Origin: Rubricoccus marinus
GTDB taxonomy: Bacteria > Bacteroidota > Rhodothermia > Rhodothermales > Rubricoccaceae
Direction of reading: 5' to 3'
Assembly: GCF_002257665.1 (NCBI RefSeq)
Contig: NZ_MQWB01000001.1
Location: 1,074,741 to 1,126,561 of the forward strand
Length of the DNA stretch: 51,821 nucleotides
In this document: positions 1 to 51,821 of the stretch, piece by piece
Layout: the number at the start of each line of letters is the position of its first letter
Position numbering within the stretch: position 1 is the first letter of the stretch
Position numbers and translations under genes: made by a program
Notes under the pieces: generated by a model
Databases searched by the model: none
Told to the model about the DNA's origin: nothing
What the model saw: the letters and a program-made list of their open reading frames with translations, nothing else

Positions 1-231
<231 letters not shown>

Positions 232-239
232 TAGCCGAA

Positions 240-270
240 CGCCTCTGGCGAAAGCCAATCGCCAGAGGCG
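240..270 (+). terminator. Hairpin made of an inverted decamer pair after tuf
   Basis: An 11-base perfect stem (CGCCTCTGGCG, 240-250, with CGCCAGAGGCG, 260-270) and a 9-base loop begin 9 bases after the tuf stop. Both arms are copies of the window-wide decamer. No strong T-run follows, so it may only attenuate or mark a processing point between tuf and tRNA-Trp. Confidence 0.55.
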
Positions 271-283
271 CGTATCTTATGGC

Positions 284-313
284 CCGCCAGTGTCCGACTC
301 CGGGCACTGGCGG
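284..313 (+). other. Strong hairpin just upstream of tRNA-Trp
   Basis: Arms 284-295 and 302-313 pair over 12 positions (one G-T pair) around a 6-base loop. The structure ends 8 bases before the tRNA. It is unrelated to the decamer. It could steer 5' processing of the tRNA from the tuf transcript or act as a second attenuator; neither role is shown. Confidence 0.5.
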
Positions 314-321
314 TGCTATCT

Positions 322-394
322 ACCAGCGTAGCTCAATTGGCAGAGCATCGGTCTCCAAAACCGAGGGTTGCAGGTTCGAGTCCTGCCGCTGGTG
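322..394 (+). tRNA. trnW: tRNA-Trp (anticodon CCA)
   Basis: The cloverleaf is complete: acceptor ACCAGCG (322-328) pairs with CGCTGGT (387-393), the D-stem is GCTC/GAGC, the anticodon stem is TCGGT/ACCGA with loop CTCCAAA and anticodon CCA at 355-357, and the T-arm is GCAGG-TTCGAGT-CCTGC. The discriminator is G394. The 3' CCA is not encoded, so it must be added. The gene lies between tuf and secE, a common arrangement. Confidence 0.97.
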
Positions 395-456
395 CCTCGC
401 TGACCTCGGTCAGCGCTTTGTCCGACCCCAACTCCCGCGTTCGGGACCCTGAGAGA

Positions 457-657
457 ATGGCTACGCAAACCCAGACCCCCGCCAAGTCGACGTCCTACAT
501 CCAGGAGGTCCTTAAGGAGTCCAAAAAGGTGAACTGGCCGAAGCGCCGCGAGTTGATCAACAACACGGTGCTCACGCTCGTGTCGGCGCTGGCGGTCTCG
601 CTCTTCATTTTCGGAGCGGACCAAGTCATCAGCACGCTTCTCTCGTACATCTACTAA
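457..657 (+). CDS. secE: Preprotein translocase subunit SecE
   Basis: A 66-residue SecE of the short single-span type, which clamps SecY in the inner-membrane SecYEG channel. Residues about 18-35 form the amphipathic stretch (EVLKESKKVNWPKRRELINNT, with the conserved KVxWP element), followed by one membrane helix (VLTLVSALAVSLFIFGADQVI). The same frame stays open upstream into tRNA-Trp, so the start is placed at ATG 457, preceded by the purine-rich GAGAGA. nusG follows after 36 bases and a decamer palindrome. Confidence 0.93.
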   Translation: MATQTQTPAKSTSYIQEVLKESKKVNWPKRRELINNTVLTLVSALAVSLFIFGADQVISTLLSYIY

Positions 658-669
658 ATCCGACCTGCG

Positions 670-685
670 CCTCTGGCGCCAGAGG
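670..685. repeat. Decamer palindrome between secE and nusG
   Basis: CCTCTGGCGCCAGAGG, a full head-to-head pair of the window-wide repeat, fills half of the 36-base secE-nusG gap and ends 8 bases before the nusG ATG. It can form a hairpin but has no T-run. Confidence 0.9.
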
Positions 686-693
686 ATTCACCT

Positions 694-1236
694 ATGGCTC
701 TCCTTCAAGTCCGCAAGTGGTACGTGCTCCGCACCTTCTCCGGTCACGAGAAGAAGGTCAAGGAGCACCTCGAGAGTGAGGTCGAGCGCCTTGGCCAGCA
801 GGAGAAGCTCGGCGACATCGTGATCCCGACGGATACGGTCTTCGAGATGCGGGGCGGCAAAAAGCGCACGCGCGAAAAGACGTCGTTCCCTGGCTACATC
901 CTGATCCAGGCACTGATCGATCCCTACATCAAGGAGATCATCTCGGGCGCGCCGAGCACGATCGGATTCCTGGGCGTCGACGGTGAGGCTACGCCGCTAC
1001 CTCCGCACGAGGTAAACCGGATCCTCGGCATGATGGACGAGGACAAGTCTGAGCAGCCGGAGATCCCATTCAAGGAGGGCGACGCCGTCAAGGTGGTGGA
1101 CGGTCCGTTCAACACGTTTACGGGCTTCGTCGAGGAGGTGTACCCGGACAAGATGAAGGTCCGCGTCATGGTATCTATCTTCGGCCGCAAGACGCCGCTG
1201 GAGTTGGACTACCTCCAGGTCGAGCACGAGGGCTAG
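694..1236 (+). CDS. nusG: Transcription elongation/antitermination factor NusG
   Basis: A 180-residue NusG, normal length. The N-terminal NGN domain shows the typical KWYVLRTFSGHEKKVKEHLE start and the FPGYILI motif. The C-terminal KOW domain (about 125-180) carries FKEGDAVKVVDGPFNTFTGFVEEV and KVRVMVSIFGRKTPLELDYLQVE. It binds the RNA polymerase clamp, reduces pausing and links to Rho or S10. The start is ATG 694. The secE-nusG-rplK order is the standard one. Confidence 0.96.
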   Translation: MALLQVRKWYVLRTFSGHEKKVKEHLESEVERLGQQEKLGDIVIPTDTVFEMRGGKKRTREKTSFPGYILIQALIDPYIKEIISGAPSTIGFLGVDGEATPLPPHEVNRILGMMDEDKSEQPEIPFKEGDAVKVVDGPFNTFTGFVEEVYPDKMKVRVMVSIFGRKTPLELDYLQVEHEG

Positions 1237-1271
1237 GAGTCCTCGCTCTGCTCATCTCAGCCGTTCCCGCT

Positions 1272-1334
1272 CGCCAGAGGCGAGGGGGTGAACACGGCGC
1301 GAAACGTCGCGAGAGGCTCATCTCGCCTCTGGCG
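1272..1334 (+). other. Long-loop stem in the rplK leader
   Basis: CGCCAGAGGCGAG (1272-1284) and CTCGCCTCTGGCG (1322-1334) are perfect 13-base complements across a 37-base loop, in the 185-base gap between nusG and rplK. The core of each arm is a decamer copy, extended by three matching bases. It could be a terminator, an attenuator, or part of the ribosomal-protein leader. The rest of the gap shows no recognised motif. Confidence 0.5.
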
Positions 1335-1421
1335 TCTCGGTAGATTCCCCGTTCTGCGCTCCGGCGTAGAACCCACTAGCGCGGGAGCCCTTAGACCGGG
1401 CGTTTGCACCGCATACAATCG

Positions 1422-1859
1422 ATGGCAAAGAAGATCGACGGCTACATCAAGCTGCAGATCAAGGCAGGGCAGGCATCGCCAGCCCCACCGATCGGCCCAG
1501 CGCTCGGCCAGAAGGGCGTCAACATCATGGAGTTCTGCAAGGCGTTCAACGCCAAGACGCAGGACAAGATGGGTCTCGTGATCCCAGTCGTGATCACTGT
1601 CTTCGGCGATAAGAGCTTCTCGTTCATTACGAAGAGCCCGCCAGCTGCAGTCCTCCTGAAGATGGCCGCCAAGGTCCAGAAGGGCGCAGGCGACCCGCTC
1701 CGCGAGAAGATCGGCAAGGTCACGTGGGACCAGTGCCGCGATATCGCTCAGCAGAAGATGGAGGACCTCAACGCCACCGATCTCGACAACGCCGCTCGCA
1801 TGATTGCGGGCACGGCACGCTCGATGGGCCTCACGGTAACCGGCGCTCCGATCGCCTAA
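1422..1859 (+). CDS. rplK: 50S ribosomal protein L11
   Basis: A 145-residue L11. It starts [43 protein letters not shown] in the family style and has the proline-rich N-terminal domain (factor and thiopeptide site) and the C-terminal rRNA-binding domain with [10 protein letters not shown]. An earlier in-frame ATG at 1404 would add six unconserved residues, so ATG 1422 is chosen. rplA follows after a 145-base spacer containing decamer copies, a larger gap than usual for this pair. Confidence 0.95.
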
Positions 1860-2004
1860 GTCTGCCTCTTGCGCCAGGGGAGAGCCAATCGGGCACCCTC
1901 TGGCGGAGAGCTTCTGGCGCACGTCCGCGCCACCACTCGCGGGAGTCTGACGCCGACGGCACACGCCAGAGGCCGGACGCACGCACCGCACAACACACAC
2001 GCAC

Positions 2005-2727
2005 ATGGCCAAGAAAGGCAAGCGCTACACCCAAGCGGCTGAACTCATCGCGAGCGCGGTGGAGGACGCTGAAGGTGGGCTCCCCTTGGACACCGCAGCG
2101 GATCTCATCAAGAAGACCGCCCGCGCCAAGTTCGACGAGTCCGTCGATATCGATATCCGCCTCGGCGTTGACCCCCGCCACGCTGACCAGATGGTCCGCG
2201 GCTCGGTCGCGCTCCCTCACGGGACGGGCAAGGACGTCCGCGTTCTCGTCCTGACCAACGAAGGTCAGCAGGGCGACGCCCGCGACGCCGGCGCCGACCT
2301 CGTCGGCCTCGATGACTTCGTGGACAAGATCCAGAACGACGGGTTCACAGACTTCGACGTGATGATCGCCACGCCCGACGTGATGCCAAAGATCGGCCGC
2401 CTCGGTCGCGTTCTCGGTCCTCGCGGCCTGATGCCGAACCCTAAGTCCGGCACGGTCACGACGGACGTTGCCGCTGCAGTCAAGGCGGTCAAGTCTGGTC
2501 AGATCGACTTCCGCGTCGACAAGACCGGCATCGTGCACACCTCGATCGGCAAGTCGTCCTTCTCGACGGAGCAGATCCACGAGAACGCACTCGCCTTCAT
2601 CAAGGAGATCGTCCGCCTTCGCCCGGCCGCCGCTAAGGGCGCCTACGTGAAGAGCGTCACGCTCTCTACGACGATGGGCCCGGCCGTTCCGGTCGACCGT
2701 TCCGTCGGCGCTTCCGCTGCCCGCTAA
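2005..2727 (+). CDS. rplA: 50S ribosomal protein L1
   Basis: A 240-residue L1, slightly longer than usual. It begins [15 protein letters not shown] and contains the conserved [41 protein letters not shown] and [14 protein letters not shown] blocks. L1 binds 23S rRNA at the L1 stalk and in many bacteria represses its own operon. The stop is 17 bases from the rplJ start, so rplA and rplJ are very probably co-transcribed. Confidence 0.96.
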
Positions 2728-2744
2728 CCCAAGCCTACCCAACC

Positions 2745-3275
2745 ATGCCGCTCACACGAGACCAAAAGGCGGAGGCGATCGAAGAGATCGAGGCGACGCT
2801 CAGCGAAGCCAACACCGTTTACCTCACCGACTACAAAGGCCTGACGGTCGACCAGGCGAACTCGCTTCGCCGGTCCTTCCGCGAGGCTGACATCCAGTTC
2901 CGCGTTCTCAAGAACACGCTCCTTCGGCGTGCGATGGAGAGCCGCGGCGGATTCGACGACCTGCTCGAGCAGCTCAACGGACCTACGGCCGTCGCCTTCA
3001 CGAACGACCCTGCAGCGCCCGCGAAGGTGCTGAAGAAGTTCCTGAAGGACAACGACGTCGAGATCCCGCACTTCAAGGGCGCTTACATCGACGGCGCGAT
3101 CTACCCCGAGGGGCAGCTCGATGCCCTCGCGGCTCTGAAGAGCAAGGACGAGCTCCTCGCCGACATCCTGGGCCTGCTCATGGCGCCGATCACGAACGTT
3201 GCCAGCGCACTCGGTGCGCAGGGCTCCGGCCTCGCGAGCGTCATCCAGCAGATCTCCGAGAAAGAAGAGGCCTAG
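2745..3275 (+). CDS. rplJ: 50S ribosomal protein L10
   Basis: A 176-residue L10, the base of the L7/L12 stalk. Typical features are the N-terminal rRNA-binding domain (TVYLTDYKGLTVDQANSLRRSFREADIQFRVLKNTLLRRA), AVAFTNDPAAPAKVLKKF, and the C-terminal helix region that binds L12 dimers. Only 17 bases separate it from rplA, too short for the classical L10-binding leader. A 161-base gap with a decamer palindrome separates it from rplL. Confidence 0.95.
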   Translation: MPLTRDQKAEAIEEIEATLSEANTVYLTDYKGLTVDQANSLRRSFREADIQFRVLKNTLLRRAMESRGGFDDLLEQLNGPTAVAFTNDPAAPAKVLKKFLKDNDVEIPHFKGAYIDGAIYPEGQLDALAALKSKDELLADILGLLMAPITNVASALGAQGSGLASVIQQISEKEEA

Positions 3276-3276
3276 G

Positions 3277-3292
3277 CCTCTGGCGCCAGAGG
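3277..3292. repeat. Decamer palindrome after rplJ
   Basis: CCTCTGGCGCCAGAGG begins two bases after the rplJ TAG and lies in the rplJ-rplL gap. It is a hairpin candidate without a T-run, so read-through to rplL is expected. The remaining bases before rplL (3293-3436) hold no recognised signal apart from a C-rich stretch next to the start. Confidence 0.85.
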
Positions 3293-3436
3293 TCGGCCTA
3301 CACTGGCTCGCCTCTAGCGCGACACCGTACGACGGGGCTCCGCCCCGATCCAGGAGCTCCGGCTCCGACTTCACTTCCACCTTAATACGCGGCGTAGCCA
3401 CTCTGGCTGAGACCGCCGCTGGAACCCCCCCAAGAA

Positions 3437-3814
3437 ATGGCTGACATCAACCAGATCGCCGAGTCCCTCGTCAACCTCACCATCAAGGAGGCCAACGACC
3501 TGCTGACCGTCCTCAAGGACGAGTACGGTATCGAGCCCGCCGCTGCCGCTGCCGTCATGGCTGGCCCCGCAGCCGGTGGCGACGCCGCTGCAGCCGAGGA
3601 GCAGAGCGAGTTCGACGTGATCCTCACCGCCGTTGGCGACAAGAAGATCAACGTCATCAAGGAGGTCCGCACCATCACCGGCCTCGGTCTCAAGGAGGCC
3701 AAGGAGCTGGTCGACGGCGCACCGTCCCCGATCAAGGAAGGCGCCACCAAGGAGGAGGCCGACGAGATCAAGGGCAAGCTCGAGGGCGCCGGCGCGACCG
3801 TCGAGCTCAAGTAA
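3437..3814 (+). CDS. rplL: 50S ribosomal protein L7/L12
   Basis: A 125-residue L7/L12. The N-terminal dimerisation helices ([28 protein letters not shown]) are followed by an alanine-rich hinge and the factor-binding C-terminal domain with [39 protein letters not shown] and ends in TVELK. This acidic, flexible stalk protein recruits elongation-factor GTPases. The start codon follows a C/A-rich stretch, not a Shine-Dalgarno sequence. A 384-base spacer to rpoB follows. Confidence 0.96.
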
Positions 3815-4198
3815 TCCGACGGGTCGAACACGTCGTCAGATGGTGCGTTCACGCGCGGTCTCTGGCGGCTGTCCGGCTCGATTCGCCCGCCTCGCGGACG
3901 GCGCCTCTGGCGCTTGACGTGGGGCGGGCGTTCGCGGCTTCTTCCGGGATGCATCCCGCCAGAGGCCGCACCACTCGGCGGGTTTGCCCCGTTGAGTCCA
4001 TCATCCCCCACGACAGGGACGGTGCTTGCAGGAACTCCGCACGCAAGCATCTGTATCTGCCCGTCGACTCCGCACCGGCGGAGAGGGATGCCGCGCATGG
4101 CGCGCCAGAGGCCCCGGCCGATGGCGATCCCGCTGCGCCCGCCCGTGCAGACGCACGGCGCGGATTCCTGCATCAGCGGTCACAACCCAAGGGTCCCC
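3815..4198 (+). other. rplL-rpoB spacer / probable rpoB leader
   Basis: The only gene-free stretch above 300 bases. It contains decamer copies near 3901, 3951 and 4101 (the first two can pair) and a separate hairpin (TGCTTGC 4023-4029 with GCAAGCA 4043-4049). One frame is open through it into rpoB, but the translation looks nothing like RpoB and is Pro/Arg-rich as expected of non-coding high-GC DNA. It may hold attenuation or processing signals that set rpoBC levels relative to ribosomal proteins. Confidence 0.5.
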
Positions 4199-8076
<3,878 letters not shown>

Positions 8077-8077
<1 letters not shown>

Positions 8078-8183
8078 GGGACTGAGGACTGAGAGCCCGC
8101 CTCTGGCGCCGGTGCCTCTGGCGCCAGAGGCCGGGCCTCTCGATCCCCACCCCCGTTCTGCAGTCCCCAACACCTAGTCCTCA
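8077..8183 (+). repeat. 7-base-period repeats and decamer palindrome between rpoB and rpoC
   Basis: The G of the rpoB stop TAG starts GGGGACT-GAGGACT-GAG (8077-8093). Two decamer copies and a full palindrome (8114-8131) follow. Directly before the rpoC start is a second 7-base-period run, GCAGTCC-CCAACAC-CTAGTCC (8160-8180). GGGGACTG (8077-8084) can pair with CAGTCCCC (8161-8168), and TGAGGACT (8083-8090) with AGTCCTCA (8176-8183), so the spacer could fold into alternative stems enclosing the palindrome. Confidence 0.65.
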
Positions 8184-8186
8184 ATT

Positions 8187-12566
<4,380 letters not shown>

Positions 12567-12608
12567 GCCTCTGGCGAATGGATGCGCCTCTGGCGCTGAA
12601 GAAGATCC

Positions 12609-12641
12609 GCGCCCCGGTCTCGCAAGAGGCCGGGGCGCTTT
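12609..12641 (+). terminator. Intrinsic terminator of the rpoBC operon
   Basis: GCGCCCCGG (12609-12617) pairs with CCGGGGCGC (12630-12638), followed by TTT, 43 bases after the rpoC stop. The stem is very GC-rich and not decamer-based. The T-run is short. Its position at the end of a long co-directional block before genes on the other strand supports termination. Confidence 0.7.
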
Positions 12642-12648
12642 GCGTTCG

Positions 12649-12666
12649 CGCCAGAGGCCTCTGGCG
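12649..12666. repeat. Decamer pair in tail-to-tail palindrome
   Basis: CGCCAGAGGCCTCTGGCG is the second way two decamers form an 18-base palindrome (sharing GC at the centre). It lies between the converging rpoC and small membrane-protein genes. Confidence 0.9.
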
Positions 12667-12781
12667 GGGCTCGGAGGCGGGGCATGGCCCAAACCCCTCT
12701 ACCCTGCAAGCGCCTCCCCAAGGGGAGAGGCTGAGTGTGCTCGCTTCTGGCGCCAGAGGCCGAGACCTACCTGCAAGAGGC

Positions 12782-13024
12782 TTACTCCTCGGTTGAGAGG
12801 CGTACGGCCTTGCCGCCCTCGCCCGGATCGTCCAGGCCCGTGCTGTCCACCCCTGCCTCGCGCGCTTCCCGCGCCTCGCGGCTGGTCTGAATACGCGCCT
12901 GCCACTCCTCGCTGCTCATACCGCGCTGGATGAAGTACGTGGCCGTCGCGATCAGCGTAACCGTGAGCAGGATGAACCCCGCGACGAAAAGCTTGGTGTT
13001 ACGGCGAGAGAGAGGGGTCGGCAT
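12782..13024 (-). CDS. Small single-span membrane protein, unknown function
   Basis: An 80-residue protein starting MPTPLSRRNTKLFVAG. After a short basic N-terminus comes one strong membrane helix (about residues 11-33, LFVAGFILLTVTLIATATYFI), then a charged, Arg/Glu-rich tail (SSEEWQARIQTSREAREAREAG) likely to be helical. A longer in-frame version would run back into pepT and lacks support. It lies 47 bases downstream of pepT on the same strand, so it may share its transcript. No family recognised. Confidence 0.6.
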   Translation of the reverse strand: MPTPLSRRNTKLFVAGFILLTVTLIATATYFIQRGMSSEEWQARIQTSREAREAREAGVDSTGLDDPGEGGKAVRLSTEE

Positions 13025-13071
13025 AGATCGAGAAGGCGCCGATGGCGCCAGGAGGGACGGCGCGCAAGAGG

Positions 13072-14367
13072 CTACTGGCGGCCCCAGGCGCGAACGAGCG
13101 CGTGCGTGTACGCCAGGGAACGCTCCAGATTCTGCACGGTGTTCCACTCGCGCACGCTGTGGAACTCGTGGCCGCCCGTGAACACGTTGGGCGTGGGGAC
13201 GCCCTTCTCGCTCAGCCGGGCCCCATCAGTCCCACCGCGGACGGGCTCCAACGCGAGGTCCATGCCCATCTCGCGCGCGGCCTCTTGCGCGACCGAGACG
13301 GCGCGCGGGTCCACGTCCTCGATGTACGCGAGCATGTTGCGGTAGCTCTCGCGGATGTCGACCTCCGCGCGAGATCCCGGATGGCGTTGCGCCGCGCCAG
13401 AGGCCAGCTCTCGCACAAGAGAGCGCTTTGCGTCCATGCCACTCCCGTCGAAATCGCGCAGGAGCACGCGGACTTCGGCGCGGACCACGTCGCCAGAGGC
13501 CGTGTGGGGGTGGAGGTAGCCTCCCCGGCCGTCGGTCGTCTCGGGCGCTTCGTGAGCGGGGCAGGAGGCGATAAAGTCCGCGGCGACGCGCAGCGCGTTG
13601 ACGAGGATGCCTCTGGCGTATCCGGGGTGGACGCCTACGCCGTGGAACGTCACGATGGCCTCGGCGGCGTTGAAAGTCTCCACGTTGAGGGAGTCCACGC
13701 CGCTGCCGTCCAGCGTGTACGCGACCTCGGCGCCCCAGCGCTCCAAGTCGAGGTGGTCCGTGCCTCGGCCCACCTCCTCGTCGGGCGTGAAAAGAAGCTG
13801 GATCGTCGGGCGCGGGGCAGGTCCTTCGCCTCTGGCGACGGCGTCGGCCTCGCTCGCGACGAGGTCTGCGGCAAGCTGGACGAGAACCGCCACGCCCGCC
13901 TTGTCGTCGCTGCCCAGCAGCGTGGTGCCGTCGCTCGTGATGAGATCGTGTCCGATGGCATCCGCCAGAGGCGGGCTCGTCGCGGGGCTCAGGTCGACCT
14001 CTGGCGCGCCCGGCAGCTCTATGCGGCCGCCGTTGTAGTCCGGGTGGATAAGTGGCGTCACATTCTCGCCCGGAGCGTCTGGGGACGTGTCCATGTGCGC
14101 GCACAGCCCGAGAGCGGGGAGCCGCGCCGCGGCCTCTGGCGCCAGAGGCGACGGCAGCGTCGCGTAGACGTAGCCCTCGTCGTCCATCTCGACGGATGTG
14201 GCACCGATGGCTCGGAGTTCGTTGACGAGGAGAAGCCCGAGGTCTTTCTGGCGCTCTGTCGTGGGTACCGCGGCCGAGTCGAAGTCGGACGTAGTGTACA
14301 CGCGGGCGTAGCGGCAGAAGCGCTCGGCAACGGGCGGAAGGGCGAACTCGGAGGCAGGGACCGGCAC
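13072..14367 (-). CDS. pepT: Peptidase T (tripeptide aminopeptidase)
   Basis: An M20B metallopeptidase that removes N-terminal residues from tripeptides in the cytoplasm. With the GTG start at 14367 it has 431 residues, near the family length. Zinc and catalytic residues are visible: HMD (H91, D93), GSDDKAG (D154), the EE pair in TPDEEVG (E197/E198), D220 and HEFHS near the C-terminus. The GTG is preceded by the C/T-rich leader TCCTCTCCCCTTCTCGTACC seen before other genes. An upstream in-frame GTG at 14469 would add a decamer palindrome as protein and is rejected. A decamer palindrome at 14132-14149 is inside the gene. Confidence 0.9.
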   Translation of the reverse strand: MPVPASEFALPPVAERFCRYARVYTTSDFDSAAVPTTERQKDLGLLLVNELRAIGATSVEMDDEGYVYATLPSPLAPEAAARLPALGLCAHMDTSPDAPGENVTPLIHPDYNGGRIELPGAPEVDLSPATSPPLADAIGHDLITSDGTTLLGSDDKAGVAVLVQLAADLVASEADAVARGEGPAPRPTIQLLFTPDEEVGRGTDHLDLERWGAEVAYTLDGSGVDSLNVETFNAAEAIVTFHGVGVHPGYARGILVNALRVAADFIASCPAHEAPETTDGRGGYLHPHTASGDVVRAEVRVLLRDFDGSGMDAKRSLVRELASGAAQRHPGSRAEVDIRESYRNMLAYIEDVDPRAVSVAQEAAREMGMDLALEPVRGGTDGARLSEKGVPTPNVFTGGHEFHSVREWNTVQNLERSLAYTHALVRAWGRQ

Positions 14368-14427
14368 GGTACGAGAAGGGGAGAGGAGAACGGGATTGGA
14401 CCGACGCGCGCGCAGAAGTTCCGCGGC

Positions 14428-14445
14428 GCCTCTGGCGCCAGAGGC
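14428..14445. repeat. Decamer palindrome in the pepT-tetR divergent region
   Basis: GCCTCTGGCGCCAGAGGC lies between the divergent pepT (GTG 14367) and tetR (ATG 14537) starts, with another decamer copy at about 14511. The 169-base region should hold both promoters, but no clear -33/-7 Bacteroidota-type boxes were recognised. Confidence 0.85.
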
Positions 14446-14536
14446 GATTTCCGACGTCAGCGGTGTCACGGTCCGCTAGGGAGTCTGCTCGTCGCGGACG
14501 GAGGGGAAGCGCGCCAGAGGCTGCTACCTTACCGCT

Positions 14537-15145
14537 ATGCCTCCGATCGCTCCTACGCGCGCCGCCACCGGCGCCGATCTCCGCCAGTCCATCCTCGACG
14601 AAGCGCGGCGCCTGCTCATCGATGTAGGGTACCCCAAGCTGTCCATGCGCAAAATCGCGGACGGCGTCGGGTGCAGCGCGACGAGCATCTACCTCCACTT
14701 CGAAAGCAAGGACACGCTGATCCACGCACTGATCGGGGAGGGAATGCGGAGCCTGTTCGGAGCGCTGCAAGCAGCGGACCCCGCAGGCGATCCGGTCGGT
14801 CGCCTCGCGGCGCTGAGCCGCGCCTACGTCGATTTCGGCCTGGACAACCCCGAACTCTACGAGGTGATGTTCCAACTCCACCCGGAGCGGATGGCGCGCT
14901 TCCCCGCCGAAGACTACCGTCGGGCGCGTCGCAATCTGGACCTCTTCGAAGACGTGCTGGCCTCTGGCGCCGAGGCGTCCGTGCTGGATGCCGAGCCCAC
15001 GCCCGAAGTCGCCGCGCACGCGCTGTGGACATCGCTCCACGGCCTCGTCTCGCTCCGTCTCGCCGAGCGCATCGACGTCCGCCTCGCCGCCGATGCCTTC
15101 ACCGATGCCGCGCTAGCTCGGACCGTCCGGGCCTTCCGCGCGTAA
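14537..15145 (+). CDS. TetR/AcrR family transcriptional regulator
   Basis: A 202-residue TetR-type repressor. The N-terminal DNA-binding domain (about 12-58) has the expected helix-turn-helix, LSMRKIADGVGCSATSIYLHFESKDTL. The C-terminal ligand domain resembles the WHG/TetR_C type, with LDNPELYEVMFQLHPE. It stands 131 bases upstream of an acyl-CoA ligase and two genes before an acyl-CoA dehydrogenase, so regulation of fatty-acid degradation by acyl-CoA is a reasonable inference. The effector cannot be read from sequence. Confidence 0.85.
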   Translation: MPPIAPTRAATGADLRQSILDEARRLLIDVGYPKLSMRKIADGVGCSATSIYLHFESKDTLIHALIGEGMRSLFGALQAADPAGDPVGRLAALSRAYVDFGLDNPELYEVMFQLHPERMARFPAEDYRRARRNLDLFEDVLASGAEASVLDAEPTPEVAAHALWTSLHGLVSLRLAERIDVRLAADAFTDAALARTVRAFRA

Positions 15146-15187
15146 CGGCTGAGGCCCCTGACCGTCTAAGCTCCGTTCGGTCCCCGC

Positions 15188-15205
15188 GCCTCTGGCGCCA
15201 GAGGC
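15188..15205. repeat. Decamer palindrome between tetR and fadD
   Basis: GCCTCTGGCGCCAGAGGC in the 131-base spacer. Downstream, GTTAAC-CGTACGTTC (15235-15249) contains an imperfect inverted repeat (ACCGTACGTT) about 30 bases before the fadD start. It is a weak candidate for the TetR operator or promoter. Confidence 0.7.
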
Positions 15206-15276
15206 CGCTACTTCGGCCGTGCGGGAGCCTGTGTGTTAACCGTACGTTCATTCCACTTCCTCGGCCCCGCCACCCT

Positions 15277-17160
15277 ATGCAGATCTACACCGCCCCCGCC
15301 GATTCGTCCGGGACCATCGTCTTGGACACCACGCTGCCCGCGCTCTTCGACGAGGCGGTCGACCGGTATTCCAACCCCAAAGCCTTTAACCAGCCGGATG
15401 GCGACGGGTGGAAGACATACTCGAACCGCGAGATCCTCGACGCTGCGGACGAGATCGCGCTCGGCCTGTTGGAACACGGGATGAGCCGTGGGGAGCGGAT
15501 TGCGTTCTTCATGGACAGCGATCTCTACTTCGTGATGTGCGACTTCGGGACGCTCATCGCGGGGCTCGTCAACGTGCCGCTGTACACGACGTACGCGCCG
15601 GAAAACCTGGTGTACGTGACCACGCACGCTGAGGCCAAGGCGATGATCATCAGCAACGCGGAGATGCTGACCAACTTCGCGAGTTGGGCAGATCAGGTGC
15701 CGGACGTGAAGCTCGTGGTTCTCGCCGAGGGCGAGGCCTCTGGCGCCTCGCTTCCCGACGGCGTTGAACTCACGACGCTGGAAGCGCTTCGCGCCAAGGG
15801 ACGCCAGAGGCGGGAAAACGCACCCAACGAGCCCGACGAGCTCCGCGACCAGATCGACGCGCAGGATCTCGCGACGCTGATCTACACGTCCGGCACGACG
15901 GGGCAGCCCAAGGGCGTGATGCTGACGCACGAGAACATCTCGTCCAACGTCTGCTCCGCGCTGCCCACCCTCGGCGCGCTCGGCCACCAAGAGGAGGTGA
16001 TCATCACCTTCCTGCCGATGACGCACATCTTTGCGCGGACGCTGACGATCGCGCACGTCGCGTGGGGGCACCAGCTCTATTTCTCCAACCCGGATCAACT
16101 CGTCGGCCACCTCGCCGAGGTCCGGCCCACGATGTTCTCGACGGTGCCGCGCGTGCTCGAGAAGGTCTACGACAAGGTCAACCTCGGCGTGATGGAGGCC
16201 ACAGGCCTCAAGCAGAAGATCGGGCGTTGGGCGTTGGACCTCGCTGGCGAGTACGACATCTCCAAACCGGGCGGCGACGTGAGCGGTATCAAGCACGCCA
16301 TCGCGGACAAGCTGGTGTACTCCAAGCTGCGCGAGAAGCTGGGGCTCACGCGGGTCAAAACCGTGGCCTCTGGCGGCGCCGCGCTCCGCGCCGATCTCGC
16401 CGGCTCGTTTACGGCCTTCGGGATTCCCATCGTCCAAGGGTACGGGCTTACCGAGACCAGTCCCGTCATCACGATGAACACCCCTACCAACAACCGCGCG
16501 GGAGCGGTGGGACAGCCCATCCCGGGCGTCGAGGTCGCCATCGCGGAGGACGGAGAGATCCTCACCCGTGGGCCGCACGTGATGAGGGGCTACTACAAGG
16601 CCCAGGACAAAACCGACGAGGTGATCGACGCCGACGGCTGGTTCCACACCGGCGACATCGGGGAGTTCACCGCCGATGGCTTCCTCAAGATCACCGACCG
16701 TAAAAAGGCGCTCTTCAAGCTCTCCACGGGCAAGTACGTGATCCCGCAGCCCATCGAGAACACGCTCATGGAAAGCCCGCTTATTGAGCAGGCCGTCGTC
16801 GTGGGCAACAGCCAGAAGTTCTGCACCGCGCTGCTCTTCCCGAACATCGACGGGCTCAAGATTTGGGCCAAGCACAACGGCGTGGACGCCTCCGCCTCGG
16901 AAGAGGCGCTGCTCAAGGACCCGAAGGTTCTCCGCCACTACGAGGACCTCGTAGCGAACGCGAACAAGGGCATGGACCACTGGACCCAGGTTCAGCGCTT
17001 CACGCTTGTCTCCGAACTGATGACCGTCGAGAACGAGCTCCTCACGCCCACCATGAAGGTGAAGCGCCGGCAGGTTGGCGAGGCGTACGACAACCAGATC
17101 GAGAAGATGTACGCGGCCAAGGTGAGCGGCAACGGACACGGTGTGGCGGCCGTCGCCTGA
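15277..17160 (+). CDS. fadD: Long-chain acyl-CoA synthetase (AMP-forming)
   Basis: A 627-residue ANL-superfamily ligase that activates fatty acids to acyl-CoA via acyl-AMP. The P-loop motif YTSGTTGQPKGVMLTHEN starts near residue 203. Further motifs are YGLTETSPVI, the adenylate-binding GWFHTGDIGEF and the hinge DRKKALFKLSTGKYV. The length and the FKLSTGKYV/IENTLMESPLI region match the long-chain (FACL) group. The frame is open far upstream, but homology starts with MQIYTAPADSSGTIVLDTTLPALFDEAV at ATG 15277. Decamers inside are read as ASGA, ASGG and RQRR. Confidence 0.92.
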   Translation: MQIYTAPADSSGTIVLDTTLPALFDEAVDRYSNPKAFNQPDGDGWKTYSNREILDAADEIALGLLEHGMSRGERIAFFMDSDLYFVMCDFGTLIAGLVNVPLYTTYAPENLVYVTTHAEAKAMIISNAEMLTNFASWADQVPDVKLVVLAEGEASGASLPDGVELTTLEALRAKGRQRRENAPNEPDELRDQIDAQDLATLIYTSGTTGQPKGVMLTHENISSNVCSALPTLGALGHQEEVIITFLPMTHIFARTLTIAHVAWGHQLYFSNPDQLVGHLAEVRPTMFSTVPRVLEKVYDKVNLGVMEATGLKQKIGRWALDLAGEYDISKPGGDVSGIKHAIADKLVYSKLREKLGLTRVKTVASGGAALRADLAGSFTAFGIPIVQGYGLTETSPVITMNTPTNNRAGAVGQPIPGVEVAIAEDGEILTRGPHVMRGYYKAQDKTDEVIDADGWFHTGDIGEFTADGFLKITDRKKALFKLSTGKYVIPQPIENTLMESPLIEQAVVVGNSQKFCTALLFPNIDGLKIWAKHNGVDASASEEALLKDPKVLRHYEDLVANANKGMDHWTQVQRFTLVSELMTVENELLTPTMKVKRRQVGEAYDNQIEKMYAAKVSGNGHGVAAVA

Positions 17161-17177
17161 GCCTCTGGCGCCTGAGC

Positions 17178-17217
17178 AAGCCGCCCCGCTGGGAGATTTC
17201 CGGCGGGGCGGTTTTGT
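17178..17217 (+). terminator. Intrinsic terminator after fadD
   Basis: A 12-pair stem (17178-17189 with 17203-17214, core CCGCCCCGC/GCGGGGCGG) closes a 13-base loop and runs into a TTTT tract. It follows the fadD stop by 17 bases and is not decamer-based. It is among the clearest Rho-independent terminators in the window, implying that the following acyl-CoA dehydrogenase has its own promoter. Confidence 0.88.
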
Positions 17218-17244
17218 ATGGCCCCCGCGCGTGAGATGCCCTCG

Positions 17245-17298
17245 CTCGCCAGAGGCCATCTGCTCGCCAGAGGCCACCTGCTCGCCAGAGGCGGCTCC
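17245..17298. repeat. Three tandem 18-base units each carrying a decamer
   Basis: Three direct copies of an 18-base unit (17245-17262, 17263-17280, 17281-17298) beginning CTCGCCAGAGGCC. The first two differ at one position; the third diverges at its end. All decamers point the same way, unlike the usual inverted pairs. They lie in the 232-base spacer before the acyl-CoA dehydrogenase. Confidence 0.9.
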
Positions 17299-17392
17299 GT
17301 ACCGGACCCACCGAGACTCCACGGTCTCCCCGGAGCCTGCCTGGAACGCTGCCACGGCCTCGGCATCCAACCCGAAACCCACCTCCTGACCC

Positions 17393-18733
<1,341 letters not shown>

Positions 18734-18870
18734 CCTCTGGCGCGCGAGTGGTCCCGCCAGAGGCGCATTCCGCCTCTGGCGGGGGTGAGGGCGAGGTAGG
18801 ACGCCGCCTCTGGCGCCAGAGGTAGTAGAGCGGTGGAGAGGCGGCCGCGCCAATGGCCGCCTCTGGCGCG
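18734..18870. repeat. Dense cluster of decamers after the acyl-CoA dehydrogenase
   Basis: Six copies of the decamer core lie between 18733 and 18870: one overlapping the stop codon, then copies near 18755, 18770 and 18860, and a full palindrome at 18807-18822. Inverted neighbours can form hairpins, so this is a likely transcription stop, but no T-run was found. It is the densest repeat cluster in the window. Confidence 0.85.
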
Positions 18871-18875
18871 CAGTC

Positions 18876-18890
18876 GTTACGATTCGTAAC
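18876..18890. promoter_or_regulatory. 15-base palindrome GTTACGATTCGTAAC upstream of the NtrC-type gene
   Basis: A perfect inverted repeat with 7-base arms around one T, 42 bases before the start of the response regulator and in a locally AT-richer patch. It is unrelated to the decamer. Its form and position suit an operator for a dimeric regulator, but no protein can be assigned. Confidence 0.4.
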
Positions 18891-18932
18891 ATCATCAGCT
18901 CTTGGTGTCTCCTTCCCCCGCCACACCGCCCG

Positions 18933-20327
18933 ATGAGCCAGAAGCACATCGTCGTCGTTGACGACGACCCGAAGATCGGAGACCTGTTCGCCAAAGTGCT
19001 CCAGCGCGACGGCTATGCCGTCCAGGCGTACACGCGAGCCTCGGACTTTCTGGACACACTGGACTCCGGGGACCCGCCAGACCTGGTCCTTACGGACCTC
19101 ATGATGCCGGACGTGTCCGGAATGCAGCTCCTGGAGGCGCTGTCCGACAAGGGCATCACGATCCCGGTCATCCTCATGACCGCACACTCCAGCGTGCAAA
19201 CGGCCGTGGAGGCGATGCGGATGGGCGCCTTCCACTACCTCCAGAAGCCGGTCAACCTGGAGGAGATGCGGGCGCTGCTCTCCAAAGCGCTCGACCTCTA
19301 CTCCGACAAGCAAGAGCTCCAGGAGATCAAGCGCGAGCGGAAAAAGAAGAACTCCGTCTCCAAGATCATCGGCACGAGCGATGAGGTGCAGGAGGTGCGG
19401 GACACGATCCAGACGCTCAAGGACATCCCGAACACAATCGTCCTCGTACGTGGCGAGACGGGGACGGGCAAAAACCTCGTTGCGCAGACCATCCACTACG
19501 AATCGCGCTGGGCGAGTGGGCGGTTCATGGAGATCAACTGCGCCGCGCTTCCAGACAACCTGCTGGAGTCCGAGCTCTTCGGCTACGAAAAGGGCGCGTT
19601 TACCGATGCCCGCGCGGCCAAGCCGGGCCTGTTGGAAGTCTCGGACGGTGGCACACTGTTCCTGGACGAGATCGACTCGATGAGCCTGCCGCTGCAGGCC
19701 AAGCTGCTCTCCTTCCTGGAAAGCCGAGAGTTCCGGCGCCTCGGCGGGACCGAGAACATCAAGGTGTCCACGCGTATCGTGTGTGCTACGAACGCGAAGC
19801 TGGAGGAGCGCGTCGCCGAAAAGGAGTTCCGCAAGGACCTCCTCTACCGCATCAACGTGGTCACGCTGCAACTCCCGCCGCTCCGCCGCATGGGCGACGA
19901 TGCGGTCACGATCGCGGAGAAGGTGGCCGCCGGCTTCGCCACGGAGTTCCACAAGCCGTTCGAGGGCTTCACGCCAGAGGCGGAGGAGATTCTCAAAGGC
20001 CACGACTGGCCCGGCAACGTCCGCGAGCTCCGCAACGTGCTGGAGCGCGCGCTCATCTTCGCCAAGACGCCCACGCTGGACGCGTCTGACCTCATTCTCC
20101 TCAAGTCCGACGCCTTCGCCGCGCCGGAGGACGATAGCGACGCGTTCAAATTCCGCTCGCGGGGTAGCCTGGAGGACCTCGAGCACGCCTACATCCGCCA
20201 CACGCTGGCGGAGATGAAGGCACCGTTCTCCGAGGTCGCCAAGGTGCTCGGTATCTCGAAAAAGACGCTCTGGGAGAAGCGCAAGAAGTACAACTTGGAC
20301 GAGGAGGTCGAGGCGCTCGCGGCCTAG
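18933..20327 (+). CDS. Sigma-54-dependent NtrC-family response regulator
   Basis: A 464-residue protein in three parts: receiver domain (1-120, phospho-acceptor D55 in VLTDLMMPD), AAA+ activator domain with Walker A GETGTGKN (174-181), the sigma-54-contacting GAFTDA loop (221-226) and Walker B LFLDEID, and a Fis-type helix-turn-helix at the C-terminus (EVAKVLGISKKTLWEKRKKY). The intact GAFTDA means it should activate sigma-54 promoters. Walker A ends in Asn where most relatives have Glu. No sensor kinase is adjacent, so its partner lies elsewhere. The TAG overlaps a decamer palindrome. Confidence 0.93.
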   Translation: MSQKHIVVVDDDPKIGDLFAKVLQRDGYAVQAYTRASDFLDTLDSGDPPDLVLTDLMMPDVSGMQLLEALSDKGITIPVILMTAHSSVQTAVEAMRMGAFHYLQKPVNLEEMRALLSKALDLYSDKQELQEIKRERKKKNSVSKIIGTSDEVQEVRDTIQTLKDIPNTIVLVRGETGTGKNLVAQTIHYESRWASGRFMEINCAALPDNLLESELFGYEKGAFTDARAAKPGLLEVSDGGTLFLDEIDSMSLPLQAKLLSFLESREFRRLGGTENIKVSTRIVCATNAKLEERVAEKEFRKDLLYRINVVTLQLPPLRRMGDDAVTIAEKVAAGFATEFHKPFEGFTPEAEEILKGHDWPGNVRELRNVLERALIFAKTPTLDASDLILLKSDAFAAPEDDSDAFKFRSRGSLEDLEHAYIRHTLAEMKAPFSEVAKVLGISKKTLWEKRKKYNLDEEVEALAA

Positions 20328-20344
20328 CCTCTGGCGCCAGAGGC
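20327..20344. repeat. Decamer palindrome overlapping a stop codon
   Basis: GCCTCTGGCGCCAGAGGC starts on the G of the regulator TAG. The same arrangement, stop codon running straight into the repeat, is seen after rpoC, fadD, the acyl-CoA dehydrogenase, ddl, the EEP phosphohydrolase gene and others. It is a probable hairpin terminator without a T-run. Confidence 0.9.
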
Positions 20345-20426
20345 GCTCCGGTTTCTTCGATTCCGTGCTCCATCCGCTCCTGCGGCGTCGCATTTTGCAC
20401 GCTCACACCTGCACTGCCACGCTCCC

Positions 20427-21269
20427 GTGACCGACGCTCAGAAAGACGACCTCATCTCCCGCCTCACCGGAAACGGCGCGCAGCGGATGGACTCAACCGC
20501 CCGGACCGCGCTGGGGGAAGCGCTGGAAACGATGGTCGGGGTTGGCGCGAGCCGGTTCGGCCTGCGCGCGGACAAGACTGGAAACGCGGACGCGTGTGCG
20601 CTCGCGCCGCCCATCGCGCGCCTGATCGACCACACGGTCCTCAAGCCGGACACGACCGAGGCGCAGATCCGCGAGCTGTGCGCCGAAGCCCGCGAATACT
20701 GCTTTGCGAGCGTGTGCGTGAGCCCCGTCTGGGTGCCCGTCGCTGCGGAGGAACTCGGCGGGCGTCCGTCGAAGGTCTGCACCGTTGTGGGCTTCCCGCA
20801 CGGGTCCGTCCGCACGCCGGTCAAGGCGTTTGAGACGGAGCAGGCCGTCCGCGACGGTGCCGAGGAGATCGACATGGTGCTTGCCATCGGGCGGATGAAG
20901 AGCGAGCAGTACGACCTCGTCGAGGCGGACATCCGCGCCGTCGTCCAGGCCGCCAGCGGCCGGACGGTAAAAGTGATCCTGGAAACGGCGCTCCTCACCG
21001 ACGAGGAGAAGGTGATCGCGTGCGTGCTCGCGCAGAACGCGGGCGCGGACTTTGTCAAGACCTCCACCGGGTTCGCCTCTGGCGGCGCCTCGCCGCAAGA
21101 CGTGGCGCTGATGCGACGCGTGGTGGGCGAGGGGATGGGGGTGAAGGCCTCTGGCGGCATCCGCTCTGCTGAGGACGCCTACCGCATGGTCGAAAGCGGC
21201 GCGACGCGGCTCGGAGCGAGCGCGGGGGTCGCTATCTTGAAAGGCCTCACGTCCGACGCGTCGTACTAG
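20427..21269 (+). CDS. deoC: Deoxyribose-phosphate aldolase
   Basis: A 280-residue class I aldolase that splits 2-deoxyribose 5-phosphate into glyceraldehyde 3-phosphate and acetaldehyde. The core motifs are [39 protein letters not shown], the Schiff-base lysine K211 in [10 protein letters not shown], and [14 protein letters not shown] with the second active-site lysine. About 60 residues precede the core, so the protein is longer than typical DeoC. The start is GTG 20427. Two decamers are read as ASGG. Confidence 0.93.
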
Positions 21270-21312
21270 CGCCGCGCGGCGTTCGCCAGAGGCCCCACCC
21301 ACGGTACACACG

Positions 21313-21879
21313 ATGACGACGTTCGCTGGTCGCACCCTCCGTTCTCTCGCGCTGTTGGCGCTGCTCCCCGTACTCGCGGCGTGCTCCGGCTCGGGGCCTA
21401 TCGCTGACGGCGGAGACGGGCCCGACGCGGGCCCCGAAGCCCCGGTCGCGGGATTCCCGAGCTACGAGACCTTTGACCCGTCGGCGTACAACGCTGAGCC
21501 GCCTCCGCGCGTGACGATCGAGCACGATGTTCCGGCGCGGACAATGGAGGGGACGGTTCAGCTTCCGGGGACCGTGGCCGCTCCCACCAACGAGGGCCAG
21601 CCACGCGAGGTCGAAGGCTTTCGGATCCACATCGGCCGCAGCGAGGACCGTCAATCGGCCGAGCGCATCCGGGACGCCGCGGCGGCGTGGTGGCGCGACG
21701 CGCGCAACCGTCCCGGCGCGCCGCGCAACCTGGAAATCGTGGTCGCTTACGTGCAGCCGTACTACCGCGTGCGCGTCGGCGCCTTCGAGTTCCAGGAGGA
21801 CGCCGATGACGCCCTAGAGTTTGTGCGCCGCCAGTACGGCAACGCGTTTATCGTGCCGGACCGCGTGACGGTTCGCTAG
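21313..21879 (+). CDS. SPOR-domain lipoprotein
   Basis: A 188-residue exported lipoprotein. The signal peptide (LRSLALLALLPVLAACSGSG) ends in a lipobox with Cys at about residue 23. A Pro/Asp-rich linker follows, then a C-terminal SPOR domain (about 110-188) with the two-half pattern GFRIHIGRSEDRQSAERIRD and YYRVRVGAFEFQEDADDALEFVRRQYGNAFIV. SPOR domains bind denuded glycan at division septa, so a cell-envelope role is likely. Probably anchored in the periplasm or outer membrane. No partner gene nearby. Confidence 0.85.
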   Translation: MTTFAGRTLRSLALLALLPVLAACSGSGPIADGGDGPDAGPEAPVAGFPSYETFDPSAYNAEPPPRVTIEHDVPARTMEGTVQLPGTVAAPTNEGQPREVEGFRIHIGRSEDRQSAERIRDAAAAWWRDARNRPGAPRNLEIVVAYVQPYYRVRVGAFEFQEDADDALEFVRRQYGNAFIVPDRVTVR

Positions 21880-21928
21880 TCTCGGTTCGCGAGGCGCCTC
21901 AAGCGCTCACCAAGCAGCGTGCAGAACG

Positions 21929-22723
21929 CTACAGCGGGATCGACCGGGCCTCTGGCGCCAGAGGCGCCGCCTCGGAGGACTGCACGGAAACAGCCTGGCC
22001 GTCATGCCCCCACGAGGTGTGGGGGAAGATGGAGCGCGCGGTCACAAGGTCGTCGTCGGAGCAGCCCGGCGGGATGTGGACGAGCAAGAGGCGGTCGACC
22101 CCCGCATCGCGAGCCGTTTCGGCGGCCTCCTCGGCCGAGGCGTGCACGCCGGGAAGGTGCCCAGTTGCTTCGTGGACCAAAACCGACGCGCCTCTGGCGA
22201 GGTCTACAACGGCATCGACTTTGGCCGTGTCGGCGGAGTACGCCGCGATGGCGCCAGAGGTGGTCTCGACGCGGAGCCCGACAGTGGGGACGGGGTGATC
22301 CACGGGTGACGAGGTGACGCGGAAAGCGTCGGTCTCGAACACGAGCTCGCCAGAGGCCATCGGGATCTCGTGGTACTCGCGGGCCGGCAAGCCTTCCCAA
22401 CGGTCCGTCGCGTAGGCGCCGAAGCAGGTTTGGGCCACCTGGATTGCGCTGGCGGGGCCATAGACCGGAATGGGCTCGCGGCGCCCGAGCAGCCACATCT
22501 TCTCGATGAGAAGCGCGAAGCCGGAGACGTGGTCTGGGTGCTCGTGCGTGAGCACGATCGCCTCCAAGCGCGTCGGGTCAAGCTCGGCGCGGGCGAGCTC
22601 GCGGGCGGCGTCGGCCCCGCAATCCACGAGGAAGAACTGCTCGGCCTCCTCGAAGGCGAGCATGGTGGTCGTACGGTCGACGTCGCTAACGGAAGCGCCG
22701 GTGCCGAGGAGGTGGATCGTCAC
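21929..22723 (-). CDS. MBL-fold metallohydrolase (RNase Z-like group)
   Basis: A 264-residue metallo-beta-lactamase-fold protein. The zinc motif THEHPDHVSG (HxHxDH) is intact; further ligands are likely the His in SSPVDHPVP, the Asp in YSADTAK and the His in LLLVHIPPG. The overall layout (GTGASVSDVDRTTT, VDCGADAARELARA) is that of ribonuclease Z and related hydrolases. The flexible arm of true tRNase Z is not evident, so the substrate is unknown. The C-terminal tail [14 protein letters not shown] is encoded by a decamer palindrome (21948-21965), so the tail looks repeat-derived. Confidence 0.82.
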   Translation of the reverse strand: MTIHLLGTGASVSDVDRTTTMLAFEEAEQFFLVDCGADAARELARAELDPTRLEAIVLTHEHPDHVSGFALLIEKMWLLGRREPIPVYGPASAIQVAQTCFGAYATDRWEGLPAREYHEIPMASGELVFETDAFRVTSSPVDHPVPTVGLRVETTSGAIAAYSADTAKVDAVVDLARGASVLVHEATGHLPGVHASAEEAAETARDAGVDRLLLVHIPPGCSDDDLVTARSIFPHTSWGHDGQAVSVQSSEAAPLAPEARSIPL

Positions 22724-22775
22724 GGGAGGGGGCAGAAGCGTGCCCTGAACCTACCGACGCGGAGGCCCCTTGCGT

Positions 22776-23810
22776 TTAGCGTTTCCGCGCGACGACAAAG
22801 GCGCACAGACCGATCAGCGCCTCTCGCGCTTCGCCCGGTGGGAACGTGCGGAGGCCGTCGGCGGCTTCTCCCGCCAACTGCTCCATCCGCGCCCGCGCGG
22901 CGGCGACGCCGCCAGAGGCGTGCACCCACGCGACGACCTCGCGGATCTTGCCGGGCGACTTCCGGCGCTTTTTGACGATGCGCATGATGCGCGCGCTCTC
23001 GGCCTCTGGCGCGAGCTCCAACGCAGCGATAAGCGGAAGCGTCATCTTGCGGTCCTGGAGGTCCAGCCCGGCTGGCTTCCCTGTGTTCGAACTGTCGTAG
23101 TCGAAGAGGTCGTCGCGGATCTGGAAGGCGAGGCCGAGCTTTTCGCCGATCGTGCGCGCGTGGTCGGCCGTAGCCTCATCGGCCCCTGCGCTTTCGGCGC
23201 CAGCGGCCAGGCAGGCCGCGATCAGAGAGCCCGTTTTGTCGCCGATGATGCGGAAGTAGGTCTCCTCCGTGATGTCCAGTTTGCGCGCGGTCTCGATCTG
23301 GAGCAGCTCGCCCTCGCTCATCCGGCGCACGGCGTCGGACATGGTGTGGAGCAAGGCGTACTGCTTGTGGTCTAGCGCGAGGAGGAGACCGCGGCTGAGC
23401 AAGTAGTCCCCGAAGAGGACGGCGACCTTGTTTTTCCAGCGGCGGTGGATGGCGAGCACGCCGCGGCGCGTCTCGGCCTCGTCCACCACGTCGTCGTGCA
23501 CGAGCGTAGCAGTGTGGAGCAGTTCGACGAGGGCGGCGGCCGTGTAGCTCTCCTCACGCACGCCGCCGCACATCTCGGCGGCGAGCAGCACGAGCGTCGG
23601 CCGGATCTCCTTCCCCTTCCGGCGGAGCACGTACTGCGTCACGCGGTCCAGGATGGTCACGTCCGAGCGCATCGCGTCGCGGAAGTGATCCCGGAAGGTG
23701 GCGAGCGGCGCCTCGACCGGCTCGCGGATCTGCGCCAGCGAGACCGGCGTGACGCCGGAGAGGCCCGAGGCCTCTGGCGAGAAGGGGGGAGCGCTGAGGG
23801 TCGCGGGCAT
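22776..23810 (-). CDS. Polyprenyl diphosphate synthase (trans-isoprenyl transferase)
   Basis: A 344-residue E-type prenyl synthase making a long all-trans isoprenoid chain, most likely for menaquinone. The first Asp-rich motif is LVHDDVVDEAETRRG and the second GLAFQIRDDLFDYD. KGKEIRPTLVLLAAE and YLLSRGLLLALD are also typical. The residues before the first motif suggest a long-chain product (hepta- to octaprenyl), but chain length is not certain. ATG 23810 is chosen; a GTG four codons upstream is possible. Confidence 0.88.
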   Translation of the reverse strand: MPATLSAPPFSPEASGLSGVTPVSLAQIREPVEAPLATFRDHFRDAMRSDVTILDRVTQYVLRRKGKEIRPTLVLLAAEMCGGVREESYTAAALVELLHTATLVHDDVVDEAETRRGVLAIHRRWKNKVAVLFGDYLLSRGLLLALDHKQYALLHTMSDAVRRMSEGELLQIETARKLDITEETYFRIIGDKTGSLIAACLAAGAESAGADEATADHARTIGEKLGLAFQIRDDLFDYDSSNTGKPAGLDLQDRKMTLPLIAALELAPEAESARIMRIVKKRRKSPGKIREVVAWVHASGGVAAARARMEQLAGEAADGLRTFPPGEAREALIGLCAFVVARKR

Positions 23811-23978
23811 CTGAACTTTCACTCTGGACTGAAAGCTCGTACTCCCGCTCGGTCTCGTTGTTGCTCCGCCAGAGGCCTCCCACTGTTTTCATGGAGGATG
23901 CCGCTGGCGAGATGGGCAGGACCTGTGCTCGCGACCGCCTCTGGCGCCGTCCCCGACGCGTCTGCGCACGCTAGGGGC

Positions 23979-25334
23979 CTAGACGCCTGCGAGAGCCGGG
24001 TACAGCTGCACACCGATGGCGCACCGGGCGCACCGTCCTTCTTCGCAGTACGCCTCGGCGAGTTGGTGCATCCCCTGTGAGATGAGCGCCGACGTGGGCT
24101 CCAAGCCCGCTTCCTCGAAGGCTCGCGTGATGCGGTCGCTTTCCGGCGGGAGTGCGTCGAGGGCCGCGAGCACGTGAGCTTCGGCGGCGTGGTCCTCCCG
24201 GAGTTCGGCGTCGAGGTACAAAACGGGCAGAACAGCGTTGGCGAGAATCACGTCGGCGCGTGAGGCTCCAATTCCGGGCACGTTCTCAACGGCCTGGGCT
24301 CGGATCCGCTCGCGGAGAGCCTGGACAGGCTGCTCCGCCGCGAGAGCGTCGCCGAGTTGCGCCAGAGGCTCGTCGCGCAAGAGGCCTCCAGCGCTGAGGA
24401 GCGCGGCCGCCTGGGCAAGCCGCCGCCGGGGCGCGTTGGCGGGACGCCCGCCGTGACGCCAGGCCTCTGGCGCCATGGAGCGGGGAAGGGCGTGGGCGCT
24501 CGCCAGGCTTGCAAAACGGTCGCCGAAGTCCTCGCTGAAAAAGCGGGTGTCCGCCAGGCCAGCGAGCCCAATCAGGAGCGCGTAGATGTCGTCGTACGCG
24601 TCCAGGCTCCGCACCAGTTGGAGCGGGAGTCGGCGCGCCAGGCGTTCCATCGCGTCGGCGTTGGGGGCGTAGCCCAGGGCGCGAAAGAGCGCTTGGATCA
24701 GGAGCCGCTCGGGGCTGGGAGAGCGCCCGTACTCCCTCGCGAGACGTTGCGCACGCATCCGAAGCCGCTCCACGCCCGTCTCGCGGACGAATGCCCGCCG
24801 CTGGGACTCCGGGACTGCGCCCCACCGCTCGCTGCAATACGGCACGAGGCCAACCGGCTGCGCGTGGAAGTCGTGGACGAGCGCGCGCAGCGAGCGGTCC
24901 AAGTGCGGCAGCAGCACCAACTCGGGTATTCCGGTCCCATCGCTTCGGGTAAGCGTGCCCGTCGTGTGATCCGGCGAGAGGACGACGTGCAGGACGACGC
25001 GCGCGTACGCGGGGTCCTCGCCGTGGCGGTGGCGGTTCCATTCCGCGCTCGTGCGATGGATCTCGATGTCGCCCGCCCACAGCAGATCCTCTGGCGCCGA
25101 ACCGATGCGGACGGTAGCCTGCGAGAAGTCCGGACCCGAGCCGCGGTTGAGGTGCCCGGGCGAGAGGATGACGACCGGCTCGCCCGTCGTGGTTTTGAGG
25201 TTCGACGTGTCGAACAGGAGGCGGCCCCAGGCGTCCTGAATCACGGCCTCCGGCACACGCCAAACAGGCGCGTCGGGCTCGGCCACGATGGGCTCCGCGA
25301 CGCGCGAGGAGGGCGGGCTGGAAGGGCGTGGCAT
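23979..25334 (-). CDS. DUF2851 family protein
   Basis: A 451-residue member of DUF2851, a family of unknown function common in Bacteroidota. Family hallmarks are WGRLLFDTSNLKTTTGEPVVILSPG, NRGSGPDFSQATVRIG, WAGDIEIHRTSAEWNRH and ARVVLHVVL in the N-terminal third; the helical middle and a C-terminal CEEGRCARC cluster that could bind zinc follow. The GDIEIH...W...H pattern and a helix-hairpin-helix-like VENVPGIGASRADVIL segment suggest nucleic-acid handling, but that is inference. It stands alone between ispB-type and pgl genes. Confidence 0.8.
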   Translation of the reverse strand: MPRPSSPPSSRVAEPIVAEPDAPVWRVPEAVIQDAWGRLLFDTSNLKTTTGEPVVILSPGHLNRGSGPDFSQATVRIGSAPEDLLWAGDIEIHRTSAEWNRHRHGEDPAYARVVLHVVLSPDHTTGTLTRSDGTGIPELVLLPHLDRSLRALVHDFHAQPVGLVPYCSERWGAVPESQRRAFVRETGVERLRMRAQRLAREYGRSPSPERLLIQALFRALGYAPNADAMERLARRLPLQLVRSLDAYDDIYALLIGLAGLADTRFFSEDFGDRFASLASAHALPRSMAPEAWRHGGRPANAPRRRLAQAAALLSAGGLLRDEPLAQLGDALAAEQPVQALRERIRAQAVENVPGIGASRADVILANAVLPVLYLDAELREDHAAEAHVLAALDALPPESDRITRAFEEAGLEPTSALISQGMHQLAEAYCEEGRCARCAIGVQLYPALAGV

Positions 25335-25392
25335 TTCGGCGCGAGGGTGGCCCCTTAGACCCTCGTCCCCGCCGCCTCTAACGCTCCAGCCT

Positions 25393-25414
25393 CGGCCTCT
25401 GGCGCCAGAGGCCG
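25393..25414. repeat. Extended 22-base decamer palindrome
   Basis: The 18-base palindrome GCCTCTGGCGCCAGAGGC at 25395-25412 is flanked by matching CG/CG, giving 22 symmetric bases in the gap between pgl and the DUF2851 gene. Another decamer at about 25441 sits just before the pgl stop. It probably helps end the zwf-pgl transcript. Confidence 0.85.
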
Positions 25415-25451
25415 GGCCGGTACGATGGAGAGCAGACTGCCCGCCAGAGGT

Positions 25452-26177
25452 CTAGGAGGCCGCGTCGGCGAGTGCGCGGTCGATCATCCAGACCAAGTCC
25501 CCAGCGGGACGCACGCGGACGATAGGCGGCGGCGCGATCGTCTCTGACTCGTACGCCTCCACAACCTCGGCGAAGGCCTCGCCCTTTTTCTCGCCAGCGG
25601 CGATGACGAGCGCCAGGCGGGCGGTGTTCAGCGCGAGAAACGAGAGCGAGAGCCTGGGACGGATCTCCGTGCCTGCGGGCGCGCGCGACGGAACGGTCCA
25701 GCGGTCGTACTCCTCCAGTTCAGGGCCGCCGGGGAAAAGCGAGGCCACGTGCGCGTCCGAGCCCATCCCGAGGTGGAGCACGTCGAAGGCGACGGGGTCC
25801 TCGCCGAAAAACTGGTGCAGGACAGATTCGTAGTCCTCTGCGGCCTCCTTCGGGTGGAGCGTGCCGTCCATGCGGTGGATGTTGGACTCCGGGATGCCCG
25901 CGGGGTCCAGAAGCGCGCGCTTCGCCATCGCGTAGTTGCTCTGCTCGTGGTCCGGTGGCACCATGCGCTCATCGGTCCAGAAGACGTGGATGCGGTCCCA
26001 GGGGAGGTCCGCGTCCGCCAGGAGCTTGTAAGCGGGCTCAGGGGTGGAGCCGCCCGTGAGGCATAGCGTCGCGCGCGGCTCGCCGTCTAGCGCTTCGCGG
26101 AGGGCTGTGGCCGTGGCCTCGGCGAAAGCGTGCGCGAGGGCTAGGGTGTGGGGGTAGACCTGAACGTCGATATCCAT
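25452..26177 (-). CDS. pgl: 6-phosphogluconolactonase
   Basis: A 241-residue DevB-type lactonase that hydrolyses 6-phosphogluconolactone, step two of the oxidative pentose-phosphate pathway. Motifs are LCLTGGSTPEPAYKLLA, WTDERMVPPDHEQSNYAMA and LHLGMGSDAHVASLFPG. The last usually reads GMGPDGHTASLFPG; the catalytic His is kept. The frame is open upstream inside zwf, but ATG 26177 gives the natural start, 5 bases after the zwf stop. zwf-pgl is a clear operon carrying consecutive steps. Confidence 0.93.
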   Translation of the reverse strand: MDIDVQVYPHTLALAHAFAEATATALREALDGEPRATLCLTGGSTPEPAYKLLADADLPWDRIHVFWTDERMVPPDHEQSNYAMAKRALLDPAGIPESNIHRMDGTLHPKEAAEDYESVLHQFFGEDPVAFDVLHLGMGSDAHVASLFPGGPELEEYDRWTVPSRAPAGTEIRPRLSLSFLALNTARLALVIAAGEKKGEAFAEVVEAYESETIAPPPIVRVRPAGDLVWMIDRALADAAS

Positions 26178-26182
26178 CGGGG

Positions 26183-27634
26183 TTAGCAGTCGGAGTAGGG
26201 CGTGGCGGGATCGAGGGTGAAGCCTAGGCGCTCGGCTTCCTGGGGGCCCCAGGTGCCGGTGGCGTAGGCTTCTGGCGTCATGTCGGCGTTCAGCAGGGGC
26301 TCGTAGATGCGCCAGGCTTGCTCGGCTTCCTCGGCGTGGACGAACAGCGTGGTGTCGCCAGAGGCCACGTCGCGAAGTAGCGTTTCGTACGCGTCCGGCG
26401 GGTCGCCAAAGGCGTCGGCGTAGTCGAAGTCGAAGTGCTGGGTGGACGTGGAGAAGCCGGAGCCGGGCGCCTTGACGTCGAACGAGAGGCGGAAGCCTTC
26501 GTCGGGCTGGAGGCGGATGCGGAGCACGTTGGGCGAGGGCTCGCAGCCGTCCTTGGCGGAGTTGAACAGCGAGACCGGCGGACGCCGGAAGGTGACGATG
26601 ATCTCGGTCAGCCGCTCCTTGAGCCGCTTGCCCGTCCGCAGCGTGAACGGCACGCCCTGCCACCGCCAGTTGTCGACGTGGAGTTGGACGGCGGCAAAGG
26701 TCTCCGTCTTGGAGTCCGCGTCCACGCCTTCGTGCTCGGCGTACGCCTCCTTGCCTTCGCCGGCGCCGTACTGCCCGTACACCGCGTGCTCGGGCGAGGC
26801 CGCCCGTGTCGAGGTGAGCACCTTGGTCTTCTCGCGCCGGATGCCGTCGGCGTCCAGGCGGGCGGGCGGCTCCATGGCCGTGAGCGCGAAGAGCTGCGTG
26901 AGGTGGTTCTGGATCATGTCCCGCATGGTCCCCACGCCGTCGAAGTAGCCCGCGCGGCCCTCGGCGTCGTTCGTCTCGGCGACGACGATCTCGACGGCCT
27001 CGACGTGCGAGCGGCTCCACAGGCTCTCGAACATCGCGTTCGCGAAGCGAAAGACGAGGAGGTTCTGGACCGTCTCCTTGCCCAGGAAGTGGTCGATGCG
27101 GTAGACCTGCTTTTCGCGGAAGTGCTCGTGGACGACGGCGTTTAACTCGCGGGCGCTTTCCAGATCGCTCCCGAACGGCTTCTCGATCACGAGCCGCGTC
27201 CAGCCGCCCTCCTGGTGCCCATCCTCGTTCGGGGCCCGGTCGTTGTCGGCTTCGTGATCGCCGAGGGCCGTAATCGTCCCTGGGAAGGTGCTCGGCGGCA
27301 GCGCGAGGTAGTACGCGCGGTTGCCCTCAGTCTCGCCAGAGGCCTCGATCTCATCGGCTCGGTCGAAGACGGGCCCCAACTCGTCGTAGGCCTCGACGCG
27401 GGCGTACGTCAACGTCTTGTCGGCCCACGCGCGGGCGTCGGACTCCTCGATGCCGGACTCGACGAGTGCGCCCGCAGCTTCGTCTTGAATCTTCGCGTCG
27501 TCCCAGTCCGAGCGGCCCACGCCCAGAACACGCACGCCACTGGCGTCGCCAAAGGATCGGTAGAGGGCGGGGAAGAGCTTTTTGGCCGCCAGGTCGCCGG
27601 TGGCGCCGAAGAGAACGAAAAGGTGCGGGGTCAT
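26183..27634 (-). CDS. zwf: Glucose-6-phosphate 1-dehydrogenase
   Basis: A 483-residue G6PDH. The NADP-binding GATGDLA is at residues 10-16, EKPFG at 151-155 and the substrate/catalytic motif RIDHFLGKE at 179-187. Length is normal for the family. ATG 27634 follows GACTCCCCTCTCCGCGCCC, a C/T-rich leader. An in-frame upstream ATG would add non-conserved residues and overlap the next gene's end. First gene of the zwf-pgl pair, feeding NADPH and pentose synthesis. Confidence 0.95.
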   Translation of the reverse strand: MTPHLFVLFGATGDLAAKKLFPALYRSFGDASGVRVLGVGRSDWDDAKIQDEAAGALVESGIEESDARAWADKTLTYARVEAYDELGPVFDRADEIEASGETEGNRAYYLALPPSTFPGTITALGDHEADNDRAPNEDGHQEGGWTRLVIEKPFGSDLESARELNAVVHEHFREKQVYRIDHFLGKETVQNLLVFRFANAMFESLWSRSHVEAVEIVVAETNDAEGRAGYFDGVGTMRDMIQNHLTQLFALTAMEPPARLDADGIRREKTKVLTSTRAASPEHAVYGQYGAGEGKEAYAEHEGVDADSKTETFAAVQLHVDNWRWQGVPFTLRTGKRLKERLTEIIVTFRRPPVSLFNSAKDGCEPSPNVLRIRLQPDEGFRLSFDVKAPGSGFSTSTQHFDFDYADAFGDPPDAYETLLRDVASGDTTLFVHAEEAEQAWRIYEPLLNADMTPEAYATGTWGPQEAERLGFTLDPATPYSDC

Positions 27635-27688
27635 GGGCGCGGAGAGGGGAGTCGCGCTGCGAATGCCGCAGGGGCGCCATTGGTTGCG

Positions 27689-27708
27689 GCGCCAGAGGCC
27701 TCTGGCGC
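27689..27708. repeat. Tail-to-tail decamer palindrome
   Basis: GCGCCAGAGGCCTCTGGCGC spans 20 symmetric bases and touches the stop codon of the CIA30-like gene, upstream of zwf. Likely transcript boundary. Confidence 0.88.
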
Positions 27709-28307
27709 TACGGCGCGGCGCGAATCCAGTCCACCTCCAGCTCAAACGGCCCGTCCTGTCCGTCGGCGATAAAGAGCGAGAGGCTGCGGACGGCCTCGGG
27801 CGCCAGAGGCTCGGCGCGCACGGGTTGGCCGAACACGCTGGTCTGGAGGTCGGCGAACTCGACGCGGACGATCTGCCAGTCGCCAGAGGTGGGAAACGCG
27901 CCGCGGCGGGAGACGGGCCGGAAGCCGCGCAGCGTGCCGTCGTCCACGTCTAGCTCGAACGAGCGGCCGCCGCCGCGCACGCGGAGCTCGATGGCGGCGT
28001 AGCCGCTAAGGTCCATGCGCTGGTCCACACGCGTGGAGGTAAAGCCGCCGCCATCGGTAACGAGCGTGCCGGTAAAGCGCAGCGCGCCGTCCCGGATCTC
28101 AGAGAAGCCCTGGGACTTTCCGCCCATGACGCCGTCGTTGACGATGCGCCACGGAGCGCCCTCGCCCGAGTCGAAATCGAAAAGCGTCCGCGTCGAGTCG
28201 GTTGTCATGGCACGAGGGGAGAGGCCCTCTGGCGTCGACGAGGCGTCGGGGGGCGGTGCCGCGCCGTTGCAGCCGAGAAAGACGAGAGCGAGGAGGAAAG
28301 CGCGCAC
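27708..28307 (-). CDS. CIA30-family lipoprotein
   Basis: A 199-residue exported protein. A short signal peptide (MRAFLLALVFLGCNG) ends in a lipobox Cys at about 13. Residues about 40-199 match the CIA30 (NADH:ubiquinone oxidoreductase intermediate-associated protein 30) fold: LFDFDSGEGAPWRIVNDGVMGGKSQGF, GGGFTSTRVDQRMDLSGYAAIELRVRGGG, and a C-terminal SLSLFIADGQDGPFELEVDWI. The bacterial function is unknown; the fold is carbohydrate-binding-like. The GTG start follows CCCTCCCCTCTCCCGACC. Confidence 0.8.
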   Translation of the reverse strand: MRAFLLALVFLGCNGAAPPPDASSTPEGLSPRAMTTDSTRTLFDFDSGEGAPWRIVNDGVMGGKSQGFSEIRDGALRFTGTLVTDGGGFTSTRVDQRMDLSGYAAIELRVRGGGRSFELDVDDGTLRGFRPVSRRGAFPTSGDWQIVRVEFADLQTSVFGQPVRAEPLAPEAVRSLSLFIADGQDGPFELEVDWIRAAP

Positions 28308-28378
28308 GGTCGGGAGAGGGGAGGGCCGTGCTCACGCGCGTGCTCTGCACGCGGGTCCTCGGGAACTCCCCCGGCCAT

Positions 28379-29704
28379 CTACGCGATGGCCTTCCAGGCC
28401 TCGGTCTGCCGAGGCAGCACGTCGGCGGGGTCGGCCTCTGGCGCGAGCACGGCTTCGCTCACGCGCTCCATGCGCGCGCCCTGCGATCCCTTGACGAGGA
28501 CCACGTCACCCTCGCGCGGCCAGTCGGTCTGCCCGCTTCGGATGTGCTCCGCGAGGTCGCCAGAGGCCTCGACGTGCACGAGGCGTTCGGCGTCCTCTGG
28601 CGCCATCGGCCCGATCTCGGCGTGCGCGCGCGCCATGATGCTACCGACGGCGACCACGCGGTCGGCGTGGGACAATGCATCCCGCAGGACTTCGACGTGT
28701 TGCTCGACCTCGGTCTCGCCCAGTTCGAGCATGTCGCCGAGAGCCGCGATACGGCGCGTGGCGGGGAGCCCGGCGAGGACGCGGAGCGCGGCGAGCGTCG
28801 CGTCTGGCGAGGCGTTGTAGGTGTCATCGATCAGCGTGCTCCCGCTGCGTCCAGGCAGCTTGGCCAGGCGGCCCTTCTCGGGCGTGATGTTCGCGAGGCC
28901 ACGGTTGACGGCCTCTGGCGTCATGCCCAGCGCGAGGCCCGCGCCAGAGGCGGCGAGGGCGGTCATCGTGGCGTGATCGCCGAGGATGGGCAGGTCCGCG
29001 GTGACGAAGGCCGGCGTGAGGTCGCAGCCGTCGGACGTGCCGAAGAGGATCGTGCGGCCGGCGTGGAGGTCGGCCATCGCGCGGGTGCGCGGGTCGTCGC
29101 CGTTGAGGACCGCCACGCCAGAGGACGCGCCGTTGTGTGCGAGGCCGCGGACGAGCTCGCTCTTCTCGCGCTGCACGCCGTCGATGCTCCCGAACGTCTC
29201 CACGTGCACAGGCTTGACGTTGGTGACGATGGATACGTCGGGCGGGAACGCCTCGCACAGCTCTTTGATGTCGCCCTCGAAGCGCGCGCCCATCTCTAGC
29301 ACCATCACGGTCTCCGCGCTGATCTCGGCGTTGAGGATCATAAGCGAGAGGCCCAGCGGCGTGTTCTTGTTGCCCTCGCTCGCCACGACCGGAAACGCCT
29401 CGTCCAGGACCGCCCGGACCGCCGCCCGCGTGGTCGTCTTGCCGACCGAGCCGGTGATCGCGACGACGCGCGCGCCGCTGGTTTTTAGCCTCTGGCGCGC
29501 CTGCTCGACGAGCCACGCGACGGAGCTTTCCACGCGGGTCACCTCTACGCCTTCGGGCGCCTCCACGTCCTGCTCGGTCACGACGCCAGAGGCCCCGGCC
29601 TCGATCGCCTGCGGGATAAAGCGGTGGCCGTCGTGCAGCTCGCCGCGGATGGCGACGTAGGTCTCGCCGGGCTGGATCGTGCGGGTGTCGGTGGAGAACG
29701 CCAC
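28379..29704 (-). CDS. murF: UDP-N-acetylmuramoyl-tripeptide--D-alanyl-D-alanine ligase
   Basis: A 441-residue MurF that joins D-Ala-D-Ala to the UDP-MurNAc tripeptide. The ATP loop GSVGKTTT is at 85-92, with EMGARFEGDI, LNGDDPR and LIDDTYNASPDA. The GTG start at 29704 places the STDTR motif at residue 4, about 25 residues earlier than in E. coli, so the front of the N-terminal domain is missing. Upstream only 7-base repeats and a decamer palindrome separate it from ddl, and their translation is not MurF-like. ddl is 54 bases upstream, forming a D-Ala-D-Ala operon. Confidence 0.92.
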   Translation of the reverse strand: MAFSTDTRTIQPGETYVAIRGELHDGHRFIPQAIEAGASGVVTEQDVEAPEGVEVTRVESSVAWLVEQARQRLKTSGARVVAITGSVGKTTTRAAVRAVLDEAFPVVASEGNKNTPLGLSLMILNAEISAETVMVLEMGARFEGDIKELCEAFPPDVSIVTNVKPVHVETFGSIDGVQREKSELVRGLAHNGASSGVAVLNGDDPRTRAMADLHAGRTILFGTSDGCDLTPAFVTADLPILGDHATMTALAASGAGLALGMTPEAVNRGLANITPEKGRLAKLPGRSGSTLIDDTYNASPDATLAALRVLAGLPATRRIAALGDMLELGETEVEQHVEVLRDALSHADRVVAVGSIMARAHAEIGPMAPEDAERLVHVEASGDLAEHIRSGQTDWPREGDVVLVKGSQGARMERVSEAVLAPEADPADVLPRQTEAWKAIA

Positions 29705-29705
29705 G

Positions 29706-29728
29706 TGGGGACTGGGTGTTGGGGACTG
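29706..29728 (-). repeat. 7-base-period leader directly before the murF start
   Basis: In gene orientation the run reads CCAGTCC-CCAACAC-CCAGTCC, then CCAC and the GTG. It matches the rpoC leader (8161-8183) at 21 of 23 positions. A decamer palindrome (29742-29759) lies just upstream, overlapping the ddl stop. Confidence 0.8.
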
Positions 29729-29758
29729 GCAGAAAGTGCTCGCCTCTGGCGCCAGAGG

Positions 29759-30823
29759 CTACCGCGTGGTTCGGACGGCGGCGTCTCGCGCGTGGCGCTC
29801 GATCGCGAGGGCGACGAGGCGGTCGACGAGCGCGGCGTTGTCCACGCCGGAGTGCGCCCACATGACGGGGTACATGCTGCGCGAGGTGAAGCCGGGGATG
29901 GTGTTGATCTCGTTGACCATCACCTCGCCAGAGGCCGTGTAGAAGAAGTCGACGCGGGCCATGCCCTCGCACTCCAGCGCGCGGTAGGCCTCCAGCGCGA
30001 GCGCGCGGATGGTCTCGGCGATCTCGGGCGGCAGGTCGGCAGGGACCTCCATGCGCGAGGCGTCCGGGTCCTCGTACTTCGCGTCGTAGGTGTAGAACTG
30101 CGCCGTGCTCACGATCTCGCCCGGGACCGAGGCCTCTGGCGTTTCGTTGCCGAGGACGGCGCACTCGATCTCGCGCCCGCTGATGCCGGTCTCGACGAGC
30201 AGCTTGCGGTCGTACTCGAAGCCGAGCGCGAGCGCCGCGTCCAACTCGCCAGAGGCCGAGACTTTCGTCACGCCGACCGACGATCCTGAGCTGCACGGCT
30301 TGACAAACACGGGCGATCCCAGCTGCTCCGTCAGGTGCCCCCACGAGACCTCGTCGCCGCGGCGAACGGTCATGTATGGCGTCACCGGAATCCCCGCGTG
30401 CTCCAAGAGCCGCTTGGTGACCTCCTTGTCCCAGCACGCCGCCGAGCTCAGCACGTCTGGCCCGACAAACGGGAGGCCGAGCGTATGGAGAAAACCCTGC
30501 ACGCGACCGTCCTCTCCGTTCTGGCCGTGGAGGATCGGGAAGGCGACATCGAGATCCAACTCGCGGATCGCGTCGCCGCCTTCGAGGACCGAGCACGTCT
30601 CGCTTTCGGGCGCGAACATCGCGGGATGCCCGTCGCCAGAGGCCGGGTCCCCGAGCGCCTCTGGCGTCTGGACGAGCCAGCGGCCGTCGCGCGTGATGAG
30701 GATCGGCGTGACGCGGTGGCGGTCGCCCAGCATCGCGAGGACGTTGCGGGCCGAGCGGACGGACACGTCGTGCTCGGTGGACTGGCCGCCGTAGACGAGG
30801 CCGACGTGGAGGGGCTGGGGCAT
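29759..30823 (-). CDS. ddl: D-alanine--D-alanine ligase
   Basis: A 354-residue ATP-grasp ligase making the D-Ala-D-Ala dipeptide for peptidoglycan. It begins MPQPLHVGLVYGGQSTEHDVSVRSA; other motifs are FPILHGQNGEDGRVQGFL, FVGPDVLSSAACWDKEVTK, FVKPCSSGSSVGV and VMVNEINTIPGFTSRSMYP. Start ATG 30823 follows CCCCTCTGCCCCTCCCGG. Its product is the direct substrate of the downstream MurF. Several decamers inside are read as PEA, ASG and ASGE. Confidence 0.95.
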   Translation of the reverse strand: MPQPLHVGLVYGGQSTEHDVSVRSARNVLAMLGDRHRVTPILITRDGRWLVQTPEALGDPASGDGHPAMFAPESETCSVLEGGDAIRELDLDVAFPILHGQNGEDGRVQGFLHTLGLPFVGPDVLSSAACWDKEVTKRLLEHAGIPVTPYMTVRRGDEVSWGHLTEQLGSPVFVKPCSSGSSVGVTKVSASGELDAALALGFEYDRKLLVETGISGREIECAVLGNETPEASVPGEIVSTAQFYTYDAKYEDPDASRMEVPADLPPEIAETIRALALEAYRALECEGMARVDFFYTASGEVMVNEINTIPGFTSRSMYPVMWAHSGVDNAALVDRLVALAIERHARDAAVRTTR

Positions 30824-31060
30824 CCGGGAGGGGCAGAGGGGAAGGCCGAAACTACGGGCGTGCGCGCCCGGTCCGCCTCTGGCGACAGGCAGCACGGCGC
30901 GCCGCGGAGCGCCAGAGGCCAGGCGCTATCGCCAGAGGCTGCGCTTGGACCGCTGCTGGCAGGGCAGCGCCTTAAACGAGGCGAGGCGTGCCCAGAACGG
31001 ACACGCCTCGCGGTCTAGAGCCTCTGGCGCCGCCGGACCGGAGTCCGGGGGCCGCGCTGG
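30824..31060. other. Spacer upstream of ddl with decamers and a hairpin
   Basis: Contains decamer copies near 30875, 30911, 30931 and 31021 plus the separate hairpin at 30981-31011. No coding frame looks genuine. The ddl promoter should be in its left part, but no convincing boxes were identified. Confidence 0.5.
30981..31011 (-). terminator. Probable terminator of the zinc-ribbon gene
   Basis: GCGAGGCGTG (30981-30990) and CACGCCTCGC (31002-31011) form a perfect 10-base stem with an 11-base loop. On the minus strand it lies about 50 bases past the zinc-ribbon stop and is followed by CTCGTTTAAG, a short T-run. Confidence 0.6.
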
Positions 31061-31435
31061 CTAGTTGGAGCAGATTGAGCGGAGCACCTGGCGGCGGTCG
31101 TCGAGCTCGTCGCGCCACTCGTCCTCGGGCACGGGCTCGTCACCGATGAGGTAGTCCCAGCGGTCGACGGTCGCCTCGGTGAGGATGACCGGCGTCTGCA
31201 TGTGAGCCACGCGCTTGAGAAGCGGCTGCAAGCCCATCTGGTGGACAAACGTGATCTGGCAGTCGTTCTGGTCCACGCGGCGGACGGAAAGCCAGTTGTC
31301 GCCACAGACGTGGCAGGTGAAAAAGCGAGCCTCGGCCTCCTCTTCCTGGAGGTCGAACTCGGCGGCGTCTCCGGGATCTACCTCCATGGGAATCATGGAG
31401 GTGGAGCCGCAAGCCTTGCACTGAAGTCGGTCCAT
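31061..31435 (-). CDS. Small zinc-ribbon protein, unknown function
   Basis: A 124-residue cytoplasmic protein. Two CxxC knuckles (CKAC at 6-9 and CHVC at about 41-44) flank an acidic loop with DLQEEEAEARFFTCHVCGDNWLSVRR, the typical pattern of a zinc ribbon (TFIIS-like CxxC...CxxCG.W). The C-terminal half is charged and likely helical. No family name is certain. The ATG follows a C/A-rich leader with no Shine-Dalgarno sequence. Confidence 0.65.
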   Translation of the reverse strand: MDRLQCKACGSTSMIPMEVDPGDAAEFDLQEEEAEARFFTCHVCGDNWLSVRRVDQNDCQITFVHQMGLQPLLKRVAHMQTPVILTEATVDRWDYLIGDEPVPEDEWRDELDDRRQVLRSICSN

Positions 31436-31690
31436 CGTGTTTGTGGGGTGTGTTCGTAGCAGAATACGGGGCTGTCCCGAAATGGTTGTGCGGCGGTCTC
31501 GTGCTGAGACCGTTCTCGGCCTCTCTTCACGGCGGCGGATCGTCGCCCGGCGTGCCGCCGCGAATAGCCAGACGAGCCTCTGGCGCCAGCGGCCACGGAG
31601 CGCCCTGGCCTACTCCAAAAGGGGCGTCTCTACACCCCATCTCCCTCGCGCGCCTGGACCCTCCCGCCTCTGGCGTCGTTGGTTGCCGCG
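31436..31690. other. Divergent intergenic region
   Basis: Lies between the minus-strand zinc-ribbon gene and the plus-strand EEP phosphohydrolase. It holds a hairpin CGGTCTC-GTGCT-GAGACCG (31494-31512) followed by a pyrimidine-rich stretch, and decamers near 31571 and 31661. Two promoters are expected here. A tRNA-like look to 31460-31560 was examined and rejected. Confidence 0.45.
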
Positions 31691-32464
31691 ATGCCGATCT
31701 CCACGCCGTACCTCGCCGAACTCGTCGCCGCGCCTCCGCAAGAGGCCGAGCCGCCTCCGCTGACCGACGGCTTTCGCGTGGCGACCTACAACGTGCACCG
31801 CTGGGCGGGTGTTCGCGGCGGCAAGCAGTACGAGCCGGAGCGCGCGATGGGCGTGATGGAGGAACTGGAGGCCGACGTGATCGCGCTCCAGGAAGTCCTA
31901 AGGCCGTTCGACGGGCGCGACCCACTTCGCCGCGCCGCGCGCGCGATGGGGATGCATCTCGCGTTCGTCGTCACGCGGATGCACAAGCGCGGCGAACTGG
32001 GAAACGCCGTTCTCTCACGCTACCCGTTCGCCAGCGCCGAGGCCATCGACCTCACGTTCGGGCGATTGGAGCGCCGCGCCGCCCTCGCGGTGCGTTTGGC
32101 CTCTGGCGGCGATGGCGAACGCATCAGCATCGTCTCCACGCACCTCGCGCTCATGGACCGCACGCGCACGAGGCAGGTGAAGGCGCTCCTGGAACACCCC
32201 CACTTCGATGGCGCGCCGACGCTGCTCTTGGGTGACATGAACGCGTGGCGCCGCAACCCGGCCTCGCGCGGGCTGGACGCGTACGCCGAGCGGCACAACA
32301 ACGAGCGCTGGCCCGCCTCGTGGCCGAGCGTCCGCCCGGTCCTCGCGCTGGACCGCGCCTACGCCAGCGGTCTGAACCTCTGCGACCTGCACGCGCATGA
32401 GACGGCGGCGAGCAAGCAGGCTTCGGATCACCTCCCGCTGGTGGGACGCGTGGTGGTGGGATAG
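31691..32464 (+). CDS. Endonuclease/exonuclease/phosphatase family protein
   Basis: A 257-residue EEP-superfamily metal-dependent phosphohydrolase. The ordered motifs are ATYNVHRW (N-terminal Asn), ADVIALQEV (metal-binding Glu), STHLALMDR, LLLGDMNAW (Asp/Asn pair) and the C-terminal SDHLPLVGRV (Asp-His). It has no clear signal peptide. The substrate may be a nucleic acid, phospholipid or sugar phosphate. ATG 31691 is preferred over an in-frame TTG 12 bases upstream. The TAG runs into a decamer palindrome (32464-32481). Confidence 0.85.
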   Translation: MPISTPYLAELVAAPPQEAEPPPLTDGFRVATYNVHRWAGVRGGKQYEPERAMGVMEELEADVIALQEVLRPFDGRDPLRRAARAMGMHLAFVVTRMHKRGELGNAVLSRYPFASAEAIDLTFGRLERRAALAVRLASGGDGERISIVSTHLALMDRTRTRQVKALLEHPHFDGAPTLLLGDMNAWRRNPASRGLDAYAERHNNERWPASWPSVRPVLALDRAYASGLNLCDLHAHETAASKQASDHLPLVGRVVVG

Positions 32465-32481
32465 CCTCTGGCGCCAGAGGC
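32464..32481. repeat. Decamer palindrome at the EEP gene stop codon
   Basis: GCCTCTGGCGCCAGAGGC begins on the last base of the TAG. It is the last decamer before a repeat-free stretch that extends to about 33160. Confidence 0.9.
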
Positions 32482-32626
32482 GCACGCTGATGTAGTTGCA
32501 CGGATGCGGGCTACCGGGGGACGGCCAAGCGGTAGGGAATACCGTTGCTGCAGGCGTAGTATGAACGGCGTCGTGTAGAATTCCCCGGCATGGTGCGTAC
32601 AGCTACGTATAGATGCCTCTCGCCAG

Positions 32627-33076
32627 ATGATCCGCGCTTTCATTCTCGCAACAATCCTCGCAACGGGCCTAGCCTCCTCGGTCGACTTGCACAGCCTGCT
32701 AGGGAAAACGGCCAGCGAGATCGACGCCGTTCTGGGAGAGCCTCGATTTTTGACGATTCCGCCTGACGGCCCGGGCCCACGCAAAAGCGGCCGGGGCTAC
32801 GACTTGGAGAAAGGAGGGATGCTCGACGTCGACCTCTGCGACGGGAAGGCATACGGGTTCCACCTGAACTCAGGAGTCAGCTTTCCATCTCCCGAAGCGC
32901 TGCTTGAGTCGGTTGGTCTTGACTCCGGGACCCTGACGGTAGCCGAGTCCGGAGAGGGGTACCAGCAACGGATCGGCACGCTAAGTGGCCGATCAACGAA
33001 TCGCCTCACTCTCATGGTTGGGTCGGCAGGGTGGAGCACTCTTTTGGTGGAGTTTGCTGGCACTCCCTGCTCGTAA
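32627..33076 (+). CDS. Hypothetical exported protein in a repeat-free island
   Basis: A 149-residue protein. Residues 1-17 (MIRAFILATILATGLAS) look like a signal peptide, followed by HSLLGKTASEIDAVLGEP, which recalls short periplasmic proteins of the SmpA/OmlA-like type, and a beta-rich remainder. No family is certain. The gene and flanks lack decamers and look visibly less GC-rich than neighbours, with codons such as TTG, AGT and ATA more frequent. This could mean recent acquisition. A real gene is likely but not certain. Confidence 0.5.
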   Translation: MIRAFILATILATGLASSVDLHSLLGKTASEIDAVLGEPRFLTIPPDGPGPRKSGRGYDLEKGGMLDVDLCDGKAYGFHLNSGVSFPSPEALLESVGLDSGTLTVAESGEGYQQRIGTLSGRSTNRLTLMVGSAGWSTLLVEFAGTPCS

Positions 33077-33190
33077 GGCTGAAGGGAGTGCTGCAGGTCT
33101 GTCGTGTGCAGAACCTGCCGCACGCCTGTTCTCGCAAAGCGGTCACTGCCAGAAGCACGGCCTCTGGCGCGGAGCCTTAGGCGGGCGGGG

Positions 33191-35563
33191 TCACCGCACC
33201 AAGTCCGAGGCCAGTACCTCGTCCGGGATGCCCCAGGCCATCACGAGGCCCTTCGCCAGAGGCCGCATCCGGTGCAGGAGGCTGTTGATCTCCGTCCGGA
33301 TCGCCTTGGAGACGTTGCCCTCGAAGAGCCCCTGCTCCAGGTACCACCCGCGGCGCTCCTCCAGCGTGGTCAGCGCGTAGAGGCGGTACACCAGCTCCAA
33401 GACGCGCTTTGTCTCGCCAGAGGGCGCGGGCGCTGTGGAGGACACGTCACCGTCGAGCGCGGCCCGGAAGCGCGAGAGGATGAGGCGGTCGGCGTGAGCG
33501 TGAGCGAGCGTGAGGAGGTGGTCCTGCACTTCCACGAACGCCTCGAAGGAGTCGTCGCCGCGGTCCATGCGGCCTTTGAGGCGCTGCGCGGCGGTGACGA
33601 GGAGTTGGCGCTCGCGGCGCTCGAAGAGGCTCGCGTGCCAGTCCGGGTCGGCCAGCGTCGCGGCGTCGGCTTTGCGCCGCGCCAGAGGGTTGATCTCGCC
33701 GAAGCGGACGTCGGCGAGGTCGCGCACGTAGCGGAGCATGCCGAAAGCGTTCATGTCGGTGAACTCCTGCTTGTAGCCCGCCAGGAGCCCCTTGGCGACC
33801 TGCAGCATGAGGACGGTGTTGTCGCCCTCGAACGTGGTAAAGATGTCGGAGTCGGCCTTGCGCGAGGCGATGCGGCTGGTCCAGCGGAAGCCTTCGCCGC
33901 CTGTCGCCTCTCGCGCCTCTTGTAGTGACCGCGTGGCGTGCCAGGACGCGGCGGATTTGAGCGCGGCAGCCTCCGCCTCGATCTCGCGCGTGTCGCCCCC
34001 GGCGGGGAGGTCCGCGAAGGTCTGCGCCAGATCGTGCAGAGCAAAGCTGAGCCCGTAGGACTTCGCGACGAGAGGGAGGAGGCGGCGCTGGTGGCTGAGG
34101 TAGTCCATCAGCAAGACCTCCTCACCGCCCGCGGGGCCGAACTGGCGGCGCTTCTCCGCGTAGCGGACCGCGATCGTGAGGCCCGCCTTGGCGGCGGAGT
34201 TGGCACCGGAGCCGACCGCGATGCGCCCACCGACGAGCGTACCGAGCATCACGAAAAACCGTTTCGACGCGCTCGGAATGGGCGACGTGTACTCGCCAGA
34301 GGCGCTGACGTCCGCAAAGCGGTTCAGCAGGTTCTCGCGAGGGATGCGCACGTGGTCGAACCACAGCCGGCCGTTGTCCACGCCGTTGAGCCCCATCTTG
34401 TGACCGCTGTCGCCGATGCGGATGCCGGGCAGCACCTCGCCCTTTTCGTCCCGCAGCGGGACGACGAACGCGTGGACGCCGTAGCCCTCGCCGTCGATGA
34501 CGAGCTGGGCGAACACGCTCGCGATGCGGCCGTGACGCGCGGCGTTACCGATCCACTCCTTGTGGTCGCGCTCCTCTGGCGTGTGGATGATCCACTCGTC
34601 CGTTTCGCGGTCAAACGTGGCGGTCGTCTGCAGGTCGCGGACGTTGGAGCCGTGGCGGCGCTCGCTCATCGCGAAGGCGCCGGGGAGCTCCAGCGTGCCT
34701 GTGGCCGGGAGGTACTTCTCGCGGTGCTTGTCGGTGCCGAGCTGGTTTACGCTGCCGCCCCACAGCCCGAACTGGACGCCGAACTTGACCACGAGGTCGA
34801 GGTCGTGGAAGCCGATGGTCTCGAAAGCCGCGATAAACTTGCCGATGTCGTCCTGGCCGCCCGCGGACTCCGGGTACGCCAGCGCGCCGATGCCCTGCTC
34901 CGCCAGAAGCCGCGTCCAACCGAGGACGACATCGCGGTACTCGTCGTCGGGCGTCTCGGGGTCCGGGCGCGTAAACGCGGGGTCACGCAAGAGGCTGCGA
35001 ACGCGGTCACGGATGTCGCGGTGCGGGCCGTCCACGACCGTGCGCAGCGCCGCAATGTCGAATGACGACGGCGGCTCGGGCGGGGCGCCTGCCTGCCCAT
35101 CGCCAGAGGCGTGGGGCGGGAGGTGGCGCTCCACGAGATCGCGCACGACCTCGCGAGTGGAGAGCCCAAGGGCCTCCTCAATCTCCGTCAGCGCCTGGCG
35201 GGCCTCTGGCGTGGCGGCGATGCCGTCACTCTCGCCCGCGACGCGGGCCAGCTCGCAGCCCAGGTCTGCGAGCGTTTTGTTGGCGGCGTCCGGGATGTGC
35301 GGCGCGGCCTCGCGGATGGTGCGCACCCAGCGGAAGTAAGTCGTGGCGTCGGGCGGGTTCTGCGGGTCCAGCCAGCCACGCGCGCGGTCGCGGTCGGCGT
35401 CGCTTAGGCCGTCCAGCGTTCCTACGCGGTCTCGCAGCGTGGCCACCTCGCCCGGCGCCAGGAGCCCATCGGCCCAGGCGACGTAGAGAAAGGGGAGGAC
35501 AGAGGCGAGGCCGGGCGAAACGTCGGCGACGGGGTTCTCGTCGGGGGGCAGAAGCGAGGGCAT
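33191..35563 (-). CDS. Acyl-CoA oxidase-like protein with an extra N-terminal domain
   Basis: A 790-residue protein. Residues about 180-780 match the acyl-CoA oxidase family: FAMSERRHGSNVRDLQTTATFD, GHKMGLNGVDNGRLWFDHVRIPRENLL, VRYAEKRRQFGP and TTFEGDNTVLMLQVAKGLL, where the Glu (about 577) is the expected catalytic base. The first about 150 residues are additional: FLYVAWADGLLAPGEVATLRDRV resembles a TerB-type helical domain. It may be an oxidase or a dehydrogenase working with an electron-transfer protein in fatty-acid oxidation, complementing fadD and the acyl-CoA dehydrogenase. The leader is ACCTCTCCCCACACCGAG before ATG. Confidence 0.85.
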   Translation of the reverse strand: MPSLLPPDENPVADVSPGLASVLPFLYVAWADGLLAPGEVATLRDRVGTLDGLSDADRDRARGWLDPQNPPDATTYFRWVRTIREAAPHIPDAANKTLADLGCELARVAGESDGIAATPEARQALTEIEEALGLSTREVVRDLVERHLPPHASGDGQAGAPPEPPSSFDIAALRTVVDGPHRDIRDRVRSLLRDPAFTRPDPETPDDEYRDVVLGWTRLLAEQGIGALAYPESAGGQDDIGKFIAAFETIGFHDLDLVVKFGVQFGLWGGSVNQLGTDKHREKYLPATGTLELPGAFAMSERRHGSNVRDLQTTATFDRETDEWIIHTPEERDHKEWIGNAARHGRIASVFAQLVIDGEGYGVHAFVVPLRDEKGEVLPGIRIGDSGHKMGLNGVDNGRLWFDHVRIPRENLLNRFADVSASGEYTSPIPSASKRFFVMLGTLVGGRIAVGSGANSAAKAGLTIAVRYAEKRRQFGPAGGEEVLLMDYLSHQRRLLPLVAKSYGLSFALHDLAQTFADLPAGGDTREIEAEAAALKSAASWHATRSLQEAREATGGEGFRWTSRIASRKADSDIFTTFEGDNTVLMLQVAKGLLAGYKQEFTDMNAFGMLRYVRDLADVRFGEINPLARRKADAATLADPDWHASLFERRERQLLVTAAQRLKGRMDRGDDSFEAFVEVQDHLLTLAHAHADRLILSRFRAALDGDVSSTAPAPSGETKRVLELVYRLYALTTLEERRGWYLEQGLFEGNVSKAIRTEINSLLHRMRPLAKGLVMAWGIPDEVLASDLVR

Positions 35564-35645
35564 CTCGGTGTGGGGAGAGGTTTCCGGGTCAACCCGCCAG
35601 AGGCGGACGGGTTGCCGCCCTGCGGCATCCGTTTCCGATGGAGAG

Positions 35646-35663
35646 GCCTCTGGCGCCAGAGGC
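35646..35663. repeat. Decamer palindrome between divergent genes
   Basis: GCCTCTGGCGCCAGAGGC lies in the 150-base region between the acyl-CoA oxidase-like gene (minus) and ald (plus), which must contain both promoters. No other motif was recognised there. Confidence 0.88.
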
Positions 35664-35713
35664 AGACTTCGCCGGCCGTATCTTCGCGCTCCCCTCTACC
35701 GTGCGCTTCTCTC

Positions 35714-36934
35714 ATGGAACTCCCCTCGATCCAGGGCCTCGGCTCTGATGTCGCGCTGCTCCCGTTGGAGAAAGAGCAGAAGGTCTCGACCGCGCAACGC
35801 CGGCTCCGGATCGGCGTGCCGAGCGAGGCGCCCAACCAGGAGCGCCGCGTCGCGCTGGCGCCGTACGCGGCGGGGATCCTCGTCGCCAGCGGCCATGAGA
35901 TCCGCATCGAGAGCGGGGCGGGGGAGGCCGCGCACTTCTCGGACCGGGAGTACTCGGACGCGGGCGCTGAAGTCGTCGACGGAGCGGGGCAGATCTACGG
36001 CGAGTCCGACATGGTGGTCAAGGTGTTCCCGCCGCGCCCGGACGAGATCGCCATGATGAAGGAGCGCCAGGTGCTGGTGTCGGCCATGCACCTCGGCGCG
36101 ATCTCGCCGGACATGCTGAAGCGGCTCATGGAGCTGCGCGTGACAGCCATCGGCTTCGAGTTCATCGCCGAGCGCGACGGCACGCTGCCCATCGTGCGGA
36201 TGATGCATGAGATCTCGGGCTCGATGGCGGTGCAGACGGCCGCGCGCCTGTTGGAGAGCACCGCTGGCGGCCGAGGCCTGATGTTGGGCGGGATCTCGGG
36301 CGTGCCGCCCGCGACGGTCGTGATCCTGGGCGCCGGCGTCGTCGGCGAGTGGGCGGCGCGGACCGCGCTGGGCTTCGGCGCGCACGTGATCGTGCTGGAC
36401 ACGGACCTCTCGGCGCTCCGTTCCATCGAGCACAGCTTGGACCGCCGCGTGACGACGGCGATGGCCAACCCGCAGTACGTGCGTCAGGCCGTCCGCCGTG
36501 CCGACGTCGTCATCGGCGCGATGATGGGCCTCGGCACGCGCTCGCCGGTCCTCGTGACCGAGGAGACCGTGGCGAAGATGCGCGACGGGGCCGTGATCGT
36601 GGACGTGGTCATCGACCAGGGCGGATGCGTGGAGACCAGCCGGCCAACAACGGCCGACGAGCCGACGTTTGTCCAGCACGGCGTGATTCACCACTGCGTG
36701 CCCAACCTGCCGAGCGCCGTCGCGCGGACGGCCACCTACGCGCTCTCGAACGTGCTCACGCCGTACATGATGGAGATTGGCGACGCGCCGAGCATCAACG
36801 ACGCGCTGTGGAACAGCCCCAGCCTCCAGATGGGCACGTACGTGTACCGCGGACACCTCTGCAAAAAGAGCCTCGCGACGATGTTCGGGATGTCCCACCG
36901 CGGCATCGAACTCCTCATCGCCAGCGGCATCTAG
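35714..36934 (+). CDS. ald: Alanine dehydrogenase
   Basis: A 406-residue member of the AlaDH/transhydrogenase family catalysing L-alanine + NAD to pyruvate + ammonia. RIGVPSEAPNQERRVALAP marks the N-terminal domain; VILGAGVVGEWAARTALGFGAHVIVLD is the NAD-binding loop; VVIDQGGCVETSRPTTADEPTF and HHCVPNLPSAVARTATYALSN are AlaDH-specific. A roughly 30-residue N-terminal extension precedes the core. Start ATG 35714 follows a C/T-rich leader. alr lies two genes downstream, so alanine use and racemisation are grouped. Confidence 0.9.
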   Translation: MELPSIQGLGSDVALLPLEKEQKVSTAQRRLRIGVPSEAPNQERRVALAPYAAGILVASGHEIRIESGAGEAAHFSDREYSDAGAEVVDGAGQIYGESDMVVKVFPPRPDEIAMMKERQVLVSAMHLGAISPDMLKRLMELRVTAIGFEFIAERDGTLPIVRMMHEISGSMAVQTAARLLESTAGGRGLMLGGISGVPPATVVILGAGVVGEWAARTALGFGAHVIVLDTDLSALRSIEHSLDRRVTTAMANPQYVRQAVRRADVVIGAMMGLGTRSPVLVTEETVAKMRDGAVIVDVVIDQGGCVETSRPTTADEPTFVQHGVIHHCVPNLPSAVARTATYALSNVLTPYMMEIGDAPSINDALWNSPSLQMGTYVYRGHLCKKSLATMFGMSHRGIELLIASGI

Positions 36935-36941
36935 CAGCCTC

Positions 36942-37535
36942 ATGCTTCGCGCCCTCGCATTCCTCGCCGTGTTGGCCTCTGGCGTAGTGTTCTCGCCAGA
37001 GGCGGCCGGGCAATCCCGTTTCAGCAAGCCTCTGGCGCTGCCGCAGGACCGCGTCTTGGAAAGCGCGACAGGGCGTTTCTCTGTCCACGTACCCGAGGGT
37101 TGGGAGGCCGGATTGCCGACCGGCGAAATGCTCCAGGGAGAGTTCTTGTTCAGCCACGTTGCGGACTCGACCTACTTCTCGCCAAGCTGGGTGCCCCACG
37201 AATGGGCGAGCGATGTACCGCCAGAGGCTCTCGCAGAAGTGATGCTCGACCAAATGGTGTTCGCGATGAGCGGCGAAGGAGACCCCGAGGCAGAGGACTG
37301 GTTCGATATCCAGCCTCGCCGTTCGCGCGAAGTTTCTGGATACCCGTTCACGTGGCAGTCGATCCGAGAGGTGTACCCGGAGGTGCCGGAGGCGGCGGGG
37401 CCGGTGATGCACTTCGGCGTTGTAGAAGCAACGGGTGGGATCGTGCTCATAATTGCCCTGACGCCTCCCAATGCGGATGTCGCTGGGTGGGAGGGTATGG
37501 TGAGCCATCTGCGCATCCTCCCCACGCCTCAGTAG
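36942..37535 (+). CDS. Exported protein of unknown function
   Basis: A 197-residue protein starting MLRALAFLAVLASGVVFSPEAAGQSRF, an evident signal peptide with likely cleavage near AAGQ. The mature part has FSVHVPEGWEAGLPTGEMLQGEFLFSH and a C-terminal HFGVVEATGGIVLIIALTPP, suggesting a beta-rich fold like PsbP/DUF1795-type periplasmic proteins, but this is only a resemblance. The start is 7 bases after the ald stop, so it is probably co-transcribed. Two inverted decamers fall within the signal-peptide codons. Confidence 0.65.
   Translation: MLRALAFLAVLASGVVFSPEAAGQSRFSKPLALPQDRVLESATGRFSVHVPEGWEAGLPTGEMLQGEFLFSHVADSTYFSPSWVPHEWASDVPPEALAEVMLDQMVFAMSGEGDPEAEDWFDIQPRRSREVSGYPFTWQSIREVYPEVPEAAGPVMHFGVVEATGGIVLIIALTPPNADVAGWEGMVSHLRILPTPQ
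36975..37003 (+). repeat. Inverted decamer pair inside signal-peptide codons
   Basis: GCCTCTGGCG (36975-36984) and CGCCAGAGGC (36994-37003) flank a 9-base spacer and are translated as ASG and PEA. The mRNA could form a 10-base stem near the start of the gene. Confidence 0.85.
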
Positions 37536-37567
37536 CCCTGCCTCTGGCGCCATAGGCGAACCCAATT

Positions 37568-38725
37568 GTGATCCGAGCCGACATCGACCTGGGCGCCATC
37601 CGCCACAACGCGCGTACGCTCGCCCGCCTCGCGGCGCCAGCGGCGCTCCTCGGCGTGGTCAAAGCCGACGCGTACGGTCACGGGGCAGAGCAGGTCGCGA
37701 ACGTGCTGGTCGAGGAAGGCGTGCAGCAACTCGCCGTCGCCACGGTCGGCGAGGCCGTCCAGTTGCGCGAGGCGGGCGTGACCGTGCCCATCCTCGTTTT
37801 CGCCGCGCCTCTGGCGGAATCGCTCGCGGCGTACGCCCGCCTGGAGCTGGGCGTCACCGTCTCGTCGCCAGAGGTTGCCGAGGCCGTTGTCGAAGCCGCG
37901 CGCGTGCACGGGCCCCTGGCGTGCCACGTGAAGGTGGACACGGGGATGCACCGGCTGGGCTTCTCGCCAGAGGCCGTGCCCGAGGCGCTGCGGTACCTGG
38001 CAGAGGCGCCTGGCGTGTCGGTGGACGCGCTATGGACGCACCTCGCCACGGCCGACGGCGACCTGGACTACGCCCGCGAGCAACTCCGCGCGTTCAGCGC
38101 GCTCGTGGATCGCCTCGGGCCTCTGGCGCCGCTGACGGTCCACGTCGCAAATGGGCCGGCGCTGATCCGGTTGACGCATGAGGTTGCCCGACCTAGTACG
38201 CTGATCCGAGCCGGTGGCGTGCTCTACGGGCTCTCCTCCAGCGGCGACCTCGCGCCAGAGGCCGACGCCGCTGGCCTGAAGCCCGCCATGCGGCTCTCGA
38301 CCCGGGTCGTCCACCTCCAGACCGTCGAGGCGGGGGAAAGCGTGAGCTACGGCCGCGCCTGGGTCGCGCCAGAGGCCCGGCGCATCGCCACGCTCGCCGC
38401 GGGCTACGCCGACGGCGTGCCGCGCGCGCTCTCATCTTCCGGGCACGTCGGCATCGGCGGGCGGCTGTATCCCATCGCGGGCCGGGTATGCATGGACATG
38501 CTGATGGTGGACCTCGGCCCGCCCCAGGCGTCCGCCCCGGGAACGGAGCGCCCACACGGTTCGGGCGCGATCCGTGTCGGCGACGAGGCCGTCCTGTTCG
38601 GTCCAGGCGGCCCCGACATCCTCCGCCAGGCCGACGCCGCAGGCACCATCTCCTACGACCTCACTTGCGGGCTCGCGCCGCGCGTCGCCCGAACGTGGCG
38701 AGACGGAGCCCCTGGCGGCCCGTAG
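37568..38725 (+). CDS. alr: Alanine racemase
   Basis: A 385-residue PLP enzyme that makes D-alanine for peptidoglycan. The PLP lysine is K32 in VVKADAYGHG; further motifs are HVKVDTGMHRLGF, SYGRAWVAPE, the catalytic Tyr region AAGYADGVPRAL and GRVCMDMLMVDLG. Length is normal. The start is GTG 37568 after CGAACCCAATT. Seven decamers in the gene are read as PLA, PEV, PEA or lie in similar frames. With ddl and murF it completes the D-Ala branch in this window. Confidence 0.94.
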   Translation: MIRADIDLGAIRHNARTLARLAAPAALLGVVKADAYGHGAEQVANVLVEEGVQQLAVATVGEAVQLREAGVTVPILVFAAPLAESLAAYARLELGVTVSSPEVAEAVVEAARVHGPLACHVKVDTGMHRLGFSPEAVPEALRYLAEAPGVSVDALWTHLATADGDLDYAREQLRAFSALVDRLGPLAPLTVHVANGPALIRLTHEVARPSTLIRAGGVLYGLSSSGDLAPEADAAGLKPAMRLSTRVVHLQTVEAGESVSYGRAWVAPEARRIATLAAGYADGVPRALSSSGHVGIGGRLYPIAGRVCMDMLMVDLGPPQASAPGTERPHGSGAIRVGDEAVLFGPGGPDILRQADAAGTISYDLTCGLAPRVARTWRDGAPGGP

Positions 38726-38849
38726 CGTCCTCGTAAGCCGATAAACGCCAGAGGCATCGCGACGAAATCAGCATTTGTGAAGATGCAGAACTGCGGACCG
38801 CCTTTGGCGTAGTAGGTTCACTCACCCTTTCCGCTAGCCCCCTCGCTGC

Positions 38850-39557
38850 ATGGCCACCGCCACTCCCTCCGAGATCACGATTCTCGTCGTAGACGACGAA
38901 GAAGACGTCGCCGAGATCATCTCCCACTTTCTCCGCGAGGAGGGCTACAACGTCCTCGTCGCCCATGACGCCGACGAGGCGCTCGCAAAAGCGGGCCCCG
39001 ACGTTGACTGCATGGTGCTCGACGTGATGCTCCCAGGCATGAGCGGCTTCGAGATCGCCAAGCGCGTCCGCGGACGCGTAGAAACGGAAACCATCCCGAT
39101 CCTCTTCCTGACGGCCAAGACCGAGGAGAGCGATATGCTCGAAGGCCTCGCCGCCGGTGGCGACACCTACCTGACCAAGCCGGTCAGCCCGCAGGTCGTC
39201 CTCGCGAACATCCGCGCCGTGCTACGCCGGACCGGGACCGAGGAGAGCAAAACGCTTAGCGTTGCCGGGCTCACGATCTACGAAGACGAGTACCGCGCCA
39301 CTCTCGGTGGCGACGACCTCGGCCTCACGCTAACCGAGTTCGAGCTTCTTCGCTACCTCGTCCGTCACCCTCGCAAGGCGTTCACGCGCCAGCAGCTTCT
39401 GGAGACCATCTGGAAGGACGCGATGATGGTGACCGAGCGCACGGTCGACGCGCACATCAAGAACCTCCGCGAGAAGCTGGGCGACTTCGCCAAGCACATC
39501 CAGACCGTCCGCGGCGTTGGATACCGGTTCGTGGAGGAAGCATCGGACGAAGCGTGA
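38850..39557 (+). CDS. OmpR/PhoB-family response regulator
   Basis: A 235-residue two-domain regulator. The receiver has D58 as phospho-acceptor (MVLDVMLPGMSGFE), acidic ILVVDDEED near the start and K in YLTKPVSP. The C-terminal winged helix shows LTLTEFELLRYLVRHPRKAFTRQQLLETIW and VTERTVDAHIKNLREKLG, then GVGYRF. It is followed 59 bases later by a histidine kinase, a PhoB-PhoR-like pair. The leader is pyrimidine-rich. Confidence 0.93.
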   Translation: MATATPSEITILVVDDEEDVAEIISHFLREEGYNVLVAHDADEALAKAGPDVDCMVLDVMLPGMSGFEIAKRVRGRVETETIPILFLTAKTEESDMLEGLAAGGDTYLTKPVSPQVVLANIRAVLRRTGTEESKTLSVAGLTIYEDEYRATLGGDDLGLTLTEFELLRYLVRHPRKAFTRQQLLETIWKDAMMVTERTVDAHIKNLREKLGDFAKHIQTVRGVGYRFVEEASDEA

Positions 39558-39616
39558 ACCTGAGCGCGTGAGGGGGCCACAGGCCCTCTCATGCCTCTGG
39601 CGACACGCGGCTCCCT

Positions 39617-41089
39617 ATGCCTCGTTTCAGGATTCCCTTTTTTCCCCGGCGGGCCTCGGTCCAGTCGTGGATGATGCTGACGTTCGGGCTCTTCGTGGGC
39701 GCCGCCGTCGTCGGCGTGGGGCTGTATTCGTATTTCGTGCTCCGCGGCCAGATTCGCGAAGCCGCCCAGGAAACGCTCCGCCAGCAAGCGGAGCGTTTCG
39801 CGGTCCAGTTCGAAGCGCAACCCGACCGCGCCTCCATGCTCCGCCTCGGTGAGCAGATCGCGGGCGTCACCGAACTCGACATCGACATCGCCACGCGCGA
39901 CGCGCTTCTCGGCAGCTTCGGCGCGGACGCCGTGTCGCCAGAGGCGTTTTTCGAGCGCGAGGAGGTGCGGGACGCCCTGGCTTCTGGCGAGGTCGGCATC
40001 GGCGAGCGAGACGTGGACGGACAAGAGAAGTTGTTCGTCGCTGTCTTCCGTCCGGCCACAGGCATGCTCATCCGGCTCGGCGAGCCCGCGCCGCCGCTGT
40101 ACCGAGCGGTGCAGAAGGTGCAGGCCGTTCTCGCGATCGGGATGGCCCTGGCGCTGTTGCTAGCCCTCATCGGCGCGTGGATCGCGAGCCGGCAGGTGGT
40201 GGGGCCGCTCCGCGCGATCACCGGCAGCGCCGAGCGCATCGCCGAGGGCGATCTGGAGCGCTCCATCCACGTCCGTACGCGGACCAAAGAGTTCACCGCG
40301 CTCACGCGGAGCCTGAACCGGATGGCGTCACAGTTCCGGCAGGACATCGGGGAGTTGAAGCAGGCGCAGCGCGTCCAGAGCGAGTTCATCGGCAACGTCT
40401 CGCACGAGGTCAAAAACCCGATTTTCGCGGTCTTCGGATACCTCGAAGCCCTCGCCAGCGATACGCTCCCCGCCGAGCAGCGCAAGCGGTACGCTCAAAA
40501 GGGACTCGCGAACCTGCACCGGCTCAACAACCTGTTCTCGGACCTGATCGAGATCGCGAAACTGGAGTACCGCGAGGACATGGTGCGCCCGGAGACCTTC
40601 GACCTGCAGGAACTGATCGAGGAGATTGGCGAGATGCTGGAGCCGAAGGCGGTCGACAAGGGCCTCGAACTCAGCTTCGAGAACCCGTCCGTGATGGTCT
40701 ACGCCGACCGGAACCGGATCCGACAGGTGCTCACCAACCTGATCGACAACGCGATCTCGTACACGGACGAGGGCTCCGTCCGGTGCCGGATGCGCCGCCA
40801 CCTCAACCAGGCGCGTGTGGAAGTGGTAGACACCGGGCGCGGGATCGGCGCCGAGCACCTCGACCGCATTTTCGAGCGGTTCTACCGCGTGGACACGGCC
40901 CGCTCTCGGAAAATGGGCGGCACCGGTCTGGGGCTCGCCATCACCAAGCAGATCCTCGAAGCGCACGGCACGACCCCGCACGTGGAGAGCACAAAGGGCC
41001 GCGGCACGCGCTTCTGGTTCGAGCTGCCATTGGAGGGTTCGGACGAAGCCGACTCGCTTGTGCCTGAGGCTGAATTCGCCGGCGTCTGA
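39617..41089 (+). CDS. Two-component sensor histidine kinase
   Basis: A 490-residue membrane kinase. Membrane segment one (about 15-38), a periplasmic sensor region of about 120 residues, membrane segment two (about 165-190), then HAMP (VVGPLRAITGSAERIAEGDLE), HisKA with phospho-acceptor H263 in NVSHEVKNPIFAVFGYLEAL, and HATPase_c with LTNLIDNAISYTDEG, VDTGRGIG and GGTGLGLAITK. The partner is surely the regulator just upstream. The signal is unknown. TGATG joins its stop to the next start. Confidence 0.93.
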   Translation: MPRFRIPFFPRRASVQSWMMLTFGLFVGAAVVGVGLYSYFVLRGQIREAAQETLRQQAERFAVQFEAQPDRASMLRLGEQIAGVTELDIDIATRDALLGSFGADAVSPEAFFEREEVRDALASGEVGIGERDVDGQEKLFVAVFRPATGMLIRLGEPAPPLYRAVQKVQAVLAIGMALALLLALIGAWIASRQVVGPLRAITGSAERIAEGDLERSIHVRTRTKEFTALTRSLNRMASQFRQDIGELKQAQRVQSEFIGNVSHEVKNPIFAVFGYLEALASDTLPAEQRKRYAQKGLANLHRLNNLFSDLIEIAKLEYREDMVRPETFDLQELIEEIGEMLEPKAVDKGLELSFENPSVMVYADRNRIRQVLTNLIDNAISYTDEGSVRCRMRRHLNQARVEVVDTGRGIGAEHLDRIFERFYRVDTARSRKMGGTGLGLAITKQILEAHGTTPHVESTKGRGTRFWFELPLEGSDEADSLVPEAEFAGV

Positions 41090-41313
41090 TGAGACTGACC
41101 GACATGGAGATCGGCGAGACCTACGTCGCCACCCGCTCTTTCCACGACGACAACGGCACGCTCGTGCTCGTCGGCGACCACTTCACGCTGGAGAAGATCG
41201 CGCCCTCTGGCGGGACCTTCGCGATGGCGTTCGAGGAGGAAACGCTGTACCTCGACGAGGAGCGGCAGTCCGAGATCGTAGAGCACGTCGACCGGTTCTT
41301 GCGCCTGGCGTAG
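41089..41313 (+). CDS. Small protein coupled to the histidine kinase
   Basis: A 74-residue acidic protein, MRLTDMEIGETYVATRSFHDDNGTL..., predicted as a small beta-barrel-like domain ending in a helix (ERQSEIVEHVDRFLRLA). Its ATG shares bases with the kinase stop (TGATG), so translation is likely coupled. The pattern of GETYVATRSFHDDNGTLVLVGDHFTLEKI resembles small SH3-like DUF3601 proteins, but no name is certain. A link with the two-component system is inference. Confidence 0.7.
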   Translation: MRLTDMEIGETYVATRSFHDDNGTLVLVGDHFTLEKIAPSGGTFAMAFEEETLYLDEERQSEIVEHVDRFLRLA

Positions 41314-41430
41314 CCCGGAGCCGTACGCGCGAACGCAAGGGGCCTCTGGCGTGCCCAACGGCGACGCCCGTAGTGCCAGGATCGCGAGAGAAGGCGCGGA
41401 GTCCGCGACGTTGCGCGATGCGCCCAGCCG

Positions 41431-41448
41431 CGCCAGAGGCCTCTGGCG
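41431..41448. repeat. Tail-to-tail decamer palindrome
   Basis: CGCCAGAGGCCTCTGGCG in the 259-base spacer between the small protein and DAHP synthase. A separate hairpin GGCCGCG...CGCGGCC (41480-41499) follows. Together these may end the two-component transcript. Nothing else in the spacer was recognised. Confidence 0.85.
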
Positions 41449-41572
41449 ACGGGCGCTCTCCGTTCGAACGCTTCGCGGCGGCCGCGTGAGGACGCGGCCA
41501 AACCTCTGTAGCGCGAAACGGCCACCCAGGCGGCGCGTAGCTTTCACTCCTGCCTGAAAATCCAATACTCCT

Positions 41573-42619
41573 GTGACGGACATGGTTGTCGTGATGAACC
41601 CCGGGGCGCCAGAGGCCCAGATCGAAGCCGTGGTGGCGCGCCTGGACGGCTACGGCTTTGGCGTCCACCGCTCGACCGGGGCGGAGCACACCGTTCTCGG
41701 CGCCATCGGCGCCCGGCCGGACTTCGACGTCCGCCACATCAAGGTGTTGGACGGCGTCAAGGACGTGTTCCGCATCTCCAGCCCGTACAAGCTGGCCTCT
41801 CGCGACTGGCACCCGGAGCGCAGCACGGTTGACGTGGACGGCGTCATCGTGGGCGGCGACGAGGTGATCGTCATGGCCGGGCCCTGCTCGGTCGAGAGCG
41901 AGGAGCAGATCGAGGCCTCGGCGGCGTCGGTCGCGCGCGCCGGTGCGAGGATCCTCCGCGGGGGCGCGTACAAGCCGCGCTCGTCGCCCTACGCGTTCCA
42001 GGGCCTCGGTGTGGAAGGCCTTCGGATCATGCGCGAGGCGGCAGACCGTCACGGCCTCAAGGTCGTAACCGAGGTGATGCGGCCGAAGCAGATCGATTCC
42101 GTCGCGAAGTACGCCCACATCTTCCAGATCGGCGCGCGCAACATGCAAAACTTCCCGTTGCTGCAGGAGGTGGGCAAGACTGGGATGCCCGTCCTGCTCA
42201 AGCGCGGCATGTCCGCTACCATCGAGGAGTGGTTGCAGAGTGCGGAGTACATCCTCGCGGAGGACAACCCGAACGTGATCCTGTGCGAGCGCGGCATCCG
42301 CACCTACGAAACCGCGACGCGTAACACGCTCGATCTCTCGGCGATCCCCGTCGTGAAGAAGAAGAGCCACCTGCCTATCATCGCGGACCCGAGCCACGGC
42401 GTCGGCCTGCGCGACAAGGTGATGCCGATGGCCCGTGCGAGCGTGGCCGCTGGCGCCGACGGTCTGATGATCGAGACGCACCCGAACCCGCCAGAGGCGC
42501 TCTCCGACGGCCCGCAGTCGCTCTACTTCGACCAGTTCGACGACCTGATGGACCAGGTGCGCCGCGTGGCGCTCGCCATCGACCGGACGATCGCGCCCGC
42601 GGATTTGGTCGCGGCGTAG
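41573..42619 (+). CDS. 3-deoxy-7-phosphoheptulonate (DAHP) synthase, type I beta
   Basis: A 348-residue enzyme condensing phosphoenolpyruvate with erythrose 4-phosphate, the first shikimate step. The first about 75 residues form a ferredoxin-like regulatory domain ([21 protein letters not shown]), as in Thermotoga-type enzymes. The catalytic barrel has [72 protein letters not shown] and [12 protein letters not shown], giving the metal and PEP ligands. Feedback by an aromatic amino acid is likely through the N-terminal domain. The start is GTG 41573; ATG 41582 is possible. Confidence 0.93.
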
Positions 42620-42677
42620 CCACCCTGACCTGCTGGACCGCGCCAGAGGCTCTCAATGGGCCTCTGGCGCGTTGGTG

Positions 42678-43595
42678 TCACGCCAGCAGCCTGCTCAGCA
42701 AGGGCTCCACGAGGCTCTGCCCGCGCAGCCTCTGGCGCCATCGGCTCGGGATCGCGTCTACGCCGTCGCGGAGCCCGGCGAGACCGCCTGCCACGCACGC
42801 CGTGGTGTCGGTGTCGTGCCCCATCGCGACCGCCGCCTTAACGACGGACTCGTACGAACCTCTGGCGAGGCAGGCCCGCGCCGAGTGCAGGGTGTCCACG
42901 ACGTAGCCGGAGCCCGAGGGCGAGTCGAACGCCAGGACGATGTCCAACTCCCGGGCCTCTGGCGAGCCCGGAGCGTAGATCTCGTGCAAGGACGCGACCG
43001 CGGCGTTCCAGCCATCGCCAGGGGCTTCGCGGAGGATGTGCCGCGCCCACAGGCAGTACAGCGCGCAGCAGACCCACGCGCGCGGATGGCCGTGCGTCGG
43101 AAGCGATTGCGCCGCCGCGTCCGCCACCAAGTCGGCGTCCGTGCCGGTGTGCCACAGCGCCAGAGGCAGCACGCGCATAAGGGAGCCGTTGCCATTGTCG
43201 AACTCGCCCGATGCCCCGGCCTCTGGCGCAGGGATGCCGCTTCGGATGCTTTCCAGAGCCGCGCGGGTCTGAACGCCGCAGTCGAATACGTCGTCGTCCA
43301 CGGCCATGTAGCCGGACGAGAGCCACGCGACGAAGCGCCGCCCGAGGTCGTCTACGTCGAGCCGACCGCGTTCCTGAAGCGACGCCAGTAGCGCGAGCGC
43401 TTGCGCGCCGTCGTCGCTCCACGTGCCAGGCGGCGTGTCTCTGTGCGCGCGGGGAAAGCCGGCGGGCGGGTCGAACTCGATCTGCGCCAGAGGCGGCATG
43501 GCTTCTGGCGGCGTGAACTCGTACGGCACGCCGAGGGCGTCGCCGATGAGCAGGCCCCACAGGGCGCCTTCGATGCGGTCGGAGCGAGAGGGCAT
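42678..43595 (-). CDS. ADP-ribosylglycohydrolase family protein
   Basis: A 305-residue DraG/ARH-type hydrolase that removes ADP-ribose from proteins or small molecules using two magnesium ions. Metal motifs are GALWGLLIGDALGVPYEF, GTWSDDGAQALAL (the SDD usually reads TDDT), NGNGSLMRVLPLALW and GHDTDTTACVAGGLAGLRDG. The start ATG 43595 follows CTCTGCTCTCTCCTATCGGA. No ADP-ribosyltransferase is nearby. The change at TDDT could affect one metal ligand. Confidence 0.88.
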   Translation of the reverse strand: MPSRSDRIEGALWGLLIGDALGVPYEFTPPEAMPPLAQIEFDPPAGFPRAHRDTPPGTWSDDGAQALALLASLQERGRLDVDDLGRRFVAWLSSGYMAVDDDVFDCGVQTRAALESIRSGIPAPEAGASGEFDNGNGSLMRVLPLALWHTGTDADLVADAAAQSLPTHGHPRAWVCCALYCLWARHILREAPGDGWNAAVASLHEIYAPGSPEARELDIVLAFDSPSGSGYVVDTLHSARACLARGSYESVVKAAVAMGHDTDTTACVAGGLAGLRDGVDAIPSRWRQRLRGQSLVEPLLSRLLA

Positions 43596-43635
43596 TCCGA
43601 TAGGAGAGAGCAGAGGGACGAACCTACTCGCGCCC

Positions 43636-43653
43636 CGCCAGAGGCCTCTGGCG
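43636..43653. repeat. Tail-to-tail decamer palindrome in a divergent promoter region
   Basis: CGCCAGAGGCCTCTGGCG sits between the hydrolase gene and glmS, 127 bases before the glmS start. Downstream, an AT-rich TTCATATATGC patch (about 43674-43684) is a plausible promoter region for glmS. No glmS ribozyme features were seen. Confidence 0.8.
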
Positions 43654-43779
43654 TCCGAATCGGTATCATCCGGTTCATATATGCGGTTGGCCTTCTCGGA
43701 TTCGCCGCGCATTCCTCCATGCGGGAGTGCTACGCCGCCGATCCACAGCTTTCTTAGCGCGACTCAACCTCAGAACTCT

Positions 43780-45618
43780 ATGTGCGGAATCGTCGGATAC
43801 ATTGGACCGCGTCAGGCGGGTGAGCTTCTCGTCTCTGGCCTCAAACGGCTCGAATACCGCGGGTACGACTCCGCGGGCGTCGCCGTCGCGAACGGGACGC
43901 TGGACGTGAGGAAAAAGGAAGGCAAGGTGGACGAACTCGCGTCGCTGCTCAAGGCGCGCCCCGTGCACGGGACGGTCGGCATGGGGCACACGCGCTGGGC
44001 CACGCACGGCGCTCCGACCGATGTCAACGCGCACCCGCACATCGCCGGCGGCGGACGCTTTGCGATCATCCACAACGGCATCATCGAGAACTACGGCTCC
44101 ATCAAGCGGCGGCTGATGGACAAGGGGTACACGTTCTTGAGCGAGACTGATACGGAGGTCCTCGCTCACTTTATCGACGACATCCAGAAGGAGACCGGCC
44201 TGGACTTCGCGGAGTCCATCCGACAGGCGCTGACGCAGGTGGAGGGTGCCTACGGCATCGTAGCGCTCTCGGAGGACAACCCCGACGAGCTGATCGTGGC
44301 GCGCAACGGCAGCCCGCTGCTGCTCGGCGTCGGCGAGGGCGAGCACTTTATCGGCAGCGACGCGAGCCCGTTTATCGAATACACCCGCAATGTGGTGTAC
44401 CTCAACGACGGCGAGATGGCGGTCGTCCGCGCGGACGGATACGAGGTGACCGAGATCAACGGCGCGCCCGTTGCCAAAGAGGTTCACGCGCTAGAGTGGG
44501 ACCTGGAGGAGATCGAGAAGGGCGGCTACGATCACTTCATGTACAAGGAGATCATGGAGCAGCCCGAGGCGCTGGCCAACGCGATGCGCGGCCGCGTCCA
44601 CGCCGACGAAGGCACGGTCAAACTCGGCGGGCTGGAGGACGTGATGAAGCAGTTGGAGGCGGCGGATCGCATCGTGATCTGCGCGTGCGGCACGTCGTGG
44701 CACGCGGGCTTGGTGGGGGAGTACCTCATCGAGCGCTTTGCGCGCATCCCCGTGGAGGTGGAGTACGCGAGCGAGTTCCGCTACCGCGACCCGATCCTGA
44801 ACGAGAACGACGTCGTGCTCGTGATCTCTCAGAGTGGCGAGACTGCCGACACGCTCGCGGCAGTTCGTCAGGCCAAGGAGGCCGGCGTCCTCGCTCTCGG
44901 CGTGGTCAACGCCGTCGGTTCCACGATTGCCCGTGAGACCGATGCGGGCGTTTACCTGCACGCGGGTCCCGAGATCGGCGTGGCTTCTACCAAGGCGTTT
45001 ACCGCCCAGGTGACCGTCCTCGCCCAGATCGCGCTCCTGCTCGGCAAGACGCGCGGCGTGCTCTCGGATGCCGACCTCAAGGAAAACCTGGAGGCACTCG
45101 CAAAAATCCCGACGCAGATCCGCGAGGTGCTCGAGCAGCAGGCGGAGAAGATCGAGGCCATCGCGCGCGAGATGCGGCTGGCGCAGAACGCGCTGTACCT
45201 CGGCCGCGGCGTCAACTTCCCGGTCGCACTCGAAGGCGCGCTCAAGCTCAAGGAGATCTCCTACATCCACGCCGAGGGCTACCCCGCGGCGGAGATGAAG
45301 CACGGTCCCATCGCGCTGATCGACCGCTTTATGCCGGTCCTGTTCGTGGCCACGCGAGAGGCGACCTACGACAAGGTCGTGTCGAACATCGAGGAGGTCG
45401 TCGCCAGAGGCGGGTCGGTCATCGCGATCACCGATACGGGAAACCGTGGCTTGGACGACCTCGCCGAGCACGTGATCGAGGTGCCGAAGACGTCCGATGC
45501 GTTCGAGCCGCTGCTAACGGTGATCCCGTTCCAGCTCCTGAGCTACCACGTGGCCGTCATGCGCGGCTGCGACGTAGACATGCCCCGCAACCTTGCGAAA
45601 AGCGTGACGGTGGAGTAA
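43780..45618 (+). CDS. glmS: Glutamine--fructose-6-phosphate aminotransferase (isomerizing)
   Basis: A 612-residue GlmS that makes glucosamine 6-phosphate for peptidoglycan and lipid A-type sugars. The N-terminal nucleophile Cys2 follows Met in MCGIVGYIG; the glutaminase domain has GMGHTRWATHG, HNGIIENY and LSETDTEVLAH. Two SIS domains follow, with CGTSWHAG, ISQSGETADTLAA, GPEIGVASTKAFTAQ and YPAAEMKHGPIALID. Upstream in-frame codons are ignored because Cys2 must be second. Only one decamer occurs in this long gene. An excellent terminator follows. Confidence 0.96.
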   Translation: MCGIVGYIGPRQAGELLVSGLKRLEYRGYDSAGVAVANGTLDVRKKEGKVDELASLLKARPVHGTVGMGHTRWATHGAPTDVNAHPHIAGGGRFAIIHNGIIENYGSIKRRLMDKGYTFLSETDTEVLAHFIDDIQKETGLDFAESIRQALTQVEGAYGIVALSEDNPDELIVARNGSPLLLGVGEGEHFIGSDASPFIEYTRNVVYLNDGEMAVVRADGYEVTEINGAPVAKEVHALEWDLEEIEKGGYDHFMYKEIMEQPEALANAMRGRVHADEGTVKLGGLEDVMKQLEAADRIVICACGTSWHAGLVGEYLIERFARIPVEVEYASEFRYRDPILNENDVVLVISQSGETADTLAAVRQAKEAGVLALGVVNAVGSTIARETDAGVYLHAGPEIGVASTKAFTAQVTVLAQIALLLGKTRGVLSDADLKENLEALAKIPTQIREVLEQQAEKIEAIAREMRLAQNALYLGRGVNFPVALEGALKLKEISYIHAEGYPAAEMKHGPIALIDRFMPVLFVATREATYDKVVSNIEEVVARGGSVIAITDTGNRGLDDLAEHVIEVPKTSDAFEPLLTVIPFQLLSYHVAVMRGCDVDMPRNLAKSVTVE

Positions 45619-45639
45619 CCCGCCGCTCAGTTCCTCGCC

Positions 45640-45681
45640 ACGGGGCCTCTGGCGAATCGACCCGCCAGAGGCCCCGTCGTT
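45640..45681 (+). terminator. glmS terminator built from an inverted decamer pair
   Basis: A perfect 15-base stem (45640-45654 with 45663-45677), whose core is GCCTCTGGCG/CGCCAGAGGC, closes an 8-base loop and is followed by CGTTTT. It begins 22 bases after the glmS stop. A further decamer palindrome lies at 45714-45729 before the next gene. Confidence 0.9.
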
Positions 45682-45776
45682 TTGCCCGGTCTGCCAGAGC
45701 CTTGGGGGGCGAACCTCTGGCGCCAGAGGCCAGCAACGGCCGAGTTTTGCCCCGGATGTCACACGACTGTTCTCCT

Positions 45777-46205
45777 ATGCGTTTCCTCGCCCTTTGTGCT
45801 CTGCTCCCGCTCCTGCTGATCGGCTGTGACTCGTCCGGTCCTGAGAGCGGGATCGGGGACCTCACCCTCACGCTCAACCCGACTGGCGTTCCCTACAACA
45901 GCCTCCTCCTCCAGACTGAGGAGGAGTACGGAACGAACTGCGGCCTGGACGTCGACATCAATGGCGATTCGGAGTCCATCCAGATCGAGGTGTTGGGGCC
46001 GGCGCTAGCTGATAACCGGTGCGCGGCGGTGGTCAGCCCGTACACCATCATCATTCCTCTTCCCAGCTCCGGGTTGGAGGGCTACAGGTTGGATATCGAG
46101 AAGGACGGCGACGTGGATTCGTACCTCGTGAGCCGCCTCGGCGATGAGGAACCGCTTGTGCTGACCGGCTCAGGCAGCTTCTCACGCGTGCTTCCCAACG
46201 AGTAG
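45777..46205 (+). CDS. Hypothetical lipoprotein
   Basis: A 142-residue protein beginning MRFLALCALLPLLLIGCDSSGP, a textbook lipoprotein signal with the Cys at about 17. The mature part is small, acidic and probably beta-rich, with PYNSLLLQTEEEYGTNCGLDVDINGD and two further Cys that might form a disulfide. No family recognised. It lies between glmS and another lipoprotein, each with its own decamer terminator, so probably separately transcribed. Confidence 0.65.
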   Translation: MRFLALCALLPLLLIGCDSSGPESGIGDLTLTLNPTGVPYNSLLLQTEEEYGTNCGLDVDINGDSESIQIEVLGPALADNRCAAVVSPYTIIIPLPSSGLEGYRLDIEKDGDVDSYLVSRLGDEEPLVLTGSGSFSRVLPNE

Positions 46206-46229
46206 CGCGAGAGGTCTCCACGTGCGTTG

Positions 46230-46268
46230 AGCCTCTGGCGGGATCGGTCTCGCCAGAGGCTTTCTCTT
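46230..46268 (+). terminator. Terminator built from an inverted decamer pair
   Basis: AGCCTCTGGCG (46230-46240) pairs with CGCCAGAGGCT (46251-46261) over a 10-base loop, followed by TTCTCTT. It starts 25 bases after the lipoprotein stop. A second case of the decamer as a U-tailed terminator. Confidence 0.8.
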
Positions 46269-46323
46269 GGTCCCTGGCGCCGGAGGCCGCGTTAGGTTCA
46301 GCGTGTGCTTTCCCCAACGTCTT

Positions 46324-46770
46324 GTGCGCGCGTTTGTCCTGATCTGTTCTGTCCTGTGCCTTGCGGGGTGCGTCTCTCTAGGCCCGATGGAACCTGACGA
46401 TCTCCTGGGCGAGCTCCGCGATGCCGAACAGGCATGGCTGGATGCGTCGGCGCGTCACGACCGGAGGGCGATGGCCGTAATCTTAGGAGATGGGTTTACG
46501 GCGACGCTCCCGGACGGGTCTGTACTCACGCGCGAGGGGATGATCGCGGGGCTGAACCGCCTCCCACTCCGTGAGGTGAAGACCCCCGTTCCATTCACGC
46601 AGAAACGGTCCATCCGCATGTTCGACAGCATGGCCATCCTACATGGGATCTACGTCGTGCCCGGAGGCGAGGGGCGGCCGGAGCGACGCTCCCGATACAC
46701 AGACACCTGGGTGCGGAGTCGGAACCGCTGTCGCATCGTCGCCTCGCACCGCTCGAACGCGACAGGCTAG
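46324..46770 (+). CDS. Lipoprotein with an NTF2-like (DUF4440-type) domain
   Basis: A 148-residue protein if started at GTG 46324 (VRAFVLICSVLCLAGCVS), which gives a compact lipoprotein signal; GTG 46303 or TTG 46267 are alternatives. The mature region resembles the SnoaL/DUF4440 NTF2-like fold: ELRDAEQAWLDASARHDRRAMAVILGDGFTATLPDGSVLTREGMIAGL, then ILHGIYVV and a C-terminal YTDTWVRSRNRCRIVASH. Such domains bind small ligands or act as minor enzymes. Its role is unknown. Confidence 0.6.
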   Translation: MRAFVLICSVLCLAGCVSLGPMEPDDLLGELRDAEQAWLDASARHDRRAMAVILGDGFTATLPDGSVLTREGMIAGLNRLPLREVKTPVPFTQKRSIRMFDSMAILHGIYVVPGGEGRPERRSRYTDTWVRSRNRCRIVASHRSNATG

Positions 46771-46781
46771 GCGCCAGAGGC

Positions 46782-48044
46782 TTACTGCAGCCTCTGGCAT
46801 ACGCTCTCGGCGTGACCCGTGAGTCCTTCGGCGTCGGCTAGGGCGGCGGCGGCCGGGCCGATGATGCCGAGGCCGGAAGGCGTCACGCGCTGCCACGTGA
46901 GCACGCGGAGGAAGTCACCGACCGAGAGGCCGCCCTTGACCGCGGCGTAGCCGCCAGTCGGGAGCGTGTGGTTGGGGCCCGATACGTAGTCGCCCAGCGC
47001 GACGGCGCTCTCGGCGCCGAGGAACAGTGATCCATAGCTGGTAAACGCCTCTGGCGTGAGCGTGTCGCTGTGGACGTGCAAGTGCTCGGGCCCCATCCGG
47101 TCGGAGAACGCGATGGCATCCGCTTCATCCTCGGCCAGCACGAGTTGGATGCCGCCTCTGGCGACCGCGCCAGAGGCCTCGGGAAGACCCGCGAGCCGCT
47201 GGCGGACGCGGTCCAGAAGCTCCTCGCTCCACGAGACGAGGACGCTGAACGCCAGAGGATCGTGCTCGGCCTGGGCGATGAGATCCCAGGCGAGCCACGT
47301 CGGATCGGCCTCGGGGCCCGCGATGACGAGGACCTCGCTCGGGCCGGCGACAGTGTCGATGCCGACGACACCCTGCACGAGCGTTTTGGCGGCGGCCACC
47401 CAGGCGTTGCCAGGGCCGACGATCATGTCCACTTTGGGCGCCCACCCAGAGCCATAGGCGAGGGCGCCGACGGCCTGCGCGCCGCCCATGCGGACAAACC
47501 GGGTCGCGCCGGCCAGGCTGCACGCGGCGAGGATTGCCGGGTCGTCGCTGGGGGAGACCGCGACGCGGGTCTCGACGCCTGCGACGCGCGCCGGGACGAG
47601 CGTCATGAGCGCTGTGGACACGAGCGGGTGGCGCCCGCCCGGGATGTACGCGCCGACGCTCGCGACGGGCTGGATGCGCTGGCCGTACGTCCCGGTCTCG
47701 TCCGTGAACTCGCGGTTCTGGTAGGTCTCACGCTGCATCTCCGCAAACCGCGTGATGCGGTCGTGCGCGAGGCGGATGGCGCCAGAGGCCTCGGGCGGGA
47801 GGTCGTAGCTCTCGAACGGCTGGAGGTCGATGGCCTCTGGCGCGGCGCCGTCGAACCGCTGGCTGTATTCCGTTATTGCAATGTCCCCCTCGACCTTCAC
47901 GCGGTCGAGGATGGCGCGCGCGTCGTCCATCGCGCCAGAGGCCTCGTCGGTGGAGGGGCGCCGCCACTCGGCGGCGGGGATGGTCTGGGGTTCCTGGTGC
48001 GCATCGCGGGCCTGACGGCTCCGGTTTCCGGGTTCCGGGTTCAT
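46782..48044 (-). CDS. hisD: Histidinol dehydrogenase
   Basis: A 420-residue zinc enzyme for the last two steps of histidine synthesis. Landmarks are PGGRHPLVSTALMTLVPARVAGV, GGAQAVGALAYGSG, VDMIVGPGN, IDTVAGPSEVLVIA, the zinc site QAEHDPLAFS, PEHLHVHS and SGPNHTLPTGGYA. The start ATG 48044 puts three 7-base repeat units directly after the start codon, so MNPEPGN is repeat-encoded; homology begins later. No better start was found. It is the last gene of the minus-strand his cluster. Decamers are read as ASGA, ARGG and PEA. Confidence 0.93.
   Translation of the reverse strand: MNPEPGNRSRQARDAHQEPQTIPAAEWRRPSTDEASGAMDDARAILDRVKVEGDIAITEYSQRFDGAAPEAIDLQPFESYDLPPEASGAIRLAHDRITRFAEMQRETYQNREFTDETGTYGQRIQPVASVGAYIPGGRHPLVSTALMTLVPARVAGVETRVAVSPSDDPAILAACSLAGATRFVRMGGAQAVGALAYGSGWAPKVDMIVGPGNAWVAAAKTLVQGVVGIDTVAGPSEVLVIAGPEADPTWLAWDLIAQAEHDPLAFSVLVSWSEELLDRVRQRLAGLPEASGAVARGGIQLVLAEDEADAIAFSDRMGPEHLHVHSDTLTPEAFTSYGSLFLGAESAVALGDYVSGPNHTLPTGGYAAVKGGLSVGDFLRVLTWQRVTPSGLGIIGPAAAALADAEGLTGHAESVCQRLQ
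48021..48041 (-). repeat. Three tandem 7-base units at the hisD start
   Basis: CCGGTTT-CCGGGTT-CCGGGTT on the plus strand, ending one base before the complement of the hisD ATG. Translated as NPEPGN. Copy-number change by one unit would shift the frame of hisD. Confidence 0.85.
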
Positions 48045-48144
48045 CGTGTCGGGGATGTTGGGGTCGTCAATCGCCAGAGGCGGTCGGCAAGGGGGAGGCC
48101 TCTGGGGCCAGAGGCGAGCGGCGGAGGAGCGAGAGAGCACCCTC

Positions 48145-48165
48145 ACGCATTACGCAGTACGCATC
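48145..48165 (-). repeat. Three tandem 7-base units at the end of the HisA-I-E gene
   Basis: ACGCATT-ACGCAGT-ACGCATC on the plus strand. The last unit overlaps the first bases of the stop codon of the fused his gene. The remaining spacer to hisD carries a decamer and a variant palindrome near 48110. Confidence 0.75.
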
Positions 48166-49402
48166 ATCCGCCGTGTCGGGCGCCGAGTTCGGATTCGATG
48201 TCCGCGAGCGTGAGGCCTTCAGCGCGAGCGTGGGTGAGGAGGTGGTAGATCACGTCCGCGACCTCCCAGCGGAGGTTGTCCTTGTCGGGCGCGGTGAGCA
48301 CTTCTTCGATCTCCTCGCGGAGCTTCTCGGCGCGGAGATCGGCGCTGGCGAACAGCTTGGCGGTGTATGAGCCCTCGGGTGGACTCTCCATCCGGTCGGC
48401 GAGGACGCGGTCGAGCGTGGCGAGCGTGAACGGGCCGGTCTGCGAGGGGAAGCAGGAGCGCCGCGGCAGGTGGCAGGCGTGGCCGGTCTGCTCCACCTGG
48501 AACAGCAGTGTGTCGCCATCGCAGTCGAGGTCGACGCGGACGAGCCTCTGGCGGTGGCCGCTGGTCAGCCCTTTTTCCCAGAGCTCGGCGCGGCTGCGAC
48601 TCCAGTAGGTGCCGACGCGGTTCGCGAGCGCGTCGCGCAGGCTCTGCTCGTTGGAGTACGCGACCATCAGCACCTCGCCAGAGGCCGCGTCTTGTGCGAC
48701 GGTCGGGACGAGGCCGTCGCCCTTGGCGAAGTCGACCTGCGCCACGAAGGCGTCGTCCAAGTCCAGCGCGCCGGTGTAGACGGCCATGCCGATCTGCGCG
48801 TCGGCGCCGAGCCGGTGCAGCCGCGCGACGTCCTCTGGCGTCGTGATCCCGCCCGCGACGGTCACGGGCACCGGCGAGGCCTTGACCACGCCCTCGACGC
48901 GGTCCCAGTCCACGCCCTGCATCATGCCCTCCTTCTCGACCTGCGTGTACAGGAACGCGCCGCAGCGCTCCGCCAGAGGCGCGATAAGGTCCGCGACCTG
49001 CTGCCCCGAGCCTTCCTGCCAGCCGTGCGTGGTCCACTCGTCGCCTCTGGCGTCGAGCGCGACGACGACCTGGGCTTTGGGCAACTTGGTGACCCAGTCC
49101 TCGCGGGCCGCAGTCCCGAGGATGACGCGAGAGGCGCCGTCTTTGAGCCAGTTGCGCGCCGTCACCAGATCGCGAATCCCGCCGCCAACGCGGATGGGCA
49201 CGCCGGTCGCCAAGAGCTCGCGGATGAGGTCGGCGTTGGAGCCCGCGCCCGTCGCCGCGTCGAGGTCGATCACGGCGACCTCGCCGTAGAGCGAGAAGCG
49301 CTCCAGAAGCTCGAACACGTCGGAACGGGCGAGAACCGGGTCGCGCCCCTGGCGCCACTGCACGGCCTGGCCGTCGGAGAGGTCGATGGAGGGGATGATC
49401 AT
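48164..49402 (-). CDS. HisA-HisI-HisE fusion (isomerase, cyclohydrolase, pyrophosphatase)
   Basis: A 412-residue protein with three histidine-pathway enzymes. Residues 1-225 are HisA, the ProFAR isomerase barrel, with catalytic D7 (IPSIDL) and D117 (VVALDARGDEW). Residues about 226-322 are HisI, PR-AMP cyclohydrolase, with DLDCDGD (291-297), GHACH and SCF, giving C294, C310 and C317 for zinc. Residues about 325-412 are HisE, PR-ATP pyrophosphatase, with REEIEEVLT and RWEVADVIYHLLTHA. HisI-HisE fusions are common; having HisA at the front is unusual. These are steps 2, 3 and 4 of the pathway. The start is ATG 49402 after a 7-base repeat leader. Confidence 0.92.
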   Translation of the reverse strand: MIIPSIDLSDGQAVQWRQGRDPVLARSDVFELLERFSLYGEVAVIDLDAATGAGSNADLIRELLATGVPIRVGGGIRDLVTARNWLKDGASRVILGTAAREDWVTKLPKAQVVVALDARGDEWTTHGWQEGSGQQVADLIAPLAERCGAFLYTQVEKEGMMQGVDWDRVEGVVKASPVPVTVAGGITTPEDVARLHRLGADAQIGMAVYTGALDLDDAFVAQVDFAKGDGLVPTVAQDAASGEVLMVAYSNEQSLRDALANRVGTYWSRSRAELWEKGLTSGHRQRLVRVDLDCDGDTLLFQVEQTGHACHLPRRSCFPSQTGPFTLATLDRVLADRMESPPEGSYTAKLFASADLRAEKLREEIEEVLTAPDKDNLRWEVADVIYHLLTHARAEGLTLADIESELGARHGG

Positions 49403-49410
49403 GAGGAGGG

Positions 49411-49438
49411 GGCCAGTGGGGAGTGGCCAGTGGCGGGA
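49411..49438 (-). repeat. Four 7-base units before the HisA-I-E start
   Basis: GGCCAGT-GGGGAGT-GGCCAGT-GGCGGGA on the plus strand, 8 bases from the start codon. Related to the leader of hisB (51710-51736) and sharing the CCAGT core with other 7-base runs. Confidence 0.78.
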
Positions 49439-49491
49439 AACGACAGGACGGGTGGTGGAGAACGGCGGAGCAACTCAGTTCAAGAAGGGTT

Positions 49492-49509
49492 GCCTCTGGC
49501 GCCAGAGGC
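49492..49509. repeat. Decamer palindrome between hisF and HisA-I-E
   Basis: GCCTCTGGCGCCAGAGGC in the 148-base spacer, between two 7-base repeat runs. Confidence 0.9.
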
Positions 49510-49520
49510 CACGTGATTGC

Positions 49521-49569
49521 GGCTACTGGCTACTGGCTACTGGCTACTGGCTACTGGCTACTGGCTACT
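49521..49569 (-). repeat. Seven tandem GGCTACT units containing the hisF stop codon
   Basis: Seven exact copies of GGCTACT (plus strand). The hisF stop TAG is at 49551-49553, inside the array, and the last HisF residues (PVASSQ) are encoded by it. Array continues beyond the stop. The most regular 7-base run in the window. Confidence 0.95.
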
Positions 49570-50417
49570 GGCCCCAGCCTTACCGGGATGCCGCGCTCGG
49601 CGAGCCAGCGCTTGCTGTCGCCGACGTGGTACTCGCCGGAGTGGAACATGGTGGCCGCGAGCACAGCGTCGGCACCGGCTTCAAAAGCGTCGAGGAAGTG
49701 CTGGGGCGTGGAGGCCCCGCCAGAGGCGATGACCTGGCAACTCAGCTCGCGCGCGAGGCTGCCGGTGAAGGCGGTGTCGAAGCCCTCGCCGGTTCCGTCG
49801 CGGTGGATGGCCGTGAGGAGGATCTCGCCCGCGCCTCTGGCGGCGAGCTCGCGCGCCCAGGCGCGCCCCTCTTTGCCGGTCTTCTCGCGCCCGCCGTGGG
49901 TGTAGACGCCATAGCGAAGGGGCTGTGAGCCGTCAGAAGCCTCTGGCGAATCCTGTACCCCGTACCGCGTACCCGGTACCTCTGGCGCCAGAGGCGCATC
50001 GGGCTTGATGTCGACGGCCACGACGACGCACTGGCTGCCGAACTGCCGGGCGCAGTCGTCCACCAGGCCGGGCTCTTCCACGGCGCGCGTGTTGAGCGCG
50101 ATTTTGTCCGCGCCCGCGTCGAGAAAGGCGTAGACATCGTCCAGCGTGCGGAGGCCGCCGCCGAGCGTGAACGGGATGGAGAGGGCCGCGGCCGTCCGGC
50201 GCACCATGTCGAGCGCGGTCGGCCGGTACTCGGCGCTGGCCGCGATGTCGAGGAACACGATCTCGTCGGCGCCCTCGGCCTCGTAGCGCGAGGCGAGCTC
50301 GACCGGGTCGCCCATGTCGCGCAGGCCGACAAAGTTGACGCCTTTGACCACGCGCCCGGCCTTGACGTCGAGGCACGGGATGATCCGGCGGCGGAGGGTA
50401 TCAGTGGAGTCGATCAT
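49551..50417 (-). CDS. hisF: Imidazole glycerol phosphate synthase subunit HisF
   Basis: A 288-residue HisF, about 30 longer than usual. It makes IGP and AICAR using ammonia from HisH. Catalytic D17 (IPCLDVKAGRVVKG) and D136 (VVAVDIK) are present, as are FLDIAAS, FTLGGGLRTLDD, TAIHRDGTGEGFD and VIASGGAS. Between D136 and YGVYTHGG, where about 8 residues are normal, lie about 30, encoded by four 7-base units, a decamer palindrome and another decamer. The extra loop probably protrudes. The stop lies in a GGCTACT array. HisH lies 136 bases upstream. Confidence 0.93.
   Translation of the reverse strand: MIDSTDTLRRRIIPCLDVKAGRVVKGVNFVGLRDMGDPVELASRYEAEGADEIVFLDIAASAEYRPTALDMVRRTAAALSIPFTLGGGLRTLDDVYAFLDAGADKIALNTRAVEEPGLVDDCARQFGSQCVVVAVDIKPDAPLAPEVPGTRYGVQDSPEASDGSQPLRYGVYTHGGREKTGKEGRAWARELAARGAGEILLTAIHRDGTGEGFDTAFTGSLARELSCQVIASGGASTPQHFLDAFEAGADAVLAATMFHSGEYHVGDSKRWLAERGIPVRLGPVASSQ
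49953..49994 (-). repeat. 7-base units plus decamer palindrome inside hisF
   Basis: Plus-strand units CTGTACC-CCGTACC-GCGTACC-CGGTACC (49953-49980) run directly into CCTCTGGCGCCAGAGG (49979-49994). The block, with a further decamer near 49942, encodes the extra HisF segment APLAPEVPGTRYGVQDSPEAS. Confidence 0.88.
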
Positions 50418-50450
50418 CGGCCTCTGGCGGGAAAGAGAGTCAATCCAGGG

Positions 50451-50534
50451 GGTGTCATCGCGAGCGGCGCGTGGCGATCTCGCGACGCCGAGCGCAAACC
50501 CGGCAGATCGCCGCGCTGCGCTCGCGATGACACC
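50451..50534. repeat. REP/MITE-like inverted repeat between hisH and hisF
   Basis: Arms of 30 bases (50451-50480 and 50505-50534) match except for a short central stretch: both read GGTGTCATCGCGAGCG outside and GGCGATCT inside, around a 24-base centre. The sequence resembles the widespread family containing TCATTGCGAGCG...GCAATC, here in a GC-rich version. It is not related to the decamer. No transposase is present. Confidence 0.8.
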
Positions 50535-50553
50535 GGTCGGGGGAGAGGAGCGG

Positions 50554-51138
50554 TCATCGCGCCAGAAGCTGTCCGAGCACGGCCTGTCCCCAGGTGCCGC
50601 TTTTCTCAGGGTGGAACTGAACCGCGACCGTGTTGCCCTTGCGGACCGCGCTCACGAACGTCTCGCCGTACGTCGTCGTCGCGATGGCGGCGTCGCTCTC
50701 GCGCGCGGCGTAGGAGTTGACGAAGTAGGCGTCGCCCGAGGCGAGGTCGCGCTCGCCAGAGGCCTCTGGCGTCCACGCGACGGGCGCCCAGCCGACCATC
50801 GGGGACTTGGGGAAGGCCAGCTTCTCGACGTGGCCGGGCAGAATGCCGAGGCCTCTGGCGCCGGGGTCCTCGTCCGAGGTCTCGAACAGGATCTGCTGGC
50901 CCACGCAGATACCGAGCAACGGTCGGTCCTCGGCGTGCCATTCGAGAAGTGGCTCGCGCCATCCTCTGGCGTCGAGGGTCTCCATGACCGCCGCAAAGCG
51001 GCCTTGGCCGGGCACGAGAAGCGTGTGGATGCCTTCCAGACGTGGCGCCTCCAGCGTCACGTGGTCCACCCCGAGGCGGTTCAGCGCGGCGCGGACGCTT
51101 GTGAGGTTGCCCGCGCGCGTGTCGACGATGCCGATCAT
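50554..51138 (-). CDS. hisH: Imidazole glycerol phosphate synthase subunit HisH
   Basis: A 194-residue class I glutamine amidotransferase that supplies ammonia to HisF. The triad is C78 (LLGICVGQQILFE), H176 and E178 (VQFHPEKSG). It begins MIGIVDTRAGNLTSVRAALNRLG. Its ATG overlaps the hisB stop by four bases (ATGA), so the two are translationally coupled. A tail-to-tail decamer palindrome near 50752 is translated as PEASGE. Confidence 0.94.
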   Translation of the reverse strand: MIGIVDTRAGNLTSVRAALNRLGVDHVTLEAPRLEGIHTLLVPGQGRFAAVMETLDARGWREPLLEWHAEDRPLLGICVGQQILFETSDEDPGARGLGILPGHVEKLAFPKSPMVGWAPVAWTPEASGERDLASGDAYFVNSYAARESDAAIATTTYGETFVSAVRKGNTVAVQFHPEKSGTWGQAVLGQLLAR

Positions 51139-51707
51139 AGCGAGCCCTTCGTGCTGGTAGCCTGGTCGGTGATCGCGAGGGCTTCGCGGAGCGCCCGCGC
51201 GAGGGCCTTGAACGAGGCCTCCACAACGTGGTGCGAGTTGCGTCCCCGCTCGCGCTTGATGTGCAACGTGATCGCGCCAGAGGTGGCGAGGCTCTCGAAA
51301 AAGTGGTCCCACATCTCCGCCGCAATGCCTCCCACGGCGTCGCGTTTGAGCTTCAGGCTCACGTCGCAGAACGGGCGCCCCGAGAGGTCGACAGCGGCGA
51401 GCACGAGCGCGTCGTCCATCGGCAGCCACCGCTGGCCGTAGCGCGCGAACCGGTCGGACCGATCGCGCCACGCCTCTTGCAGCACGCCCCCCAGCGTGAT
51501 CGCCACGTCCTCGACCGTGTGGTGCTCGTCCACGTGCAGGTCGCCTGTGGCCTTGACCGTCAGGTCCCAGCCCGCGTGGAAGGCGAGCTGGTCCAGCATG
51601 TGGTCCAGAAACGGAAGGCCCGTGTCGTTGTTGGCCTCTTGCGAGCCGTCGATGCGGAGGGAGACGGAGACGGTGGTCTCCTTGGTCGTGCGGGTGGTCT
51701 CGAACAT
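51135..51707 (-). CDS. hisB: Imidazoleglycerol-phosphate dehydratase
   Basis: A 190-residue stand-alone dehydratase, the manganese enzyme converting IGP to imidazole acetol phosphate. Metal-binding motifs are GLPFLDHMLDQLAFHAGWDL, VDEHHTVEDVAITLG, WDHFFESLA and NSHHVVEASFKALARALREAL. There is no histidinol-phosphatase domain, unlike the bifunctional HisB of many Bacteroidota and enterobacteria, so that activity is encoded elsewhere. It is the first his gene in the window; hisG and hisC are not seen and may lie to the right. Confidence 0.95.
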   Translation of the reverse strand: MFETTRTTKETTVSVSLRIDGSQEANNDTGLPFLDHMLDQLAFHAGWDLTVKATGDLHVDEHHTVEDVAITLGGVLQEAWRDRSDRFARYGQRWLPMDDALVLAAVDLSGRPFCDVSLKLKRDAVGGIAAEMWDHFFESLATSGAITLHIKRERGRNSHHVVEASFKALARALREALAITDQATSTKGSL

Positions 51708-51709
51708 GG

Positions 51710-51736
51710 GGCCAGTGGGGAGGGGAAGTGGCCAGC
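51710..51736 (-). repeat. Imperfect 7-base-period leader before hisB
   Basis: GGCCAGT-GGGGAGG followed by a slightly shifted GGCCAGC-bearing unit on the plus strand, two bases from the hisB start codon. It mirrors the leader before the HisA-I-E gene. Confidence 0.6.
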
Positions 51737-51742
51737 GGGGGT

Positions 51743-51760
51743 GCCTCTGGCGCCAGAGGC
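51743..51760. repeat. Decamer palindrome upstream of hisB
   Basis: GCCTCTGGCGCCAGAGGC upstream of the hisB leader; the last bases of the window (51761-51821) show no recognised feature. Confidence 0.9.
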
Positions 51761-51821
51761 GGAGCGGGGCGGCGGCTACGCCAGACGGAGGGCAGTTACG
51801 CCGTGATGGCGGGCGGGGGAG

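Follow-up and report, generated by a model that had tools for sequence, protein, structure and literature searches.

The question raised by this locus is whether inverted copies of a short word, repeated throughout the genome of Rubricoccus marinus, serve as transcription terminators where they come together behind genes. In the 51,821-nt stretch of DNA analysed here (the window), the gene glmS and a small lipoprotein-like gene are each followed by a hairpin whose stem consists of inverted copies of GCCTCTGGCG. An earlier note on this DNA had read such pairs as intrinsic terminators with T-rich tails, and had taken them as support for the idea that the word is a DNA-uptake signal. We asked which of the paired words could act in this way, and what else the pairs might be.

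Hairpins at three gene ends

Features of the three sites are collected in Table 1. Both pairs fold into hairpins, as had been described. Hairpin 1, formed by the decamer and its reverse complement, begins 21 nt past the glmS stop codon (the word itself starts 27 nt past it); an uninterrupted 15-bp stem encloses an 8-nt loop, with 2 further pairs beyond a bulge, and the RNA fold has an energy of -36.4 kcal/mol (z -6.0). Hairpin 2 begins 23 nt past the stop of the lipoprotein gene (word start at 26 nt) and folds at -28.4 kcal/mol (z -3.85). Stem lengths of 15 and 11 bases had been given for the two; we find the same, the second figure being the number of consecutive Watson-Crick pairs in a stem of 15 pairs, two of them G-U, with a 4-nt loop. 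The T-rich tail is clear at only one of the sites: hairpin 2, which received a tail score of -2.68 when the sequence was scanned for T tails, has a good one, whereas the tail at glmS is weak, since its TTTT run begins two bases past the stem. The hairpin after tuf has the same form without a tail, in agreement with the earlier description: 12 bp and a 7-nt loop (-24.7 kcal/mol, z -4.1), 8 nt past the stop codon (TGA 229-231). The loopless palindrome between glmS and the lipoprotein gene does not resemble a terminator, having no tail and a weak fold (z -1.7).

In two relatives a different strong hairpin is located within 25-40 nt of the glmS stop (L049, with GlmS 87% identical, and L050, 79%), that of L050 being moderately better than shuffled sequences (z -2.1). 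Because the hairpin at this place in both relatives has a different sequence, a hairpin after glmS probably predates the word.

Table 1. Positions in the window of the genes, hairpins and T runs discussed in the text
Feature	Position	Strand	Details and source
glmS (glutamine-fructose-6-phosphate aminotransferase), upstream of hairpin 1	43774..45618	+	ORF start MCGIVGY; full-length relatives 87-41% identity
Hairpin 1, decamer and reverse complement	45640..45677	+	stem 45640-45654 / 45663-45677; RNA fold
TTTT run after hairpin 1 (weak tail)	45680..45683	+	sequence
Loopless 16-bp palindrome CCTCTGGCGCCAGAGG, between glmS and lipoprotein gene	45714..45729	.	sequence, fold
Small lipoprotein-like gene, upstream of hairpin 2	45777..46205	+	ORF, coding score
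Hairpin 2	46229..46262	+	stem 46229-46243 / 46248-46262; RNA fold, T-tail scan
T tail TTTCTCTT of hairpin 2 (clear)	46261..46268	+	sequence
Hairpin after tuf	240..270	+	stem 240-251 / 259-270; sequence, fold

Abundance and distribution of the word

The nine-mer CCTCTGGCG occurs 15,555 times in the genome (7747 + 7808), compared with 188 copies of a reversed control. It is preceded by G in 92% of cases in the first 400 kb, the other flanks being unconserved, and the resulting decamer is present in 14,176 copies (7049 + 7127, the strands alike; control 61). The first 400 kb hold 1590 nine-mers, and all one-mismatch variants together sum to ~690, most of them at background level; the window holds ~200 nine-mers in 51.8 kb. 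In each of 147 other genomes sampled from the phylum the decamer count is 25 or lower, and in the same-genus relative the nine-mer (157 copies) is less frequent than its control (237). Among the papers listed by a literature search, those containing the word were all unrelated.

Word density rises from 3.1 per kb in genes to 8.0 in head-to-head, 12 in tandem and 19 in tail-to-tail regions. Along 800 kb of the chromosome no word deserts or islands were detected (counts per 5-kb bin averaged 20.1, with a variance of 23.9 and a minimum of 6). Plasmid-like contigs C11, C14 and C15 (L141, L142, L145-L147) carry 0.15-0.55 words per kb, 10-25 times fewer than the chromosome (3.5-4.2), with C10 intermediate at 1.9; we infer that C11, C14 and C15 are plasmids.

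Within genes the word occupies less conserved stretches (identity 0.59 vs 0.75). All seven words of hisD align without an indel to the same-genus relative, and in orthologous genes 124 of 148 words are gap-free, differing from the relative by 1-7 substitutions; the corresponding figure for random nine-mers is 1080 of 1128, indicating that words occupy the more variable stretches. Genic words arose mostly in place, by substitution and not by insertion.

Pairs and gene contexts were analysed in a sample of 852 kb, made up of 800 kb of chromosome (C1:200001-1000000) and the window, with 658 genes called. Adjacent words in this sample mostly alternate in direction (2176 alternating vs 1223 same), same-direction pairs are under-represented, and the excess of inward pairs extends to ~300-400 bp. 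Genes most often end in TAG (334/658); TGA leads in the samples from relatives G001, G004 and G006. At 54 of the 334 TAG stops CCTCTGGCG follows directly, so that the last base of TAG completes the decamer, and in many cases the 16-bp palindrome is present; examples in the window lie at 20325-20343, 32462-32480 and 29743-29758. Local arrays were also observed: seven copies of CCTCTGGCGA at an exact 19-bp spacing (G000:C1:80697-80820), three word-bearing units of 18 bp, almost identical to one another, within a reading frame of the window (17247-17291), and short tandem arrays right after stops and before a T run at C1:232380-232440 (GGGATGA; sample offset 32376) and C1:853080-853130 (GTAATGC; sample offset 653078).

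T tails follow one class of word pairs

Looped inward pairs (spacer 3-12) number 256 in the genome, compared with 0 for a reversed control pattern. Loopless palindromes CCTCTGGCGCCAGAGG, with word starts 7 apart, are present in 982 copies in the genome and 212 in the sample, which also holds 113 outward palindromes (starts 9 apart). Exact loopless pairs exceed the density expectation 15-65-fold in every context, and both palindromic overlaps (spacings 7 and 9) are enriched within genes too.

In tandem regions, looped inward pairs (starts 12-21 apart) are followed by 3.21 T per 10 nt. Draws at the same distance past other stops gave 1.70 ± 0.25, and none of 2000 reached the observed value; the T content peaks at bases 3-6 past the core. 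Behind genes, words without a partner are followed by 1.66 T per 10 nt. Loopless and outward palindromes of tandem regions lack T tails, with 1.9 and 1.1 T per 10 nt at a background of 1.66, and no T enrichment was found in the 852-kb sample for looped pairs within genes or in head-to-head or tail-to-tail regions. The tail-to-tail (convergent) regions are those densest in both word and pairs.

The distance from pair to stop codon had been suggested in the earlier note as a check. T tails are concentrated 15-60 nt past the stop, an interval set after the data were seen: looped inward pairs of tandem regions located there are followed by 4.43 T per 10 nt, and 10 of 14 have at least 4 T, compared with 2.31 T per 10 nt and 1 of 13 for pairs within 14 nt. 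The glmS and lipoprotein sites fall into the former class and the tuf site into the latter.

Strand bias of predicted terminators

Under strict TransTerm-type scoring, with a tail score of -3.0 or better, the 852-kb sample yielded just a dozen terminators; since these were too few to test, a looser tail cut-off was combined with a strand control. Of 348 tandem regions, 19 then showed a T-tailed word hairpin in sense orientation and 1 in antisense (Fisher P = 3e-5), and none of 190 head-to-head regions had one; T-tailed hairpins without the word numbered 11 sense vs 6 antisense. In a slightly larger sample, 20 of 33 predicted T-tailed terminators of tandem regions had the word in both arms. Scaling the 14 to 24 sites of the 852-kb sample by length gives ~70-125 terminator-like word sites per genome, a small share of the 256 looped pairs and 982 palindromes.

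At least 3 Watson-Crick pairs beyond the decamer were found at 13 of 119 palindromes downstream of genes vs 1 of 48 in genes (chance 2.4%), and at some hairpins both arms carry matched variants of the word, e.g. GCCTCTGGTGC...GCACCAGAGGC. These extra stem pairs and matched arm variants indicate that the hairpin is kept, not the word alone. Sharing of strong hairpins at ortholog ends was not above chance (10/24 shared vs 14/59, P = 0.12); at the ends of genes own_64, own_111, own_264 and own_601 a word hairpin is present in both genomes, each in its own dialect.

These data point to hairpins 1 and 2 as probable intrinsic (Rho-independent) terminators with stems made of inverted copies of a genome-wide word, a reading to which we assign a probability of about 0.7; RNA polymerase would stop at both. 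Once transcribed, the inverted copies would anneal to a GC stem of high stability, located 20-30 nt past the stop codon, and the T-rich stretch behind it would give a weak RNA-DNA hybrid from which the polymerase releases. Since the word itself has no T tail, the tails would have to derive from local sequence, selected or ancestral, abundant word copies having been drawn into the stems of transcription stops. The proposal that paired decamers are terminators is supported for the looped inward class of tandem regions, including both sites, by the T statistics and the 19 vs 1 strand bias. It does not extend to outward (-+) pairs or to pairs within 14 nt of a stop, including tuf, which have no tails; nor do the tail-less loopless palindromes, 982 per genome, bear out a terminator role for palindromes generally. 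Judged from sequence, terminator behaviour would be limited to roughly 70-125 sites per genome. Most of the ~15,500 copies and most palindromic pairs have another role, or none at the RNA level.

Alternative explanations

Pairs could arise with no role in transcription if the word accrues wherever sequence is free to change, mainly between genes, and density alone produces the pairs and hairpins. Density does track freedom from constraint (from 3.1 per kb in genes to 19 in tail-to-tail regions), genic words do lie in variable stretches, and palindromes and outward pairs lack tails; such accrual probably accounts for most pairs. As an overall explanation it is unlikely, because it leaves unexplained the T tails found only in sense orientation and missing at unpaired words, the additional stem pairs downstream of genes, and the excess of exact loopless pairs over density expectation in every context. 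Another possibility, which we consider doubtful, is that the pairs are primarily double-stranded DNA sites, with a dimeric protein (an uptake receptor, a nucleoid protein or a methylase) acting on CCTCTGGCGCCAGAGG and RNA hairpins incidental. The 982 exact palindromes and the enrichment of both overlaps inside genes are in line with this, as are the ~1300 DUS in overlapping dyads of S. muelleri, for which a dimer has been suggested (PMC3630211). Such a protein would cover the loopless palindromes but not the looped, T-tailed pairs.

The hairpins might also protect or process mRNA 3' ends, acting as barriers to 3' exonucleases after Rho-dependent termination further downstream. This would suit tail-less hairpins such as that of tuf and the palindromes at stop codons (54/334 TAG stops), but it requires neither T tails nor the distance rule of the looped class, and we regard it as improbable. 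Least of all do we expect REP/BIME-like or other small mobile inserts: although the pairs are palindromic, intergenic and of high copy number, the gap-free alignments in hisD (7/7 words) and in other orthologs (124/148), together with flanks unconserved beyond the G at -1, argue strongly against them, and spread by insertion of a unit was rejected on these alignments.

Dialects in relatives and the uptake hypothesis

Relatives use words of their own. GCTGGCGG(A) is the word of G001 and G007 (308 and 311 copies in ~140 kb; 1.9 per kb in genes and 4-6 per kb between them), and CCGAGGCGG is that of G004 and G006. CCGCTGGCGGA is present in 496 (G001) and 581 (G007) copies, against 30 and 40 for controls, and CCGCTGGCG differs from CCTCTGGCG by one base. 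GCTACTGGC in L049, considered as a further dialect, was rejected as a single local tandem array. A 14-copy cluster of the R. marinus word, otherwise missing from G006, was found at positions 6749-17274 of L097 (G006:C3:1080001-1100000) and is likely a recent transfer from the R. marinus lineage. ComEC scores above cut-off in 9 of 9 family genomes, and a PilT-family ATPase match in the R. marinus genome scores 318.2, just under the curated cut-off of 319.1.

The primary role of the word is most likely that of a DNA-uptake-type signal, for which we see about even odds. As with DUS and USS, a strict high-copy word occurs on both strands, takes the form of dialects in relatives, originates by substitution in homologous DNA and is rare on putative plasmid contigs; ComEC would fit as well, as would the candidate pilus-type ATPase. 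The paired words strengthen this hypothesis only weakly. Terminators add little to the case, since any very abundant word could supply stems and the excellent U7 terminators of G007 avoid its own word (0/11 in tandem regions). As a hypothesis, uptake is better founded on dialects, substitution origin and plasmid depletion than on terminators.

We tentatively suggest that a GC-rich, Bacteroidota-related family may have independently evolved uptake words and dialects, one of them the densest known (~1 per 285-310 bp), and that in R. marinus this word, which brings no T tail with it, may have been recruited into terminators, so that the Neisseria arrangement would have originated a second time. 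If true, uptake-type genome words and their terminator use evolved more than once, and the density at which terminators begin to adopt a word could be studied: the U-tailed terminators of G007, with ~2 copies per kb, avoid its word, and those of R. marinus, with ~3.5-4 per kb, do not. The data also warn that not every palindromic pair in a word-rich genome is a terminator.

Comparison with known systems

The hairpins share with ordinary intrinsic terminators a GC stem, a small loop and a T tract 20-50 nt past the stop codon; they differ in that the stem sequence is common to many unrelated genes and the tails are short and C-interrupted. HIP1 (GCGATCGC) of cyanobacteria is likewise the top over-represented word of its genomes, also within genes, and is replaced by other words in a lineage-specific way (PMC4390886). 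HIP1, being palindromic, is linked to sites of methyltransferases (PMC4390886), whereas the R. marinus word forms RNA hairpins when paired and, differing from its own reverse complement, was rejected as a HIP1-type palindromic word.

The closest parallels are the DUS of Neisseria (GCCGTCTGAA), whose pairs serve as terminators, and the USS of Pasteurellaceae, also very abundant short words (PMC1852404; PMC3630211). There as in R. marinus, close inverted pairs are favoured, close same-direction pairs are nearly absent and the word is enriched in tail-to-tail regions. Unlike in Neisseria, the R. marinus word has no A/T extension, so that the tail does not come from the word, and its pairs are mostly overlapping palindromes that have neither loop nor tail. 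The genome is GC-rich and belongs to another phylum, and its uptake signal is putative; its 14,176 decamers compare with about 1,900 DUS, or just under 6,000 in the DUS genome with the most copies (PMC1852404; PMC3630211). Dialects a few bases apart separate relatives both in the R. marinus family and among DUS (Frye 2013, PMC3630211). The preferred wider spacing of +- pairs is 18-21 in R. marinus and about 19-22 in the Neisseria figure (PMC1852404), and in both the word is found in over half of predicted terminators: 20 of 33 in R. marinus and 57% in N. meningitidis Z2491 (Kingsford 2007, PMC1852404).
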